From the NCBI GenBank assembly GCA_003389385.1, contig QQVM01000021.1, positions 137,920 through 201,919 on the forward strand: DNA of 64,000 bases, given 5' to 3'. The notes under the pieces are model-generated. The model had not been told where the DNA came from. It searched no databases and saw nothing but the letters and a program-made list of their open reading frames with translations. How positions within the stretch are numbered: position 1 is the first letter of the stretch; every line of letters begins with the position of its first letter. Position numbers and translations under genes: made by a program. Shown here piece after piece: positions 1 through 64,000 of the stretch. Source of the DNA: Bacteroidota bacterium (GTDB taxonomy: Bacteria; Bacteroidota; Bacteroidia; AKYH767-A; 2013-40CM-41-45).

Positions 1-2
1 TT

Positions 3-1403
3 CCACTTGATCAATATTCAAACCTGGCTAATGCAAGGTCCAACATTCTGATCCCTGATAATCTTGTGTTGCCGCTTTCAGGTACAACGGTCACCGGGCT
101 TCATCCTGCAATGGGAGGAATCCATCAACTTTTCAATGACGGCAAAGTCGGAATAATTCAATCTGTCGGATATCCTCAGCAGAACTACTCACATTTCAGG
201 TCCACAGACATTTGGATGACAGCATCGGACGCCAATCAGGTGTTAAGCAGCGGTTGGGCCGGAAGATATCTGAACTATGAATACCCGAACTATCCGAACG
301 GATATCCCAATCCAACAATGCCAGATCCGCTCGCATTGCAGATAGGATCCTCAGTTTCGCTCGCTCTGCAAGGACCGGCGGCAAGCATGGGCATGGCGAT
401 TTCTGATCCCACCAGTTTTTACAACATGATAAACGGGATTATTGATCCGGCGCCCAATACACCTGCAGGCAAAGAGCTGACATATATCAGAACTGTTGCA
501 CAGCAATCACAGCAATACGCAAGCGTGATTCTTGGCGCAGCGAATAACATCACAGTACAATCGCCATCGTATCCTTCGGCTGGAAGCAATCCACTGGCAG
601 ACCAGCTGAAAATTGTAGCGCGTCTGGTTGCCGGAGGGCTGAAGACCAGAATCTACATGGTTAACATTGGCGGTTTTGATACACACAGTTCACAGGCAGA
701 CGCAGGTAGCACTACGACCGGTACACATGCAACCCTTCTTGCCAGATTATCGGAAGCTGTAAAAGCATTCATGGATGATCTCAGTTTTCTGAATATTGAG
801 GACAGAGTAACAGGACTTACGTTTTCAGAATTTGGAAGAAGGATAAAATCAAATGCTAGTTTAGGCACAGATCACGGAGCTGCGGCACCAATGTTTGTGT
901 TCGGAAAAAATGTGGAGCCTGGAATTTTGGGAAATAATCCACAAATACCTGTATCAGTAACAACTAGTGATAACTTGCCTATGCAATTTGATTTCAGATC
1001 TGTATATGCTTCGATTCTTGAAGACTGGTTCTGCGTTCCATCTGCAGATCTGAACAACATTATGCTTAACAATTTTCAAAAATTGCCGATCATCCAGCAG
1101 GGCTTGTGTATGCCGACAGACCTGCACCAGCTCAACCAGGATGCAGGAATTAACCTGATCAGCAATTACCCAAATCCTTTCAATGAAAGCACATACATTA
1201 CATTTAAAACCAGTGGCGGACATGCGCTGATCCAGATATTCGATAATGAAGGCAGATTAATTAAAACACCAGTTGATGGAGACTATCCTGAAGGAGAACA
1301 CAAAATCTGGTTTGAAAACGAAAATTACCGGAGCGGAGTCTATTATGCGAGATTCCAGAATGGATCAGTACAGCAGGTTAGGAACATGCTCATCACAAGA
1401 TAA
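3..1403 (+). CDS. DUF1501 family protein with T9SS sorting domain, 5' end cut off
   Basis: The reading frame is open from the first bases of the window, so the N-terminus, which in this family usually carries a Tat-type signal, lies outside. The visible part matches the DUF1501 family (sulfatase/alkaline-phosphatase-like fold, function unproven): a PQQNYSHFRSTDIW stretch, IGGFDTHSSQ, and TFSEFGRRIKSNASLGTDHG, which supply the Asp/His residues typical of the fold. The last ~75 residues (from about LISNYPNPFNES) form a type A T9SS sorting domain ending in a beta-rich segment with GVYYARF, so the protein is expected outside the outer membrane. In this phylum such genes often follow a DUF1800 gene; that neighbour would be upstream and cannot be seen. 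The GTG at 66 is an internal codon, not the start. Confidence 0.88.
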   Translation, partial: PLDQYSNLANARSNILIPDNLVLPLSGTTVTGLHPAMGGIHQLFNDGKVGIIQSVGYPQQNYSHFRSTDIWMTASDANQVLSSGWAGRYLNYEYPNYPNGYPNPTMPDPLALQIGSSVSLALQGPAASMGMAISDPTSFYNMINGIIDPAPNTPAGKELTYIRTVAQQSQQYASVILGAANNITVQSPSYPSAGSNPLADQLKIVARLVAGGLKTRIYMVNIGGFDTHSSQADAGSTTTGTHATLLARLSEAVKAFMDDLSFLNIEDRVTGLTFSEFGRRIKSNASLGTDHGAAAPMFVFGKNVEPGILGNNPQIPVSVTTSDNLPMQFDFRSVYASILEDWFCVPSADLNNIMLNNFQKLPIIQQGLCMPTDLHQLNQDAGINLISNYPNPFNESTYITFKTSGGHALIQIFDNEGRLIKTPVDGDYPEGEHKIWFENENYRSGVYYARFQNGSVQQVRNMLITR

Positions 1404-1530
1404 GCTGCGAATTGTCTTATTTTTTCAAATCGACGCATTGTTTTATTAGCGTTAGTAATTTATTACAGTGAGTAAATTCATTGAATGATAAAATCAAAGG
1501 ATAATTCGCATTTTTGCGCAAATTATTTTC

Positions 1531-2307
1531 ATGAATAAGCTTAGCAGAGGAGAGGCCTTCGAGCGTCTTGCATCAATTCTGGATGAACTGAGGGTAAAAT
1601 GTCCCTGGGATCAAAAACAAACTATGGAAAGCCTGCGTCATCTGACGCTTGAAGAGACGGCTGAACTTGCAGATTCCATTCTTGATAATAATCTGAATGA
1701 AGTAAAAAAAGAGCTTGGCGATCTGATGCTTCATATTTTGTTCTATGCAAAGATTGCAGAGGAGAAAAAGATCTTTGATATTACTGATGTATTGAACACA
1801 CAGTGTGAAAAGATGATTCACCGTCATCCCCATATTTACAGCGATGTGAGTGTGGATGATGCAGATGATGTCAAGCGAAACTGGGAAAAACTGAAACTTA
1901 AAGAAGGCAATGAGTCCGTTTTGGACGGAGTGCCCAAGTCGTTGTCTTCGCTGATCAAATCAATGCGGATACAGGAGAAAGCCAGGGGAGTTGGGTTTGA
2001 CTGGGAGAAACCAGAGCAGGTTTGGGAGAAAGTAGAAGAGGAGATGGGCGAATTTCTGGAAGAGTCAGAAGCAGGGAACAAGGAAAGAGCAGAAGCTGAA
2101 TTCGGTGACCTTTTATTTGCCCTTGTGAATTACGCAAGATTCAAAGATATCAATCCAGAGGAAGCTCTGGAGCGGACCAATAAAAAATTTGTTGCCAGAT
2201 TCAAGTTTCTGGAGCAATCTGTAAAAGCCGCCGGTAAGGAACTGAGTGATATGTCTCTCAGCGAGATGGATGTGTACTGGAATGAAGCAAAAAAGCAACA
2301 TAGATGA
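1531..2307 (+). CDS. mazG: MazG nucleoside triphosphate pyrophosphohydrolase
   Basis: Full-length MazG (258 aa; E. coli 263 aa). It hydrolyses NTPs/dNTPs to the monophosphate and PPi, a house-cleaning role in the cytosol. Two tandem MazG domains are visible. The N-terminal one has CPWDQKQT at 25-32, EETAE at 41-45 and ELGDLMLHILFYAKIAEE at 61-78. The C-terminal one has EEEMGEFLEE and AEFGDLLFALVNYAR around 165-205, with the metal-binding Glu/Asp residues in place. The ATG at 1531 follows a small hairpin (1501-1526) containing CATTTTTG, a one-mismatch version of the phylum's -7 box, so the leader would be short. It stands alone, and the next gene is separated by a structured 205-bp gap. Confidence 0.95.
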   Translation: MNKLSRGEAFERLASILDELRVKCPWDQKQTMESLRHLTLEETAELADSILDNNLNEVKKELGDLMLHILFYAKIAEEKKIFDITDVLNTQCEKMIHRHPHIYSDVSVDDADDVKRNWEKLKLKEGNESVLDGVPKSLSSLIKSMRIQEKARGVGFDWEKPEQVWEKVEEEMGEFLEESEAGNKERAEAEFGDLLFALVNYARFKDINPEEALERTNKKFVARFKFLEQSVKAAGKELSDMSLSEMDVYWNEAKKQHR

Positions 2308-2484
2308 ACAAAGCATAAATTTGTATGTTCATTAAATCATTGGATATAAATATGACCTTGAAAAATTTCATAGGGGATTAAATATCAGAAGGTCATTGTG
2401 GTGTAACTATTCGCATTTTCGTGAAATATTTTCTGATATTTGTATCAGCTTACAAGCTGCATGATAAATTCCTAAGTAATTACT
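2304..2484 (+). promoter_or_regulatory. Inverted-repeat-rich leader between mazG and the peroxiredoxin gene
   Basis: Four inverted repeats crowd this 205-bp gap. ATGAACA (2304-2310) pairs with TGTTCAT (2326-2332) over the mazG stop. ATGACCTT (2352-2359) pairs with AAGGTCAT (2389-2396). AAATATCAGAA (2380-2390) pairs perfectly over 11 bp with TTCTGATATTT (2431-2441). TATCAGCT/AGCTG..TGATA forms a hairpin at 2443-2466. Pairs two and three share 2389-2390 and lie back to back, so they compete. A perfect 10-bp palindrome AGTAATTACT follows at 2475-2484. It could be an RNA switch in the peroxiredoxin leader or a set of operators; no known riboswitch consensus is recognised. Confidence 0.45.
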
Positions 2485-2512
2485 ATTCATACTCAAAAAA
2501 AGATAAATAAAC

Positions 2513-2980
2513 ATGATTCAAGCAGGACAAAAAGCACCGGATTTCAAGCTGGTGGACATCAACAAAAATGAAGTAACATTGTCAGAATTTAAAGGAAAAA
2601 ATTTAGTAATTTTCTTTTTTCCAATGGCATGGACTGGAGTTTGCACAAAAGAAATGTGCACAGTACAGGAAGATCAGAAAGTGTATAACGAATTAAATGC
2701 TGAAGTGATCGGAGTTTCAGTGGATTCTCATTTCGCACTGAAGAAATTTAAGGAGGATAACAATATATCATACAGCCTTCTTTCGGATTTTAATAAGAAC
2801 GCGATCAAGGACTATGGTATTGTTCAGGATCAGTTTGCGGGAGTATACACAAATGTTTCGAAAAGAGCAGTGGTTGTGGTTGACAAAGCAGGAATTGTGC
2901 GTTATGTACAAGTGACTCCAACACCTGGAGACTTGCCTGATATGGAGCCTGTCAAGGCTGCTGTTAAAGAGCTTAAGTAA
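2513..2980 (+). CDS. Peroxiredoxin (AhpE/BCP-like, thioredoxin fold)
   Basis: 155-aa peroxiredoxin of the AhpC/TSA superfamily, reducing H2O2 or organic hydroperoxides in the cytosol. The active site PxxxTxxC is clear: P37, T41 and peroxidatic Cys44 in FFFPMAWTGVCT, with a second Cys49 five residues on, as in BCP-type enzymes with a nearby resolving Cys. Arg118 (SKRAVVVVDK) is the expected catalytic Arg. Length and sequence fit the AhpE/BCP-like group, but assignment to one subgroup is uncertain. No signal peptide. It appears monocistronic: an inverted-repeat-rich leader precedes it and a strong hairpin terminator follows 8 nt after the stop, suggesting independent and perhaps redox-responsive expression. 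Confidence 0.93.
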   Translation: MIQAGQKAPDFKLVDINKNEVTLSEFKGKNLVIFFFPMAWTGVCTKEMCTVQEDQKVYNELNAEVIGVSVDSHFALKKFKEDNNISYSLLSDFNKNAIKDYGIVQDQFAGVYTNVSKRAVVVVDKAGIVRYVQVTPTPGDLPDMEPVKAAVKELK

Positions 2981-2988
2981 ATAAGAAG

Positions 2989-3016
2989 ATGGCTGATTAA
3001 TTCAGCCATTTTTTTT
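2989..3016 (+). terminator. Rho-independent terminator of the peroxiredoxin gene
   Basis: An 8-bp stem ATGGCTGA (2989-2996) / TCAGCCAT (3002-3009) with a 5-nt loop is followed by T7. It begins 8 nt after the stop codon, and its T-tract overlaps the stop codon of the convergent ZIP gene. Confidence 0.9.
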
Positions 3017-3734
3017 ATATAAAAATGGCGATACCTGCGCCCAATACAATTACTGAAAACTTCATGAGATTAAAGCGATGCCCTTCCGAGGATTCAAATA
3101 GAATTGTTGTGGAGATGTGAAGGAAAATTCCAATTACAATTCCCATCAGTTTATTATAAAATCCAGCTATTTCTCCTGAATATACACTCACAATCAATTC
3201 GCTGAACAAGGCACCTGCGGGTGCCATTGCTGCGAATAAAGCTAGATAAATGATCACTCTCAGTTTTGCAATTCCAGATTCAAGCAGCATGGTGCTCAAG
3301 GCCATGGCAACCGGAATGTGATGTAGAATAATGCCTGCGAGAAGGCTATGTCCGGTACTTTCCTCATCCAATTTTTGTGTCAGTGGCATTCCTTCCAGGA
3401 AACTGTGCAGACACAAGCCAAGCATCATTCCCATCGGAAATGCTATGCTGTCCTCATTTTTATGAATGTGAATATGACCGTGTTCAATACCTTCTGACAG
3501 CAATTCAAGTAGAATCTGTAAAAAAAATCCCATCAGAATAAATACGCCTATATCTGCGGCATTTCCTTTATAAACCTGCGGAATGAGATGGGTGACTGTG
3601 AGAGCAAAAAGAAAAGCTCCGCTGAAAGCCAGCATCAGTTTCAAATTTCTTGAACTGATTTTTTTAAACATGAACACCCATGATCCGCTAAGGATGATAC
3701 TGAAAAAAAGAAGAAGGTATGATATCAGGTTCAT
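3015..3734 (-). CDS. ZIP family metal transporter
   Basis: 239-aa inner-membrane protein with about eight hydrophobic segments. It belongs to the ZIP family, importers of Zn2+, Fe2+ or Mn2+. Signatures are the TM4-like HSFLEGMPL (H110, E114) and TM5-like HHIPVAMAL (H138, H139), which form the binuclear metal site, plus a His-rich cytoplasmic loop HGHIHIH at 85-91. The substrate cannot be decided from sequence. It is the last gene of a probable minus-strand run: the methyltransferase gene ends 13 bp upstream. Its stop codon lies in the T-tract of the convergent peroxiredoxin terminator. Confidence 0.92.
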   Translation of the reverse strand: MNLISYLLLFFSIILSGSWVFMFKKISSRNLKLMLAFSGAFLFALTVTHLIPQVYKGNAADIGVFILMGFFLQILLELLSEGIEHGHIHIHKNEDSIAFPMGMMLGLCLHSFLEGMPLTQKLDEESTGHSLLAGIILHHIPVAMALSTMLLESGIAKLRVIIYLALFAAMAPAGALFSELIVSVYSGEIAGFYNKLMGIVIGIFLHISTTILFESSEGHRFNLMKFSVIVLGAGIAIFI

Positions 3735-3747
3735 TTAGTGTTATCCC

Positions 3748-4527
3748 TTATTTTTCTTTCCTCCCGATGAGAATAAAACGTTCGGAGTTTTCAGAATTAA
3801 AATTTTCAAGACGGTAGTTGCCAAACTTGTGTATGATTTTCAGTCCGCAATTATTAAAGTAATCTGAGATATGGTCTGGAGTATATAGCATCAGATGCTC
3901 TTCAAAATTCTGGGTTCTTCCATCAGAGTCCGTGAATTTTATTCTTTTTATGACATGCCTGTCTGTTATCACTTTTTCAATTTCAAAATTGATTCCTGAG
4001 ATTTCTTTGAATTCTGTTATGTTGCCCTTTTTGCGAACAAGTCCGGCGTTAAAAAAATCCAGTACAAAATAACCGCCATCTTTAAGCGCTTTCACATTTG
4101 CGTTAAGTGCCCTGAAGTTTTCATGTTCGGTATCGAAATAGCCAAAACTGCTGAACAAATTAAGTACAACATCAAAGTAATTTACTACAAATTCTTCTCT
4201 CATGTCATGAAGAAAGAAGTTAAGGCGTTCATTTTCAAACTGACGGGTATGAGCAATATTGCTTTCTGACAAGTCATAACCGGTAACCGAAAAGCCCAGG
4301 TTATTAAGGTAAATCGCATGACGGCCTTTGCCACATGCAACATCCAGAATCTTTGCTTCAGGAGCAGGGTTGAGGCAATTGATCAGATTTCCTAGAAAGA
4401 ATTCCGCTTCTTTTTCGTCGCGGTTGCTGTATAGGATATGATAGTACGGGGAGTCGAACCAAGTTTCGAACCATTCTTTGCCGGAGTCCGGCACATCAAC
4501 CTGTAGTTTCGCCTTGGTTATCATCAC
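3748..4527 (-). CDS. Class I SAM-dependent methyltransferase
   Basis: 259-aa cytosolic protein with a Rossmann-type methyltransferase core: motif I LDVACGKGRHAIYL at 61-74, the acidic residue ending strand 2 in VTGYDLS (D85), and a post-motif region with VVLNLFSSFGYF. The substrate is unknown; a close family in Bacteroidota is annotated only as a methyltransferase-domain protein. It lies between a symporter gene (40 bp upstream) and a ZIP transporter gene (13 bp downstream) on the same strand, so co-transcription is likely but gives no functional clue. Start: MMITKAK, with two adjacent ATGs; either is possible. Confidence 0.88.
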   Translation of the reverse strand: MMITKAKLQVDVPDSGKEWFETWFDSPYYHILYSNRDEKEAEFFLGNLINCLNPAPEAKILDVACGKGRHAIYLNNLGFSVTGYDLSESNIAHTRQFENERLNFFLHDMREEFVVNYFDVVLNLFSSFGYFDTEHENFRALNANVKALKDGGYFVLDFFNAGLVRKKGNITEFKEISGINFEIEKVITDRHVIKRIKFTDSDGRTQNFEEHLMLYTPDHISDYFNNCGLKIIHKFGNYRLENFNSENSERFILIGRKEK

Positions 4528-4567
4528 TTCGATTTAATGCAAGAGCCAAAGTTAGAACAAATTCAGT

Positions 4568-6349
4568 TTATTGCAGTGACAGTATTCTTGTTTTCAACAC
4601 AAGTTTTCTGAGCAGCAGGCCAGAGACAATAGCGATACAGTAATAACCTGTAGCATACATGTATTCCTGAAATATCAGTTTGCCTGTTCCAAACAGGATT
4701 GAGTAGGTCATGACAATTGCAGAAAGCCAGCAAAATACAAGGCCATACAGACGCTGTGAATCGACTGGACTACCTGTCATGATTCTAAATGGTTTCCACC
4801 AGCCTTCAGGCTTTACCTTTTCATAAAACCTGAGCAAAACTTCTTCCTTTTCAGGTTTGGTTAAGAAAGTGACTGTCAGCCAGGCCAGCGTTGTAAAGCC
4901 CACAGTAAGGAAAAAGCTGTCAGGAAATTCTAAGTCAAGCCAGTATCTTGAAACTGAGTAGGCGATAAAGGGAGCTATTGTTGCAGTGATTTCACTCCAA
5001 GCATTAATCCGCCACCAGTACCAGCGGAGAATAAGAACCAGTCCCAGGCCAGCACCGCATTCTATAATAAATGACCAAACGCCGCTGATACTGGTAATTT
5101 GTGTAGTTGCATAGAGTGCGATTGCCATGCTGAAGAATGTCATGATCCTGCTGCGGGAGATCAAGTGCTTTTGTTCTTCTTCTTCCGACTTCCTTGATTT
5201 TCCAGATTTGATGAACCGCTTGTAGAAATCATTGATCAGGTAAGAAGTGCCCCAGTTTAATTGAGTGCTGATTGTACTCATGTATGCCGCCAGAAAAGCC
5301 ACCAGCAGCAACCCTTTCAGTCCGGCGGGAAGAAAATCTTTCATAGCCATTACATAACCAAGTTTTTTATCGGCAGGAGAAAGTTCAGGGTAGAGCACCA
5401 AGGCACAGAGACCAACGATGATCCATGGCCAGGGTCTGATGCAGTAATGAGCTATCTGAAAAAACAGGGTGGCGAAGATTGAGTGCTTTTCATTTTTCGC
5501 ACTCATCATGCGTTGGGCAATGTATCCGCCTCCGCCTGGTTCTGCTCCCGGATACCAGCTTGCCCACCACTGAACGGAGATGTATGCAATGAATGTTCCT
5601 GCACTGATAGTAAGTGTCTTTACGATTGAGCCACCCTCAGAAACTCCCCCAATGTTTGGGAAAAAATTCAGTGATCCTTCAGGCAGCTGTGACTTGAGAC
5701 CAGAAATGCCTCCTATCTTCTCAGATGCCAGTACCAATACGGCAAGGACTATACAGCCAGTCATTGCGATGATGAACTGCACCACATCTGTAATCGCCAC
5801 ACCCCAAAGTCCTGAGACTGCCGCGTAGAATGATGTGATAATCATTGCTGCGGCTACATAATATAAAGCCTGGTCTTCAGGTATGCCGAAGAATACCCGA
5901 AGTAATGCAATCAGAGCCACATTCACCCAGCCTATGATGATGGCATTCATGAACAGTCCCAGATAGATAGCTTTAAAGCCCCGAAGAAATGCTGCTGCCT
6001 TGCCACCATATCGAAATTCGATCAGTTCAACTTCTGTGAGCACTTCAGACCTTCGCCACAGTCGGGCAAAGAAAAAGGTGGTCAGCATTCCTCCAAAAAG
6101 AAAATTCCACCAGAGCCAGTTTCCGGCGATTCCGTTTTGTCCGACCAGTTCGGTGACAGCGAGGGGTGTATCGGCGGCAAAGGTTGTAGCCACCATGGAA
6201 ATCCCCGCTAACCACCATGGGAAATTCCGCCCACCGAGGAAATAATCACTGATACTTTTGCCTGCCCTGCTTTTGTAATACAGTCCTATCGAGAGCGACA
6301 GGATCATGTACAGAATCAGAATAATCCAGTCTATGCTTTCAAGAGCCAT
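4568..6349 (-). CDS. Sodium:solute symporter family transporter
   Basis: 593-aa polytopic membrane protein of the SSS family (TC 2.A.21), using the Na+ gradient to import a small solute. The N-terminus shows the family features: a first helix (DWIILILYMILSLSIGLYY), then the SDYFLGGRNFPWWLAGISM segment, with about 13 hydrophobic stretches and a longer C-terminal part (helices near 470-590) than in PutP. The solute cannot be named. First of a three-gene minus-strand run with a methyltransferase and a ZIP transporter. Divergent from corA across a 120-bp spacer, in which a CAAATATG (-7-like on the minus strand) occurs near 6435. Confidence 0.92.
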   Translation of the reverse strand: MALESIDWIILILYMILSLSIGLYYKSRAGKSISDYFLGGRNFPWWLAGISMVATTFAADTPLAVTELVGQNGIAGNWLWWNFLFGGMLTTFFFARLWRRSEVLTEVELIEFRYGGKAAAFLRGFKAIYLGLFMNAIIIGWVNVALIALLRVFFGIPEDQALYYVAAAMIITSFYAAVSGLWGVAITDVVQFIIAMTGCIVLAVLVLASEKIGGISGLKSQLPEGSLNFFPNIGGVSEGGSIVKTLTISAGTFIAYISVQWWASWYPGAEPGGGGYIAQRMMSAKNEKHSIFATLFFQIAHYCIRPWPWIIVGLCALVLYPELSPADKKLGYVMAMKDFLPAGLKGLLLVAFLAAYMSTISTQLNWGTSYLINDFYKRFIKSGKSRKSEEEEQKHLISRSRIMTFFSMAIALYATTQITSISGVWSFIIECGAGLGLVLILRWYWWRINAWSEITATIAPFIAYSVSRYWLDLEFPDSFFLTVGFTTLAWLTVTFLTKPEKEEVLLRFYEKVKPEGWWKPFRIMTGSPVDSQRLYGLVFCWLSAIVMTYSILFGTGKLIFQEYMYATGYYCIAIVSGLLLRKLVLKTRILSLQ

Positions 6350-6469
6350 TTGATGCGCCTGTTGAGAAAATTAATGATATATAAATCTAATGCAGATCAA
6401 ATGTGTTTATTTTTAGTCAATGATAATTCCCTGCAAATATGAATTATCAACAGGATCAACACACGTTTT

Positions 6470-7600
6470 ATGAAGAAACGGAACAGCGGCAGGTGGACAA
6501 AACAAAGGAAGCACATACAGAGGTTGCCACCTGGCAGTTCTCCTGGAATGATTCATGTACCTCCTGAAGCTTTAAAGCCTCAGATCAGGCTTTTTTCATT
6601 CAGTGAAGACCAATTTCAGGAAAGAGTGTTAAACAATACCGATGAACTTACACAAATGGTGTCAGATAAAAGTTCTTCTGTATTTTGGATAGACATTATG
6701 GGATTGGGAGATAAGCAGATGCTTGAGAAAATCGCGGGCATATTTGGTTTGCACAAACTACAGATGGAAGATGTGGTGAATGTATATCAGAGACCCAAAT
6801 TGGAAGATTGCGGTGATTACATGTTTTTCATCACAAGGCTTATCAGGGAGGCTGAGGAACAAGTGGTTAATGAGCAAATGAGCCTGTTCATAGGAAGAAA
6901 TTATCTGATCTCATTGCAGGAAAGTCATGATCCAAGTCTTGATCCGGTCAGAAACAGACTTCGGGAGGGTAAAGGAATCATCAGAAAGTCAGGAAGCAGT
7001 TATCTGGCATATGCATTGATGGATACGGCACTTGATCATTATTTTCCAGTTCTCGAAAAGTTAAGTGACCAGCTCGACAATTTGCAGGATGAACTAATTG
7101 CCAATCCTACTCGCGAAGCGTTGAATCAGGTGCTTCAAATAAAGAGAGAGCTTATTGTTTTCAGAAGGACAATTTGGAGCGAGCGGGATAAGCTAAATGA
7201 CATACTTCGAAACAACTATAATCTAATTTCAGCGCAGAGTATGATCTATTTTCGTGATACTTATGATCATTGCATTCAGATTCTCGAATTAACTGAAAGC
7301 TATAAGGAAGTTACAGCATCCCTAATGGATGTTTATCATTCAAGTGTGAGCAATAAACTTAACCAGGTGATGAAAGTTCTCACCATCATCTCCACGATTT
7401 TTATTCCGCTAACGTTTATAGTCGGAGTTTACGGAATGAACTTCGCTAGAGTGAATCCTGAAACAGGAGAAGTTCTCAAGTACAACATGCCGGAATTGTA
7501 TTCGCCATATGGTTATCTTTTAGTGGGTGTGTTCATGACCATCGTGGTTGTTCTTCAGGTTATATTTTTTATCAAGAAAGGATGGCTGGGCAGATCATGA
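6470..7600 (+). CDS. corA: CorA-type magnesium/cobalt channel
   Basis: 376-aa CorA family protein: a large cytosolic funnel domain, a long stalk helix and two C-terminal transmembrane helices. The selectivity motif YGMNF lies at about 321-325, between TM1 (ISTIFIPLTFIVGVYG) and TM2 (YLLVGVFMTIVVVLQVIFF). A basic tail (KKGWLGRS) is typical. It should pass Mg2+ (also Co2+/Ni2+) across the inner membrane as a pentamer. The start MKKRNSGRWT is the ATG at 6470. The downstream rRNA methyltransferase gene starts 40 bp after the stop. Confidence 0.95.
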   Translation: MKKRNSGRWTKQRKHIQRLPPGSSPGMIHVPPEALKPQIRLFSFSEDQFQERVLNNTDELTQMVSDKSSSVFWIDIMGLGDKQMLEKIAGIFGLHKLQMEDVVNVYQRPKLEDCGDYMFFITRLIREAEEQVVNEQMSLFIGRNYLISLQESHDPSLDPVRNRLREGKGIIRKSGSSYLAYALMDTALDHYFPVLEKLSDQLDNLQDELIANPTREALNQVLQIKRELIVFRRTIWSERDKLNDILRNNYNLISAQSMIYFRDTYDHCIQILELTESYKEVTASLMDVYHSSVSNKLNQVMKVLTIISTIFIPLTFIVGVYGMNFARVNPETGEVLKYNMPELYSPYGYLLVGVFMTIVVVLQVIFFIKKGWLGRS

Positions 7601-7640
7601 CTATATTGAAATACTAATTACAGAAAAGAGATTAAAAAAT

Positions 7641-8798
7641 ATGATTGCAAACTTCAACATGATAGCAAAGACTTCCTTCGGATTTGAAGAGCTGCTTGCG
7701 GATGAATTGAAAGAAATGGGAGCCAGGAATATAAAAATCCTCACAAGGGCTGTGATGTTTGAAGGAAACCAGAAACTGATGTACATGGCTAACTACAAAA
7801 GCCGTGTGGCATTGAGAATTCTAAAGCCATTGGGAAGCTTTCCCTGTCCAGATGAGCAAAGTCTTTATGAAGGCATGAAAAAAATCAACTGGTCAGAATA
7901 CATGGATGCAGAAGATACACTGTCTATTGATTCAGTGGTATCCCGGTCTTCGATTACTCATTCACTGTATGCTTCTCAAAAAGCGAAAGATGCGATTGTA
8001 GACCAGTTCAGGAACCGGCAAGGAACCCGCCCCGGTGTTGATACAAAACATCCTTCACTCAGAATCAATTTACACATCAGCGGAGACGTGGCAAATGTTG
8101 CCCTTGACAGTTCTGGAGAGTCGCTTCACAAAAGAGGGTACAGAAAATCTCCGGGTGATGCTCCATTGAATGAAACTCTTGCCGCAGCCATGGTACTCTT
8201 ATCAGGCTGGGACAAGAAATCACCTTTGGTTGACCTGATGTGCGGAAGCGGAACCATCCTTATTGAAGCAGGACTTATTGCCAGGAACATCGCACCAGGC
8301 AAGTTCAGATATGATTACGGCTTTCAGAAATGGAAAGATTATTCGGAAGAGCTTTTCAATGATGTCACGTATTCATGTACAAAGGAAGAGCTCAATGAAC
8401 TTGGATTCAAGCTGACTGGAATTGATAAACATATTTCAGTGATACGACAAGCGGAGGAGAATGTAAAGAGCGCCGGACTCCAGAATGAGATAGATCTGAA
8501 GCACATGAGCTTCCAGGATTTCCAGCCTGATGAAAATCCTGGTATGGTGATTTGTAATCCTCCTTACGGAGGCAGGATCACAAGTGAGGATCTTTTTGAA
8601 CTTTACAGGGAAATAGGTGAGACATTTAAGAAAAAATTCACGGGTGGAACAGGCTGGTTGCTGACAGCTAACAGGGAAGCATCACATAAGATCGGACTTC
8701 GACCATCAAGAAAAATTCCGTTGTTCAACGGTGCTCTGGAATGCAGATTCATGAAATTCGAAATGTATTCCGGTTCAAAAAAACTGAAGAAGCAATGA
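7641..8798 (+). CDS. THUMP-domain RNA (guanine-N2) methyltransferase, RlmL/YcbY N-half type
   Basis: 385-aa class I methyltransferase of the UPF0020 family: an N-terminal ferredoxin-like/THUMP RNA-binding part (about 1-155), then the catalytic domain. SAM-binding motif D198-LMCGSGTIL and the catalytic N306-PPY (ICNPPYGGR) are clear. Relatives methylate G2445 of 23S rRNA, and older annotations call them putative N6-adenine DNA methylases. The C-terminal RlmK half of E. coli RlmKL is absent, as usual in this phylum. The frame extends upstream to 7548 inside corA, but ATG 7641 (MIANFNMIAKTSFGFEELL) is where family similarity begins. Confidence 0.9.
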   Translation: MIANFNMIAKTSFGFEELLADELKEMGARNIKILTRAVMFEGNQKLMYMANYKSRVALRILKPLGSFPCPDEQSLYEGMKKINWSEYMDAEDTLSIDSVVSRSSITHSLYASQKAKDAIVDQFRNRQGTRPGVDTKHPSLRINLHISGDVANVALDSSGESLHKRGYRKSPGDAPLNETLAAAMVLLSGWDKKSPLVDLMCGSGTILIEAGLIARNIAPGKFRYDYGFQKWKDYSEELFNDVTYSCTKEELNELGFKLTGIDKHISVIRQAEENVKSAGLQNEIDLKHMSFQDFQPDENPGMVICNPPYGGRITSEDLFELYREIGETFKKKFTGGTGWLLTANREASHKIGLRPSRKIPLFNGALECRFMKFEMYSGSKKLKKQ

Positions 8799-8849
8799 GC
8801 TACCAAATTTAACAGAAGGGTTTGTATTTGAACCTAAGTGTATAATTAA

Positions 8850-9851
8850 ATGCTGAGTAAAAAAATGAATAAGGTTAATATTAAAAAGATTGCTGTACTG
8901 ACCACTGGAGGAGATTGTCCGGGCCTCAATGCAGCAGTAAGAGCGGTAGTCAGGAGCGGCATATACTATAAACTGGAAGTCTTGGGTGTTGTCAGAGGAT
9001 ATGAGGGACTAATTGACAACAATTTCATAGAGATGAAATCCCATAGTGTCAGCAATATTTTGCAAAGAGGAGGAACAGTTTTAAAAACGGCCAGGAGTGA
9101 TAGATTCATGAAACCCGAGGGCCGGCAAAAAGCGTTTGAGAACATTTCAGCCGCAGGTGTTGATGCTCTTGTTGTTCTTGGTGGAGACGGTTCGTTTCGT
9201 GGCATGGATGTATTCACCTCTGAACATAAGGTGAGATCTGTAGGAATTCCCAAGACTATTGACAATGATATTTACGGTACCGATTTCGCAATTGGGTATG
9301 ACACTGCAGTGAATACAGTAGTGCAAGCTATCGACAAAATTCGTGACACTGCCGATTCTCACGACAGATTGTTTTTTGTGGAAGTGATGGGCAGGGATGC
9401 CGGTATGATTGCATTGTTTGGGGGAATAGGGTCTGGAGCAGAAGCAATTCTGATTCCAGAAACCAACACGAGGATTGAGAGGATAGTGGAAATACTCGAA
9501 AGAGGATGGTCAAGAAAGAAGACTTCGATGATTGTAATTGTTGCAGAAGGTGATGATGCAGGTGGTGCATATGAGATAGCCAGAAGTGTGAAGCAGCGGT
9601 TTAAGCAATTTGATACAAGAGTGAGCATACTCGGACACGTACAAAGGGGAGGCAGTCCGAGTTGTGCCGATCGTGTACTGGCCAGCCGCTTAGGAGTCAG
9701 TGCAGTGGAAGCACTGCTTGAAGGCCGGAACAATGTGATGCTTGGTTTGATTGATAATAAACTAAGCTATACATCATATAAGGATGTTGCTTCAAGGAAG
9801 AAAGAGTTCCCAAGTGAGCTGATGCGGATTGCAGAGATATTATCTTTGTAA
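8850..9851 (+). CDS. pfkA: 6-phosphofructokinase, group III-like
   Basis: 333-aa phosphofructokinase, the committed glycolytic step from fructose-6-phosphate to the 1,6-bisphosphate. Motifs: TTGGDCPGLNA at 18-28, GGDGS at 111-115, PKTIDND at 134-140 with catalytic D138, and a late RGGSPSCADR. Gly114 (E. coli position 104) argues for ATP rather than PPi as donor, whereas Lys135 (E. coli 124) is the residue of PPi enzymes and of group III ATP enzymes. Thus a group III-like ATP-dependent enzyme is the best reading. A second possible start (MNKVN) lies five codons in. A strong bidirectional terminator follows. Confidence 0.93.
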   Translation: MLSKKMNKVNIKKIAVLTTGGDCPGLNAAVRAVVRSGIYYKLEVLGVVRGYEGLIDNNFIEMKSHSVSNILQRGGTVLKTARSDRFMKPEGRQKAFENISAAGVDALVVLGGDGSFRGMDVFTSEHKVRSVGIPKTIDNDIYGTDFAIGYDTAVNTVVQAIDKIRDTADSHDRLFFVEVMGRDAGMIALFGGIGSGAEAILIPETNTRIERIVEILERGWSRKKTSMIVIVAEGDDAGGAYEIARSVKQRFKQFDTRVSILGHVQRGGSPSCADRVLASRLGVSAVEALLEGRNNVMLGLIDNKLSYTSYKDVASRKKEFPSELMRIAEILSL

Positions 9852-9852
9852 T

Positions 9853-9888
9853 AAAAAAGAGGCTCACGAAATTCGGAGCCTCTTTTTT
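9853..9888. terminator. Bidirectional terminator between pfkA and the M3 peptidase gene
   Basis: A 13-bp stem formed by AAAAAAGAGGCTC (9853-9865) and GAGCCTCTTTTTT (9876-9888) with a 10-nt loop. A-rich 5' and T-rich 3' arms let it work for both convergent genes. Confidence 0.92.
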
Positions 9889-9904
9889 AAATTGCTATAC
9901 TGAA

Positions 9905-12130
9905 TTATTTTTTTTCTCCGGTACCAGGATTTGATCCGCTTTTACCTGTATTGGTTACCGGAAATCCGCGCTTGCGCATAAGCGCTTCTGTTTTAGGATC
10001 ACGGCCGCGGAATGCACGGTATCCTTCTTCCGGATCAATTGTGTTTCCAACAGAGAAGATGTATTTGATCATGCGGTCAGCAACTTCCTTGTCGTAAGCG
10101 CCTTTTCCTTCCATGAAAGCTTCCCATGCGTCGGCAGTAAGGACATCAGACCAGAGGTAACTATAATATCCTGCAGAATAACCATCGCTCGAAAAGATGT
10201 GACCGAAGTGCGGTGTGCGGTGACGCATCACAATTTCTTTAGGCATTCCGAGTTTTGCAAGTTCGTTTCGTTCGAAGGCATCCGGGTCAATGTTTTTTTC
10301 CTGTGAAAGGTGAAGCTTCATATCAATGATTGCGCTGGCAAGGTATTCCACAGTTGCAAATCCCTGGTTGAAGGTTGAAGCTTTTTCAATTTTTTCGACA
10401 AGTTCCTGCGGAATTGGTTTTCCTGTGTCCTTGTGCAAGGCGAACTTCTGCAGAACTTCAGGAGTTTCGAGCCAGTGTTCAAGCAGCTGTGACGGAAATT
10501 CTACATAGTCTCTTACCACATTCGTTCCTGAAAGAGTAGGGTAGGTAACATTCGAAGCAAGTCCGTGCAGGGCATGACCAAATTCATGGAATAGAGTAGA
10601 TGCATCATCCCAAGAGATTAATACAGGTTCGCCGGGTTTTCCTTTTACGAAATTCGAATTGTTGGAGACGATTGTATTGATTTCGCTGTCCATCTTCTGC
10701 TGGTTGCGGTATGCATTCATCCATGCACCTGATCGCTTACCTTCTCTTGCATATGCATCAAAGTACCAGAGGCCTATAAAGTTTCCTGTTGTCTTGTCAT
10801 TCACAGCCCATACCCTCACATCCGGATGATAAACCGGTACGTCGTTCACAGGGACAAAGCTGAAATTGAATAGTTCTCCTGCAACCCAAAACATTCCTTC
10901 ACGAAGATTTTCAAGTTGAAAATACTGCTTTACTTCATTCTGATCCAGATCATACTTTTCTTTTCTTACTTTTTCAGCGTAGTATTTATAATCCCATGGC
11001 TCGATAGTAATTTTTGCACCTTCCTTGTTTGCGAGAGCCTGCATATCCGCTACTTCCTCCTTCACACGGTTTACCGCAGGAGTCCAAATGCTTTCAAGCA
11101 ACTGAACAGCACGCTCAGGAGTTTTAGCCATTGCATTTTCCAGGCGCCAGTGTGCATGCGACTGATAACCGAGCAGTTTTGCTCTTTCAAGTCGCAAAGG
11201 AAGAATCTGTGATATCACTGCATTATTGTCATTTTCATCACCGTTATCACCGCGATTGATAAACATCTTCCATGCTTTTTCACGAAGATCTCTGCGGTCT
11301 GAGTAGGTGAGGAATGGGTCGACTGATGATCGTGTATTTGAGATCAGCCATTTACCGGGAAACTTTTTGTTGTTAGCGGCAATAGCAGCACCATCAACAA
11401 ATGACTTTGGGAGACCTGCAAGATCTGATTCGTTTTCAAGCAGCAGGTATTTCCCCATTTCATCACCGAGCTGATTCTGGCTGAACTTAGTATATAATTC
11501 GGCTAATTGCTTATTAATTTCAGACAATCTCGCTTTTGATTTTTCATCAAGCTTTGCTCCTGCACGAACAAAGCTGGTGTAATAATTCCAGGTTAGTCTC
11601 TGCTGTTCAGGATTGAGCTTTCCTTTCTCAGGTGAATTGTAAACAGCTTCAATTCGCTTGAAGAGTTTCAAATTCTGGGTGATCTTGTCTGAAAATGCAG
11701 CAAGCACCGGAGCCATCTCTCTTTCCACTTCCTGAAATTCAGGTGTGTTCATTGTGGAGCTCCAGACACCATATGAAGTATAAATCCGGTCCAGTGTCTG
11801 TCCGGTTCTTTCCAGCGCAGCAATTGTATTTTCAAATGTCGGAGCTTCAGTTGAAGATGCGATTTTATCAACTTCATCAAGATTTTCCTGCATTGCAAAT
11901 TCCAAAGCCGGCTTGAAGTATGAAACCTGAACTTTATCAAATGGAGGAACGCCGCCATAAGGACCTACCCATTTTTTAATCAGAGGATTGTCGCTGTGCA
12001 TCATGTGAGATGGTGTGTTTACAGAGCCGTCTGAGTTGACAGTTGGTTTATTCTTGTCAGCTGCGTTTAGGTCATTTGTCACAAATGCTGCAAGGCAGAG
12101 TGCCATAAATTTGATTTTGAAATTTTTCAT
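9905..12130 (-). CDS. dcp: Peptidyl-dipeptidase / oligopeptidase, M3 family (Dcp-like), exported
   Basis: 741-aa zinc metallopeptidase of family M3. The signature FHEFGHALHG gives zinc ligands H515 and H519 and catalytic E516, followed by the third-ligand region DYVEFPSQLLEHW. Overall length and the C-terminal HFGHIFSSDGYSAGYYSYLWSDV stretch fit Dcp, which removes C-terminal dipeptides from oligopeptides. The N-terminus (MKNFKIKFMALCLAAFVTNDLNA) is a signal peptide, so the enzyme is periplasmic. A Ser/Gly-rich tail follows the catalytic domain. It is convergent with pfkA and shares its terminator. A 104-bp gap separates it from the WbqC-like gene. Confidence 0.93.
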   Translation of the reverse strand: MKNFKIKFMALCLAAFVTNDLNAADKNKPTVNSDGSVNTPSHMMHSDNPLIKKWVGPYGGVPPFDKVQVSYFKPALEFAMQENLDEVDKIASSTEAPTFENTIAALERTGQTLDRIYTSYGVWSSTMNTPEFQEVEREMAPVLAAFSDKITQNLKLFKRIEAVYNSPEKGKLNPEQQRLTWNYYTSFVRAGAKLDEKSKARLSEINKQLAELYTKFSQNQLGDEMGKYLLLENESDLAGLPKSFVDGAAIAANNKKFPGKWLISNTRSSVDPFLTYSDRRDLREKAWKMFINRGDNGDENDNNAVISQILPLRLERAKLLGYQSHAHWRLENAMAKTPERAVQLLESIWTPAVNRVKEEVADMQALANKEGAKITIEPWDYKYYAEKVRKEKYDLDQNEVKQYFQLENLREGMFWVAGELFNFSFVPVNDVPVYHPDVRVWAVNDKTTGNFIGLWYFDAYAREGKRSGAWMNAYRNQQKMDSEINTIVSNNSNFVKGKPGEPVLISWDDASTLFHEFGHALHGLASNVTYPTLSGTNVVRDYVEFPSQLLEHWLETPEVLQKFALHKDTGKPIPQELVEKIEKASTFNQGFATVEYLASAIIDMKLHLSQEKNIDPDAFERNELAKLGMPKEIVMRHRTPHFGHIFSSDGYSAGYYSYLWSDVLTADAWEAFMEGKGAYDKEVADRMIKYIFSVGNTIDPEEGYRAFRGRDPKTEALMRKRGFPVTNTGKSGSNPGTGEKK

Positions 12131-12234
12131 GGTTATTAATTTTCCGTTAAAGGGTTTGCAATATCGTAAAAATGACGGAAAATCCCCAGTCGATTTGATG
12201 CCTGCTCAGAAATTCATTTTCAGTTTAACATATA

Positions 12235-12852
12235 TTAAGATTTCCGAAGAAATGAAGCAGCATCAGGACCGAGATTGAAGATGATATCCAGTATAGAAAG
12301 ATCAGGAATGAATCCGAATTTTTCTGAGAAAACCTGATGATATTCCAATTGAGCTACAAATTTGTTTTTCGGACTGATTGAATTTCTTATATCCGAATAG
12401 AAATCAGGACTAAGTTCAAATTTGGAAGTGATATTGATATGTGTATTGTTTTTCAGTATGGAATTGATGGTGCGAATCAGAATGAGATTGTAACTGAAGA
12501 GATATTCTTCTTCAGTCCAAAACACATTTCGAATACGGTCTTCATAGAATTCAAAATAAGGAGCTTTTCTGTATGCAGATTCAATAGACCTCCAATGAAT
12601 TTTTTTCCAGCCATCATTCAGCATTTTCACCTGATCAATCGGAGTTCTGTACAGTTGCTGGTGATGGACGGGAATTGTCAGACTGAGTTTACCGTTCGCA
12701 CCGTAAATGATTGTCCTGTTGCGATAGCTTTGTTTTATAAAATGTTCCTTGGCTTCTATAAAAACAGACTCATGTCTGCACAACACAGAAAAATATGAAA
12801 CAGGAGGGAAGTAAGCGATGCTCAGTAAAGGAGGAATTGATTGACTGTCCAT
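12235..12852 (-). CDS. WbqC-like family protein
   Basis: 205-aa cytosolic protein matching the WbqC-like family (PF08889), whose members occur in polysaccharide-biosynthesis clusters and in isolation; the activity is not established. Visible family features are the N-terminal AYFPPVSYFSVL, the region QSYRNRTIIYGANGKLSLTIPV, and HWRSIESAYRKAPYFEFY. Its start is 18 bp downstream of the lipoprotein gene on the same strand, so the two are probably co-transcribed. No glycan cluster is present here, so context does not fix its role. Confidence 0.85.
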   Translation of the reverse strand: MDSQSIPPLLSIAYFPPVSYFSVLCRHESVFIEAKEHFIKQSYRNRTIIYGANGKLSLTIPVHHQQLYRTPIDQVKMLNDGWKKIHWRSIESAYRKAPYFEFYEDRIRNVFWTEEEYLFSYNLILIRTINSILKNNTHINITSKFELSPDFYSDIRNSISPKNKFVAQLEYHQVFSEKFGFIPDLSILDIIFNLGPDAASFLRKS

Positions 12853-12870
12853 TTGAAATCAGTCATTGGA

Positions 12871-14352
12871 CTACTGAGCTTCATATGCTCCAAGATCCGG
12901 ACCTGCTCCCTGTGGTCTTGATGTTCCCTTTATATCCTGACCAAGTATTGCAGGAAACAAATCAGTGATTGATTGATTACCCGCATTTACCACAATTGAA
13001 GTAAGTCCTATGCTATAGTCATTGTTATCAATATCAGCAAAGCCTGGATTTGAATTTCTTATAATCGAACTGAAGAAAGCAGGATTAGAAGTTGGATATG
13101 AGCTTGCGACTTTCAGCAGCGCATTTTCGAATTTAAAGTTGAAAAGCCCGGGAGCAGCATTTGGAAAGGAATCCACTCCAATTTCGGTTTCAAGATTTCC
13201 GAACACAATGCAGTTTCCGAAATATGCATTCATGTTTCGAATGTTATTGCTGAAATAATTGTTCATGAAGACTACCGGGTCTGTCCTATTGCTGTTATTC
13301 CAGTAGTTCACGAAAGTGCAGTGATAAAAACTGTTGTTTCCTCCGAACAATATGGAAAGACTTGAAGAGCCGCAATTAGCAAAGACAGAATTGAAAGCTC
13401 TCACGCTTGAACCTCTGGAAACAAGGCCGTTTCCGACCATGTTTTTAATGATTGTATTTTCAATATTCAGAGTCACCTGTCCGGGAGAAAAGACTGTATC
13501 TGCGATAATGCCAAAATTTCCGTTTTTAATAATGGCATGTTTGATTTCTGAATTCACCGAGCCGGGTCCAATTTCACTTGTACCATTCACAAGATTAGAA
13601 CGCGTGATATTGGAAAGCCAGATTCTGTCCCATTGTCCGGGCACATCCTGGAAATTCTGTCCAAGCCTGTCGCCCTGAATATTCACGGGTTCATTGAGGG
13701 TGCCATTTATTTTCAATGTTCCGCTTGAAAGCACAATGATTCCGGAGCCCGGATGTAGGTGGACATTTGCTCCCTGGTTAATATTGAGTACACAAGCAGA
13801 ATCGACCAAAGCATAGCCATATATTACGTGGGGCTTGTCATTATTCCAGTTTTCATTACACGGAAGTAAAAATAGAGAACCTGTATTTGGTGAAGGCCTG
13901 TGAAAATATGCATCTTGTCCCCATGCCACCAGATCAACATCCTGAAGATTTCCGTTTGTTTCAAACAGAACAGAATCCGTTACAATCATTGGAGAGTTTT
14001 GGTTATTAGGATCCACCGTAACTTCAACAAAGATGAATATGCTGTCTTCGGCATTAATTTCCACGTCAGTAAATGAAATTCCGGATAGCCCGTCCACATT
14101 GAGTCTGAAAGGTGACGAAGGTCCGCCTGCAAGACGGATGGAAGAGATTCTTACTGTTTTACCGGAGTTATTGTAGACTGTAAAGAGTTCCGTGCTGCTT
14201 CCTACGGTTGTGAAAACGGTATCAAAGATTACCGTGTCTTGTGAAAAAATCAATTCGAAATCTCTGTCATCATTGAAGTTTTCTTTCTTACATGCGTTGA
14301 AAACAGCAATGAACAACACTGTGCTCAGTAAAATTTTTACAGGATTTGCCAT
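12871..14352 (-). CDS. Surface/periplasmic lipoprotein with beta-helix and choice-of-anchor Q-like end
   Basis: 493-aa lipoprotein. The start is placed at the ATG at 14352 (MANPVKILLSTVLFIAVFNACKKEN), which gives a lipoprotein signal with the lipidated Cys after FNA; the open frame upstream to 14475 lacks any signal. After an Ig-like N-terminal part (about 35-150), the body has repeats of short beta strands with Asn/Gly turns typical of a right-handed parallel beta-helix. It ends in a D-x-G-A-Y-E motif (DLGAYEAQ), the mark of the choice-of-anchor Q group. A TATCTTTG box sits 7 nt upstream of the ATG, so the mRNA may be nearly leaderless. Function unknown; binding or cleaving polysaccharide is typical of the fold. 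Confidence 0.82.
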   Translation of the reverse strand: MANPVKILLSTVLFIAVFNACKKENFNDDRDFELIFSQDTVIFDTVFTTVGSSTELFTVYNNSGKTVRISSIRLAGGPSSPFRLNVDGLSGISFTDVEINAEDSIFIFVEVTVDPNNQNSPMIVTDSVLFETNGNLQDVDLVAWGQDAYFHRPSPNTGSLFLLPCNENWNNDKPHVIYGYALVDSACVLNINQGANVHLHPGSGIIVLSSGTLKINGTLNEPVNIQGDRLGQNFQDVPGQWDRIWLSNITRSNLVNGTSEIGPGSVNSEIKHAIIKNGNFGIIADTVFSPGQVTLNIENTIIKNMVGNGLVSRGSSVRAFNSVFANCGSSSLSILFGGNNSFYHCTFVNYWNNSNRTDPVVFMNNYFSNNIRNMNAYFGNCIVFGNLETEIGVDSFPNAAPGLFNFKFENALLKVASSYPTSNPAFFSSIIRNSNPGFADIDNNDYSIGLTSIVVNAGNQSITDLFPAILGQDIKGTSRPQGAGPDLGAYEAQ

Positions 14353-14358
14353 ATCGGG

Positions 14359-14366
14359 CAAAGATA
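14359..14366 (-). promoter_or_regulatory. Promoter -7 box of the lipoprotein gene
   Basis: TATCTTTG on the minus strand fits the Bacteroidota -7 consensus TAnnTTTG. The predicted transcription start falls within a few bases of the ATG at 14352. No clear -33 TTG is seen. Confidence 0.5.
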
Positions 14367-14571
14367 ATTTTTCATTGTAAACGATGCTTTTCTTCTTTAA
14401 TTTTAATGCCTTGTACCAGTAATAATTAATTGGTAAAAACCTTAAATAAATGTTGAAATATACATAAAATAGCAATAAATATAGAATTGAACAGGTAAGA
14501 AAATGCTCATGTGTGCTTTCATGTTGAGCAAGCAGGAAATAGTTTTGAATCAGAAAATTAAATTGATCATC

Positions 14572-16185
14572 ATGAAAAAGCAGATTTACTCATTCCTCAG
14601 AAAGACAATTGTATTGTTTGTATTAGTTTTTGCTGGCACTCAGGCGAATGCTCAGTGCAATGCTTTTTTCTATACCATCCCGGATTCAACAGGATACGGA
14701 TTTCAGTTCGTCGATTCTTCCGGTTCTCCGGTATTCACTCCAGTCTCATGGTTTTGGGATTTTGGAGACGGCACAAGCTCGACTCAGCAGAATCCGTTTC
14801 ACACTTATAACAGAACAGGTGCTGTGCAGGTATGTCATACTGTGGCATACAGTTCAGGTTGCACTGCAACTATATGCGACTCACTATTATTAGGAAATGC
14901 TAATCCTTGTCTCGCACAGTTCAATTGGTATCAGTCAGGGACCAATCTGGTTCAGTTTACAGACATGAGTCAGCTTCCCTCAGCAGGAAATTCCTGGAAT
15001 TGGGATTTTGGAAATGGTATTACTTCAAGTTTACGTAACCCGCAGATCAGTCTTGCGCCAGGCGCATATTATGTATGCCTCACTGTGAGCAATGCGATGA
15101 CCTCCTGTCAGGATACATATTGTGATTCAATACTGGTGACTTCATCTGGCAGTTGTCAGGCTTCATTCAATGTCCAGCAGAGCCCTACTGGCAGTATTAC
15201 TTTTGTTAATACATCCAATGCTCAAAACATTGTATCTGTTTGGGATTTCGGAGACGGGAACGTCATGACAGTAAACGGCACAAGTTCGGTGTCGCATGCT
15301 TATGTTAATCCGGGGGTATATGTAGTCTGCCTTACAGTAAGCAACCGCTTGTGTACAGACACTTATTGTGATTCCGTGCTCATCAACACACAAAGCGGAT
15401 GTCAGGCCATGTTTTCCTCTGTTACAGACAGTTCAGGTCTGATCGCAACATTCACAGATTTAAGTCAGGGTAATATTACCTCATGGCACTGGGATTTTGG
15501 CGACAGCACTTACTCCACGGTTCAGAACCCTGTGCATACTTATGCAAGCAATGGAACATACAATGTCTGTCTTACAATTACAGATGCAAACGGATGCAGA
15601 AGCACTTATTGCAGTAATCTTAATGCATTCAGCGCATGTACTCCTGTGTTTATCGCGCTACCGGATTCATCTAATCCGTCAGGTTCAGGAAGCACTATGT
15701 TGTTTCAGGTAAACCAGAATGTTTTCTGCGGAACTCCTTCAATCATCATTTGGGATTTCGGAGACGGATCATATGATTCCAGCGGAACTTTTACTCCTAC
15801 GCATTATTTTGATACTACCGGGCTGTATACTATTTGTGTTTATGTGGTGATTGGAAGCGATACATTATTCTTCTGCAACCAAGTGAATGTTCAGCGAATA
15901 TCAACCGGAATTCATGAGTTGAGTCAACTGGCTTCGGCCATTGTTTATCCTAATCCTGCCTTTGATGCTGTTAATGTCAGGTTGGATTTAATCACAAAGA
16001 AGGAATTCACAGTGAGTTTATACAATGTCAGAGGAGGGCAGTTGATAAAGTCAATAATTAGTCAATCATTTTCCGGGGCTAATATTCTTACAATTCCACT
16101 GACAGAGTTACCTTCGGGAATTTATTACATGAAGATTGCAACGGATAATGAAACCACAGGAAGAAAGTTCATCATATCGAGGTGA
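14572..16185 (+). CDS. Secreted protein with five PKD domains and T9SS sorting domain
   Basis: 537-aa secreted protein. The start is set at ATG 14572, where a clean signal peptide begins (MKKQIYSFLRKTIVLFVLVF...ANAQ). Five PKD-type beta-sandwich domains follow, marked by WFWDFGDG, WNWDFGNG, SVWDFGDG, WHWDFGDS and IIWDFGDG. The first four end in a near-constant segment with paired cysteines (such as DTYCDS). The C-terminal ~80 residues (IVYPNPAFDAVNV ... GIYYMKI ... FIISR) are a type A T9SS sorting domain. No catalytic domain is seen, so an adhesin or matrix role is inferred. Divergent from the lipoprotein gene and followed by a strong terminator. Confidence 0.9.
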   Translation: MKKQIYSFLRKTIVLFVLVFAGTQANAQCNAFFYTIPDSTGYGFQFVDSSGSPVFTPVSWFWDFGDGTSSTQQNPFHTYNRTGAVQVCHTVAYSSGCTATICDSLLLGNANPCLAQFNWYQSGTNLVQFTDMSQLPSAGNSWNWDFGNGITSSLRNPQISLAPGAYYVCLTVSNAMTSCQDTYCDSILVTSSGSCQASFNVQQSPTGSITFVNTSNAQNIVSVWDFGDGNVMTVNGTSSVSHAYVNPGVYVVCLTVSNRLCTDTYCDSVLINTQSGCQAMFSSVTDSSGLIATFTDLSQGNITSWHWDFGDSTYSTVQNPVHTYASNGTYNVCLTITDANGCRSTYCSNLNAFSACTPVFIALPDSSNPSGSGSTMLFQVNQNVFCGTPSIIIWDFGDGSYDSSGTFTPTHYFDTTGLYTICVYVVIGSDTLFFCNQVNVQRISTGIHELSQLASAIVYPNPAFDAVNVRLDLITKKEFTVSLYNVRGGQLIKSIISQSFSGANILTIPLTELPSGIYYMKIATDNETTGRKFIISR

Positions 16186-16210
16186 AATCTGATCAGAATC
16201 TGACATAAAA

Positions 16211-16244
16211 AAAAACCGCGGTATGATGTCGCGGTTTTTTATTA
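16211..16244. terminator. Bidirectional terminator after the PKD protein gene
   Basis: AAAAACCGCG (16211-16220) and CGCGGTTTTT (16230-16239) form a 10-bp stem with a 9-nt loop, followed by T-rich sequence. It serves the PKD gene and, in reverse, the convergent DUF349 gene. Confidence 0.92.
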
Positions 16245-16260
16245 TTTCGGCAATCCCGTA

Positions 16261-17961
16261 TTATGCTTCCGAAAATACTTTTAGTTTTTCTTCCAGGAGT
16301 TTCAATTCTTCTCTGGCCCGAGCCAGATTATTTTCCACTTCAGAAAGAAGGCCACCCATGTTTTTTGCGTTTCTGAAAAAACCCAGATTGTTTTCATATT
16401 GGTTGATGGTGGCTTTCAGTTTACTTATTTTATCCTTGATGTTGTTTTTCTCTTTTCGGATAAGGTTTCCTGAGTCTTCAGACTGCGCAAGCAATTCCAC
16501 ATTGTTCCTGTATTTGAGCATGTGTTTTTGGTTTGCGCCAAGTTTCATCGAATCATATTTTGAATCGAGAAGGGTTTTATATTTTTCCCAGATTCTTTGT
16601 TTCTCCTTGAACGGTACATGCTCGATGGTTTTCCATTCTTCAGAGAATGCTTTTAGAGACTGAAGGTCTTCATTGACATTTCCGCTTGGTTGGAAAGCTT
16701 CGAGACGGGTGATGAGTTCTTCCTTCTTCTTCAGGTTTTCAATTTGTGCAGCATCTCTCTCTTCAAACTGTTGTTTTTTTGCTTCGAAAAATTTATCACA
16801 TGACTCACGAAACTTTTTCCAAAGCTTGTTTTCCTCCCAGTGCTCAATCGGACCGGCAGTTTTCCAATCTTTTTGAAGCTGGATAATCTGTCTGGTTGCT
16901 TCATCCCATGATTCAGGTGAAGCTGATGCAATTGCAGCTGCTTTTTCAATAATCTGAAGTTTACGGTCCCTGTTTGACTTTTGCTCTTTTTTTATTGAGG
17001 CATAGAAATCACGCTTCTTATTATAGAATGTATTGAGTTCTTTACGGAATTCCTGCCATATTCTATCATTGTCTGCTTTAGGACCATATCCGATTTTCTT
17101 CCAGTCTTCGAAAATGTGATTGACTGTTTCTGTCATAGTTTGCCATTGCTTGGGATTGTCGAAATTCTCTGCAGCAATGCCTTTGACTCTTTCCAGAAGT
17201 GCAGATTTTGCGGTCAGATTTTCCTGCTCCTGCTTTTGTCTGTCCTGGTAGAAGTCACGGATTTTTTGATAAACCTGTCCAATTAGTTCCCGGTAGCGCG
17301 TTCGCAGCTCATCAATGGTTTCAGGAGGGGTGGGGCCCAACTCAGACCATTCCATGCGGTATAGATTTATCATTCTCTCAATGCCATTGATTGACTCAAG
17401 TCCGAGCAGCGATTCAATCTTATTCAGAAGCTGGGTTCTGTGTTCAAGGTTGCGCTTGAAATCAAGTTCACGCAAATCCTTGCTCAGTTTCATATTGTAA
17501 TAAAAATTATGAACATGCCTGTGATAAGCGCTTTGAATGTTTTTATATTCCCGGTTAGGAACATTTCCTATTTCATTCCACTTGTTTTGCAATTCTTTGA
17601 AGGAAGCAAAAGCCTTTCCGATGTTAGTTTCTTCGAGAATAAGCTTTTCAAGTTCAGCGATAACGACCAGTTTCGCCTTCATTCGGGAATTCACTTCATC
17701 GGCCTTCATCTTTTTGAAGTTCCGTTCACGATCAGCCAGAATGATCAGCAATTCATTAAACCTGTCATCACGCGGATCCTTCTTCGATTCAAATTCATCC
17801 GGATTGCCGCCTTCGTTCATGAAAGCCTGAAGCTGCTCCTGATTTAGTTTTTCGCACTCTCGCAGATAATCGTTTTTCAATTCTTCCGCCTTTGAGAAAA
17901 GATCTTCCCGGATTTCTTCACGGGACAATTCTTCCATCTGACTGATAATTTCTTCCTTCAT
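16261..17961 (-). CDS. DUF349 domain-containing coiled-coil protein
   Basis: 566-aa cytosolic, highly charged alpha-helical protein. Several DUF349 repeats can be seen as recurring W-x2-I-G and W-K-x-I/A-G elements spaced about 70 residues (NKWNEIGNVP, MEWSELGPTP, EDWKKIGYGP, KDWKTAGPIE, EEWKTIEHVP). The C-terminal ~80 residues form a long coiled coil. Such proteins are universal in Bacteroidota, but their role is not established. It is monocistronic: the shared terminator lies downstream, and a TAAATTTG -7 box lies about 43 nt upstream of the start at 17961. Confidence 0.88.
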   Translation of the reverse strand: MKEEIISQMEELSREEIREDLFSKAEELKNDYLRECEKLNQEQLQAFMNEGGNPDEFESKKDPRDDRFNELLIILADRERNFKKMKADEVNSRMKAKLVVIAELEKLILEETNIGKAFASFKELQNKWNEIGNVPNREYKNIQSAYHRHVHNFYYNMKLSKDLRELDFKRNLEHRTQLLNKIESLLGLESINGIERMINLYRMEWSELGPTPPETIDELRTRYRELIGQVYQKIRDFYQDRQKQEQENLTAKSALLERVKGIAAENFDNPKQWQTMTETVNHIFEDWKKIGYGPKADNDRIWQEFRKELNTFYNKKRDFYASIKKEQKSNRDRKLQIIEKAAAIASASPESWDEATRQIIQLQKDWKTAGPIEHWEENKLWKKFRESCDKFFEAKKQQFEERDAAQIENLKKKEELITRLEAFQPSGNVNEDLQSLKAFSEEWKTIEHVPFKEKQRIWEKYKTLLDSKYDSMKLGANQKHMLKYRNNVELLAQSEDSGNLIRKEKNNIKDKISKLKATINQYENNLGFFRNAKNMGGLLSEVENNLARAREELKLLEEKLKVFSEA

Positions 17962-18003
17962 AATTATTTAAGGGTAATTTGCTCCATCGAAGCGGGGAGC
18001 ATC

Positions 18004-18011
18004 CAAATTTA
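18004..18011 (-). promoter_or_regulatory. Promoter -7 box of the DUF349 gene
   Basis: TAAATTTG on the minus strand matches TAnnTTTG and would give a leader of roughly 35 nt before the start at 17961. A -33 element is not obvious. Confidence 0.45.
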
Positions 18012-18054
18012 CTAAATGTTCCGGAGCTTGCAGGCTGGATTAAGATAATTGAAG

Positions 18055-18113
18055 AGTGATACAATATAGGGCAAGGGTATCACTGATGTCAAGCCAAATT
18101 GTTCAGATTTGGC
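18055..18113. repeat. Two tandem inverted repeats in the DUF349-rpmE2 gap
   Basis: The 318-bp gap 17962-18279 contains no gene that I can support. It holds AGTGATAC (18055-18062) / GTATCACT (18077-18084), a perfect 8-bp repeat, and GCCAAAT (18093-18099) / ATTTGGC (18107-18113), 7 bp. Neither is followed by a T-tract. They lie upstream of both predicted promoters (DUF349 box at 18004-18011, rpmE2 at 18228-18258), so they are candidate protein-binding sites or a small RNA. Confidence 0.5.
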
Positions 18114-18227
18114 GCATGAAAAAGGGTTAGCGTAACTGGGATTGAGGCAACTTGTTTAAAAGCCCATAAACACATGATTATCAGTAAAATAAATGAAGGC
18201 TCAATTTCTTTTTTATTTGTCCTCTAC

Positions 18228-18258
18228 TTGGTAAATGAAAAATTGATATGTATATTTG
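18228..18258 (+). promoter_or_regulatory. Promoter of rpmE2
   Basis: TTG at 18228-18230, a 20-bp spacer, then TATATTTG at 18251-18258: the Bacteroidota sigma-ABfr-type promoter TTG-N19/20-TAnnTTTG. The predicted leader before the ATG at 18280 is about 15 nt. Confidence 0.72.
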
Positions 18259-18279
18259 CAGCCCTTAAACGGTTAAAAA

Positions 18280-18543
18280 ATGAAGAAAGATATACATCCA
18301 CAAGGCTACCGCAAGGTTATTTTCAAGGATATTTCATGTGATTACGCATTTATGACGCGTTCTACCATTGAAACTAAAGACACCATTAAATGGACAGACG
18401 GAAACGAATATCCATTGGTGAAGCTTGAGATCAGCCACATGTCTCATCCTTTCTACACAGGAAAGATGAAACTGATCGATACTGCCGGTCGAGTGGACAA
18501 GTTCCGTTCCCGTTATTCAAAGAAGAAAGAAGCAGGAAAGTAA
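18280..18543 (+). CDS. rpmE2: 50S ribosomal protein L31, type B
   Basis: 87-aa L31 of the type B (zinc-free) class: [20 protein letters not shown] at the start, [20 protein letters not shown] later, and none of the CxxC pairs that bind zinc in type A L31. It sits at the central protuberance of the large ribosomal subunit. It is monocistronic, with a consensus promoter upstream (18228-18258) and a hairpin terminator 22 nt after the stop. No zinc-uptake regulator (Zur) site is recognised, so it may simply be the organism's only L31. Confidence 0.96.
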
Positions 18544-18565
18544 TCTGCTACTTCAATATGAATAT

Positions 18566-18600
18566 AAAAGTCCCGCAAAATTCTGCCGGGACTTTTTCTT
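18566..18600 (+). terminator. Terminator of rpmE2
   Basis: AAAAGTCCCG (18566-18575) pairs with CGGGACTTTT (18587-18596), extended by GCA/TGC inside with one bulged base, followed by a T-rich tail. Confidence 0.9.
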
Positions 18601-18645
18601 TTTGTAACAATAACTATTTTTGAAAAAGAATTTCAAACCCGGCGA

Positions 18646-19836
18646 ATGAACATTATCTTTTTCGATCACTACAGCAGGCAAAGCCTGTTGCCATTAACTT
18701 TCACTAGACCTGTATCCGAGCTGAGGATTGGGATTCTGACCATCCGTGAAAAGTGGGAAAAGTATCTGAAGGCTGAATGTTCAAACTGGACGGAAGAATA
18801 CCTGAGCAAACTTTTTCCAATGCGTCTCACCGCAGACAATTTGTTCATCAATGCTTCCGTTATTCCTGACAATGAATTTGTGAGTGCTGTTCAAAATCTG
18901 TCAATCGGTGAACAGCTCATTCAATCAGGCTTGCTACTTGCAATGCGTGGAGGTGATGAAAGGTTAAATTATAATGCAATCCCTGGAGTTTTGCCGACAA
19001 GTAAGCAAACTGAATATCCTCACAAGGCAATAGTACTGAAACATCCATGGGACATTTTTTCCATTAACAGCACAGCTATTGAGGCCGATTATAAAATGCT
19101 GACTAACGGAAGAAAGTCTGCAGCAATATCTGACAGTAACCATGTATTCGGAAGGGAAAACATTTTTTTAGAAGAAGGAGCTAAAGTTGAATGTTCCACA
19201 TTGAATGCACTTGACGGAAAGATTTATATTGGCAAAGATGCCGAAGTCATGGAAGGCTGTTTGATCAGAGGCGGTCTATCGCTCGGCGAACATTCCCAGT
19301 TGAAGATGGGAACAAGGATTTATGGCGCCACAAGCATCGGTCCGCATTGTAAGATTGGAGGAGAGGTCAATAATTCAATAATCATGGGATACTCAAACAA
19401 AGCACATGACGGATTTCTGGGGAACTCAGTGATCGGAGAATGGTGCAATCTCGGTGCGGACACAAATAATTCCAATCTGAAAAACAATTACAGTGAAGTG
19501 AAGGTATGGAGTTATCCTGAAGATGATTATGTAAACACGGGTCTACAGTTCTGCGGATTGATTATGGGAGACCATTCAAAATGCAGTATCAATACCATGT
19601 TCAATACAGGAACAGTTGTCGGAGTGAGTTCAAATATATTCGGCACTGGATTTCCTCCCAAGTTTATTCCTTCATTCGCATGGGGAGGATCTGAAGGTTT
19701 CAGCACTTACCGCCTTAATGAAGCGATGGAGGTGGCGGAAAGAGTTTATGAAAGGAGAGGAAAGAAACTGAGCGATGATGAAATGGAAATGTTCAGATAT
19801 TTGTTTGACCAGACCACTAATCATCGTGCATGGTAA
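18646..19836 (+). CDS. Alternative GlmU-family protein (putative sugar-nucleotide / acetyltransferase)
   Basis: 396-aa protein resembling the alternative GlmU group found in Bacteroidota (UDP-GlcNAc diphosphorylase/glucosamine-1-phosphate acetyltransferase family). The N-terminal ~165 residues replace a standard nucleotidyltransferase domain and lack its LAAGxGTRM loop; instead FTRPVSELRIGILT occurs. From about 170 to 345 there is a left-handed beta-helix of hexapeptide repeats (IYIGKDAEV, SIGPHCKIGG, VIGEWCNLGADTNNSN). The substrate is inferred from family only. A TATTTTTG -7 box lies at 18615-18622. First gene of a probable three-gene unit with the 185-aa protein and the mutase. Confidence 0.85.
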   Translation: MNIIFFDHYSRQSLLPLTFTRPVSELRIGILTIREKWEKYLKAECSNWTEEYLSKLFPMRLTADNLFINASVIPDNEFVSAVQNLSIGEQLIQSGLLLAMRGGDERLNYNAIPGVLPTSKQTEYPHKAIVLKHPWDIFSINSTAIEADYKMLTNGRKSAAISDSNHVFGRENIFLEEGAKVECSTLNALDGKIYIGKDAEVMEGCLIRGGLSLGEHSQLKMGTRIYGATSIGPHCKIGGEVNNSIIMGYSNKAHDGFLGNSVIGEWCNLGADTNNSNLKNNYSEVKVWSYPEDDYVNTGLQFCGLIMGDHSKCSINTMFNTGTVVGVSSNIFGTGFPPKFIPSFAWGGSEGFSTYRLNEAMEVAERVYERRGKKLSDDEMEMFRYLFDQTTNHRAW

Positions 19837-19867
19837 CTGTTAATTCCATACATTAATTGAAGAAAAA

Positions 19868-20425
19868 ATGAACGGCTTATCAGAGGTGCTATTGTATTTT
19901 GTTCCGGCTTTCCTAGTGCTTGTGGGGATGTTTATGCTAGTCAAGAGATTTCTTCAAAACAGGGAACTTGAAACGAGAAAATTTCTCGAGAAGGAATACC
20001 AGCTGCGGATTTTAAGTGAGCGTGAAAACAGAAAGAAGGAGGCAATGCCCATCCGTCTTCAGGCCTATGAGCGCCTTGTTTTATTTTTGGAGAGAATCAG
20101 TCCCAACAGCATTCTGGTCAGAGTTCACAGAGGAGGTATGACGGCACCGCAACTGCAGGCGGAATTGAACGTGACAATCCGTTCAGAATTTGAACACAAC
20201 CTTTCACAACAGATATATGTGTCGGCTCAAGCCTGGGAAGCTGTGAAAGAAGCTAAGGAAGAAACAGTGAGGATGATAAATAATGCATTTAGCATGGTCG
20301 GGACCAATGCTTCAGGAATCCAAATGAGCAGCCAGATATTCGAACAAGCCTTGAAAATGGACAGTGTTCCAACACAAAAAGCTGTGAATATTCTCAAAGC
20401 CGAAGCTCTGAAACTTCTTGAGTAG
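19868..20425 (+). CDS. Conserved Bacteroidota membrane-anchored protein, function unknown
   Basis: 185-aa protein, not assigned to a function. Residues 5-26 (SEVLLYFVPAFLVLVGMFML) form one transmembrane helix with the positively charged flank (KRFLQNRELETRK) after it, so the bulk should face the cytosol. The rest is charged and mostly helical, with an RLQAYERLVLFLERISP segment (about 58-75) that I recognise as recurring in similarly sized hypothetical proteins of this phylum. The gene starts 31 bp after the GlmU-like gene and ends 27 bp before the mutase gene, so all three are probably one transcript; this order gives only a weak functional hint. Confidence 0.75.
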   Translation: MNGLSEVLLYFVPAFLVLVGMFMLVKRFLQNRELETRKFLEKEYQLRILSERENRKKEAMPIRLQAYERLVLFLERISPNSILVRVHRGGMTAPQLQAELNVTIRSEFEHNLSQQIYVSAQAWEAVKEAKEETVRMINNAFSMVGTNASGIQMSSQIFEQALKMDSVPTQKAVNILKAEALKLLE

Positions 20426-20452
20426 AATCATGGTTTGCTGAAGAGAAATTAA

Positions 20453-22018
20453 ATGGAAAAAGAAAAAACAAAACCAGCAAAGTTTGTAACAGACAGCGGG
20501 ATAGAAATCAAGGAGGTTTATTATTCTCATTCTGGAATGAATGAAAAACCCGGACAATACCCTTATACGCGTGGGGTTCAGGCCGACATGTATCGCACCC
20601 GTTTGTGGACGATGCGTCAGTATGCGGGCTTTTCCACAGCAGAGAAATCAAATGAAAGATACAAGTATCTGCTGAAGCATGGTACAACAGGCCTATCAGT
20701 GGCTTTTGACCTTCCGACCCAAATCGGCTATGATTCGGATCATCCACTGTCTGAAGGTGAAGTAGGCAAGGCCGGAGTTGCCATTGATTCCTTAAAAGAT
20801 ATTGAAATACTTTTCAGCGGTATTGAATTGGAGAAGGTCAGCACTTCAATGACAATTAACAGCACCGCTGCGATTCTTCTTGCATTTTATATCGCTCTCG
20901 CTAAAAAACAAGGTGCTGATCTAAAAAAAATTTCTGGAACTATTCAGAATGATCTGCTTAAAGAATATGCCGCAAGAGGCACATACATATACCCACCTCA
21001 TGCTTCAATGCGAATTATCACTGACATTTTTGAATATTGCAGTCGTGAAACTCCTAAGTGGAATACTATTTCAATTTCCGGTTATCACATTCGCGAGGCC
21101 GGATCTACTGCAGCGCAGGAGCTGGCATTTACTCTGGCAAACGGCAAGGCATATGTAAAGGCTGCAATTGAAAAAGGACTTGACATTGACGTATTCGGCA
21201 GAAGACTATCATTTTTCTTTAATGCGCATAACAATGTATTTCAGGAAGTGGCCAAATTCAGGGCAGCTCGAAGAATGTGGGCAAAAATCATGAAAGACCT
21301 CGGAGCTAAGGAAGAAAAGGCCATGATGCTGAGGTTTCATACACAAACCGGAGGTTCCACTTTAACAGCCCAGCAGCCGGAAAACAATATCGTAAGGGTA
21401 ACGCTTCAGGCTCTTTCCGCTGTAATGGGAGGGACCCAGTCATTGCACACAAACGGTTATGATGAAGCTCTGAGTCTTCCCACAGAGGAAGCAGCACGTA
21501 TTGCACTGCGCACCCAGCAAATCATTGCTTTCGAAAGCGGAGTGGTTGATACCGTAGATCCTTTGGCAGGATCATTCTTTGTTGAAAACCTGACAGATGA
21601 ACTAGAGCTTAAAGCATGGGAGTACATTCATACGATTGATAAAATGGGAGGTAGTGTAAAAGCAATTGAAGCTGGATACATCCAGAATGAAATAGCATCA
21701 GCATCATACCGATATCAGCAGTCTATAGAAAAAGCTGAACGCATCCTGGTTGGCGTGAATCATTTTGAAATTGAAGAAAAGCCTTTCGATAAAATATTCA
21801 GTGTTGATGACAGTATCCGACAGGTTCAGATCGAAAGAATAAAACAACTGAAAAATGAGCGTGATGAGGCAGCAGTTTCTGGATGCCTTGCTGAAATCGG
21901 AAATGCTGCCAAAGAAGGAGCTAATCTCATGCCTCTGATAATCAAAGGGGTGGAGGCATACGCCACTCTCGGTGAGATTGCTGATGAATTAAGAAAAGTG
22001 TTTGGTGAGTACCGCTGA
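20453..22018 (+). CDS. Methylmalonyl-CoA mutase, substrate-binding subunit without B12 domain
   Basis: 521-aa TIM-barrel subunit of an adenosylcobalamin-dependent acyl-CoA mutase, interconverting methylmalonyl-CoA and succinyl-CoA. The two residues that distinguish mutases both read as methylmalonyl type: Tyr57 in RQYAGF (Phe in isobutyryl-, Ile in hydroxyisobutyryl-CoA mutases) and Arg175 in EYAARGTY (Gln in the others). His212 in [11 protein letters not shown] is the expected catalytic His. The protein ends at GEYR, without the ~130-residue cobalamin-binding domain (DxHxxG), so a separate small subunit is required and is not in this window. It belongs to a plus-strand unit with the GlmU-like and 185-aa genes, and converges on the FtsB-like gene 14 bp away. 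Confidence 0.92.
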
Positions 22019-22032
22019 TTTAAGCAGGCTTG

Positions 22033-22350
22033 TCAGGAATTATTTTTCACCCTTATGATGAATATTTCTTCCTTCTCGCGTTTCATGAAATACTTTTCAC
22101 GTGCGAATTTTTCCAGGTTGTCAGGATTATTCTTAAGCTGATTGAGATATATTTTATTGAGAATGATCTGTTCTTCGTAGTATTTTTTTTCTGCCTGAAG
22201 TTCTTTCAGTCTTTTCCTGTAGCTGCTGGTAGTTATGAAATCATTCTTATCAAAAAAAGCGATCCATACCACAAAACACAGGAATGTTATAACATACTTA
22301 TTGCGGCATTTACTGAGGAAATAAAGAAAAGCAGATTGTTTCTTCTTCAT
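22033..22350 (-). CDS. FtsB/DivIC-family septum formation initiator
   Basis: 105-aa bitopic membrane protein of the FtsB/DivIC family, part of the FtsQ-FtsL-FtsB division complex that activates septal peptidoglycan synthesis. ATG 22350 (MKKKQSAFLYF) gives a short cytosolic N-terminus, one transmembrane helix at about 19-36 (YVITFLCFVVWIAFF), then a periplasmic coiled coil (YRKRLKELQAEKKYYEEQI) and the family's LEKFAREKYFMKREKEEIFII end. An upstream in-frame GTG (22374) is less likely. It is convergent with the mutase gene, and pruA lies upstream on the same strand behind a terminator. Confidence 0.88.
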   Translation of the reverse strand: MKKKQSAFLYFLSKCRNKYVITFLCFVVWIAFFDKNDFITTSSYRKRLKELQAEKKYYEEQIILNKIYLNQLKNNPDNLEKFAREKYFMKREKEEIFIIRVKNNS

Positions 22351-22440
22351 AAGAGGTTTCCTGAATACAGGCACATGTTCAGTGATTCAGCTTTGGAAGT
22401 CCGTTTACGGAGTTTCTCATGCTTGGATACAATTTTTATA

Positions 22441-22471
22441 AAAAAAATCCTTTCCGAAAGGAAAGGATTTT
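22441..22471 (-). terminator. Terminator of pruA
   Basis: A 12-bp perfect stem, AAAATCCTTTCC (22444-22455) and GGAAAGGATTTT (22460-22471), with a GAAA loop. On the minus strand it runs into T7, so it ends pruA transcription. Confidence 0.9.
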
Positions 22472-22496
22472 AATGTATTGATTAAGTGATAAAACT

Positions 22497-24185
22497 TTAT
22501 GAAACTGCAGCCTTAGCTTTACTTTCTACTTGAGCAGCTGGTTGAGTTTCATGCTTTTCAGATGCAAGAAATGGGTAACGATAATCTGTTGGAGGAACCA
22601 ATGCCTCTTTAATTGTTCTTGGACTGACCCAGCGCAAGAGGTTAATCATCGAACCGGCTTTGTCGTTGGTTCCTGAGGCGCGTCCTCCACCGAAAGGTTG
22701 TTGCCCGACCACAGCTCCGGTACATTTATCATTGATATAAAAATTTCCTGCGGCATTTTGCAGCTTTTTAGTTGCAAGATCTACAGCATAACGGTCGCGG
22801 GAAAATATTGAACCGGTTAGGGCGTAAATGCTTGTTTGGTCAACTATATCAAGGGTCTTTTCAAACTCGGAGTCCTTATAAACATATATTGTCAAAACCG
22901 GACCAAACAATTCCTCACACATAGTTATATAAGCATGATTGCCGGTAAGGATGACAGTTGGTTCAATGAAATAACCTTTAGACTTGTCATAATTACCACC
23001 AGCAATAATCTCAGCGTCCTTGTCTTTTTTATCGTTTTCAATATATCTTGATAGTTTATCGAATGACTTTTCATCAATTACCGCATTGATGAAATTACCC
23101 AGATCTTCAGTAGGGCCCATTCTGAAAGATTTGATATCCTCAATCAGGCCTTTCTTTACTTCCGTCCAAAGACTTTCAGGTATGTATGCTCTGGAAGCTG
23201 CAGAGCATTTTTGTCCCTGGAATTCGAATGCTCCTCTTGACAAGGCTGTGATCAAAGCTTTTGGGTCAGCAGAAGGATGAGCCATAATAAAGTCTTTTCC
23301 GCCTGTTTCTCCGACAATTCTCGGGTAAGATTTATATTTTGAAATATTGTTGCCTATGTTCTTCCATATATCCTGAAACACCCCTGTTGAACCTGTGAAA
23401 TGTATACCCGCAAAATCAGGGTGATTGAAGATCACATCGCCTGCATCAGGACCAGACACATATACAAGGTTTATAACACCGTCAGGCAATCCTGCTTCCA
23501 TGAATATTTCCATCAGGAGAGAGGCGGAGTAAATTTGTGTGTTGGCAGGTTTCCACACCACAGTATTGCCCATCATTGCAGGTGCGGTTGGTAAATTCCC
23601 GCTGATAGCGGTGAAGTTGAAAGGAGTCAGAGCAAAAACAAATCCTTCAAGTGGTCTTTGTTCCACGCGGTTGTAAATACCTTTGGATGAGATAGGTTGC
23701 TGCGTATAAATTTCCCTCATGTACTGAACATTGAACCTGAGAAAGTCTATCATTTCGCATGCGGCATCTATTTCCGCCTGATATACATTTTTACTTTGAC
23801 CAAGCATAGTTGCTGCATTGATTCGCGCTCTGTAAGGACCACTAAGAAGCTCTGCAGCTTTAAGAAAAATAGATGCTCTCTGCTCCCAATCCAGTGCAGA
23901 CCAGGCAGCTTTGGCTTTCAATGCTGCATCAATAGCTGCAGTCACATGAGATTTGTCGCCAGCATGATAATCACCAATGATATGTTGATGATCGTGCGGA
24001 GGACAGATAGATTTTTTATTACCCGTTCGGATTTCTTTTCCGTCTATATACATTGGAACATCTTTGCGCATATTGCGCATCATTCGGAGCGTGTCCAGAA
24101 TTTCTTTCCTTTCCGGACTTCCCGGAGCATAGTTCAAAACCGGCTCATTGACGGCTGTCGGTACTTGATAAATGGCGTTGGACAT
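22497..24185 (-). CDS. pruA: L-glutamate gamma-semialdehyde (1-pyrroline-5-carboxylate) dehydrogenase
   Basis: 562-aa aldehyde dehydrogenase of the PruA type, oxidising glutamate semialdehyde to glutamate with NAD+ in proline and arginine catabolism. Catalytic Cys327 lies in FEFQGQKCSAASRAY, and the general-base Glu in RIVGETGGKDF. The NAD-binding region has TPFNFTAISGNLPTAPAMMGN. This is the stand-alone enzyme, not a PutA fusion: no proline dehydrogenase domain, and no such gene nearby. A TACCTTTG -7 box lies about 17 nt upstream of the ATG, and a terminator lies downstream, so it is monocistronic. Confidence 0.96.
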   Translation of the reverse strand: MSNAIYQVPTAVNEPVLNYAPGSPERKEILDTLRMMRNMRKDVPMYIDGKEIRTGNKKSICPPHDHQHIIGDYHAGDKSHVTAAIDAALKAKAAWSALDWEQRASIFLKAAELLSGPYRARINAATMLGQSKNVYQAEIDAACEMIDFLRFNVQYMREIYTQQPISSKGIYNRVEQRPLEGFVFALTPFNFTAISGNLPTAPAMMGNTVVWKPANTQIYSASLLMEIFMEAGLPDGVINLVYVSGPDAGDVIFNHPDFAGIHFTGSTGVFQDIWKNIGNNISKYKSYPRIVGETGGKDFIMAHPSADPKALITALSRGAFEFQGQKCSAASRAYIPESLWTEVKKGLIEDIKSFRMGPTEDLGNFINAVIDEKSFDKLSRYIENDKKDKDAEIIAGGNYDKSKGYFIEPTVILTGNHAYITMCEELFGPVLTIYVYKDSEFEKTLDIVDQTSIYALTGSIFSRDRYAVDLATKKLQNAAGNFYINDKCTGAVVGQQPFGGGRASGTNDKAGSMINLLRWVSPRTIKEALVPPTDYRYPFLASEKHETQPAAQVESKAKAAVS

Positions 24186-24201
24186 TGTAAATAATTTTTT
24201 G

Positions 24202-24209
24202 CAAAGGTA
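24202..24209 (-). promoter_or_regulatory. Promoter -7 box of pruA
   Basis: TACCTTTG on the minus strand matches TAnnTTTG exactly and would give a leader of about 10 nt. The rest of the 274-bp gap (24186-24459) holds a G7 tract at 24361-24367 and no gene that I can support. Confidence 0.6.
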
Positions 24210-24459
24210 CGAAAATATGTGAAGGAGACAGTCTGAATGGCATTTACTTCAGAATTAAAAATATGAAAATCAATAAATTAAGTGGATGAAATTTGATCTG
24301 GTCATTAATCATTGGAAAAATCAATGGATGATTTAAATTATTAGATTATATTTAGTACTTGGGGGGGTTAATAAGTATTGTTTATTTATATCAAACAGAC
24401 ACTTGTCTTGAAGAAGGCATTTCTTTTATTTGCCTTAAAAAACTTTCACAATTTATTTT

Positions 24460-24795
24460 ATGATCCAGGCTCTTATTGTTGAAGATGATCCTATTAGTGT
24501 TGAAATGCTCAGAGATTTCCTTGATGATTCCGGTGAGCCCATACAAGTTATAGACCATTGCGGAACAGTTAAATCTGCTGTAAACAAGATCACTAAACTA
24601 AATCCTGAACTGGTTTTTCTGGATGTTGAGTTAGCCGACGGAAGCTGTTTTGACGTTCTTCAGAATATCGGTACTATCAATTTTGAAATTATAATCATTA
24701 CATCGCACGACCGGTATGCCATGCAGGCAGTGAAGTATAGTGCGCTTGATTATTTAATCAAACCAATTAAATCAACGAGCTCAAATCCGCATTGA
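24460..24795 (+). CDS. LytTR-family response regulator, receiver part (gene split by frameshift)
   Basis: 111-aa receiver domain: acidic pocket ED at 8-10, phospho-acceptor Asp55 (LVFLDVELADG), Thr81 (IIITSHD) and Lys101 (YLIKPI). After KPI the frame runs into KSTSSNPH and a stop at 24793. The expected linker (INELKSALKKVGK) continues in another frame from 24771, leading straight into the LytTR domain. One missing base around 24766-24771 explains this; restoring it gives a normal ~245-aa LytTR regulator. Whether it is a true mutation or a sequencing/assembly error cannot be told from one sequence. No histidine kinase gene is adjacent. Confidence 0.85.
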   Translation: MIQALIVEDDPISVEMLRDFLDDSGEPIQVIDHCGTVKSAVNKITKLNPELVFLDVELADGSCFDVLQNIGTINFEIIIITSHDRYAMQAVKYSALDYLIKPIKSTSSNPH

Positions 24796-24812
24796 AGAAA
24801 GTTGGGAAGAGG

Positions 24813-25193
24813 ATGACAGGAAATGAGCATAAGCTCAGTCCCAAGGACAGGAATAATTTCAAACCTTCAGAAAAAGTTGCTGTTCCAACATTTGAAGGAT
24901 TACTTTTTATTCCGATTTCTGATATTATCAGGATTCAAAGCGACCGTAATTACACAGATTTTTACCTGACAGAGAAGCGAAATGTAGTGGTTACAAAATC
25001 ACTCAAAGAGTTTGAAGCATTACTTTCTGAATCAGGATTCATCAGGATTCATCATAGCCATATGATCAACATCAACCATCTTGTCAAGTACATAAAAGGC
25101 GACGGCGGATATGTCATTATGAGCGATCAAAGCAAAGTGGATGTTTCAAGAAGGAAAAAGGAGGACTTTTTGCAGCTTCTGACAAAGGCATAA
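24813..25193 (+). CDS. LytTR DNA-binding part of the frameshifted response regulator
   Basis: LytTR domain: KVAVPTFEGLLFIPISDIIRI, then YTDFYLTEKR, VTKSLKEFEALL, GFIRIHHSHMININHL and VDVSRRKKEDFLQLL, all standard for the family that binds paired direct repeats. The frame is open from 24771. As an independent gene it could start at TTG 24792 or ATG 24813, giving a receiver-less DNA-binding protein of about 126 aa; as part of the original gene it continues from the receiver half. The repeat array at 25202-25291, just after the stop, is a plausible binding target. Either half could still be expressed separately. Confidence 0.85.
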   Translation: MTGNEHKLSPKDRNNFKPSEKVAVPTFEGLLFIPISDIIRIQSDRNYTDFYLTEKRNVVVTKSLKEFEALLSESGFIRIHHSHMININHLVKYIKGDGGYVIMSDQSKVDVSRRKKEDFLQLLTKA

Positions 25194-25201
25194 ATTTTCT
25201 G

Positions 25202-25291
25202 CCACTTATCCAGAATATTCAACCACTTATCCAGTAAACGTTCCACTTGTTAAATGGTGCTATCACTTATACTTAAACTGGAGTTACTTTG
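25202..25291 (+). repeat. Phased direct-repeat array, candidate LytTR operator
   Basis: Four related octamers start at 25202 (CCACTTAT), 25223 (CCACTTAT), 25243 (CCACTTGT) and 25263 (TCACTTAT). A weaker fifth starts at 25284 (TTACTTTG). Spacing is 21, 20, 20 and 21 bp, two helical turns, so all units lie on one face of the DNA. The first two are identical over 12 bp (CCACTTATCCAG). LytTR proteins bind direct repeats about 21 bp apart, and the array starts 9 bp after the LytTR stop codon. No open gene follows on the plus strand before a terminator at 25430. Confidence 0.6.
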
Positions 25292-25429
25292 GTTGACCAA
25301 TTCAACTACATGTCAACTCTTCCTATTTTTACGCTTTATGAACCAATGACAGTAGATGGTGAATTGATTGCTGGGTCGCAGCGGCAATCTTTTTGAAACC
25401 TGATCTTAGATTCAGGTGATTGGTCTAAG

Positions 25430-25456
25430 CCGGCAGAAACCCTGCCGGTTTTTTTT
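25430..25456 (+). terminator. Terminator ending the LytTR region
   Basis: CCGGCAG (25430-25436) and CTGCCGG (25442-25448) with a 5-nt loop, followed by T8. It lies 237 nt after the LytTR stop codon, so it ends either a long 3' UTR or a separate small RNA that starts near the repeat array. Its T-tract touches the convergent receiver gene's stop codon. Confidence 0.9.
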
Positions 25457-25953
25457 CAGGTCATTCTGATGATAATGATTCCCAGAACGAGGGCAATGAG
25501 TAGAATTCCCAGGAAAATATTGAAAAATTTTTGAGTGCCCAGGTTTTTTCTCAAATCGGAATGCCCAAGCAAATTATTTGTGATAATACTGAGTCTGTGA
25601 AAGGCATGTTCGTTTTTTACAACATAATCATATGCACCATATTTCATGGTATTGGCTGCCACTTCCGCTTTTTCCTGCCCAGAAAGGAAAATAACCGGAA
25701 CATCCGGAAACCGGGTTTTAAGTTTCTTCAGCACCTGCATTCCATTCATTGCTGCAGGATCGCTGGAGTCAAGATGATAGTCCAGAACAATCATGTCTGG
25801 AGTTAAGTATATATCCTGTAAGGCTCTTTCTCCGGAAGAAAAGTAAATAAGTTCTGATGCAGGATAGTTTGTTTTAAAAAAATCCTTCAGCATTTCGGAC
25901 ATGCTGGCATCATCGTCAATCAGAATAATTTTTATAGGTCGATCGGTGTACAT
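25456..25953 (-). CDS. Single-domain response regulator with C-terminal membrane anchor
   Basis: 165-aa protein. Residues 6-130 are a receiver domain with DDD at 13-15, phospho-acceptor Asp58 (MIVLDYHLD), Ser91 (VIFLSGQ) and Lys113 (YVVKNE). Instead of a DNA-binding output it ends in one strongly hydrophobic helix at about 143-162 (FFNIFLGILLIALVLGIIII), then RMT. A receiver tethered to the membrane by a C-terminal helix is unusual; it could be a phosphate sink or could bind a membrane partner. It is convergent with the LytTR gene. The next minus-strand gene upstream (AddA-like) ends 69 bp away. No kinase gene is nearby. Confidence 0.85.
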   Translation of the reverse strand: MYTDRPIKIILIDDDASMSEMLKDFFKTNYPASELIYFSSGERALQDIYLTPDMIVLDYHLDSSDPAAMNGMQVLKKLKTRFPDVPVIFLSGQEKAEVAANTMKYGAYDYVVKNEHAFHRLSIITNNLLGHSDLRKNLGTQKFFNIFLGILLIALVLGIIIIRMT

Positions 25954-26022
25954 AAATCAAGTTCATTGTTGATCAAACCTACAGCATTCTTAGCAATCAT
26001 GCAAGTTAGTTAACAGCATCAT

Positions 26023-29000
26023 TCAAGAGACTTTTACAAGTTTTCTTTCCGGAATGTAAAGCAGAAAGGTACTCACATCCTGATATCCCATCAGCTTCAC
26101 GGCATCTGAATACCTTCGTACCTGGTTATGGTGAGATTTCAATTCTTCCCCGGTTTTAAAATCAACCACTTTTACCTTGTTTGATTTTGAAACGCAAACT
26201 CTGTCGGGTCGCAGGATTTCGTTATTTTCTGACAAGATTTCACGTTCCGGAAAAATGATATCATCAGATTGAAACAGTCCTGATATATCTTCCATGCTCA
26301 ACAGTGCGGATATTTCCTGGCTCAGGGCAGTGATGTCATCCTTGCTTATCAATCCTTCATAATAAATCCTATGCAGAGATGGTTCTATATCTTTCATTGT
26401 ACGAATGCCTGACAGGATTCGGTGAATCAAAATTCCATAGTTGATTTTTTCCAATCTGCTTCCCGATCTGCTATCGAGTAAGTCAGAAGTTTTTGTTCTG
26501 ATCCTGATCCTGTTTTTCCAGCCGGTAACTTCATAGCGTGAAATTTTCTCAGACAACAGTTTGCCGGTTTTAGTTTTGGAAGTCTGCTTTTTCAAGTGCT
26601 TGTCGCCTGTTTCAAAGGCGTTTTCGATCAGTTCAATTCCCTGACTGAAGAGACAATGAGAAATAAGAGCTGATATCCCGTTCAGATTCTCGCGTTTTCT
26701 CCTTACGCATGTTACCAATAGTTGTTCTTCGGCTCTTGTAAAAGCTACATAAAGCAAGTTAAGATTATCAACAACCGACTGCATCAATTCAGAATTCCAT
26801 GATTCGCTGAACACTGTTTCATTGAGCCTTGATGAGGCGGGAACCGGCAAACTGCCCATTTTTGAATAGCGGCAGTCATTTGCGGAGAGCCACAGTAATT
26901 CGTTGGCTTTGGGCTTAAGTTGCCATTCTGCGAATGGCATAATCACTACCGGAAACTGAAGTCCTTTTGACTTATGTATCGACATGATTCGGACGGCGTT
27001 TTCTCCTTCCGGCATCAACACTGAACAATTTTTAGCTGAGCCCTCAGAGTCTATCCAGTCAAGAAAACCATCAAGTCCGGAGTCATGCTTTGTGCTGTAC
27101 TCAAGAACCAAATCCTGAAACCTTTGCACATAAGCATCAGGACTCTTGTCAATTGTGAAAATGCTAATCAATTTCTCAGTCAGGTCAAACACCGGTTCCC
27201 TTGCAAGTGTTGATATATTGCCGGTGAAATCGGATGGAAGCACTTCATTAAAAAGATTATCTACCAGATGCGTTGTATCAAAAAGACCGGGCTTGTCACT
27301 TTTTTTTCCTGACTTCTTTTTTATAAGATGATCAGAAAATATTTCATGCAGGGAAATTTTTTCATTTTTTAAAATGTAACGAACATAGTAATAAAGCAGA
27401 TCTGTTTTCGCGATTGAGTTTCGGGTGTCATTTATGAATCTCATCGAGTTCAGGAGGAACCTGATCTTAGGCGATGATGAAATCAGAAGTGAATCAGGAG
27501 AGATTATCTTATCTACGCCATTATCCATCAGAAAACGGGCCAACTGGTTTCCTTCATCATTTTTTCTGACGAGAATACAGATGTCCCTGAATTCATAGCC
27601 TTTGTTTTCGGTTAAATCCCTAATGGTCTCCAGGTTATTTTCCAGACTTCTTTCTTTCCATCCGCTGTTTTCCCCATCACTGTTTTCTTCGGTACTTTCG
27701 AGGAAGTCAATTTTTACATAGCCGGGTAAGTTCGAGTTGTGAGGACTGTTCTGTTGTAAATTTTCATTGTAGGCCAGTTCCAGCATATGCCCTGTAGATT
27801 CTCCAACTATTTCACTGAGCACTGTGGGAGCTGTTTTGAAAAATGAATTATTGAAGTTTATTATATCCTTTCGGCTTCTGAAATTCGTAGACAGATTTTC
27901 TTCCCTGAAAAGTTCTCTGAACAATCCCAGGTCTTCAAAGATTTTTTCGAGAAGTAAGGTCAGGTCACCGCCTCTCCAGCGATAGATTGATTGCTTTGCA
28001 TCACCGACCACAAGCGCAGAGTTACCGGATCCTAGAGAGTTTTTGACCAGTGGGAGCAGATTGGACCATTGTGATAATGAAGTGTCCTGAAATTCATCAA
28101 TCAGGATGTGACTGTACCGCACTCCTGTTTTTTCATAAATGAATGGTGTGTCCTGTTCTGAAATTATTTCATTGAGAAGTCCCGTAGTGTCCGCAAGTAA
28201 AATCACATTTTTCTCTGAACGATATTCATTGAATTTTTTTTGAAGATCGTTTGCAATTCCGAATATGTAGATTCTTTTCAGGGCTTCGTGCGCGGAAAGA
28301 TAATCCTTGTATTTTCCGTTATATATTCTGATCATTTCAGACAATATGCTTCCCATTGATGATTCAACGAGCGCATTGACGTCTTGTTTTCGTGTGGATT
28401 TTCCTGCAGCCCATTTATCAGGATCGGAATTTGCATCCAAAGCTCTTTTACCTGGCACGTAAGCATCCGGACCCGAAGCGGAAGAAACTTTATAGAAATA
28501 ACTTATCACACCGCTTTTCCCGTAATAAAAATCAGAATCCTCCAACCCAGCTGACTTTATTTCAGCTAAAGCTGTGTCGGAGAGTTTTTTCATTTCTGTT
28601 TCGAACTTCTTACGGATTGCGATTAACTCATTGTAAAAGTCATGAATCACTTTACGAGCCATGATTTCATGTTGTAATCCTTTGTCACGGAATATTTCTC
28701 TTGCAACAAGGCCAATGTCATGATCAATATTCCAGCTTTTATTGTCTTCGATTTTCTGCAACATGAATTCACCCAGCCATTTTTGCAATTCATCGTCATC
28801 ACCTACAGATTTGTAGAGCATGGAAGTTACCTCCAAAATCGCGTCGCTTAAATCAACCTCAACTTCAAGATTCAAGGGAAGGTGCATTTCTCTAGAAAGA
28901 GACCTCAGTATTTTCTGGAAGAAACTGTCGATGGTATTTACCGAAAAAGATGAGTAATCATGCAGGATAAGTTTGAGGGCCTGGGAAGCTCGTTCGCGGA

Positions 29001-29244
29001 GATTGATTCCATCCAGCACTTTTGTCAATTCTTTTTCCATTGAACTTTCTTGTCCTGAAGAAATCTCAACGAGAGATTCAATGATGCGCGATTTCATTTC
29101 AGCGGCCGCTTTATTGGTGAAAGTGATTGCCAGTACATGCCTGTAATCCTGAGGCCTGGCCAGAACTATTGCAAGATATTCTCTTACCAGAGTGAAGGTC
29201 TTTCCTGAACCTGCGGATGACTTGTATATTTTCAAATGGTTCAT
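26023..29244 (-). CDS. UvrD/RecB-like helicase-nuclease (AddA-type)
   Basis: 1073-aa superfamily 1A helicase with a C-terminal PD-(D/E)XK nuclease, as in AddA/RecB, for resecting double-strand breaks. Helicase motifs in order: SSAGSGKTFTL (9-19), TFTNKAAAEM, ILIDEFQDTS, VVGDAKQSIYRWRGGD, MSIHKSKGLQFPVVIM and LYVAFTRAEEQLL. The nuclease has RPDRV, VVDFKTG and QVRRY near the C-terminus, with the catalytic Asp and Lys present. No AddB/RecC gene lies beside it in the window. A TATATTTG box ends only 5 nt before the ATG, so the transcript may be nearly leaderless. It is divergent from the VWA-AAA pair across about 85 bp. Confidence 0.9.
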   Translation of the reverse strand: MNHLKIYKSSAGSGKTFTLVREYLAIVLARPQDYRHVLAITFTNKAAAEMKSRIIESLVEISSGQESSMEKELTKVLDGINLRERASQALKLILHDYSSFSVNTIDSFFQKILRSLSREMHLPLNLEVEVDLSDAILEVTSMLYKSVGDDDELQKWLGEFMLQKIEDNKSWNIDHDIGLVAREIFRDKGLQHEIMARKVIHDFYNELIAIRKKFETEMKKLSDTALAEIKSAGLEDSDFYYGKSGVISYFYKVSSASGPDAYVPGKRALDANSDPDKWAAGKSTRKQDVNALVESSMGSILSEMIRIYNGKYKDYLSAHEALKRIYIFGIANDLQKKFNEYRSEKNVILLADTTGLLNEIISEQDTPFIYEKTGVRYSHILIDEFQDTSLSQWSNLLPLVKNSLGSGNSALVVGDAKQSIYRWRGGDLTLLLEKIFEDLGLFRELFREENLSTNFRSRKDIINFNNSFFKTAPTVLSEIVGESTGHMLELAYNENLQQNSPHNSNLPGYVKIDFLESTEENSDGENSGWKERSLENNLETIRDLTENKGYEFRDICILVRKNDEGNQLARFLMDNGVDKIISPDSLLISSSPKIRFLLNSMRFINDTRNSIAKTDLLYYYVRYILKNEKISLHEIFSDHLIKKKSGKKSDKPGLFDTTHLVDNLFNEVLPSDFTGNISTLAREPVFDLTEKLISIFTIDKSPDAYVQRFQDLVLEYSTKHDSGLDGFLDWIDSEGSAKNCSVLMPEGENAVRIMSIHKSKGLQFPVVIMPFAEWQLKPKANELLWLSANDCRYSKMGSLPVPASSRLNETVFSESWNSELMQSVVDNLNLLYVAFTRAEEQLLVTCVRRKRENLNGISALISHCLFSQGIELIENAFETGDKHLKKQTSKTKTGKLLSEKISRYEVTGWKNRIRIRTKTSDLLDSRSGSRLEKINYGILIHRILSGIRTMKDIEPSLHRIYYEGLISKDDITALSQEISALLSMEDISGLFQSDDIIFPEREILSENNEILRPDRVCVSKSNKVKVVDFKTGEELKSHHNQVRRYSDAVKLMGYQDVSTFLLYIPERKLVKVS

Positions 29245-29248
29245 GATT

Positions 29249-29256
29249 CAAATATA
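29249..29256 (-). promoter_or_regulatory. Promoter -7 box of the AddA-like gene
   Basis: TATATTTG on the minus strand fits TAnnTTTG. It lies four bases upstream of the ATG (29242-29244), so transcription would start at or next to the start codon. Confidence 0.5.
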
Positions 29257-29328
29257 AATCATTATATTCATGGAACATTCTTCTTCCTCCGGAACTTTAT
29301 TCTGGTTTTCTTGTTAATGAGGGGTAAA

Positions 29329-30423
29329 ATGACAGGACACAGATTTTCAAAATTTATTCCTACAAATGAGGGTCAAAGTGCATTTGACCGCCTTTTTAAA
29401 ATATTTCTTGAATTGCTGAATTATACTTCCGGGGATGTGCCTGAAGCATTGAGCTGGCTTACGGAGTTAGACAAGGAATACAAGCTGACAGACAAAGATT
29501 ATACATTGGATGATTTCATCAATGACCTGAAGAAAAAGGGTTATCTAAAGGATGATCTCCAAACCGGCAAGATGTTGATGACAGCCAAGACTGAACAGTC
29601 GATGCGGAAGAATGCGTTTGATCAGCTGTTTGGAAGAATAAAAAAGTCAGCGCAGGGTAATCACAGGACAGTATTCACAGGAACCGGTGATGAGCTTTCA
29701 GGTGATAGGCGTGCTTATATGTTTGGAGACAGTACGGATCAGATTGATATGACAGAATCTATTCGCAATGCTCAGATACATCACGGCACTGAAGATTTCA
29801 GACTTTACGAAGAGGATCTTGAGATAGTTGAGAGAGAACATAAGGCCCAAACCAGTACTGTGCTGATGATTGACATTTCGCACTCCATGATACTTTATGG
29901 TGAAGACAGAATTACTCCGGCAAAGAAAGTTGCGATGGCACTTGCGGAACTGATTCAGACACGCTATCCCAAGGATACTCTGGATATTCTTGTTTTCGGA
30001 GATGATGCGCAACCGATTGAAGTGAGAGACATTCCTTTTTTGCAGGTTGGGCCTTATCACACAAATACGGTCGCAGGACTTGAACTTGCTATGAATTTAC
30101 TGAGGAGAAGAAAAAATCCTAACAAGCAGATATTCATGATCACTGACGGAAAACCGAGTTGCATGAAACAGGGTGAACATCTTTATAAAAACAGCTTTGG
30201 CCTGGATCGCATGATTGTGAACCGTTGCCTGAATCTTGCAAGAACCTGCAGAAAAATGAAAATAGGAATAAACACCTTCATGCTGGCTGAAGATAATTAT
30301 CTGAGAAGCTTCATCCGTGAGTTTTCTGAAGCCAATGGCGGCAAGGCTTTTTACACCGGATTGAATCTTCTTGGAGAGTTTATCCTTGAGGACTTTGAAA
30401 AAAACAGAAAGAAAAAAATTTGA
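29329..30423 (+). CDS. VWA domain-containing protein, partner of a MoxR-type AAA ATPase
   Basis: 364 aa from ATG 29329 (MTGHRFSKF); the open frame upstream to 29236 would overlap the divergent AddA-like gene and is not needed. ATG 29317 is an alternative start. The C-terminal half is a von Willebrand A domain with an intact metal-ion site: D182-I-S-H-S, a TNT-type threonine (PYHTNTVAG) and FMITDGKPS. The N-terminal half is charged and helical, with no recognised domain. No signal peptide, so it is cytosolic. The AAA gene follows 10 bp later. Such MoxR-VWA pairs act like metal chelatases or client-remodelling chaperones; the client here is unknown. Confidence 0.87.
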   Translation: MTGHRFSKFIPTNEGQSAFDRLFKIFLELLNYTSGDVPEALSWLTELDKEYKLTDKDYTLDDFINDLKKKGYLKDDLQTGKMLMTAKTEQSMRKNAFDQLFGRIKKSAQGNHRTVFTGTGDELSGDRRAYMFGDSTDQIDMTESIRNAQIHHGTEDFRLYEEDLEIVEREHKAQTSTVLMIDISHSMILYGEDRITPAKKVAMALAELIQTRYPKDTLDILVFGDDAQPIEVRDIPFLQVGPYHTNTVAGLELAMNLLRRRKNPNKQIFMITDGKPSCMKQGEHLYKNSFGLDRMIVNRCLNLARTCRKMKIGINTFMLAEDNYLRSFIREFSEANGGKAFYTGLNLLGEFILEDFEKNRKKKI

Positions 30424-30433
30424 AATCAATCAT

Positions 30434-31918
30434 ATGAGCAATAAAGAAAATTTGAGACCAGACACTCTCGGAAAACTGAAGAATGCAAATTACAGGTATA
30501 GAAGCATTCATGAGGAAATGCGTGAGAACCTGATATCAAAGATAGCACGCGGTGAAAAGATTTTTGACGGAATTATGTCTTATGATGACAGTGTGCTGCC
30601 CGATGTAGAAAGAGCAATACTGTCGAGACATAACATATTGTTTCTTGGACTGCGTGGACAGGCCAAAACCAGAATTGCTCGATTGATGACCGGATTACTG
30701 GATGAATTCATGCCTGTTATCAGAGGTTCAGATCTGAACGAAAATCCATTCAGACCGATCAGCATTTCTTCAAAAAAACTCATAGAAGAAATGGGAGATG
30801 ACACTCCACTTGACTGGATCCACCGAAGTGATCGTTACACGGAAAAGCTTGCGACGCCTGATGTGACGGTAGCTGATTTGATTGGAGACGTAGATCCGAT
30901 CAAAGCGGCCAGTTTAAAACTTCCCTATTCGGATGAGAGAGTGATTCATTATGGTTTGATACCACGAGCCAACCGAGGTATTTTTGTGATCAATGAATTG
31001 CCCGACCTTCAGGCAAGGATTCAGGTATCCCTTTTTAACATTTTACAGGAAGGAGATGTGCAAATCAGGGGATTCAAATTGCGTCTTCCCCTTGACATCA
31101 TGTTTGTTTTCACTGCCAATCCAGAGGATTATACAAATCGCGGATCCATTGTAACGCCGCTCAAGGACAGGATTGAAAGTCAGATATTGACACACTACCC
31201 GAGAAACAGGAAAGAATCCGTACAGATTACCAGGCAGGAAGCCTCATTGCATGACGAGCAAAGAAACAGGGTCAAACTATATGAGTTGGCTGAAGAGTTA
31301 CTCGAACAAATCGCATTTGAAGCCCGTCAAAGCGAGTTTGTGGATCCAAAGAGCGGAGTCAGCGCACGATTGAGTATAAGCGGAATAGAAAATCTATATA
31401 GTACTGCGGAAAGAAGAATGCTTAAGTCAGGAGATTCCGATACATGTATACGAATCACTGATTTCTGGGGAGTGATTCCGTCAATTACTGGAAAGATAGA
31501 GCTGGTATATGAAGGAGAGCAGGAGGGGCCGCTAATCGTTGCGCAGAATCTCATCAGCAAATCAATCAGGAGTCTGTATGCAAACTATTTCCCTGATCCA
31601 GAAAAAATGAAGCGGAAGAAAGATGCTAATCCCTACATTGAAATATTGGAATGGTTCGGTGCAGGGAATGAAGCAGACCTTCTCAATGAACATTCCAACA
31701 AGCAATACAAAGAATCACTGGAAGCAGTGAAAGGATTAAAGGCCTTTGTCAAACGATTTCATCCAAAGGCGGAGAGTGAGGAGATTTTACTGATGATGGA
31801 ATTTGTCTTGCATGCATTATCGGAGTTTTCTTTGCTTTCGCGAAAACAAATCAACGGCAAAATAAGATTCAGGGATTTATTCTCCACAGTGTTGGAGGGA
31901 GGCAGCGGAGATTCATGA
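30434..31918 (+). CDS. MoxR/Mg-chelatase-like AAA+ ATPase
   Basis: 494 aa from ATG 30434 (MSNKENLRPD), just after the VWA gene; an upstream start at 30371 would overlap it. AAA+ core: Walker A LGLRGQAKT (71-79), Walker B-like GIFVINELPDL in which Asn-Glu replaces the usual Asp-Glu, sensor-1 MFVFTANPEDYTNRG, and an arginine-finger region PLKDRIESQI. The arrangement matches the ChlI/MoxR group. A helical C-terminal part of about 200 residues follows. It is expected to form a ring that drives the VWA partner. It converges on ispE with a 2-bp gap. Confidence 0.87.
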   Translation: MSNKENLRPDTLGKLKNANYRYRSIHEEMRENLISKIARGEKIFDGIMSYDDSVLPDVERAILSRHNILFLGLRGQAKTRIARLMTGLLDEFMPVIRGSDLNENPFRPISISSKKLIEEMGDDTPLDWIHRSDRYTEKLATPDVTVADLIGDVDPIKAASLKLPYSDERVIHYGLIPRANRGIFVINELPDLQARIQVSLFNILQEGDVQIRGFKLRLPLDIMFVFTANPEDYTNRGSIVTPLKDRIESQILTHYPRNRKESVQITRQEASLHDEQRNRVKLYELAEELLEQIAFEARQSEFVDPKSGVSARLSISGIENLYSTAERRMLKSGDSDTCIRITDFWGVIPSITGKIELVYEGEQEGPLIVAQNLISKSIRSLYANYFPDPEKMKRKKDANPYIEILEWFGAGNEADLLNEHSNKQYKESLEAVKGLKAFVKRFHPKAESEEILLMMEFVLHALSEFSLLSRKQINGKIRFRDLFSTVLEGGSGDS

Positions 31919-31920
31919 TC

Positions 31921-32742
31921 TCAGTTCATTTTACCGTGCCATACTGTGCAACTTCTGAAGTAAGCTGAGAGATTTTTCTCTTCCTTGAAAATGCCATAAA
32001 CAGCGGAACCGCTACCACTCATGGAAGCATAGACTGCTCCCAGCTTGTACAGATTTTGCTTGATTTTTGCTACAGAAGGATATTTATTAAAAATGACATC
32101 TTCAAAATCATTGGAAATATTTTCTTTCCAGCTGTCAATCGGCAATCGTATCAATTCTTTCAGTGATACTGCAGGTTTACGTGGTTGAATTCCGGAGTAT
32201 GCTTCTGCTGTAGAAACATGCACTCTCGGTTTAACGATTGTGAGAAAATAGTTTTTCAGCTTAAGATTAAGAGGTTCAAAAATTTCACCTCTTCCACTGG
32301 CAATAACAGCTTTGTTCTTTATGAAGAAAGGGCAATCACTGCCCAACTCCGCAGCTATGCTTTCCAAATCCGAATCACTCATTCCCAGGCGAAACAACTT
32401 ATTCAATAGAAGCAAAGTGTGAGCGGCATCCGCTGAGCCTCCTCCGAGTCCGGCGCCGATTGGAACAATTTTATGAAGATGCGATTTAACCGGAGGCAAA
32501 CTGTAATGTCTTGAGAGCTCCATGTATGCTTTCATGCACAGGTTTTTTTCTCTCGGCCCGTACATGCGAATACCTGTGCTCTTAATGACCATAGAAGAAA
32601 CCTTGCCTCCGGCAGGAACAATTTCAAGCAAATCGGTCCAGCTTACAGGATAAAATACGGTTTCTAAAGAGTGATATCCGTCCTGCCGCTTTTCCAGAAC
32701 ATTTAGTCCTATATTAATTTTACATCCCGGGAAAGTGATCAT
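31921..32742 (-). CDS. ispE: 4-diphosphocytidyl-2-C-methyl-D-erythritol kinase
   Basis: 273-aa GHMP kinase catalysing the ATP-dependent fourth step of the MEP isoprenoid pathway. The phosphate-binding loop PIGAGLGGGSADAA is at 94-107, the N-terminal substrate motif KINIGLNVLEKRQDGYH at 8-24, and the third GHMP motif SMSGSGSAVYGIF near the C-terminus. Length is normal. It lies 35 bp downstream of accA on the same strand, so the two are probably co-transcribed. The convergent AAA gene ends 2 bp away. Confidence 0.95.
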   Translation of the reverse strand: MITFPGCKINIGLNVLEKRQDGYHSLETVFYPVSWTDLLEIVPAGGKVSSMVIKSTGIRMYGPREKNLCMKAYMELSRHYSLPPVKSHLHKIVPIGAGLGGGSADAAHTLLLLNKLFRLGMSDSDLESIAAELGSDCPFFIKNKAVIASGRGEIFEPLNLKLKNYFLTIVKPRVHVSTAEAYSGIQPRKPAVSLKELIRLPIDSWKENISNDFEDVIFNKYPSVAKIKQNLYKLGAVYASMSGSGSAVYGIFKEEKNLSAYFRSCTVWHGKMN

Positions 32743-32777
32743 GATGCAAAGCTGCTCAGCGGAGACTCTATGAGAAA

Positions 32778-33731
32778 TCAGTTTCTGACTACACCCATTG
32801 AGCTGAATTTCTCAATTCTCATTTTAACAAGATCATCTGCAGAAATTTTTCCAAGTTCATTTAGATTGGAAATTATCTCTTTCTTTACGATTTTAAACAT
32901 TTCTTCAGGGAAGGAATGAGCTCCACCAAGGGGTTCACGAATGATTCCGTCGATTAGCTTTAATCTGAGCATATCCTCTGCGGTCAATTTCAGTACTTCA
33001 GCTGCTTTTTCTTTATAGTCCCAGCTTCTCCAGAGAATTGAAGAACAAGATTCCGGTGATATCACAGAGTACCAGGTGTTTTCGAGCATGTATACGCGAT
33101 CGCCTATGCCTATTCCCAGTGCGCCGCCTGAGGCCCCTTCACCGATTATGATGCAAATGACAGGAACTTTTAGCCGGGCCATTTCGAAGAGGTTACGTGC
33201 AATTGCTTCACCCTGCCCACGCTCCTCAGCTTCCAGTCCGGGAAAAGCACCCGGAGTATCAATAAAGGTGATCACTGGTTTGCCGAATTTTTCTGCCAGC
33301 TTCATTAACCTGAGAGCCTTTCGATATCCTTCCGGATTAGCCATACCGAAATTCCTGTACTGTCTTTGTTTGGTTGTGGTACCTTTTTGCTGCCCAATGA
33401 TCATCACTGTACGTCCTTCTATTGTACCAAATCCACCCACAATAGCTTTGTCATCTTTTACAGTTCTATCGCCATGCAATTCAATAAATTCTTTTTCTGT
33501 CAGATATTCAATGTATGCATTGGTATATGGCCGATCAGGATGACGTGATAGTTGAACCCTCTGCCAAGGATTCAGTTTGGAATAGATATCTTTTCTCACT
33601 TCAGCCAGTCTTAGTTCCAGTTGGCGGACAGACACAGACACATCCACCTGACTCTTTTCTCCGATCTGTTTTTGTTTGTCTATCTGATCCAGCAAGTCGG
33701 CAATTGGCTTCTCAAAGTCTAGGAAGTTCAT
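32778..33731 (-). CDS. accA: Acetyl-CoA carboxylase carboxyltransferase subunit alpha
   Basis: 317 aa from ATG 33731 ([10 protein letters not shown]), preceded by AGGA; the frame extends to 33755 but the family begins here. It transfers the carboxyl group from carboxybiotin to acetyl-CoA, with AccD, in the first step of fatty-acid synthesis. Typical features are the SRHPDRPYT segment, [39 protein letters not shown], and the [15 protein letters not shown] oxyanion-hole region. The length matches other AccA proteins. accD is not in this window. ispE follows 35 bp downstream. Confidence 0.96.
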
Positions 33732-33789
33732 ATTTTTCCTGTTAAAGTTCTGCAAGATAATAAATGATCAGCGAAAGAATATTTGTGTT

Positions 33790-33827
33790 GCCAATAATAA
33801 GTCACGTATAACCAACGACTTATTGGC
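33790..33827. repeat. Inverted repeat in the accA-dnaB spacer
   Basis: GCCAATAA (33790-33797) and TTATTGGC (33820-33827) pair perfectly and are extended inward by AAGTC/GACTT after a short bulge. This 427-bp divergent spacer (33732-34158) is AT-rich and has no gene that I can support; the hairpin is its only clear structure. It lies about 60 bp upstream of accA's start, so it could act as an operator. Confidence 0.4.
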
Positions 33828-34158
33828 TCCAGCTTAAGTCAGGGTTAGACATCTAGTGTTTTAATTTCATCAGATACATCATTTATTCCTGTCCATTTAC
33901 ATTGAATTGCAATTGAATAATCTTGCCGGTTTGAATCGAAATGAAGGAAAGTAAAATTCCAACATAAGACTTTGGCTTTTGATTCAAATCTTTTGAGTTA
34001 CTGGATTAAATTCAGTAAAATATATTTATGAACATTGTGACTCACCATCATTGAAATTTTTAGTTTCGCATCCCCTGTGAAGAATTTTTTTTATTGATCA
34101 GACTTTGCGGGAGCTATTTCAGTATATTTATTGAGAACAGAAAGTTTGGAAGGAAATC

Positions 34159-35676
34159 ATGAAAGCAGGCGAAATTATTTTGAAAAGTAAAAACGCAACC
34201 CGGCAGTCAAATACTACGGCCGATTCTTCTTTGCAGTACGGAAAACTTCCTCCTCAGGCCATTGATCTTGAAGAAGCGGTGCTTGGTGCGCTCATGCTTG
34301 AAAAAGACGCGCTCACCAGTGTAATAGACATCCTTCATCCAGAATCATTTTACAAGGATTCTCACAAGATGATATTTCAGTCAATTCGCGATCTGTTCGA
34401 AAGATCGGAACCGATTGACATACTTACTGTCACGAATGAACTGAAACGCAAAGGACAACTTGATGTAGTAGGCGGACCTTTTTTCATCACACAGCTAACA
34501 AGCAGGGTAGCATCGGCGGCCAATATTGAATATCATTCAAGGATCATTCTTCAGAAACACATCCAAAGAGAACTAATCAGGATTTCATCTGAAACCATAA
34601 GAGATGCTTTTGAAGATACAAGCGACGTGTTTCACTTGCTTGATCGTGCTGAGAAAAATCTATTTGACATTGCACAGGGAAACATCCGCAGGAATTTTCA
34701 GGAGATGAAAACCATGGTGAGCGAGGCATTCAAGCAAATTGAAGTAGCACGCCAGCATGAGACCGGAATATCGGGAGTTCAGTCGGGTTTCACCGATCTG
34801 GACAGAATCACTTCAGGCTGGCAGAAATCAGATCTTATTATTATCGCTGCCAGGCCCGGTATGGGAAAGACAGCCTTTGTACTTTCTCTCACAAGAAATG
34901 CAGCTATCAAGTTTAAGAGACCTGTGGCAGTGTTCTCGCTTGAGATGTCGTCCGTTCAGCTTGTTCAAAGGATGATTTCTTCCGAGACAGGAATTGCCTC
35001 AGATAAACTAAGGAAAGGTAACCTCAGCAATCACGAATGGCAGACTCTTGTTTCCATGACAGGACAACTTTCGGAAGCTCCGATTTACATTGATGATACT
35101 CCGGCACTTTCAATTTTCGATTTGCGATCGAAGTGCAGACGTTTGAAGCAAATGCACAATGTTGAGTTGATCATCATCGACTACCTGCAGCTGATGCGCG
35201 CTGATGTAGATAATAAAGGCGGAAACCGGGAGCAGGAGATCAGTGCGATTTCACGATCTCTTAAGGCCATCGCCAAAGAGCTCAATGTTCCAATCATTGC
35301 TTTGTCGCAGCTTAGCCGTGCTGTAGAGACCAGAGGTTCATCAAAACGTCCTCAACTAAGCGACCTGCGAGAGTCGGGTGCGATTGAACAAGACGCAGAC
35401 ATGGTTTTATTTATATACAGACCAGAGTATTATAACCTGGAGTTTGATGAAGAAAATAATTCTACGAAAGGCATGGCTGAGATCATTATCAGTAAGCATC
35501 GAAACGGAGCCCTGGACACAGTGAAGCTTAAATTCATTGATACTTTGGCTAAGTTTGCGGATCTCGGCGATCCACTAGACCTGGCTTCTCCTTCAGGAAG
35601 TGTGAAAGATTATCAGAGCAACAGAATGATTGTGGCATCGAGGATGAACGACATGAAGGATGATGCTCCTTTTTGA
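34159..35676 (+). CDS. dnaB: Replicative DNA helicase
   Basis: 505-aa DnaB, the hexameric 5'-3' helicase of the replication fork. The N-terminal DnaG-interacting domain (about 30-135, PPQAIDLEEAVLGALML) is followed by a linker and the RecA-like domain. Walker A ARPGMGKTAF is at about 231-240, Walker B IIIDYLQLM, then LSQLSRAVETR and LRESGAIEQDADMVLFIYR. No intein is present. The gene stands alone, preceded by a 427-bp spacer and ending exactly where the convergent ABC gene's stop codon begins. A long poorly conserved N-terminus (first ~28 residues) is basic. Confidence 0.97.
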   Translation: MKAGEIILKSKNATRQSNTTADSSLQYGKLPPQAIDLEEAVLGALMLEKDALTSVIDILHPESFYKDSHKMIFQSIRDLFERSEPIDILTVTNELKRKGQLDVVGGPFFITQLTSRVASAANIEYHSRIILQKHIQRELIRISSETIRDAFEDTSDVFHLLDRAEKNLFDIAQGNIRRNFQEMKTMVSEAFKQIEVARQHETGISGVQSGFTDLDRITSGWQKSDLIIIAARPGMGKTAFVLSLTRNAAIKFKRPVAVFSLEMSSVQLVQRMISSETGIASDKLRKGNLSNHEWQTLVSMTGQLSEAPIYIDDTPALSIFDLRSKCRRLKQMHNVELIIIDYLQLMRADVDNKGGNREQEISAISRSLKAIAKELNVPIIALSQLSRAVETRGSSKRPQLSDLRESGAIEQDADMVLFIYRPEYYNLEFDEENNSTKGMAEIIISKHRNGALDTVKLKFIDTLAKFADLGDPLDLASPSGSVKDYQSNRMIVASRMNDMKDDAPF

Positions 35677-37476
35677 TCAGCTTTTGATTTCTTTTTCTTC
35701 CAGCAATTGTTTTTGGTAAAGTTCAAAGTACGCTCCTTGCAAGGCAAGTAGGCTTTCATGAGTGCCTTCCTCCAGAATTCTGCCATGGTCCAGGAATATA
35801 ATTTTGTCTGCGTTTTTCACACTTGAAATACGATGACTGATGAGTATGCTGGTTCGGTCCTTCATCAGTTTGATGAGATTTTGTAAAATCACCTCTTCAG
35901 TTTTCGTGTCGACTGCGCTGAGGCAGTCATCAAAAATCAATACTGCAGGATTTTTTATAATCGCCCTTGCTATTGACACTCTTTGTTTTTGTCCTCCGCT
36001 GAGAGTGATTCCTCTTTCACCAATGCGCGTATCGAATCCCATTCTGAACTCCATTACATTGTTATAAATATCTGCATTTTTAGCAGCTTCATGGATCATC
36101 TTCCTTCTCTCATCAGGGTTTAATTCCTGACGCAGACCAAAGGCAATGTTGTTGGCAATGGTATCACTGAACAGAAAGCTATCCTGCGGCACATAACCGC
36201 ATTGTTGTCTTAGAGAGTGTAGAGGCCAATTCCTGATGTCTGTACCATCAACCAGCACAGTTCCTTCCCCGGCATCATATAACCTGAGAATTAATCCTGC
36301 AATCGTGCTTTTACCGGATCCTGTTTTGCCAAGTATTGCAAGAGTTTCACCGGGATTGACAGTGAAAGAGATTTGCTGAAGCGCTTTGATTCCGCTTTCA
36401 GGATATGTGATGCTTACTTTCCTGAATTCGATTTTACCTGAAAGTAATTTGTCTCCATCTTCAACGGAACTGATTTCCGGGTTTATGTGGAGGAATTCAT
36501 TTATTCTTTTTTGAGATGCTGCAGCTCTTTGAATAATAGATGTCACCCAACCCAGAGATGCTACCGGCCAGGTGAGCATATTGACATAAATAACAAACTC
36601 TGCAATATTCCCTGTGGTGGCGCGTCCCCGAAATACTTCTTGTCCACCGATGTAAATCACCAGCAAAGTGCTCAGTCCCACAAGCAACAACATCAGAGGA
36701 TAGAAGAAAGCATTTACTTTGGCGAGCTGCATATTTTTGTCAAGATAGCTGTCACTTTCTCTCTGAAATTCATCAGTAACGAAATTTTCTCTTACAAAAG
36801 ATTTCAGAATCCTGATTCCGCTGAAAGATTCCTGCACAAAACTGCTGAGTCTGCTTTGTTGAATTTGAATTTCTTCGCTCTTGCGGTTGATCAAATCGCT
36901 CACAAAATAGATAGAGATTGAAAGAAAAGGCAGAGGGGCTAATACATACAAAGTAAGTTTCAGATTCACGTTTGCCATGCTGGTGAGAATCAGAATGAAA
37001 AGAACGAGAAGATTGACCGAATACATGATAGCCGGACCAAGGTACATTCTTACTCTGCTCACATCTTCGCTGATTCTGTTCATGATGTCTCCGGTGCTGT
37101 TTCTCTTATAAAAACTTTGACTGAGCAATTGATATTGATTGTATATTTCGTTTTTCAGGTCGAATTCTATCTTACGGGAAACGACAATGATCTTTTGACG
37201 CATGAGGAACATGAGCAGTCCGCGTAAAAGTGTAACCAGTATAATCAGCAGAAAGAATGTAAATACTGTAGATGTAATTGCTGCAAGAAGTTCCTCCCTG
37301 TTAATGCCTTCAGAATTCATTTTTCCTAAATATAATAAGACCTCATCCAGGGATTTTCTCACTAGCACGGCCGGGTATATCGCTCCAAAATTCTGAGCAA
37401 CTACAAAGAGTACACCGAGCAGGAGATGCCATTTGTACCGAAATAAATACTTGTTTAAATGTCTTAAAGAGTTCAT
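35677..37476 (-). CDS. ABC exporter (fused membrane and ATPase domains), MdlA/MsbA-like
   Basis: 599 aa from ATG 37476 (MNSLRHLNKYLFRYK); a TTG at 37494 is less likely. Six transmembrane helices (about 15-310) are fused to an ATPase domain with Walker A ILGKTGSGKST, Q-loop VPQDSFLF, signature LSGGQKQRVSIARA, Walker B VLIFDDCLSAVD and the switch SHRISS. The residue after the Walker B Asp is Asp517, not the catalytic Glu of homodimeric exporters; this is the pattern of MdlA/BmrC-type halves of heterodimers. No partner half-transporter gene is adjacent. The substrate is unknown. Confidence 0.9.
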   Translation of the reverse strand: MNSLRHLNKYLFRYKWHLLLGVLFVVAQNFGAIYPAVLVRKSLDEVLLYLGKMNSEGINREELLAAITSTVFTFFLLIILVTLLRGLLMFLMRQKIIVVSRKIEFDLKNEIYNQYQLLSQSFYKRNSTGDIMNRISEDVSRVRMYLGPAIMYSVNLLVLFILILTSMANVNLKLTLYVLAPLPFLSISIYFVSDLINRKSEEIQIQQSRLSSFVQESFSGIRILKSFVRENFVTDEFQRESDSYLDKNMQLAKVNAFFYPLMLLLVGLSTLLVIYIGGQEVFRGRATTGNIAEFVIYVNMLTWPVASLGWVTSIIQRAAASQKRINEFLHINPEISSVEDGDKLLSGKIEFRKVSITYPESGIKALQQISFTVNPGETLAILGKTGSGKSTIAGLILRLYDAGEGTVLVDGTDIRNWPLHSLRQQCGYVPQDSFLFSDTIANNIAFGLRQELNPDERRKMIHEAAKNADIYNNVMEFRMGFDTRIGERGITLSGGQKQRVSIARAIIKNPAVLIFDDCLSAVDTKTEEVILQNLIKLMKDRTSILISHRISSVKNADKIIFLDHGRILEEGTHESLLALQGAYFELYQKQLLEEKEIKS

Positions 37477-37497
37477 TTTGAGAGGTGTTGACAAAGG

Positions 37498-37528
37498 TTT
37501 GTTGCCTTGAAAAATAACCCTACCTTTG
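37498..37528 (+). promoter_or_regulatory. Promoter of the leucine dehydrogenase gene
   Basis: TTTG at 37498-37501, a 19-bp spacer, then TACCTTTG at 37521-37528: an exact Bacteroidota promoter. The leader to the ATG at 37578 would be about 44 nt. Confidence 0.75.
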
Positions 37529-37577
37529 CCCGTCTACCACGGAATTTGAAGTAAAAATAAACAACAGATTGCAGAAC

Positions 37578-38675
37578 ATGATTGAAGTTAAGGATGCAAA
37601 AGAAATGAAAACGGAGCCAAATTCTGTGTTTGGTAATGGGGCCTTTGAAAATCACGAGCAAGTGACTTTTTGTTACGATGAGGAATCGGGTCTTAAAGCA
37701 ATTATTGCCATTCACGATACAACACTTGGACCAGCGCTTGGTGGCACAAGAATGTGGATGTATAAAACTGAATCTGAGGCGCTTCTCGATGTTTTGCGAC
37801 TCTCAAGGGGAATGACTTACAAGGCAGCGATCAGCGGATTGGGGCTTGGAGGAGGTAAGGCGGTAATAATAGGAGATTCAAAGAAAGACAAGACACCGAA
37901 ACTTTTCCGTAAATACGGAGAATTCATTGAATCCCTCAATGGGAAATATATCACAGCTGAAGATGTTGGTACAAGCACTACTGATATGGTATCTGTGCGT
38001 GAAACGACAAAACACGTAACGGGTTTACCCGAATCAATGGGAGGAGGTGGAGATCCATCTCCTGTAACTGCATACGGAGTCTACATGGGAATGAAGGCTG
38101 CTGCAAAAAAGTGCTGGGGCACTGACAGTTTGAAAGGCAAATCAGTTGCCGTGCAAGGCGTGGGACATGTTGGTGAAAATCTTGTTAAGCATGTAGCGCA
38201 GGAAGGCGCAAAAGTTTTCATCACAGACATCAACGAAGAACAACTCAAAGTCATTGCTGCCAAATATGGAGCGGAGATAACAGGACTCGAAGAGATATAT
38301 GATTTGAATGTTGACGTGTACGCTCCTTGCGCGCTTGGTGCAACGTTAAATACAGAAAACATAAATCGTTTGCGATGCGCAATTGTAGCCGGGGCTGCAA
38401 ACAATCAACTTGCCGATGAAAAAGTTCACGGTAAATTGCTTTCTGACAAAGGCATTTATTACGCTCCTGATTTTCTGATCAATGCAGGTGGGTTAATAAA
38501 CGTGTATTCAGAACTGAAAGGTTACAACAGGAAGGCTGCTTTGGAACAGGCTGAGAAGATCTATGCAACCACGCTTGAAATTTTCAAGATGGCTGATGAA
38601 GATAATATCACGACTGTAGAGGCAGCAAATAAAATTGCAGAGCAAAGAATTCAGTCAGCAAAATCTGTTCGCTGA
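37578..38675 (+). CDS. Leucine (branched-chain amino acid) dehydrogenase
   Basis: 365-aa member of the Glu/Leu/Phe/Val dehydrogenase family, NAD+-dependent oxidative deamination of leucine, isoleucine and valine. The Gly-rich catalytic segment MTYKAAISGLGLGGGKAVI holds the two active-site lysines (K82 and K94, matching K68/K80 of Bacillus LeuDH). The NAD-binding loop is VQGVGHVGENLV. The short length and GGTRMW motif fit LeuDH rather than GluDH. ATG 37578 was chosen over a TTG nine bases upstream. It has its own promoter and is followed by a 55-bp gap before nusB. Confidence 0.93.
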   Translation: MIEVKDAKEMKTEPNSVFGNGAFENHEQVTFCYDEESGLKAIIAIHDTTLGPALGGTRMWMYKTESEALLDVLRLSRGMTYKAAISGLGLGGGKAVIIGDSKKDKTPKLFRKYGEFIESLNGKYITAEDVGTSTTDMVSVRETTKHVTGLPESMGGGGDPSPVTAYGVYMGMKAAAKKCWGTDSLKGKSVAVQGVGHVGENLVKHVAQEGAKVFITDINEEQLKVIAAKYGAEITGLEEIYDLNVDVYAPCALGATLNTENINRLRCAIVAGAANNQLADEKVHGKLLSDKGIYYAPDFLINAGGLINVYSELKGYNRKAALEQAEKIYATTLEIFKMADEDNITTVEAANKIAEQRIQSAKSVR

Positions 38676-38730
38676 TTTCCTGATTTTAAATTCAATTAGC
38701 CCTGTTTTATAATTCAATTCATTATTCATT

Positions 38731-39663
38731 ATGTTGAGCCGGAGACAACTCAGGATTAAAGTCCTTCAGTCCCTTTATGCATATTTTCAAGCTGAGAAGA
38801 ATGAATTTGGCGTGGCTGAAAGAGAGCTGTTCAGGAGCATTGAAAAAGTATATGAACTTTACCTTTACCTGCTGAACCTGCTGGAAGAGCTTGCAGATGC
38901 TGATCGGCAGGATGCGGATGAGCTTCGACAGAAATTTTACCCTGATGAGAAGGAGCTAAAGGCAAAACGAAGACTTCATAGTATCGGGTTTATTACCAAG
39001 CTTAGCGGAAATGACGAATACAGGAGAATGCTTAAGAGGACAGGACTCAGCTGGCAAAAAGAACGCGACCTTCTCAGGAAAATGTTTCTTGAAATCAAAA
39101 GGTCGGATGAGTACAAGGATTTTTTCAGCGAAGAAGTGATTAACGAAAAAGATTTCCTGATAGATCTGATAAAAAAGCATTTTCTGGAAACTGATACTTT
39201 GTCCAATCACCTGGAAGAAGAAAATATCTTTTGGCCGGAGGATCTTGATTTTATATGTCACATCATCATCCGCATGATCCGTTCTTATTACGATTCGGGT
39301 GACATGAAATTGATGCCTTTGTATAAGGATGAAGAGGATGACAAGTCATTTGTAAAAACTTTGTTCTCCAAAACCATATTACACAACCCGGAATACGAAA
39401 ATGCCATCAGTGAAAGAACTAAGAACTGGGAAGTTGAGCGTATCGCGCTGATGGACATCCTGATTCTGAAAATGGCTCTTGCCGAGCTGGTCCATTTTCC
39501 GGGCATACCCGTCAAGGTAACTATCAATGAATACATTGATATCTCCAAGGAATACAGCACCCCTAAAAGCAAACAATTTGTCAACGGAGTGATAGATAAA
39601 CTGGCGATTGATTATAAAGAGCAGGGAAAAATTCAGAAGAGCGGAAGGGGTCTAATAGGATAA
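38731..39663 (+). CDS. nusB: Transcription antitermination protein NusB, long form
   Basis: 310-aa NusB, about twice the length of the E. coli protein (139 aa), as usual in Bacteroidota. The N-terminal RRQLRIKVLQSLYAYFQ and the C-terminal part with RIALMDILILKMALAELVHFP and VTINEYIDISKEYSTPKSKQFVNGVID match the two ends of the NusB fold. About 150 acidic, helix-rich residues (roughly 60-210) are inserted between them. NusB with NusE binds boxA RNA in rRNA antitermination. First gene of a plus-strand cluster that continues through DUF1573, yajC, ybbR and coaE, an order common in this phylum. Confidence 0.93.
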   Translation: MLSRRQLRIKVLQSLYAYFQAEKNEFGVAERELFRSIEKVYELYLYLLNLLEELADADRQDADELRQKFYPDEKELKAKRRLHSIGFITKLSGNDEYRRMLKRTGLSWQKERDLLRKMFLEIKRSDEYKDFFSEEVINEKDFLIDLIKKHFLETDTLSNHLEEENIFWPEDLDFICHIIIRMIRSYYDSGDMKLMPLYKDEEDDKSFVKTLFSKTILHNPEYENAISERTKNWEVERIALMDILILKMALAELVHFPGIPVKVTINEYIDISKEYSTPKSKQFVNGVIDKLAIDYKEQGKIQKSGRGLIG

Positions 39664-39705
39664 TTTCCATTTCCTGATTTCATTTTTTATTAATGATTAA
39701 ATGGA

Positions 39706-39713
39706 TAATTTTG
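39706..39713 (+). promoter_or_regulatory. Possible promoter -7 box before the DUF1573 gene
   Basis: TAATTTTG fits TAnnTTTG, 36 bp before the ATG at 39750. No -33 TTG is evident, so an internal promoter in the nusB cluster is only possible. Confidence 0.35.
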
Positions 39714-39749
39714 GAATCACTTGTCAAACTTAAATTCAGTCTGTAAAAC

Positions 39750-40205
39750 ATGCGTACATTGATTTTCTTCCTGGCAGTCACAACACTCTTGTCATGCCGG
39801 AACTCAGCAGAAAAAAACTCAGATATTCCTGAGAATGCGATTAATCCAGAAGTAATGAATAATCCTGCCAGCGCAGGAGATCAAAGCAGCGATGCCGTTC
39901 CTGTTATGACTTTTGAAAAAACGGAACATGATTTTGGCAAGATCACTGATGGAGAAAAGGTATCATATGCATTTAAGTTCACAAACACCGGCAATGCGGA
40001 TCTGATCATTCGAGCTGCAAATGGAAGTTGCGGTTGCACTGTCCCTGAATACCCAAAGGATCCTATCAAACCCGGTAAAGGCGGAACGATAATAGTGACC
40101 TTTGATTCGACTGGAAGAACCGGAAAACAAAGTAAGACTGTAACAATCATTTCCAACACAGTTCCGAATACCGTAACACTCACTATAAACAGTGAAGTGT
40201 CTTAA
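39750..40205 (+). CDS. DUF1573 lipoprotein
   Basis: 151-aa protein with a lipoprotein signal (MRTLIFFLAVTTLLSC; Cys16 lipidated). A Ser/Asn-rich linker of about 30 residues precedes a single DUF1573 immunoglobulin-like domain: FEKTEHDFGKITDGEKVSYAFKFTNTG, NGSCGCTVPEYPKDPIKPG and ITVTFDSTGRTGKQSKTVTI-like strands. The SCGCT motif is the family hallmark. Function unknown; it should sit in the periplasm or on the outer membrane. It is placed between nusB and yajC (27 bp upstream of yajC). Confidence 0.9.
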   Translation: MRTLIFFLAVTTLLSCRNSAEKNSDIPENAINPEVMNNPASAGDQSSDAVPVMTFEKTEHDFGKITDGEKVSYAFKFTNTGNADLIIRAANGSCGCTVPEYPKDPIKPGKGGTIIVTFDSTGRTGKQSKTVTIISNTVPNTVTLTINSEVS

Positions 40206-40232
40206 AGATAATTTTAAAACACAATAACAGAC

Positions 40233-40553
40233 ATGCTTACAATACTCTTACAAGGATCCCCGCAGAGCGGAGGCTTTATGCAGATGGTGTTTCTGATTGC
40301 CATCATTGTCGTTTTCTACCTGTTCATGATTCGGCCGCAAATTAAAAAGCAAAAAGCTGAAAAGGCTTTTCGCGAATCGCTCGAAAAAGGAGCAAAGGTT
40401 GTCACCATCGGTGGCGTACATGGAAAAATTATCGAAGTTACAGACAGGACTTTCCTGATTGAAGTCGATACGAATGTAAAGCTCAGGGTGGAGAAGTCAG
40501 CCATTTCAGCTGAAGCAACCAAATCGCTTGACGCGTCGGGTAGCCAGAAGTAA
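40233..40553 (+). CDS. yajC: Preprotein translocase subunit YajC
   Basis: 106-aa YajC, accessory subunit of the SecDF-YajC complex. One N-terminal transmembrane helix (QMVFLIAIIVVFYLFMI, about 17-33) is followed by the conserved RPQIKKQKAEKAFRESLEKG and VVTIGGVHGKI. Only secDF-independent context is seen: it lies between the DUF1573 lipoprotein and the ybbR-like gene in the nusB cluster. Confidence 0.95.
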   Translation: MLTILLQGSPQSGGFMQMVFLIAIIVVFYLFMIRPQIKKQKAEKAFRESLEKGAKVVTIGGVHGKIIEVTDRTFLIEVDTNVKLRVEKSAISAEATKSLDASGSQK

Positions 40554-40601
40554 ATTCTGCGCTCAGCGGTATTTTATTGTAATATTCCAAAACCGTGCAT
40601 T

Positions 40602-41597
40602 TTGGCTGATGAAAAAAATGTACTTATTGCACCGCGTCCTGCAAAAAGGCTAAGACTCGACCGACGATTGACAATCGTGCTGGTATGTTTTTTCATCAGC
40701 ACTATTTTCTGGCTTCTAATAGCACTCACACACGAATATAACAGCCAGATCAGCTTTCCTGTAGTATATAAAAATCTGCCCGGAAAGAAAGTCATCATCA
40801 ATGAGCTTCCTGACTCGATGACTTTGCAGATACGAACCAACGGATTCAGGTTGTTGAGTTATGAATTTAGTTCGAGGAGAAAATCAATTGAGGTTGATGT
40901 AGCTTCACGGATGGCCGGTACACTGGGAGCAAATAATGAAGTCCTTGCCTTGCCATCAAAAACTTTCACAGCGGATTTTTCCAGGCAGTTTGGTCCGGAG
41001 GTGAGCATTACAGGATTTTTTCCTGATTCTATCGTGTTTTATTTCAGTGAGAAGATTTCGAAGCGGCTACCGGTGAAAGTAAATCTGAAGCTGGAGATGG
41101 ACAAGCAGCATTCAGCAACAGGAAGAACGCAGGTTATTCCGGATACAGTAGAGGTGTCAGGTCCCCCTTCAGTTATACAGAAATTGAAGTATGTGGAGAC
41201 TGATCAAGTGAATCTTGAAAATGTCAGAGCTTCCGTAGAACTCTCCATGCCCTTGGCAAAAAACCGTCTACTTACATACAATACTGGACAAGTACAGGTT
41301 AAGGTTCCAATTGAGAAATTCACTGAAAGTTCAATAGAGGCAAGAGTGCGGGCAGTTAATGTTCCTGCAGGGTACACCATGAAGACATTTCCAGATAAGG
41401 TAACAATACGTTACCAGGTGGCCTTAAGTAAATTCAATGATATCAAGGATTACAACTTTGATGTGATTGTAAATGCAGAGTCGATCACAAAACTGAATCC
41501 ATCCAAGGTTAAAGCTGAGTTGGTAGTATTTCCTGAAATGGTGAAAATCACCGGCATTGAACCGGATATGCTGGATTATATACTTCGCAAGCAATGA
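40602..41597 (+). CDS. YbbR-like (CdaR-family) membrane protein, TTG start
   Basis: 331-aa protein: basic N-terminus, one transmembrane helix at about 25-45 (TIVLVCFFISTIFWLLIAL), then extracytoplasmic YbbR-type beta domains (about 50-330, e.g. FFPDSIVFYFSEKISKRLPV, VKVNLKLEMDK, IPDTVEVSGP). In Firmicutes YbbR/CdaR regulates the diadenylate cyclase CdaA; no cyclase gene is adjacent here. The frame has no ATG or GTG before the conserved region, and its previous in-frame stop is that of yajC, so TTG 40602 is the most likely start. Its 3' end overlaps coaE by 4 bp. Confidence 0.87.
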   Translation: MADEKNVLIAPRPAKRLRLDRRLTIVLVCFFISTIFWLLIALTHEYNSQISFPVVYKNLPGKKVIINELPDSMTLQIRTNGFRLLSYEFSSRRKSIEVDVASRMAGTLGANNEVLALPSKTFTADFSRQFGPEVSITGFFPDSIVFYFSEKISKRLPVKVNLKLEMDKQHSATGRTQVIPDTVEVSGPPSVIQKLKYVETDQVNLENVRASVELSMPLAKNRLLTYNTGQVQVKVPIEKFTESSIEARVRAVNVPAGYTMKTFPDKVTIRYQVALSKFNDIKDYNFDVIVNAESITKLNPSKVKAELVVFPEMVKITGIEPDMLDYILRKQ

Positions 41598-42226
41598 TTA
41601 CAGCAGGATTGACAGGTGGAATAGGCAGCGGAAAAAGCACAGTAGCCAAAGTTTTTAACTCATTAGGTGTTCCCGTTTACAATGCGGATTCCGAAGCTAA
41701 GAAAATGTATGACATTCATTCGTCATTACTTGATGATATTCGTAAAAAGGTTTCTCCTGATGTTTTTGATGAAAACGGAAAGCTGGATAAAAAGAAATTG
41801 GCTGAGGCAATTTTTTCTGACAAGGATAAGCTTAAGGCAATCAACGGACTTGTTCATCCATTGGTAAAAAAAGACTTTATAAATTGGCAGAAAAAACATT
41901 CCGGAGTAAATTTTATTATTCTTGAATCGGCAATATTGTTTGAATCTGGTTTCAATACTGCATGTGACACTGTGATCACTGTTTTCATGCCGGAAGAGCT
42001 CAGGATTCAAAGATTGAGAGAGCGTGACCGGAAAAACAGGGCTGACATTGAAAAAATTATCGCCAGTCAGATAAGCGAAGAAGAAAAGATGAAGCGATCA
42101 GACTATGTGATAAAAAATGATGAAGTTGAATTGATTATTCCTCAGGTGCTGGCACTGAATGACATCTTAAGCAAATCTGTGGAATCCAAAATCAAGGAAG
42201 TGAATGCAGGTGACCACAGTAAATAA
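41594..42226 (+). CDS. coaE: Dephospho-CoA kinase
   Basis: 210-aa CoaE, last step of coenzyme A synthesis (ATP-dependent 3'-phosphorylation of dephospho-CoA). P-loop TGGIGSGKST at 7-16, VPVYNADSEAKKMY, and the LESAILFESGF region where CoaE proteins carry P-LLFE. The lid is RLRERDRKNR. Normal length. It overlaps ybbR by 4 bp (ATGA) and the exonuclease gene by 23 bp, so translation is coupled. Confidence 0.94.
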   Translation: MITAGLTGGIGSGKSTVAKVFNSLGVPVYNADSEAKKMYDIHSSLLDDIRKKVSPDVFDENGKLDKKKLAEAIFSDKDKLKAINGLVHPLVKKDFINWQKKHSGVNFIILESAILFESGFNTACDTVITVFMPEELRIQRLRERDRKNRADIEKIIASQISEEEKMKRSDYVIKNDEVELIIPQVLALNDILSKSVESKIKEVNAGDHSK

Positions 42227-43154
42227 CTTCCTTACATATACCAAAACGGGTTTGTATTGCAGAGCAGGCGATTTTTTCCTCGACCCGAAAAAGCCCGTAT
42301 TAAAAGCTTTGATATCTCACGCACACGGAGACCATGCCGTTCCAAATAATAAAAAAGTTTATTGTACCCTTGGCACACGACTGCTCATCAACCAGAGATT
42401 CAATGCTTCTGCTGCATCGGAAATTCATGCATTTCAATACGGAGAGAGTTTTAATCTTAATGGAGTGAAAATAACTTTTCATCCGGCCGGGCATATACTG
42501 GGCAGTGCTCAGATCCTGATGGAACACGAGGGAGAACGGTATTTATACACCGGTGATTTCAAGTTGCAACAGGACGAAAGCTGTGAAGCATTTCAGTATG
42601 TTGAATGTGATCATTTGATTACTGAAACCACTTTTGCCAGTCCGGATTACTCTCATCCTGATCCGGTTGAAGAGATCAGAAAGATCATGCAGTCACAAAG
42701 CAGAGTACTGATTGGCGCCTATGCAGTCGGAAAAGCTCAAAGAATCACCCAGCTGCTCACAAAGAATTGTCCTGACAGGGAGGTTTTCATCCATCCCGGG
42801 ATTGTTCAGTATCATAAGATTTATGAGAGAGAAAATTTGCCGCTAGGTAATTGGAGAGTTTACAGAAGAGGCGATTTTCTTAGTTCAGAAAGGGGAGTGT
42901 ATATTTTACCTCCAACAGATTTCTCCAGGTATTCACGGGCAAATGATATTTACAAAATGTTTGCCACAGGATGGAAACGATCATTTTATAAGTGTGACGG
43001 ATTGCTGAGCATCAGTGATCATGCTGATTGGAATGACCTGCTTTATATGATTAAGAAAAGCGGAGCACGTAATGTATATACACTGCACGGAGATGGAAAT
43101 CAGTTGAAAGAATATCTGGACTCTTCAGAGATTAATGTGAGTATACTGAACTGA
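42204..43154 (+). CDS. Ligase-associated-type DNA exonuclease (metallo-beta-lactamase fold)
   Basis: 316-aa MBL-fold/beta-CASP-like nuclease. The zinc-binding motif HAHGDH is at 39-44, with further ligands in PAGHILGS and YTGDFKLQ, and SISDHADW near the C-terminus. It matches the exonuclease family usually encoded beside an ATP-dependent DNA ligase and an Lhr-like helicase; neither is here. The start ATG 42204 overlaps coaE by 23 bp. It likely takes part in DNA end processing; activity is inferred from family. nnr follows 24 bp downstream. Confidence 0.9.
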   Translation: MQVTTVNNFLTYTKTGLYCRAGDFFLDPKKPVLKALISHAHGDHAVPNNKKVYCTLGTRLLINQRFNASAASEIHAFQYGESFNLNGVKITFHPAGHILGSAQILMEHEGERYLYTGDFKLQQDESCEAFQYVECDHLITETTFASPDYSHPDPVEEIRKIMQSQSRVLIGAYAVGKAQRITQLLTKNCPDREVFIHPGIVQYHKIYERENLPLGNWRVYRRGDFLSSERGVYILPPTDFSRYSRANDIYKMFATGWKRSFYKCDGLLSISDHADWNDLLYMIKKSGARNVYTLHGDGNQLKEYLDSSEINVSILN

Positions 43155-43178
43155 TAAAGATATTTAATTCATTGAAAC

Positions 43179-44687
43179 ATGAAAGTTTTTAACGCAGAGC
43201 AAATTCGAAACTGGGATAAGTTCACGATTGAGAATGAGCCTGTGAGTTCTTTGGACCTCATGGAAAGAGCAGCCAGGCGATGCTATAAGCATATCACTAA
43301 GTATTTCAGCGATGCAGAGGGTTTTTATATTTTTAGCGGAATTGGCAACAATGGTGGAGACGGACTTGCGATTGCAAGGATGCTTCATGAATCGGATCAT
43401 CCCGTAACTGTTTTCATTTGCGGCGATATTAATCAGGGGAGCAGTGACTTTCAGGAAAATTTCAGAAGACTGAAAAAAATCGAATCTTGTGCCATCAATA
43501 TTATTGAAAAGCCATCAGACTTTCCTCCAATATCTCAGTCAATTATTTGTATTGATGCAATTATCGGAACTGGAATTAACAGGCCGCTAGATGGATTAAT
43601 AAGAGACCTTGTAATCCACCTCAATAATACGTCAGTAAAAATTGTATCAATTGACATGCCTTCTGGCTTGCACACTGAAACTGCACCCTTGAAAGATGAC
43701 ATAATAGTAAAAGCAAGCCTCACAATCAGCTTTCAGGTTCCCAAGCCTGTGTTTTTTCATCCTTCTTCGGATATTTTCCTCGGCCGATGGATTCTGACTG
43801 ATATTGGATTGCATCAGCATTATTATGAGCAGGAAAACTCCAAGATTAATTATACTCTTCAGGAAGATGCAGAAAAACTGTTAATGCCAAGAGGCAGATT
43901 TTCACACAAAGGAAAATACGGACATGCACTTCTAGCGGCCGGCAGCTTTGGTAAAATGGGAGCAGCAGTGCTTGCGGCGAGGGCAGCGACCTATTCAGGA
44001 TGCGGGCTACTAACGGCATTTATACCCGAGTGTGGAATTGATATAATGCAAATTTCTGTACCGGAAGCAATGGTGAAAGTATCAGATAGCAGGGAAGAAT
44101 TATCCGGTGAAATTGAAACCGAATCATTCAGCGCAATTGGAGTAGGACCAGGAATAGGTAAGTCTGCCAACATCAAAGATTTTCTCAAAACACTATTTAA
44201 GTCTCCATGCCGGAAATTTGTGATTGATGCGGATGCCTTGAATCTCATTGCCGAAAACCCAGAGTTGAAAGCTGCGATTCCTGCTGGATCAATTTTAACG
44301 CCTCATCCCGTTGAGTTTGGCAGGTTGGCTGGAAATTGGAAAAACGATAACGAGAAACTGCAGCTTCAAACAGAGTTTTCCTCAAAACACCAGGTGATTT
44401 TGGTGCTGAAAGGAGCTTTTACCTGCATAACTGACCCTTTAGGGAACGTGTGGTATAATGCCAGCGGTAATCCGGGAATGGCAAAGGGTGGCAGTGGTGA
44501 TGCTCTTACAGGCGTGATTCTATCTTTGCTGGCTCAAGGCTACAGTAACCTTGACAGCAGTATACTTGGGGTGTATGTGCATGGGCTTGCAGGTGATATT
44601 GCTGCAAAGAAATTCAGCGAACAGGGAATGTCAGCAGGAGATACCGTCAACCAACTGAGGAAGTCATGGAAAATGCTAAGCCAATAA
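43179..44687 (+). CDS. nnr: Bifunctional NAD(P)H-hydrate repair enzyme
   Basis: 502-aa fusion. The N-terminal ~215 residues are the epimerase (YjeF-N, FSGIGNNGGDGLAIARML at about 51-68, IIGTGINRPLDG) that converts R- to S-NAD(P)HX. The C-terminal ~275 residues are the ADP-dependent dehydratase of the ribokinase-like CARKD family (GRFSHKGKYGHALLAAGSFGKMGAAV, GVGPGIGK, NPGMAKGGSGDALTGVI). Together they repair damaged nicotinamide cofactors. Last gene of the nusB-led plus-strand cluster; the convergent YciO-like gene ends 5 bp away. Confidence 0.95.
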   Translation: MKVFNAEQIRNWDKFTIENEPVSSLDLMERAARRCYKHITKYFSDAEGFYIFSGIGNNGGDGLAIARMLHESDHPVTVFICGDINQGSSDFQENFRRLKKIESCAINIIEKPSDFPPISQSIICIDAIIGTGINRPLDGLIRDLVIHLNNTSVKIVSIDMPSGLHTETAPLKDDIIVKASLTISFQVPKPVFFHPSSDIFLGRWILTDIGLHQHYYEQENSKINYTLQEDAEKLLMPRGRFSHKGKYGHALLAAGSFGKMGAAVLAARAATYSGCGLLTAFIPECGIDIMQISVPEAMVKVSDSREELSGEIETESFSAIGVGPGIGKSANIKDFLKTLFKSPCRKFVIDADALNLIAENPELKAAIPAGSILTPHPVEFGRLAGNWKNDNEKLQLQTEFSSKHQVILVLKGAFTCITDPLGNVWYNASGNPGMAKGGSGDALTGVILSLLAQGYSNLDSSILGVYVHGLAGDIAAKKFSEQGMSAGDTVNQLRKSWKMLSQ

Positions 44688-44692
44688 GTTGA

Positions 44693-45307
44693 TCATGAAA
44701 TCTTACCTTTTCCTTCTCTGATCAGTACCGGTTCAGAGGCTGTGCAATCCACTACGGTTGAAGGTTCAAAAGAGCCCGATCCTCCGTCGATCACCAGATC
44801 TACATTGCTTCCAAGCCTGGCATCAATTTCGTCCGGATCAGTGATGTAATCCATGAATTCATCTGATTCATCATGAACTGATGCGACCATAAGCGGGTTT
44901 CCCAGTTCTTTCACCAGTCTTAATGCAATTTGGTTATCCGGCACTCTGATTCCTATAGTTTTCTTATTAGACTTGAAAATTCCCGGAACATTGCTGTTAG
45001 CATTCAGAATATAGGTGAAAGGTCCGGGCAAAGTGTTTTTCATCAGCCGGAATACCTCATTGCTCATGGGTTTGCTGAAGTCAGAAATGTTGCTCAGGCT
45101 TTCGCAGACAAAAGAGAAGTTAGCTTTTTCCAGTTTGACTTTTTTCAACCGGCAAATTCTCTCGATAGCTGCATTGCTGTGTATACTGCAGGCGAAAGCA
45201 TATACAGTATCTGTTGGGATAACAATTACACCGTCATTTTTCAGGACATGAATTGCCTTTTCAATGAATTTGTCGTTGATGTTTTCAGGAAAAATCTTTA
45301 GAAGCAT
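44693..45307 (-). CDS. YrdC/Sua5-superfamily protein, YciO-like
   Basis: 204-aa protein with the YrdC fold. PTDTVYAFACSIHSN at 32-46, ERICRLKKVKLEKANFSFVC, FRLMKNTLPGPFTYILN and GIRVPDN closely follow YciO of E. coli, rather than TsaC/Sua5, in which the KxR-type motif is followed by the P-L segment. TsaC/Sua5 make threonylcarbamoyl-AMP for tRNA t6A; whether YciO-like proteins contribute is uncertain. Annotating it as L-threonylcarbamoyladenylate synthase is therefore tentative. It lies 16 bp downstream of the aldolase gene and is probably co-transcribed with it. Confidence 0.85.
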   Translation of the reverse strand: MLLKIFPENINDKFIEKAIHVLKNDGVIVIPTDTVYAFACSIHSNAAIERICRLKKVKLEKANFSFVCESLSNISDFSKPMSNEVFRLMKNTLPGPFTYILNANSNVPGIFKSNKKTIGIRVPDNQIALRLVKELGNPLMVASVHDESDEFMDYITDPDEIDARLGSNVDLVIDGGSGSFEPSTVVDCTASEPVLIREGKGKIS

Positions 45308-45323
45308 ACAGCGAAATGGTGGC

Positions 45324-45992
45324 TTATCTTACAGGACTTTCGCTGAATTTCTTTGCATCAGCGAGAAACTTTGCCAGGCCTATGTCGGTGAGCGGATGCT
45401 TCAGAAGATCAAGGATTGCGGAAAGCGGACAAGTGGCTACATCAGCTCCAGCTTCTGCACATTTAACAATATGAAGCGGGCTTCGAATGGATGCGGCAAG
45501 TACTTGTGTGGTATATCCGTAAGTGCGATATATGTGTACAATCTGGTGAATCAGTTCAACACCGTCCTGATTGATGTCGTCAAGGCGGCCCAGGAAAGGG
45601 GAGACGTAAGTTGCACCTGCCTTTGCTGCAAGTATTGATTGACCAGCGGAGAACACAAGTGTGCAATTAGTACGTATACCTTTTGAGGAAAAATATTTCA
45701 GAGCCTTTACACCATCTTTGATCATTGGGACTTTGACAACAATCTGTTTGTGCAATGATGCAAGCATCTCGCCTTCAGCAACGATTCCATGAAAATCAGT
45801 AGAAATTACTTCGGCACTGACATCTCCGCTGACAATATTACAAATGTCCACATAGTGCTTAAGAATATTATCCTGGCCGGTAATGCCTTCCTTTGCCATG
45901 AGGGAGGGATTGGTCGTTACGCCGTCCAATACACCAAGATCTTCTGCTTCTTTTATCTGACTTAGATTGGCTGTGTCAATGAAGAATTTCAT
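45324..45992 (-). CDS. fsa: Transaldolase-family aldolase (fructose-6-phosphate aldolase type)
   Basis: 222-aa short transaldolase (FSA/TalC group; E. coli FSA 220 aa). MKFFIDTANLSQIKEAEDLG and VLDGVTTNPSLM open the barrel; the Schiff-base lysine is K87 in QIVVKVPMIKDG. NCTLVFSAGQSILAAKAGA and SPFLGRLDDI follow. It could be a transaldolase of the pentose-phosphate pathway or a fructose-6-phosphate aldolase; members of this short group do either, so the reaction is not settled. A TACTTTTA box (one mismatch to the -7 consensus) lies about 50 nt upstream. The SRP RNA gene lies upstream on the same strand. Confidence 0.9.
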   Translation of the reverse strand: MKFFIDTANLSQIKEAEDLGVLDGVTTNPSLMAKEGITGQDNILKHYVDICNIVSGDVSAEVISTDFHGIVAEGEMLASLHKQIVVKVPMIKDGVKALKYFSSKGIRTNCTLVFSAGQSILAAKAGATYVSPFLGRLDDINQDGVELIHQIVHIYRTYGYTTQVLAASIRSPLHIVKCAEAGADVATCPLSAILDLLKHPLTDIGLAKFLADAKKFSESPVR

Positions 45993-46103
45993 CGTGCTTA
46001 GGTTTTAAAGTATTTCGATTGCCGGTTCTTTATTCTGATGTAAAAGTAGATAATTTCTTCCCTCGGAAGTCTTTAGAAAACAAATCAAATAGGGAGAAAA
46101 AAT

Positions 46104-46202
46104 ACGGGTAAGCTACCTATATCGCACCGCTCAACCATTTATCCTTGCTCCGTTCCCGGCCTGGGGAGGTTCACAGGAGCTGGTCGTATAGGACTTACCC
46201 GC
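46104..46202 (-). ncRNA. ffs: Bacterial small signal recognition particle RNA (4.5S-type)
   Basis: On the minus strand the ends GGGTAAG and CTTACCC pair (46200-46194 with 46112-46106), followed inward by further paired segments. The tip has the universal domain IV: CCAGGCCGGGAACGGAGCAAGG, a GGAA tetraloop closed by CCG/CGG with the symmetric and asymmetric internal loops that bind Ffh. About 97 nt, the size of the Alu-less bacterial form. A T-rich stretch follows the 3' end (minus-strand TATTTTTTCTCC), and a TACTTTTG -7 box ends 3 nt upstream of the 5' end. Confidence 0.95.
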
Positions 46203-46205
46203 GCG

Positions 46206-46213
46206 CAAAAGTA
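46206..46213 (-). promoter_or_regulatory. Promoter -7 box of the SRP RNA gene
   Basis: TACTTTTG on the minus strand fits TAnnTTTG and sits right at the distance expected for transcription to start at the SRP RNA 5' end. The -33 element is weak. Confidence 0.6.
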
Positions 46214-46320
46214 ATCATAGAAATCACATTTCGAAAATCTTTTGAATGCATTGACTATATGGTTGTAGTTTTCAGGACATTAATCCTTAGCTCGTGTTAA
46301 AAACTCCGTTTGTGACTATG

Positions 46321-46350
46321 TTGTTTTTTTGTGCTTTTCATGTAGGTTTG
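46321..46350 (+). promoter_or_regulatory. Promoter of the DUF4199 gene
   Basis: TTG at 46321-46323, 19-bp spacer, TAGGTTTG at 46343-46350: an exact Bacteroidota promoter. The leader to the ATG at 46373 would be about 17 nt. It lies divergently from the SRP RNA gene; the remainder of 45993-46372 shows nothing else. Confidence 0.72.
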
Positions 46351-46372
46351 CAAAAACCTTGAAATTACAGTC

Positions 46373-46906
46373 ATGGAAAATCCTCGTACGCAGACGAAAG
46401 TCGCCATGAATTACGGCGCTTATTTCGGATTATCAGCATCAATAATATACCTGATATTTTATTTCACCGGAGCGGAACCGGATTCCAAGATGCCTCAATA
46501 TCTGGGATACTTACTGCAAATCATTTTTATTGCAATGGGGATTGTCAGTTATCGGGATAACGAATTGCAGGGTTCCATCACTTACGGGAATTCTTTAAAA
46601 ACAGGTGTGCTTATTTCACTGTTTGGAGGAATAATCACCGGAGCTTTTACTGTACTTTTCTTCACAGTGATTGCACCTGACATGGCACAAAAGATCATGG
46701 ATATGACTCAGGAGAAAATGCTTGAGGAAGGCATGAGTGAGGAAATAGTCAGCTCATCATTATCTTACATGCAAAAATTCATGAGTCCTATTTGGCTCTT
46801 TATTTTTTCATTGATCAGCGCCATCTTTATGGGATTCCTGTTCTCATTGCTGATATCGGTATTTACCAAGAAAGATAAAAATCCTTTTCAACAAACAATC
46901 GGCTGA
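46373..46906 (+). CDS. DUF4199 membrane protein
   Basis: 177-aa inner-membrane protein with four hydrophobic helices (about 14-32, 42-58, 80-103, 142-165). It starts MENPRTQTKVAMNYGAYFG and has the DUF4199 feature SYRDNELQGSITYGNSLKTGVLISLFGG. A loop of about 35 residues rich in Met and Glu lies between helices three and four. Function unknown; DUF4199 genes in this phylum very often precede a glycosyltransferase gene, as here (5-bp gap). It has a consensus promoter upstream. Confidence 0.9.
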   Translation: MENPRTQTKVAMNYGAYFGLSASIIYLIFYFTGAEPDSKMPQYLGYLLQIIFIAMGIVSYRDNELQGSITYGNSLKTGVLISLFGGIITGAFTVLFFTVIAPDMAQKIMDMTQEKMLEEGMSEEIVSSSLSYMQKFMSPIWLFIFSLISAIFMGFLFSLLISVFTKKDKNPFQQTIG

Positions 46907-46911
46907 GCAAA

Positions 46912-47868
46912 GTGGATATATCAGTCATCATTCCCTTATTGAACGAGCAGGAATCTCTGCCTGAACTTGCTACCTGGATTGACAAAGTCATGAAAGAGAA
47001 CTCATATTCATATGAAGTAATCTTTATTGATGATGGGAGTAAGGATAAATCATGGGATGTGATCGAGAAAATCGCCTCTGCAAACCCCTTTGTAAAAGGA
47101 ATACGCTTTCGTCGCAATTACGGAAAATCAGCGGCATTGCACGTTGGATTTGAAGCAGCGAAAGGTGAAGTGATTATCACCATGGATGCAGATTTGCAGG
47201 ATTCACCGGATGAAATTCCCGGTCTTTATAAAATGATTGTCAAGGAAGGATACGATTTGGTCTCTGGCTGGAAAAAAAAACGTTACGATCCGATTACTAA
47301 AACAGTTCCAAGCAAGTTTTTCAATTATGTCACAAGAAAAATGTCTGGAATAAACAATCTTCATGATTTTAACTGCGGATTGAAATCATACAGAAAGGAT
47401 GTAGTAAAAAGCATTGAAGTGTACGGAGAGATGCACAGATATATTCCTGTACTTGCAAAATGGGCCGGATATCACCGTATAGGCGAGAAGATTGTAGAGC
47501 ACAGAAGCAGAAAATACGGGGCATCAAAGTTTGGTCTAGAAAGATTTATCAATGGCTTCCTGGATTTGTTGTCGATCACGTTTGTTTCTCGTTTCGGAAA
47601 AAAGCCTATGCATCTTTTTGGATTGATCGGTTTTATTGTATTCGCTTTTGGGTTTTTCGCTGCTGCATATTTGGGCATCAGCAAACTATATAGCGTGTAT
47701 CACAACCTTCCCGCAAGACTCATTACAGACAGGCCTTCATTTTATATTTCCCTTACATGCATGGTCATAGGAACAATGCTCTTCCTTGCCGGATTTCTCG
47801 GTGAGCTTGTCAGCAGGACATCCCCTGACAGAAACCGTTACCATGTAAGTCGCCGTCTGAATGTCTGA
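46912..47868 (+). CDS. Family 2 glycosyltransferase (polyprenol-phosphate sugar type), GTG start
   Basis: 318-aa GT2 enzyme: DISVIIPLLNEQESLPEL opens the GT-A fold, DDGSKD holds a nucleotide-binding Asp, and the DxD is D92-A-D94 (ITMDADLQDSPDEIP). Two C-terminal transmembrane helices (LFGLIGFIVFAFGFFAAAY and FYISLTCMVIGTMLFLAGF) place it with the DPM1/GtrB/ArnC-like group, which transfers a sugar to undecaprenyl phosphate on the inner face of the membrane. Donor sugar unknown. The GTG at 46912 is the start, 5 bp after the DUF4199 gene. A family 4 transferase gene follows. Confidence 0.92.
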   Translation: MDISVIIPLLNEQESLPELATWIDKVMKENSYSYEVIFIDDGSKDKSWDVIEKIASANPFVKGIRFRRNYGKSAALHVGFEAAKGEVIITMDADLQDSPDEIPGLYKMIVKEGYDLVSGWKKKRYDPITKTVPSKFFNYVTRKMSGINNLHDFNCGLKSYRKDVVKSIEVYGEMHRYIPVLAKWAGYHRIGEKIVEHRSRKYGASKFGLERFINGFLDLLSITFVSRFGKKPMHLFGLIGFIVFAFGFFAAAYLGISKLYSVYHNLPARLITDRPSFYISLTCMVIGTMLFLAGFLGELVSRTSPDRNRYHVSRRLNV

Positions 47869-47894
47869 CCTGAGCTCTGCTAAAATTATTCCAT

Positions 47895-49031
47895 GTGAGC
47901 AAGAAGATCATTATTATCGGCCCTGCAAGTCCACTTAGGGGAGGCATTGCAGATTTTAATGAAGCGCTTGCCTCTGCAATCACTGAAGCAGGCCACCTAT
48001 GTATACTCTTTTCATTTTATTACCAGTATCCTGATTTCCTTTTCCCGGGAAAAACACAATATGCTGCTTCGGGAAATAACTCAGAACTGGACATCAGAAG
48101 TACTATTCATTCGCTAAACCCACTGAGTTGGACCAGTACTGCTCGGCAGATCTTAAATGAGAAACCTGATTTTGTCATTGTCAGATTTTGGCTTCCTTTC
48201 ATGGCGCCGGCTCTTGGAAGCATTTGCAGGAAGCTCAGGAAAAAAGGTATTAAGGTCATTGCAATAACAGACAATGTTATTCCACATGAGAGAAGACCGG
48301 GTGATAAATTGCTTATTAGGTATTTTTTAAAATCGTGTGACGCTTTCATATCAATGTCAAAAAGTGTGCTGAAGCAGCTGTCGCAGTTTGTCGCAGACCC
48401 AAAAGCGGAATACCTGCCACATCCCATTTACGGAATATTCGGAGATCCGGTAAGCAAGCAGGAGGCCAGAAAATTTCTTGGACATCTTCCAGCCGAAAGG
48501 ATCATTTTATTTTTTGGATTTATACGTGCTTACAAAGGATTGGATTTAGTGTTGGATGCCATGGCTGAAGAGAAAGTAAAGAGGCTCGGCGTCAGATTGA
48601 TTGTGGCCGGGGAATTTTACGAGGATGATAAACCCTATCTGGATAAAATAAAAGTTAACGGCATAGAAGACAGAGTAGATCTTCACACACGTTTTATTCC
48701 AAAGGATGAGGTAAAATATTTCTTTTGCGCTTCCGATTTGGTTGTACAGCCATACAGAAATGCCACTCAGAGTGGTGTTACGCAAATTGCATATCATTTT
48801 AATAAGCCTATGCTTGTGACTAAAGTCGGAGGTCTGCCTGAAATTGTTGATCATGGTATGAGCGGGTATGTGACTGAAGTGGACCCTGGAGCAATTGCAG
48901 ATTCAATCACAGATTTTTATACTGCAGATAAGGAAAAAGAATTTTCCGAGAACGTAGCAATACAAAAAGACAGGTTCAGCTGGAGCACATTTGTGTCTGG
49001 TATTTTTAAACTGCATGAAAGAATTTCATAA
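47895..49031 (+). CDS. Family 4 glycosyltransferase, GTG start
   Basis: 378-aa GT-B fold enzyme. N-terminal acceptor domain with IIIGPASPLRGGIADFNEAL; C-terminal donor domain with RIILFFGFIRAYKGLDLVLDAM, RLIVAGEF, and the EX7E-type segment VVQPYRNATQSGVTQIAYHFNKP followed by GGLPEIVDHG. Probably a cytosolic retaining transferase for a surface glycan or glycolipid; substrate unknown. GTG 47895 is the likely start. Same-strand unit with DUF4199 and GT2 genes, and its 3' end overlaps the next gene by 17 bp. Confidence 0.9.
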   Translation: MSKKIIIIGPASPLRGGIADFNEALASAITEAGHLCILFSFYYQYPDFLFPGKTQYAASGNNSELDIRSTIHSLNPLSWTSTARQILNEKPDFVIVRFWLPFMAPALGSICRKLRKKGIKVIAITDNVIPHERRPGDKLLIRYFLKSCDAFISMSKSVLKQLSQFVADPKAEYLPHPIYGIFGDPVSKQEARKFLGHLPAERIILFFGFIRAYKGLDLVLDAMAEEKVKRLGVRLIVAGEFYEDDKPYLDKIKVNGIEDRVDLHTRFIPKDEVKYFFCASDLVVQPYRNATQSGVTQIAYHFNKPMLVTKVGGLPEIVDHGMSGYVTEVDPGAIADSITDFYTADKEKEFSENVAIQKDRFSWSTFVSGIFKLHERIS

Positions 49032-51489
49032 GTTGTGCTTCTTTCTTTTTTCTTTTATCTGCACAGGATTAACCTGTGCTGCTGCTAATTTTACATTAAG
49101 CGGGAAAATTACTGACGAGCACGGAGCTGTACTTCCCTTTGTAAACGTTTTCATTGAAGGAACTTCAACCGGTACGACATCAAATGCTGATGGTATGTAT
49201 TTGATTAGTCTTAGCCCCGGTAAGTATCGTATTGTGTTCAGGATGATAGGATACAGGCAAAGAACCGAAGAGGTCAGATTGCAGGACAAGGCTGTTGTAC
49301 TGAATATAACTTTGACGGCGGAAAGTTACAAACTCAGGGAAGTGCTTGTCAGGCCCGGCGACGAAGATCCTGCCTATGCGATTATCAGGAAGGCAATTGA
49401 AAAAAGAAAGTTTCATCTTGAGCAGGTTGAATCTTTCATCTGCAATTCTTATCTCAAATCAACTCAAATGCTCGACAGTGTGCCGCGTAAAATATTTGGG
49501 CAAAAAGTGGAGCTGGACAATATTATAGATTCAACCAGCAATATTTTTTATCTGAGTGAATCTGTATCAGAACTTTATTTCAAAAGGCCTGACAAAGTTT
49601 TTGAGGAAATGATTTCTTCCAAGGTCAGTGGAGATCCTAAAGCTTACAGTTTCAACAGAGCAGGAGAATTGCTCATAAGTTTTTACAATAATCTTATCAG
49701 TATTGGAGGACTGACCAGCAGAGGAATTGTGAGTCCAATCTCACCTTCGGCTGAATTTTATTACAGATTCCGTTACCAAGGTTTTTATGAGGAAAATGGC
49801 AGGATTGTGAACAAAATTGAAGTCATTCCACGGCGGAAGCATGACCCGGTATTCAGCGGTGAAATATATATCGTGGATGACAGTTGGAACATTCATAGCG
49901 CCGACCTGATGATTACGAAAAATCAGCAAATAGAAATTATAGACACATTTAGAATTGTACAGCAATATGTTCAGTTGAATGAAAGCGTGTGGATGCCACT
50001 TAGCAATCATTTTGTTTATTCATTCGGATTTTTAGGTTTTCGCGGCAGTGGAAAAGTTCTCATCTTTTTTACTGATTACCGTTTACAGCCGGAATTTCCG
50101 AAAGGAATATTTTCCGGGCCGGTTATGCAGGTGCGTGAAGATGCCAATCAGAAAGACAGTGCATATTGGGTAGTGCAAAGGCCCGTTGAACTGAGCGAGT
50201 CAGAAAAAACGGATTATGTTCATAAGGACAGTGTCAGAACGGTTCATAATTCAAAGGAATATCTGGATTCAATTGATCATGTGCGTAACAAGTTCAAGGC
50301 TGAAAACCTTTTTACGGGTTACTCCAATAGTAATTCCTGGGACGGATATTCATGGAGCATTTCTTCTCCAGTTGAAAATCTGCAATTCAACACAGTCGAA
50401 GGCTGGAATCTTAGTCTTCTCGGTGAGTACCGAAGAAAGTACGGACAGGATAAAAGGCGCCTATCATTATTACCAGCTCTTCGATACGGTTTCAGCAACC
50501 GGCACTGGAATGCTTCATTAGCATCTTCCTATCACTATAACAGAAGAAAATTTTCTTCTGTTCAATTTTTAGGCGGACAAAATGTTTTTCAGTTCAATTC
50601 AGACAATCCCATATCAGAGTTTGTCAACTCAATTTATTCATTGCAGGCCAGAAAGAATTTTATGAAAATTTATGAAATGAAATTTCTAGAGATTGCACAT
50701 ACTTCCGAAATATTTAACGGAGTAATGTTGAATCTAAGCGGATCATATAAGGATAGATATCCGCTTCAAAATTCCAGCGACTACTCATTATCTTCACGCA
50801 ACACAAGAGAATACCTGTCAAACAATCCCCTGGATACTGAGATTCAGACACCGGGGTTTAAGAGAAACAATGGTTTTTTTCTAAAGGTGAATGTTAGAAT
50901 CACATTTAAGCAAAAGTATGTTTTATATCCCGGTGAAAAGTATGTGCAGGGCTCTGATTATCCTGTCTTGCGAATTTCATACATGCAAGGTGTGAGGACC
51001 AATGCAACAGCCTCAGATTTTTCCTACATCAACCTGAATGTTTCGGATGAATTGCGGCTTGGTCTCAGCGGCTCAATCCGTTATTCGATTTCTGCTGCAG
51101 GGTTTTTGAATAAAAAGGACATCTACTTTATGGATTATCATCACTTCAATGGGAACAAAACATGGTTTTCAAAGTTGCGTCTGACGGATTTCAGAGGGCT
51201 TGATTATTATACCTACAGCACAACTTCTGATCTTGTAGAAATACACGGAGAGTATAATCTGGGTGGATTGCTTCTTAATAAAATACCTTTTATCAGAAGG
51301 TTTAAACTGAATGAAGTGGCAGGCATACACTTCTTTAATATTAGAGAAGGTGTAAGCGTAACGGAGTTGAACATCGGGCTGGAGAAGTTCGGATTTGCCA
51401 GAGTTGAATTGCATGCGCCTTTGGAGAATGGTAAGTTGGGCAGTATCGGATTTACAGCAGGAATTAAAAGAAGCATAGGCTTTCAGTGA
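49015..51489 (+). CDS. DUF5686 / carboxypeptidase-regulatory-like outer membrane protein
   Basis: 824 aa from ATG 49015, where a signal peptide starts (MKEFHKLCFFLFSFICTGLTCAAA). Residues ~25-110 are a CarboxypepD_reg-like beta-sandwich (FTLSGKITDEHGAVLPFVNVFIEGTSTGT), as at the front of many TonB-dependent receptors, but no plug domain follows. The rest fits DUF5686: alternating beta strands with aromatic girdles, suggesting an outer-membrane barrel. Function unknown. The start overlaps the GT4 gene by 17 bp, so translation is coupled and the five-gene run 46373-51489 is likely one transcript. Confidence 0.85.
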   Translation: MKEFHKLCFFLFSFICTGLTCAAANFTLSGKITDEHGAVLPFVNVFIEGTSTGTTSNADGMYLISLSPGKYRIVFRMIGYRQRTEEVRLQDKAVVLNITLTAESYKLREVLVRPGDEDPAYAIIRKAIEKRKFHLEQVESFICNSYLKSTQMLDSVPRKIFGQKVELDNIIDSTSNIFYLSESVSELYFKRPDKVFEEMISSKVSGDPKAYSFNRAGELLISFYNNLISIGGLTSRGIVSPISPSAEFYYRFRYQGFYEENGRIVNKIEVIPRRKHDPVFSGEIYIVDDSWNIHSADLMITKNQQIEIIDTFRIVQQYVQLNESVWMPLSNHFVYSFGFLGFRGSGKVLIFFTDYRLQPEFPKGIFSGPVMQVREDANQKDSAYWVVQRPVELSESEKTDYVHKDSVRTVHNSKEYLDSIDHVRNKFKAENLFTGYSNSNSWDGYSWSISSPVENLQFNTVEGWNLSLLGEYRRKYGQDKRRLSLLPALRYGFSNRHWNASLASSYHYNRRKFSSVQFLGGQNVFQFNSDNPISEFVNSIYSLQARKNFMKIYEMKFLEIAHTSEIFNGVMLNLSGSYKDRYPLQNSSDYSLSSRNTREYLSNNPLDTEIQTPGFKRNNGFFLKVNVRITFKQKYVLYPGEKYVQGSDYPVLRISYMQGVRTNATASDFSYINLNVSDELRLGLSGSIRYSISAAGFLNKKDIYFMDYHHFNGNKTWFSKLRLTDFRGLDYYTYSTTSDLVEIHGEYNLGGLLLNKIPFIRRFKLNEVAGIHFFNIREGVSVTELNIGLEKFGFARVELHAPLENGKLGSIGFTAGIKRSIGFQ

Positions 51490-51499
51490 TAAATTCTCT

Positions 51500-51507
51500 T
51501 ATTTTTG
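51500..51507 (+). promoter_or_regulatory. Possible promoter -7 box before the YkgJ-like gene
   Basis: TATTTTTG fits TAnnTTTG, 24 bp before ATG 51532. No clear -33 element. Confidence 0.4.
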
Positions 51508-51531
51508 CAGTCCTTGAACAAACAGAAGCAG

Positions 51532-52095
51532 ATGACAAAATCAGGAAAGCGTGCCATACCTAAGCCAATAGAGTATCTTAAAAAGACATACAGGAAAAAA
51601 GGGAAAAAATTAACGACGTTCTTACGCGGATTGATGATTAGAAAAGTCCGTGGACTTGATTCACTGTCAAAGGAACTTCATAAGCAGGCGTTTGAAAGAA
51701 TTGATTGTCTCAAGTGTGCAAATTGTTGTACCAAGATGTCGCCAACTTACAGCAAGACAGATATTAAAAGGATATCAAAACACCTGGGAATGACTTATGA
51801 TGAGTATTTTGATAAATACTGCTACAAAGACGAGAGCGGTGATATCATGAACAAGAAAACTCCGTGTCAGTTCCTCCTGAAAAACAATAAGTGCGGAATC
51901 TATGAAGTAAGGCCGAGTGATTGTAAAAATTTTCCTCACACCCAGTACAATGACTTCAAGCTCTACATCACAAGCACTCATAAGCAAAATATAGAGTATT
52001 GCCCGATTACTCTTGATATTGTTGAGCGCATGCATGAAATTGTGATTGAAAAGGGAAAGAAGAGCCTTTCCGCCAAAGATGCCAGAGAAGATTGA
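51532..52095 (+). CDS. YkgJ family cysteine-cluster protein
   Basis: 187 aa from ATG 51532 (MTKSGKRAIPK); a TTG 27 bp upstream is less likely. A very basic N-terminal ~40 residues is followed by the YkgJ/UPF0153 cysteine set: CLKCANCC near 58-65, CYKDES, CQFLLKNNKCGIYEVRPSDCKNFP and YCPI. About eight conserved Cys could bind zinc or an Fe-S cluster. The function of the family is unknown. No signal peptide. It follows the DUF5686 gene and has its own possible promoter box. Confidence 0.88.
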   Translation: MTKSGKRAIPKPIEYLKKTYRKKGKKLTTFLRGLMIRKVRGLDSLSKELHKQAFERIDCLKCANCCTKMSPTYSKTDIKRISKHLGMTYDEYFDKYCYKDESGDIMNKKTPCQFLLKNNKCGIYEVRPSDCKNFPHTQYNDFKLYITSTHKQNIEYCPITLDIVERMHEIVIEKGKKSLSAKDARED

Positions 52096-52265
52096 ATTAT
52101 GTGATTGGTTTTGGTTCAGTTCTTTCGATAAAGTTCATATTTCTCGTTTTATAGCTGATTTCAGGCTACTTATTTAACATGTACCGGTGAAAATATTGTG
52201 ATTCAAGTGAATCCGGAGTAAGGCAATATCGTATACTTTTCAGGTATTCATTTAAAGAAAAGGAA

Positions 52266-52694
52266 ATGACAAAAAGCATCATAGTACTTGCTTGTGTTTT
52301 TCTTTCGCTGCAGTCAAAGGCACAGGAAAGTGAAAGAGAAAAGGAAGTAAAAGCCGGATTCGGTGTAAGCATCGTTCAGGTTCCTCCGCAGTTTCCGGGA
52401 GGGAACGACAGTCTGCACAGTTTCCTGAATTCAAACCTCAGTTATCCGCCAGATGCGAAGTTAAAACGGATTCAGGGCAAAGTGTACATAGGATTTCTTG
52501 TTGATAAGAAAGGCCGCATTAAGGATATCAAGCTGCTGAATGGTGTACATGAATTGCTTGATAACGAAGCATTACGGGTTGTTAAGTTGATGCCATCCTG
52601 GACACCGGGTACAGCTGGAGGAAGTAAAGTCGATGTTCAATATATATTGCCTGTTGATTTTATTTTACCGAAAGAAGAAGAACGACAAGAATAA
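52266..52694 (+). CDS. Small secreted protein with TonB C-terminal domain
   Basis: 142-aa protein: a signal peptide (MTKSIIVLACVFLSLQSKAQ), a short linker, then a TonB C-terminal-like domain (FPGGNDSLHSFLNSNLSYPPDAKLKRIQGKVYIGFLVDKK, KLLNGVHELLDNEALRVVKLMPSWTPG). The YP...G.V.V.F.V motif is typical. Unlike a real TonB it has no N-terminal membrane helix and proline-rich spacer, so it should be free in the periplasm. Upstream is a 14-bp pseudo-palindrome GATTCA-AG-TGAATC (52200-52213). A strong terminator follows. Confidence 0.85.
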   Translation: MTKSIIVLACVFLSLQSKAQESEREKEVKAGFGVSIVQVPPQFPGGNDSLHSFLNSNLSYPPDAKLKRIQGKVYIGFLVDKKGRIKDIKLLNGVHELLDNEALRVVKLMPSWTPGTAGGSKVDVQYILPVDFILPKEEERQE

Positions 52695-52697
52695 GTA

Positions 52698-52729
52698 AAA
52701 AAAATGCCGGCTATGACCGGCATTTTTTT
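52698..52729. terminator. Bidirectional terminator between the TonB-C and M43 protease genes
   Basis: AAAAAAATGCCGG (52698-52710) and CCGGCATTTTTTT (52717-52729) form a 13-bp stem with a 6-nt loop, usable in both directions. Confidence 0.93.
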
Positions 52730-52744
52730 ATTCATTCACTCAGT

Positions 52745-54964
52745 TCAGTTTAAAACAATTTTCTTCTGAATCCTAATTTCACCGCTTCTCAACTCCACAA
52801 AATAAATTCCGCGGTTCATTTTGTGAAGGTCAAGGCTGAATTTATTTGATCCTTCAATTAAAGTGACGTCCTGACTTAAAGTTACTCGTCCGGTTATATC
52901 AATCATGCGCAGGATAGCGTTGCCACTTAAGGTTGAATTGACAGCGATGCTTGAGAACTCTCGGGCTGGATTAGGGAAAATCTCCATTTCGTTCAACGGA
53001 ACTGAAACTGGCATTTCAGAAGCGATATCCTGAATTGTCCTGAATGCGGTGCTGCCTGTAGATACCCGAAGTGTGTAGCAACTTGTTGAACTGTAGGCTC
53101 CGTTATATCCGTAAACTCTTACATAGTAGGTTGCTGCTGTGCTAGTGTTTCTAATGATTGTTTCGCTGGTCGTGCCTCCATTTTGAGAAATTGCCAGTTG
53201 AGACAGCGAAGAATTATATAACCTGATGTCATAATCTTTAGGAAGATTAGTGAGTGTTATTCTGATATTGGTATTAGGAGATGCGGTTGTAAACTTAAAC
53301 CAGTCATTATCCGTGCTTGACGAAATCAAGGCGATGATGTCTGTATTCACTGCTATGGTTTTAGCTGCAGATGAAGAGTTATTTGATTCGTATACATCCG
53401 TGCATGTTGTCGATGCGAGTGTGGTAAAAGTAATCGCAGAACTATAAGAGCCATTTACTCCGCTGCAAACTGCCTGCACTTGCCACTGATAAACAGTGGT
53501 TGCAGTGAGCCCGGTGAGTGATCTGGAATTTGTGGTTGAAGTCACGCTTGTCCAGGTTGATGTTCCGTTCACTCTGTACTGGATATTATAACTGCTTGCA
53601 CCGCTGACAGCTGTCCATGATAATGCGGCAGAAGAACTGGTGATGCTGCCGGCACTTAACCCCCCAGCTGTTCCGCAGCTGACTGTCGAGGTAGTGGTAA
53701 ACAATGAAGAAGCGGTGTATGTGCTATTTGAAGATGAGCAGTTGGACCTGACTTGCCATTCATAAGTAGTTGCTGCAGAAAGTCCGCTGATGGTGATGGA
53801 AGTTGAGGAAGAACTAGCTGCCATCCAAACGCTGCTTCCGTTAATTCTGTATTGCACGGAATATGAAAGGGCTCCTGCTGCTGCGCTCCATGATAAGAAG
53901 GCCGAAGAAGTTGTTATGTTTCCGGATGAAAGACCTGCTGGTATCGCACAGTTAGTGCCTGAAGGGGGAGTGCATCCCAGGGAATTCAGCAGGGAAGCTT
54001 TGCTGCCTCCGGTTCCGAATAGGGCGTTCATCCTGGTACTCTGACCGTTTGTGAACATGTTCATGCATCTGTCATCTGTATAATCCATGTAATTCATGAA
54101 CATGACTCCTGGAGAAGAGGAGCTACACCCGTCTGTCCTTGGGAAAGCCGGACAGCCATAATTTTCTCCGGCCTGATTTGGAGTATCAGAAACATTATCG
54201 CTGCCGGAGCAGGAAGTGCCGTCGTCTCCCCAAATGTGATAGAGATTTAGCCAGTGACCTACTTCATGTGTTCCTGTTCGACCAAGATTGTAAGGGCTCG
54301 CAGTGCCTGGCTTTGCGACGCTACCCACAGTTGAATAGAGGAGTACGACACCATCTGTTGCGCTTGAGCCGCCGGGGAATTGCGCGTAACCCAGAACTCC
54401 GCCGCTGAGGTTGCAAACCCAAATATTCAGGTAGGAAGAGGATGGCCATGCATTCAGTCCGCCGTTAGCATAATATTTAACATTGTTATTGGTAGAGAAA
54501 GATGTAACAGATGTTTGCCTGCGTTCAATTCCCGTTGTAGCGTTTCCGTTTGGATCTCTTTGGGCCAGGCAAAATTGAATTCCGGTGTTAGCTGAAATTC
54601 CCTGCCATGCGCTTGGGGTGTTAGTCCTGTCTGCATTCAGGCGGGCGAAGTCCAAATTCAATTGATCGAGTTGTGCGATCAACTGAGCATCTGAAATGTT
54701 CTGCGCAGATGTGTTGTAAACCAGGTGGAACACAACTGGAATTGTGATTACAGAAGCAGTTCTGTTCTGCGAATTATTTCCAGCCTGCTGGTAAATTGTT
54801 GTATGTTGTTCAATTTGCTGCATCCGGCTTTCGAGACCAGGATCATCCATTTTCATTTGCTCAAGCACTTCCATAGTGCCACATTTTCTCTGGATGTTAC
54901 CAGCTGATACCGATAATATAGAGCTAAGCAGGGTTATGCCCAGTATTAGGAGAATTTTCTTCAT
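52745..54964 (-). CDS. M43 (pappalysin-type) zinc metalloprotease with two FnIII domains and T9SS sorting domain
   Basis: 739-aa secreted protease. Signal peptide (MKKILLILGITLLSSILSVSAGN), propeptide, then an M43 metzincin domain: zinc ligands H233 and H237 with catalytic Glu234 in GTHEVGHWLNLYHIWG, and a Met-turn in FMNYMDYTDDRCMNMFT. Two similar fibronectin III domains follow (about 345-430 and 433-520), then a pre-peptidase C-terminal domain (about 523-640), and a type A T9SS sorting domain (EIFPNPAREFSSIAVNS ... GIYFVEL). It is expected outside the cell, acting on proteins. It is convergent with the TonB-C gene and shares its terminator. Confidence 0.93.
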   Translation of the reverse strand: MKKILLILGITLLSSILSVSAGNIQRKCGTMEVLEQMKMDDPGLESRMQQIEQHTTIYQQAGNNSQNRTASVITIPVVFHLVYNTSAQNISDAQLIAQLDQLNLDFARLNADRTNTPSAWQGISANTGIQFCLAQRDPNGNATTGIERRQTSVTSFSTNNNVKYYANGGLNAWPSSSYLNIWVCNLSGGVLGYAQFPGGSSATDGVVLLYSTVGSVAKPGTASPYNLGRTGTHEVGHWLNLYHIWGDDGTSCSGSDNVSDTPNQAGENYGCPAFPRTDGCSSSSPGVMFMNYMDYTDDRCMNMFTNGQSTRMNALFGTGGSKASLLNSLGCTPPSGTNCAIPAGLSSGNITTSSAFLSWSAAAGALSYSVQYRINGSSVWMAASSSSTSITISGLSAATTYEWQVRSNCSSSNSTYTASSLFTTTSTVSCGTAGGLSAGSITSSSAALSWTAVSGASSYNIQYRVNGTSTWTSVTSTTNSRSLTGLTATTVYQWQVQAVCSGVNGSYSSAITFTTLASTTCTDVYESNNSSSAAKTIAVNTDIIALISSSTDNDWFKFTTASPNTNIRITLTNLPKDYDIRLYNSSLSQLAISQNGGTTSETIIRNTSTAATYYVRVYGYNGAYSSTSCYTLRVSTGSTAFRTIQDIASEMPVSVPLNEMEIFPNPAREFSSIAVNSTLSGNAILRMIDITGRVTLSQDVTLIEGSNKFSLDLHKMNRGIYFVELRSGEIRIQKKIVLN

Positions 54965-55068
54965 GAAATTTTTTACCTCAAGGTATTAGGTGTATAATAG
55001 CAAGAATAAGCCTTATTTAGTCCTCAACATCAAATTGCAATGAAAATTAATCTACAAACTTGGTAAAA

Positions 55069-55764
55069 TCAATTATAAACAAATTTATATCCTACTCCTC
55101 TTACAGAGAAAAAGTACCGTGGCTCTTTGGGGTCCTTTTCGAAATATTTTCGGAACGCGAGAATAAAATTGTCCACAGTACGGGTAGAAGGGTATATGTC
55201 ATAACCCCAAACTGTCTCAAGAATTTGTTCTCTAGACACGACTTCATTTTTTCTTTCTATTAATAGCTTCAATAAAGCTATTTCTTTTTTAGTCAGGCGG
55301 GCTTTCTTTCCGTCTTTCCCGATAATTTCATAGCTAAGGAAATTCACTTCGTTGCCATCAAACTTGAAGGTTTCACTGATTTCCTTCTTTTCATCCTGAC
55401 TAAGACTGCGTTTGACAAGTACATTAACTCTCAGTAGAAATTCTTCAAGGTTGAAAGGTTTGGTCATATAATCATCAGCGCCTCGCTTTAGTCCCAGAAT
55501 CTTGTCTTCGTTTGTGTTTTTAGCAGATAGAAACAAGATAGGTACCTGGGAATTGTGAATTCGGATAGCTTCACAAACTGAGAATCCATCCATTTCAGGT
55601 AACATCACATCAAGTATTACCAAATTGAATCTTTCCTGCTTGAATATCTTTACAGCTTCGGTACCTACACCTGAGGTGACTACCTTATAACCTTCCAGTT
55701 CCAGATTCAGCTTGATAGCTTCCTGCAAATGTTCTTCGTCTTCAACTAAAAGAATTCTTATCAT
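55069..55764 (-). CDS. OmpR-family response regulator (receiver + winged helix)
   Basis: 231-aa DNA-binding regulator. Receiver: EDE at 8-10, phospho-acceptor Asp52 (LVILDVMLPEMDG), Thr/Ser and Lys in LFLSAKN and YMTKPFN. The winged-helix domain (about 130-230) has KARLTKKEIALLKLLIERKNEVVSREQIL and YPSTRTVDNFILAFRKYFE. No sensor kinase gene lies next to it, so it is an orphan regulator in this window. A TATATTTG -7 box lies about 18 nt upstream of the ATG. The downstream minus-strand neighbour is the M43 protease. Confidence 0.93.
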   Translation of the reverse strand: MIRILLVEDEEHLQEAIKLNLELEGYKVVTSGVGTEAVKIFKQERFNLVILDVMLPEMDGFSVCEAIRIHNSQVPILFLSAKNTNEDKILGLKRGADDYMTKPFNLEEFLLRVNVLVKRSLSQDEKKEISETFKFDGNEVNFLSYEIIGKDGKKARLTKKEIALLKLLIERKNEVVSREQILETVWGYDIYPSTRTVDNFILAFRKYFEKDPKEPRYFFSVRGVGYKFVYN

Positions 55765-55781
55765 GAGGTTTGTGTGATTAA

Positions 55782-55789
55782 CAAATATA
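55782..55789 (-). promoter_or_regulatory. Promoter -7 box of the OmpR-family regulator
   Basis: TATATTTG on the minus strand fits TAnnTTTG exactly; predicted leader about 12 nt. Confidence 0.5.
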
Positions 55790-55892
55790 AAAAAGCTTCT
55801 GTTTTATTCGTAATAAAATATACTGAAAAGCTAAGATCTGATGAGCTTTCATTTGTCAGGTTAAAGCAAGAATTTAAATTAGAATTCAGGAG

Positions 55893-55928
55893 AAAAAAAA
55901 ACCCGGGATAAATTCCCCGGGGATTTTT
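55893..55928 (-). terminator. Terminator of lpdA
   Basis: On the minus strand CCCCGGGG and CCCGGG pair around an AATTTAT loop, with flanking A/T pairs, and the second arm runs into T9. It lies about 20 bp after the lpdA stop. Confidence 0.87.
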
Positions 55929-55947
55929 CAGAATATTCAATGCCTTA

Positions 55948-57336
55948 TCAGGTATGGATAACTTCTCCGTAAGCATCAGCTACTGCTTCCATCACGGCTT
56001 CGCTCATAGTAGGGTGAGGATGTACTGACTTGATAATCTCATGTCCTGTTGTTTCAAGCTTTTTGGCCACTACAACTTCCGCAATCAGCTCAGTTACGTT
56101 AGCGCCGATCATGTGAGCACCGAGCCATTCGCCGTATTTAGCGTCAAAGATCACCTTTACAAATCCTTCGAAATTTCCTCCGGCTTTTGCTTTTCCTGAA
56201 GCGCTGAATGGAAACTTTCCGACTTTGATTTCATAGCCGGCATCACGTGCAGCTTTTTCTGTCAGGCCTACTGATGATATTTCAGGCTGGCAGTATGTAC
56301 AGCCCGGAATGTTTTTGTAATCAATCGGCTCTGCGTGCATTCCGGCGATTTTTTCTACGCAGGTGATGGCTTCATGAGAGGCCACATGCGCAAGAGCGGG
56401 AGTGTTAATCACATCACCAAAGGCATGATATCCTGGGATATTAGTCTGATACCATTCATTCACTACGATCTTCCCTTTGTCTGTGATGATGCCGACATCT
56501 TCCAGGCCAAGATTCTCAATGTTTGAAGTAATTCCTGCTGCAGAAAGAACAATGTCGCATTCAATAGTCTCTTCACCCTTCTTTGATTTTACTTTTACTT
56601 TACATGTTTTTCCTGAAGTATCTACAGATTCAACAGTGGATTCGAGCATAATCTCAATTCCGCTTTTCTTGAATGAACGGGCGAGTTGCTTGGAGACTTC
56701 TTCATCCTCAAGCGGAACTATGTTCGGCATGAATTCAACAATGGTAACTTTCGTTCCAAGTGTATGATAGAAGTACGCAAATTCCACACCGATGGCTCCG
56801 GAGCCAACTACCACCATTGATTTGGGTTGAACAGGAAGAGTCATTGCTTCGCGGTAACCAATCACTCTCTTGCCGTCCTGCTTCAGTCCTGGAAGTTCTC
56901 TGGATCTTGCTCCAGTGGCGATCAGAATATGGTTTGCTTCCAGAATCTGTTTTTTACCGTCTGGAGGATTTACTTCCACCTTCTTTCCGGCCAGAATTTT
57001 TCCGTGGCCGTTGATGACATCTATTTTATTTTTTTTCATCAGGAACTGCACACCTTTGCTCATGGCATCGGCTACATTTCTTGATCTGGAAATGACGGCA
57101 GGAAAGTCTGCTTCAACTCCGTTCACTTTCATTCCGTAATCTTGCGCATGCAAGAGATAATCATAAACCTGTGCACTTTTCAGGAGAGCCTTTGTCGGAA
57201 TACAGCCCCAGTTAAGGCAAATTCCACCGAGTTCAGCTTTCTCCACTATTGCAGTTTTCATTCCCAGCTGGCTTGCGCGAATAGCTGCAACATATCCTCC
57301 GGGTCCGCTTCCAATTACAATTATATCGTATTTCAT
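55948..57336 (-). CDS. lpdA: Dihydrolipoyl dehydrogenase
   Basis: 462-aa flavoenzyme, the E3 component of pyruvate/2-oxoglutarate/branched-chain 2-oxoacid dehydrogenases and the glycine cleavage system. FAD motif IGSGPGGYVAAIRA at 8-21; redox-active disulfide C40/C45 in GGICLNWGCIPTK; NAD motif VVGSGAIGVEFAYFY; and C-terminal catalytic HPHPTMSEA. Full length. It stands alone (no E1/E2 genes here), divergent from the M61 peptidase gene, with a terminator downstream. In this setting leucine dehydrogenase and lpdA would both serve branched-chain amino-acid oxidation, an inference. Confidence 0.97.
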   Translation of the reverse strand: MKYDIIVIGSGPGGYVAAIRASQLGMKTAIVEKAELGGICLNWGCIPTKALLKSAQVYDYLLHAQDYGMKVNGVEADFPAVISRSRNVADAMSKGVQFLMKKNKIDVINGHGKILAGKKVEVNPPDGKKQILEANHILIATGARSRELPGLKQDGKRVIGYREAMTLPVQPKSMVVVGSGAIGVEFAYFYHTLGTKVTIVEFMPNIVPLEDEEVSKQLARSFKKSGIEIMLESTVESVDTSGKTCKVKVKSKKGEETIECDIVLSAAGITSNIENLGLEDVGIITDKGKIVVNEWYQTNIPGYHAFGDVINTPALAHVASHEAITCVEKIAGMHAEPIDYKNIPGCTYCQPEISSVGLTEKAARDAGYEIKVGKFPFSASGKAKAGGNFEGFVKVIFDAKYGEWLGAHMIGANVTELIAEVVVAKKLETTGHEIIKSVHPHPTMSEAVMEAVADAYGEVIHT

Positions 57337-57516
57337 ATTGCTAAAATCTAGAGGAAGCGAAGATAAATATACTTTGTGAATTCCGAAGAATAAGAGAATT
57401 CTTGCTCGGTTTTGATTATTAGTCAGTTAATCATGAAATGCCGGATATTCATTCTCAGGGTTATGATGATTTGTTTGTAATTTTCAGAAGGATATCTGAG
57501 CATTTTGGGATATTAC

Positions 57517-59292
57517 ATGGATATTCGCAGGCTATCTAAGATCAAAAATCCTTCAGACATGCACTACACGCTATCAGCAAATCATCCTAACAGAAATTTG
57601 CTTCAGGTTGAAATCCGCCTGAATGCCGGAGATTTGACAGAACTGATTCTCAGGTTACCTGTCTGGAGACCTGGCCGATATGAACATGGCAATTTTGCAA
57701 AGAATGTGCTTAATTTCAGTGCAAGAGATACGGAAGGAAATTCCCTTATTTATAAAAAGACCGATAAAAGTTCTTGGCAGATTCACTTAAGTGATATTCC
57801 AACAGTAGTGATCAGTTATTCTTATTATGCCGCGCAGTTCGATGCAGGTGCTTGCTGGGTTGACGAAGACATCATGTACGTCAATCCAATTCATTGTTTG
57901 ATGTATACAGAGGAAATGATGAATGAAAGCTGCACAATTGAACTCAGAATTCCAGCTTCATACAAAGTAGCTACATCGCTTGAACAAAAAGAAAATAATG
58001 TGTTTCACGCTGATGATTTTCATGAATTGGTCGACAGTCCTTTTATCGCTGCTGAAAATCTGCAACATCAGAACTATCAGGTTCAGGGCAGCACATTCCA
58101 TATTTGGGTTTATGGCGAATGCAATCCAGACTGGCAAAGAATTCTGAACGATTTTAGCTCGTTTACAAAAGTTCAGATCGAACTTTTCGGCAGCATTCCG
58201 GTCAGTGATTTTCATTTTCTGGTTTTGCTCGCTCCGTATAAACTTTATCATGGTGTTGAACATCTTGCATCTACCGTGCTGGCTCTTGGGCCCGGCAGCC
58301 GCTTAATGGATGATGAGTTGTACAACGATTTCACAGGCGTGGCTTCACATGAGCTTTTCCATGTATGGAATGTCAAATCTATCCGCCCGACGGAAATGTT
58401 ACCTTACAAGTATCATTCTGAGAATTATTCACGTCTTGGTTATGTATATGAGGGAGTTACTACATACTATGGTGATTTGATCCTCGCGCGTTGCGGTGTT
58501 TATTCCTCTGAACAGTTTTTCAAAGAAATCAATGTACGCCTGCAAAAGCATTTTCATAACTACGGAAGATTCAACTTATCTGTGGCTGACTCATCCTTTG
58601 ATACCTGGCTTGACGGATATGTACCGGGTGTGCCAGACAGGAAAACATCCATTTATGATGAAGGGTGCATTTGTGCGCTGATGGTTGACCTGCTTATCAG
58701 AAAAAAATCAGGAGGAAAAAACTCTCTTGATGATGTGATGAAATCGCTATATACTGATTTCGCAAAACAGAATATTGGATACAGCGAGCATGATTTCATG
58801 GAACTTGTAAGTCAGGCCTCTGGTTCAAGTATGGTTGATTTTTTCATGGATTACGTTTACGGTACAAACGACTACGAGGGATTGCTTTCTCAGACTCTTT
58901 CTTATGCAGGTTGTAAATTGCATAAGTCTTCCTCTGTACGAAAATCTGAAAGTCAATTTGGCTTTAAATACAACGTAACAGGAGGGAGACCAAAAATAAG
59001 TTCAGTAGCGCCCGGTTCTCCGGCTGATATGGCAGGACTTTCAAAAGATGATGAAATTGTTGCTCTGAATGAAATTGCCGTAGATGGAAATCTCGAAGAA
59101 CTCGTTCAGCAATTCATTGGCGAAAAGATAGCACTCACAACGATTAGTCCTATGAAAAAACTGAAAGATCGCCTCTTGATACCCGGAAAGACAGATTATT
59201 TCCCTGTGTATTCAATCAGGAAGCAGGAAAAAGCGGATCCGGATGAGCAACGATTTTTCAAATCCTGGTTAAATCAGGATTTTTATTCTTGA
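57517..59292 (+). CDS. M61 family aminopeptidase-like protein with PDZ domain
   Basis: 591 aa from ATG 57517 (MDIRRLSKIK); a TTG four codons upstream is less likely. N-terminal beta domain with LRLPVWRPGRYEHGNFAKNV, then the gluzincin catalytic domain: ASHELFHVWNVKSIRP gives H278 and H282 with catalytic E279, and YEGVTTYYGD supplies the downstream Glu ligand. A C-terminal PDZ domain (about 480-560, SVAPGSPADMAGLSKDDEIVALN) follows. The glycyl aminopeptidases of this family cleave N-terminal Gly/Ala. No signal peptide is seen, so cytosolic action is likely. It converges on ridA. Confidence 0.9.
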   Translation: MDIRRLSKIKNPSDMHYTLSANHPNRNLLQVEIRLNAGDLTELILRLPVWRPGRYEHGNFAKNVLNFSARDTEGNSLIYKKTDKSSWQIHLSDIPTVVISYSYYAAQFDAGACWVDEDIMYVNPIHCLMYTEEMMNESCTIELRIPASYKVATSLEQKENNVFHADDFHELVDSPFIAAENLQHQNYQVQGSTFHIWVYGECNPDWQRILNDFSSFTKVQIELFGSIPVSDFHFLVLLAPYKLYHGVEHLASTVLALGPGSRLMDDELYNDFTGVASHELFHVWNVKSIRPTEMLPYKYHSENYSRLGYVYEGVTTYYGDLILARCGVYSSEQFFKEINVRLQKHFHNYGRFNLSVADSSFDTWLDGYVPGVPDRKTSIYDEGCICALMVDLLIRKKSGGKNSLDDVMKSLYTDFAKQNIGYSEHDFMELVSQASGSSMVDFFMDYVYGTNDYEGLLSQTLSYAGCKLHKSSSVRKSESQFGFKYNVTGGRPKISSVAPGSPADMAGLSKDDEIVALNEIAVDGNLEELVQQFIGEKIALTTISPMKKLKDRLLIPGKTDYFPVYSIRKQEKADPDEQRFFKSWLNQDFYS

Positions 59293-59319
59293 AAAATCGA
59301 GTCAAATATTCTGTTTGAA

Positions 59320-59703
59320 TCAGGGTTGTTTTCCTGCGATTACCGAAATCTCCACGTTCACATCTTTGGGAAGCTTGGAGACCTGGACAGTCTCCCGTGC
59401 AGGCGGATCACTTTTGAAATATTCAGCGTAAACTTCATTGACAGTGGAAAAGTCGTTCATGTCTTTCAAAAAGATTGAAGACTTAATCACATTTGAAAAA
59501 TCCATTCCCGCTTCATGAAGAATTGCCCTGATGTTTTCCATCACCTGATTTGTCTCTCGTATGATGTTGATAGTTACAAGTTCACCGTTCTTCGGGTTGA
59601 TGGCAATCTGACCTGAAACAAAAATGATATTGCCAAATGACACGGCCTGGCTATATGGGCCTATTGGTGCAGGAGCTGACTCTGATCGAATGATTTTTTT
59701 CAT
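59320..59703 (-). CDS. ridA: RidA family 2-iminobutanoate/2-iminopropanoate deaminase
   Basis: 127-aa RidA. It hydrolyses reactive enamine/imine intermediates released by PLP enzymes, such as threonine dehydratase. PIGPYSQAVSFGNIIFVSGQ at 13-32 and the substrate-binding Arg103 in PPARETVQVSKLP (E. coli Arg105) with Glu118 in VNVEISVIA are present. Trimeric cytosolic enzyme. It sits next to threonine-synthesis genes but on the opposite strand, and is convergent with the M61 gene. Confidence 0.95.
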   Translation of the reverse strand: MKKIIRSESAPAPIGPYSQAVSFGNIIFVSGQIAINPKNGELVTINIIRETNQVMENIRAILHEAGMDFSNVIKSSIFLKDMNDFSTVNEVYAEYFKSDPPARETVQVSKLPKDVNVEISVIAGKQP

Positions 59704-59781
59704 ATAACTTTGACCGAATAATATTCAAATCAACGAACAAATTGTCAATCCTGCAATTTCGTTCTCTTGGATCTGCAGAAG

Positions 59782-60351
59782 ATGAATGTTTTGCTGCTTG
59801 ATAATTACGACTCGTTCACCTTTAATCTGTTGCACATTATTGAGCAATATGTAGGCATAGAGGTTGACGTGTTTCGTAATGATAAAATTCAGTTGGATGA
59901 CATCTACAAATATGATTCAATAATAATCTCACCAGGTCCGGGCTTACCGCATGATGCCGGCATTCTGATGCCAATGCTGGAAAAGTATAAGTCTGTTAAG
60001 AAGATTCTCGGAGTTTGTCTTGGGCACCAGGCAATCGGACTGGCATGTGGCTGCCGGTTGAAAAATCTAAGCAGGGTCTTGCACGGTGTATCCCGGAAAA
60101 CGGTTCAGACCGAAGAATATGATTCTCTTTTCAGAAATATTCCCAAAGTGTTTAAAAGCGGACATTATCATTCCTGGGTTATTGACAGGGAAAGTCTTAC
60201 ACCCGAATTAAAAATTACTGCTTTGGATGAGGAAGGTAATATTATGGCAATCAGGCATGTGGAGTATAAAATGGCAGGAATCCAGTTTCATCCCGAATCA
60301 ATTCTTACAGAATATGGTAAAGAGCTGATTTTTAACTGGCTGGACGAATAA
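59782..60351 (+). CDS. pabA: Anthranilate / aminodeoxychorismate synthase glutamine amidotransferase subunit
   Basis: 189 aa from ATG 59782 (MNVLLLDNYDSFTFNLLH), five codons after a TTG in the same frame. Class I glutamine amidotransferase: oxyanion loop SPGPGLPHDAG at 50-60, nucleophile Cys79 in GVCLGHQAIGLA, and catalytic His/Glu in GIQFHPESILTEYG. It supplies ammonia either to PabB (folate) or TrpE (tryptophan); the subunit can serve both. No trpE/pabB gene is adjacent, so the pathway is not decided. A TAACTTTG box lies at 59705-59712. Confidence 0.9.
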   Translation: MNVLLLDNYDSFTFNLLHIIEQYVGIEVDVFRNDKIQLDDIYKYDSIIISPGPGLPHDAGILMPMLEKYKSVKKILGVCLGHQAIGLACGCRLKNLSRVLHGVSRKTVQTEEYDSLFRNIPKVFKSGHYHSWVIDRESLTPELKITALDEEGNIMAIRHVEYKMAGIQFHPESILTEYGKELIFNWLDE

Positions 60352-60406
60352 AGTCTCATAAACATTTTTAATTTTAACTCGTATTCCTGCCATATTAAAT
60401 CAATTT

Positions 60407-62860
60407 ATGATTGTATTGAAATTTGGCGGCACATCAGTAGCCACTGCGAAGCGAATTCAGGGAGTGGGAGATATTATTTCTTCACTCAAAAAGAAACATC
60501 CGAGAATCTGTGTGGTCTTCTCAGCATTCGGAGGTGTTACAGATGACCTGATACGAATGAGTCATCTTGCATCTGCAAGAGATCAGGAATACATCGACGT
60601 TTTCCATAAAATTCGTGAAAGACACAATCAGGCAATACTCGAACTGGACTTGCGCAAGGATAAGAACCTCCATGATTTTATGGAAGAAACTTTCGCGGAG
60701 CTTCATGATATTCTCCACGGAGTTTTCCTTGTGAGGGAATTGTCGGCCCGCACACTTGATTTCATCAGTGGCCACGGAGAACTCTTATCGGCCAGAATCA
60801 TCTCCCATTATTTCAACTCTGTAAATATAAAATCCGGTTTCCTGGACGCGCGAAAAGTAATCGAGACCGATGAAAACTTCGGAAATGCGAGAGTGGATTT
60901 TGCGGCTACCAATAAAAAAATTGCTCAGCATTTTAAAAAGGCAAGTCCGGTAGAAGTAATCACCGGATTCATTGCTTCCACTTCATTGAAAGAAATGACC
61001 ACACTGGGCAGAGGTGGTTCAGATTACACCGCTTCTATTTTCGGTGCAGCTCTGAATGCCAAAGAAATTCAGATATGGACAGATGTCGACGGCGTCATGA
61101 CAGCTGATCCCAGGAAGGTTAAGAAAGCATTTTCAGTTCCTCAGATGACCTATGAAGAAGCGATGGAGATGTCGCACTTCGGTGCAAAGGTGATCCATCC
61201 GCCTACCATTCAGCCTGCACTTGAAAAGGAAATACCGCTGAGAATAAAGAACTCATTCAAGCCTGAAGCGCCAGGTACAATTATATCCACCAGGTCTTCA
61301 GGCCGCGATTATCTGATCAAAGGAATTTCATCCATTGATGACGTTTCGCTTCTCACATTACAGGGTAGCGGGATGGTTGGCGTATCAGGAACCTCCGCGC
61401 GCCTCTTCAATGCTATAGCAATGTCTGGGGTGAACGTGATCCTCATCACACAGGGAAGTTCTGAGCATTCTATTTCATTTGCCGTTAAACCTGGCGATTC
61501 GAAGCTGGCGGCCAGGGCTATTGAAAACGCTTTTGCACTTGAAATTAATGCCGGCATGATTGACCGTGTCAGGGTGGAGGAGAAGCTTAGTATTGTGGCC
61601 GTGATTGGTGAGAACATGAGAAACACTCCCGGGGCCAGCGGCAGGTTATTTCAGTCATTCGGAAAGAACGGTATCAGTGCGGTTGCTACTGCACAAGGCT
61701 CTTCCGAATTGAATATCTCTGTAGTCATTCACAAGGAAAACCTCGGTAAGGCACTCAACACTCTTCACCAGGCATTCTTTTTATCTGATGTGAAAACATT
61801 GTCCCTCTTCATTGTAGGAACGGGCCTGATAGGAAATACACTACTCAAACAGATAGAAAGCCATAAAAAATATCTACGCAGTGCGCGTGCTCTTGAAATT
61901 TGCATAGCCGGAATTTCCAACAGCAGAAAAATGTACTTCAATCCTGACGGAATAAGTACTGGTAATTACATGGATCTGTTGGGCAAGGAAGGCGAGCAAA
62001 TGGATATTGATAAATTCATTAGCAAGATGAATGAATTGAATCTTCCACAGAGCATTTTTGTAGACTGCACATCCAATGAAGAAATCGTAAGGAAGTATGC
62101 TGATGTGCTTTCTCACAGCATTTCGATCGTCACTCCGAATAAGATTGCCAACTCTGGCAAAATGGAGAATTATAAAAAACTCAGAGACATCGCGAGGAGT
62201 AAAAACGTGCGTTTCCTTTATGAAACCAATGTCGGTGCCGGGCTTCCGGTAATCAATACACTTACAGACCTGCTTACCAGTGGCGATAAGATCATCAGAA
62301 TTGAAGCAGTGCTTTCTGGAACACTGTCATTTATTTTCAATAACTTCAAGAAAGGGGTTAAGTTCAGTGATATTGTGAAAGAAGCCAAAGCCAAGGGATA
62401 TACAGAACCGGATCCACGTGATGACTTGAGCGGAATGGATGTAGCCAGAAAGCTGCTCATTCTTGCCCGTGAAACAGGACTGGATCTGGAACTGACAGAC
62501 GTTTCAGTGGAAAAGATACTTCCGCGGCCCTGCCTCAAAGCTACTACCGTTGAAAAATTTCTTGAGGAACTGGAGAAGAACAATTCAGTTTTCGAGAAAA
62601 TGCGTAAAGAAGCAGAAAGCCAGAAAAAAGTTCTCAGGTTCATTGCGAGACTTGAGAACGGAAAAGCTTCTGTCAGGTTGATGAAGGTGGACTCTTCGCA
62701 TCCTTTCTACAATCTTTCAGGAAGCGACAACATCATTTCCTATACTACAGAACGTTATTCAGACAGACCATTGGTTGTCAAAGGACCAGGTGCCGGAGCA
62801 GAAGTGACCGCTGCAGGTGTGTTTGCTGAAATCATCAGCATCGGCAAATATTTTGAATAA
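60407..62860 (+). CDS. thrA: Bifunctional aspartokinase / homoserine dehydrogenase
   Basis: 817-aa fusion (E. coli ThrA 820 aa). Aspartokinase at 1-295 (KFGGTSVATAKRI; TTLGRGGSDYTASIFG), two ACT regulatory domains at about 310-455 (GVSGTSARLF; NGISAVATAQGSSELNI), and homoserine dehydrogenase from about 465 (FIVGTGLIGNTLLKQ; GAGLPVINTL; KGYTEPDPRDDLSGMDVARKLLI). It does the first and third steps of threonine/methionine synthesis, and the ACT domains should give feedback inhibition by threonine. First gene of the thrA-thrB-thrC run, with 57 bp to thrB. No attenuator or leader peptide is visible upstream. Confidence 0.97.
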   Translation: MIVLKFGGTSVATAKRIQGVGDIISSLKKKHPRICVVFSAFGGVTDDLIRMSHLASARDQEYIDVFHKIRERHNQAILELDLRKDKNLHDFMEETFAELHDILHGVFLVRELSARTLDFISGHGELLSARIISHYFNSVNIKSGFLDARKVIETDENFGNARVDFAATNKKIAQHFKKASPVEVITGFIASTSLKEMTTLGRGGSDYTASIFGAALNAKEIQIWTDVDGVMTADPRKVKKAFSVPQMTYEEAMEMSHFGAKVIHPPTIQPALEKEIPLRIKNSFKPEAPGTIISTRSSGRDYLIKGISSIDDVSLLTLQGSGMVGVSGTSARLFNAIAMSGVNVILITQGSSEHSISFAVKPGDSKLAARAIENAFALEINAGMIDRVRVEEKLSIVAVIGENMRNTPGASGRLFQSFGKNGISAVATAQGSSELNISVVIHKENLGKALNTLHQAFFLSDVKTLSLFIVGTGLIGNTLLKQIESHKKYLRSARALEICIAGISNSRKMYFNPDGISTGNYMDLLGKEGEQMDIDKFISKMNELNLPQSIFVDCTSNEEIVRKYADVLSHSISIVTPNKIANSGKMENYKKLRDIARSKNVRFLYETNVGAGLPVINTLTDLLTSGDKIIRIEAVLSGTLSFIFNNFKKGVKFSDIVKEAKAKGYTEPDPRDDLSGMDVARKLLILARETGLDLELTDVSVEKILPRPCLKATTVEKFLEELEKNNSVFEKMRKEAESQKKVLRFIARLENGKASVRLMKVDSSHPFYNLSGSDNIISYTTERYSDRPLVVKGPGAGAEVTAAGVFAEIISIGKYFE

Positions 62861-62917
62861 TCCCGAATCACGCAACGGATAATTGCTTATTATTCCTTTT
62901 GAATTCAATATACAAAC

Positions 62918-63859
62918 ATGCCTCCGAAAAAAGCTGCAATAAAAGTTTATGCCCCTGCGACTGTTGCCAATCTCGCATGCGGTTTTGATGTAATGGGTCT
63001 TTCTGTCCGGGAACCGGGTGATGAGCTTTCCCTGATGCTGAACAGCAGCGGAAAAATATCGGTAAGAAGAATCATTGGCGATGGAGGAAAACTCTCTTCT
63101 GATCCGAAGAAAAATACTGCTTCGGTTGCGATTCAGGCCATGCTTGATCATATGGGCATCAGGCAGGGAGCGGACATTGTTCTGAGAAAACGAATGCCTT
63201 TGGGAAGCGGACTGGGCTCCAGTGCCGCGAGCGCAGTGGCAGGGGTTTTTGCAATGAATGAACTGCTTGGGAGGCCCTTTTCTAAATCTGCTCTGGTTCC
63301 TTTTGCGATGGAAGGGGAGCGAATTGCCTGCGGTTCTGCACATGCAGATAATGTGGCCCCTTCAATGATGGGAGGTATCGTTCTCATCAGGTCTTACCAC
63401 CCGCTTGAAATCATTTCACTTCCTGTGCCATCACAGATGTATATCGCCTTGGTTCATCCCCAGGTGGAAGTACTCACCCGGGATGCTAGAGCAGTGCTGC
63501 CGAGAAAAATACCACTCGAAACAGGCATCAGACAGTGGGCGAATACTGCATCGCTTGTTGCCGGATTGTTTTCTTCCAACTTCACACTGATAGGTAAATC
63601 AATGGAAGATCATGTTGCAGAACCTGCCAGAGCAAAGCTAATTCCTTACTTCAAGGAAGCGAAAGAAGCTGCTTTGCTTGATGGAGCATTGTCATTTTCC
63701 ATCAGCGGTTCCGGACCAACGGTCTTCGCGGTTTGCAAAGGGAAAGCCTCTGCATTGAGAGTGATGAGTTCAATAAAGAAGATGTATCGAGATAAGAAAA
63801 TACCTACCGACCAATACCTTTCGCCAGTCAACAGGGATGGTGTGATAGTTATTCCCTGA
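62918..63859 (+). CDS. thrB: Homoserine kinase
   Basis: 313-aa GHMP kinase phosphorylating L-homoserine, the step before threonine synthase. Phosphate loop PLGSGLGSSAASAVAGV at 94-110; N-terminal APATVANLACGFDVMG at 12-27; C-terminal SISGSGPTVFAVCKG. Normal length for the family. It lies 57 bp after thrA and 5 bp before thrC, so the three are one operon. Confidence 0.96.
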   Translation: MPPKKAAIKVYAPATVANLACGFDVMGLSVREPGDELSLMLNSSGKISVRRIIGDGGKLSSDPKKNTASVAIQAMLDHMGIRQGADIVLRKRMPLGSGLGSSAASAVAGVFAMNELLGRPFSKSALVPFAMEGERIACGSAHADNVAPSMMGGIVLIRSYHPLEIISLPVPSQMYIALVHPQVEVLTRDARAVLPRKIPLETGIRQWANTASLVAGLFSSNFTLIGKSMEDHVAEPARAKLIPYFKEAKEAALLDGALSFSISGSGPTVFAVCKGKASALRVMSSIKKMYRDKKIPTDQYLSPVNRDGVIVIP

Positions 63860-63864
63860 TATCT

Positions 63865-64000
63865 ATGAGATTTTATTCAACAAAAAACAAAAGCAAATTT
63901 TACTCCTTGCGTGATGCCGTACTGCAAAGCATGCCGGAGGACCGCGGATTGTTTATGCCTGAATCGATTCCTGTATTACCGGAAGGTTTTTTCAGGAACA
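63865..64000 (+). CDS. thrC: Threonine synthase, N-terminal fragment (runs off the window)
   Basis: Starts at ATG 63865, five bases after thrB. The 45 visible residues (MRFYSTKNKSKFYSLRDAV ... EDRGLFMPESIP) match the N-terminal domain of PLP-dependent threonine synthase. The PLP-binding part lies beyond the right end. Its identity is also supported by the thrA-thrB-thrC order. Confidence 0.9.
   Translation, partial: MRFYSTKNKSKFYSLRDAVLQSMPEDRGLFMPESIPVLPEGFFRN

Follow-up and report, generated by a model that had tools for sequence, protein, structure and literature searches.

Directly behind the gene for a LytTR response regulator, the window (the whole 64,000-nt stretch of Bacteroidota DNA analysed here) carries an array of direct repeats, which probably (we put it at about 0.77) serves as a LytTR activator operator of three to four sites with a 20–21 bp period and would drive an RNA of ~160 nt. 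The array and its spacing are conserved together with the LytTR gene in related genomes, it keeps a set distance from a candidate promoter element, and it is followed by a covarying hairpin and a terminator in a region without a conserved open reading frame (ORF). From these sequence features we infer that LytTR binds and activates here, that the transcript exists and that it acts as a regulator. Coordinates are collected in Table 1.

Table 1. Features of the locus in window coordinates; G000 is the window genome.
Feature	Position	Strand	Remarks
LytTR response regulator, receiver (REC) half	24460–24795	+	Pfam PF00072, 1.4e-15; frame broken near the end
Same regulator, LytTR DNA-binding half	24792–25193	+	Pfam PF04397, 1.6e-18; 72–73% identical to G001
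Putative operator unit 1, CCACTTATCC	25202–25211	+	CCACTT invariant in 4 genomes
Putative operator unit 2, CCACTTATCC	25223–25232	+	TTATC invariant in 4 genomes
Putative operator unit 3, CCACTTGTTA	25243–25252	+	Also clear in G005 and at three further promoters of G001; weak at the RNA promoters of G001 and G006
Putative operator unit 4, TCACTTATAC	25263–25272	+	Only in the window genome; overlies the −33 region
Candidate −7 promoter element, TTACTTTG	25284–25291	+	TTTG (25288–25291) invariant in four genomes; predicted transcription start ~25296
Predicted noncoding RNA, ~160 nt	25296–25458	+	Conserved in G000, G001, G005, G006; no shared reading frame
Hairpin P3	25366–25389	+	Stem covariation; invariant loop GGGTCGCAGCG at 25373–25383
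Intrinsic terminator of the predicted RNA	25427–25458	+	10-bp stem, T-run on the + strand
Lone receiver domain with hydrophobic C-terminal segment	25456–25953	−	PF00072, 2.5e-16; convergent neighbour

The repeat array and its distance to a candidate promoter element

The array is real and stands far above chance. The units starting at 25202 and 25223 match CCACTTAT at 8 of 8 positions, those at 25243 (CCACTTGT) and 25263 (TCACTTAT) at 7 of 8, and the spacings are 21, 20 and 20 bp. Taken as a chain, the four units score 30 of 32, the best value in the window, compared with a maximum of 24 among 60 first-order Markov shuffles of the entire 64-kb window; elsewhere on the two strands no chain comes close to this score. 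A three-unit PWM chain, built with the window's own units included, scored 46.4 at the array and at best 3.9 (forward strand) and 8.1 (reverse strand) elsewhere in the window. Four repeats at these positions, as proposed in the first-pass annotation, are thus borne out, but the weaker fifth unit that it placed at 25284 is not: it matches at only 4 of 8 positions, and the TTTG within it forms invariant alignment columns across four genomes, at the place expected of a −7 box.

Comparison within the source family of 11 genomes, in which G001 belongs to the same genus as the window genome and G005 and G006 represent two further genera, shows that the order of LytTR gene, array, TTTG, invariant GGGTCGCAGCG and noncoding region with terminator is kept in all four (three genera), with pairwise identities of 46–56% over the whole intergenic stretch. 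The array lies right behind the LytTR gene in each of them, as had been described for the window, and the search for the array and its neighbours in relatives that the annotation had suggested also yielded a two-unit version in G010, which has the LytTR gene and a terminator-like hairpin without the loop. Units of the form CCACTTRTMC with a 20–21 bp period are found in four to five genomes, with the spacing kept; in G003, G004 and G007, the DNA surrounding the receiver gene that neighbours the locus has neither array nor LytTR gene. The longest four invariant runs of the intergenic region are CCACTT in unit 1, TTATC in unit 2, TTTG and GGGTCGCAGCG; the last, an 11-nt run in the predicted RNA loop, was equalled in none of 20,000 column shuffles. 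Good units vary in number (four in G000, three in G005, about two to three in G006 and two in G001), so the presence of four units is not itself conserved.

The promoter consensus of Bacteroidota includes a −7 box, TAnnTTTG, that spans −12 to −5 (PMC9723704). The invariant TTTG fits this box, which places the predicted start near 25296 and the unit centres near −90, −69, −48 and −28 relative to it. The second base of the −7 box is off consensus in most copies, and no −33 box is evident at the predicted promoter. Between unit 1 and TTTG the alignment of G000, G001, G005 and G006 is gap-free, and the two lie 86 nt apart at all four RNA promoters.

This geometry recurs outside the locus. The annotation had also suggested scanning this genome for CCACTTAT-type pairs. 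In the window genome the array is the sole occurrence of the exact pattern CCACTTAT-N11-14-CCACTT; related arrays are found in G001 and G006. Pairs of the form CCANTTNT gave a mixed picture elsewhere, with many matches in coding sequence that are probably due to chance and with counts barely above a reversed-pattern control in several genomes. G001 has three clear intergenic three-unit arrays. Two of them, CCACTTRT arrays in G001:C15 (L225, from 876 and from 2031), each stand 86 nt before TTTG and precede lipoprotein genes that are paralogous to each other and have no Pfam match; the third, in G001:C20 (L226, reverse strand from 588), has TTTG at 85 nt and is followed by ~270 nt with strong terminator hairpins and no ORF of note, and perhaps likewise controls a second short RNA or peptide. 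The distance from unit 1 to TTTG is thus 86 nt in six arrays and 85 nt in the seventh. With TTTG as frequent as it is in the window, the probability that chance would produce this distance three times independently is ~2e-6, a figure that is overstated because the two lipoprotein promoters are paralogous; counting two independent matches gives the weaker value of ~2e-4. In G006:C58 (L228, reverse strand from 604), a two-unit array precedes three tandem small GG-leader peptides, which match the bacteriocin-like leader NF047798 weakly and below its cut-off, and TTAG stands in the place of TTTG at 66 nt, which is 86 minus one period (counted from the sequence). The annotation's reading of the array as a LytTR operator is supported by the comparison, with the period kept in relatives and with motif, period and TTTG distance recurring at other predicted G001 transcripts.

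In the window, the regulator gene is split by a frameshift between the receiver and DNA-binding domains, and the two halves otherwise look intact; the orthologues in G001, G005 and G006 are intact single ORFs. The frameshift may be real, in which case the switch may be off in the window genome, or it may be an assembly error. A run of seven G at 24361–24367, ~90 bp upstream of the LytTR gene, is a possible slippage site. The convergent lone receiver gene is syntenic in G001, G006 and G010 and somewhat more distant in G005, and its hydrophobic C-terminal segment is a possible membrane anchor. No sensor kinase or peptide gene was found adjoining the LytTR regulator at the locus, and an orthologue search in named relatives gave, among the matches listed, distant LytTR and receiver proteins and no useful orthologue.

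A predicted noncoding RNA with an invariant loop

The first-pass annotation saw no obvious protein gene downstream of the array and called the output of the array puzzling. The former observation stands, as no convincing gene was found between 25296 and 25456 and a conserved noncoding region with a terminator follows the array, and the puzzle is resolved once the predicted noncoding RNA 3' of the array is recognised. At the sequence level, promoter element, hairpin and terminator lie directly behind the putative operator without a shared ORF, and a stem plus T-run on the RNA strand is also present in G001, G005 and G006.

Hairpin P3 was compared in five sequences, those of G000, G001, G005 and G006 and a second G000 copy at G000:C1:95407–95442 (L019, about 1489–1524), whose loop GGGTCGCAGCGGCA is identical. 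Five of the 10 stem pairs are changed on both sides (compensatory), and 89% of the P3 cells are paired, compared with 17–54% in slid controls. This second hairpin is flanked by a PAS histidine kinase gene and, on the opposite strand, a receiver gene; if read on that opposite strand, its loop would complement that of the RNA.

A model of the hairpin matches G000, G001, G005 and G006 at E values of 4e-10 to 1.4e-7, the same sequences from which it was built. Across the order nothing else fell below E 0.03, and the extra matches examined among 395 class genomes (E 1e-4 to 1e-2) are hairpins with other loops. For the exact loop, searched across 295 class genomes, the matches listed outside the family have no stem. 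A plasmid search with the RNA sequence gave no match, and in Rfam 15 no family, RNAIII included, reached its gathering score, with relaxed-threshold matches amounting to noise. A near-palindromic hairpin at window positions 52695–52732 gives low scores against the RNA model on each of the two strands and is probably an unrelated terminator.

For the rest of the RNA, outside P3 and the terminator, the fold is no more than suggestive. Individual folds point to a closed multi-branch structure in which ACCAAT at the 5' end pairs with ATTGGT before the terminator, and single-sequence fold z-scores without the terminator range from −1.2 to −2.0. P2 and P3 together were not above shuffles in the unadjusted MAFFT alignment, and with the plain MAFFT alignment (A6) as input both RNAalifold and the counting of pairs gave weak signals because bulges shift the helices out of register. 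A search for targets complementary to the loop returned sites mostly inside ORFs, none of them convincing.

Proposed activation and alternative readings

LytTR regulators bind direct repeats of 9–11 nt with 11–13 nt between them (PMC4847170), and most activate from upstream (PMC11347149). Since the array fits this spacing and adjoins a PF04397 gene in every genome in which it precedes the RNA, we take it as the putative activator operator of the RNA, to be used by the response regulator encoded just upstream or by a close paralogue. In this model, LytTR monomers in their phosphorylated form would occupy the CCACTTRT half-sites every two turns (20–21 bp) along one helix face and would bring RNA polymerase to a weak promoter whose sole element is a −7 box (T[TA]nnTTTG-like), 86 nt from unit 1. 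The predicted transcript of ~160 nt would end at the terminator and expose the invariant loop GGGUCGCAG on the conserved hairpin. Its output is likely to be regulation by small RNA through this loop, which may be a pairing seed or a protein-binding site, acting on mRNA or protein.

It is conceivable, at odds we consider low, that hairpin and terminator instead form the LytTR 3' untranslated region and that the array has some other role, such as autoregulation through a block to read-through. The LytTR stop codon and the array are not separated by a terminator, which leaves the mRNA free to enter the RNA region; however, TTTG is invariant at 86 nt from unit 1, and this geometry is shared with G001 array promoters of unrelated genes. 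Somewhat less probable still is that the array controls a short peptide and not an RNA. Similar arrays do stand before lipoprotein genes in G001 and before GG-leader-like peptides in G006, and the locus has short ORFs of 28 aa in G000, 8 aa in G006 and 21 aa in G005, the last enclosing an 8-aa frame. However, none is common to the genomes, the frame in which the invariant loop is read differs between G000 and G001, the loop lies outside the ATG-started ORFs found in G005 and G006, and the changes in the hairpin stem are compensatory. The coding-peptide reading was rejected on the lack of a shared ORF and the compensatory stem.

Two further readings are very improbable. The units resemble DnaA boxes in that TTATCCAG[AT] is similar to TTATNCACA and TTATCCA is present in units 1 and 2, but a comparison of 23 units, partly picked by their CCA-TT-T core, shows that this core is kept whilst the TTATCC part varies in other units (TTGTTA, TTATAC, TTGTCG), and a DnaA box cluster has no need of a fixed distance to a promoter element; on these two grounds it was rejected. 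A chance or decayed, functionless tandem repeat would sit well with the frameshifted LytTR gene of this genome, yet position, period and TTTG distance are kept across three genera at about 50% identity, and the score of the array is far above that of the shuffles.

Relation to known LytTR systems

The first-pass annotation knew of no described LytTR operator with this many units, which is too strong, as the operators of RcoM1 and CoxC have three evenly spaced direct repeats with 12–13 bp spacers (PMC11347149). They share with the present array a LytTR-type site of more than two even direct repeats and a 20–21 bp period, but differ in motif (TTCNNGCA), in that their proteins are CO sensors and not response regulators, and in their protein-coding targets; the locus here has up to four units and a predicted RNA output. 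In Staphylococcus, the LytTR regulator AgrA drives the regulatory RNA RNAIII from P3, with two repeats per promoter (PMC4227749). The likeness, a LytTR response regulator gene adjoining a direct-repeat operator before an RNA, would be one of logic and not of homology, and differs in that the predicted RNA here matches no Rfam family and no sensor kinase or peptide gene was found next to the regulator. More than two LytTR units (RcoM1, CoxC; PMC11347149) and a LytTR-driven regulatory RNA (AgrA–RNAIII; PMC4227749) are thus not new in themselves; as far as searched, the RNA family, the 86-nt architecture and their combination in Bacteroidota appear to be new.

The best NCBIfam model for the G001 orthologue is NF008677 (BtsR), at 119 bits and below the cut-off of 246. 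The BtsR (YehT) box of Escherichia coli is ACC[G/A]CT[C/T]A, present twice with a 13-bp spacer, and BtsR targets a pyruvate transporter through two sites. This box matches ACCACTTA at 21 bp in the array; the BtsR system differs in its two sites and its transporter target, and the G001 orthologue is below the family cut-off. Rfp18 and other small RNAs of Flavobacterium belong to a Bacteroidota promoter landscape of the −7 TAnnTTTG type (PMC9723704). Rfp18 resembles the predicted RNA as a structured Bacteroidota small RNA with this promoter type, and differs in that LytTR is absent from that study (PMC9723704).

Literature searches found no worked-out LytTR operator in Bacteroidota. LytTR regulators are common in this phylum, and the locus gives a motif, a period and a promoter distance that can be used for reading LytTR regulons across it. 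If the proposed activation is true, control of a regulatory RNA by a LytTR regulator extends to another phylum. We regard as tentative, and rather doubtful, the wider proposal that an undescribed Bacteroidota RNA family with the GGGUCGCAG loop would be the main output of the regulator and that in relatives the array promoter would extend its control to lipoproteins, a second short transcript and bacteriocin-like GG peptides, forming an agr-like signalling regulon outside Firmicutes with an operator beyond the usual pair. The locus also points to a small RNA family absent from Rfam. Elsewhere in the window, the Bacteroidales small SRP RNA (RF04183) lies at 46102–46207 on the reverse strand.
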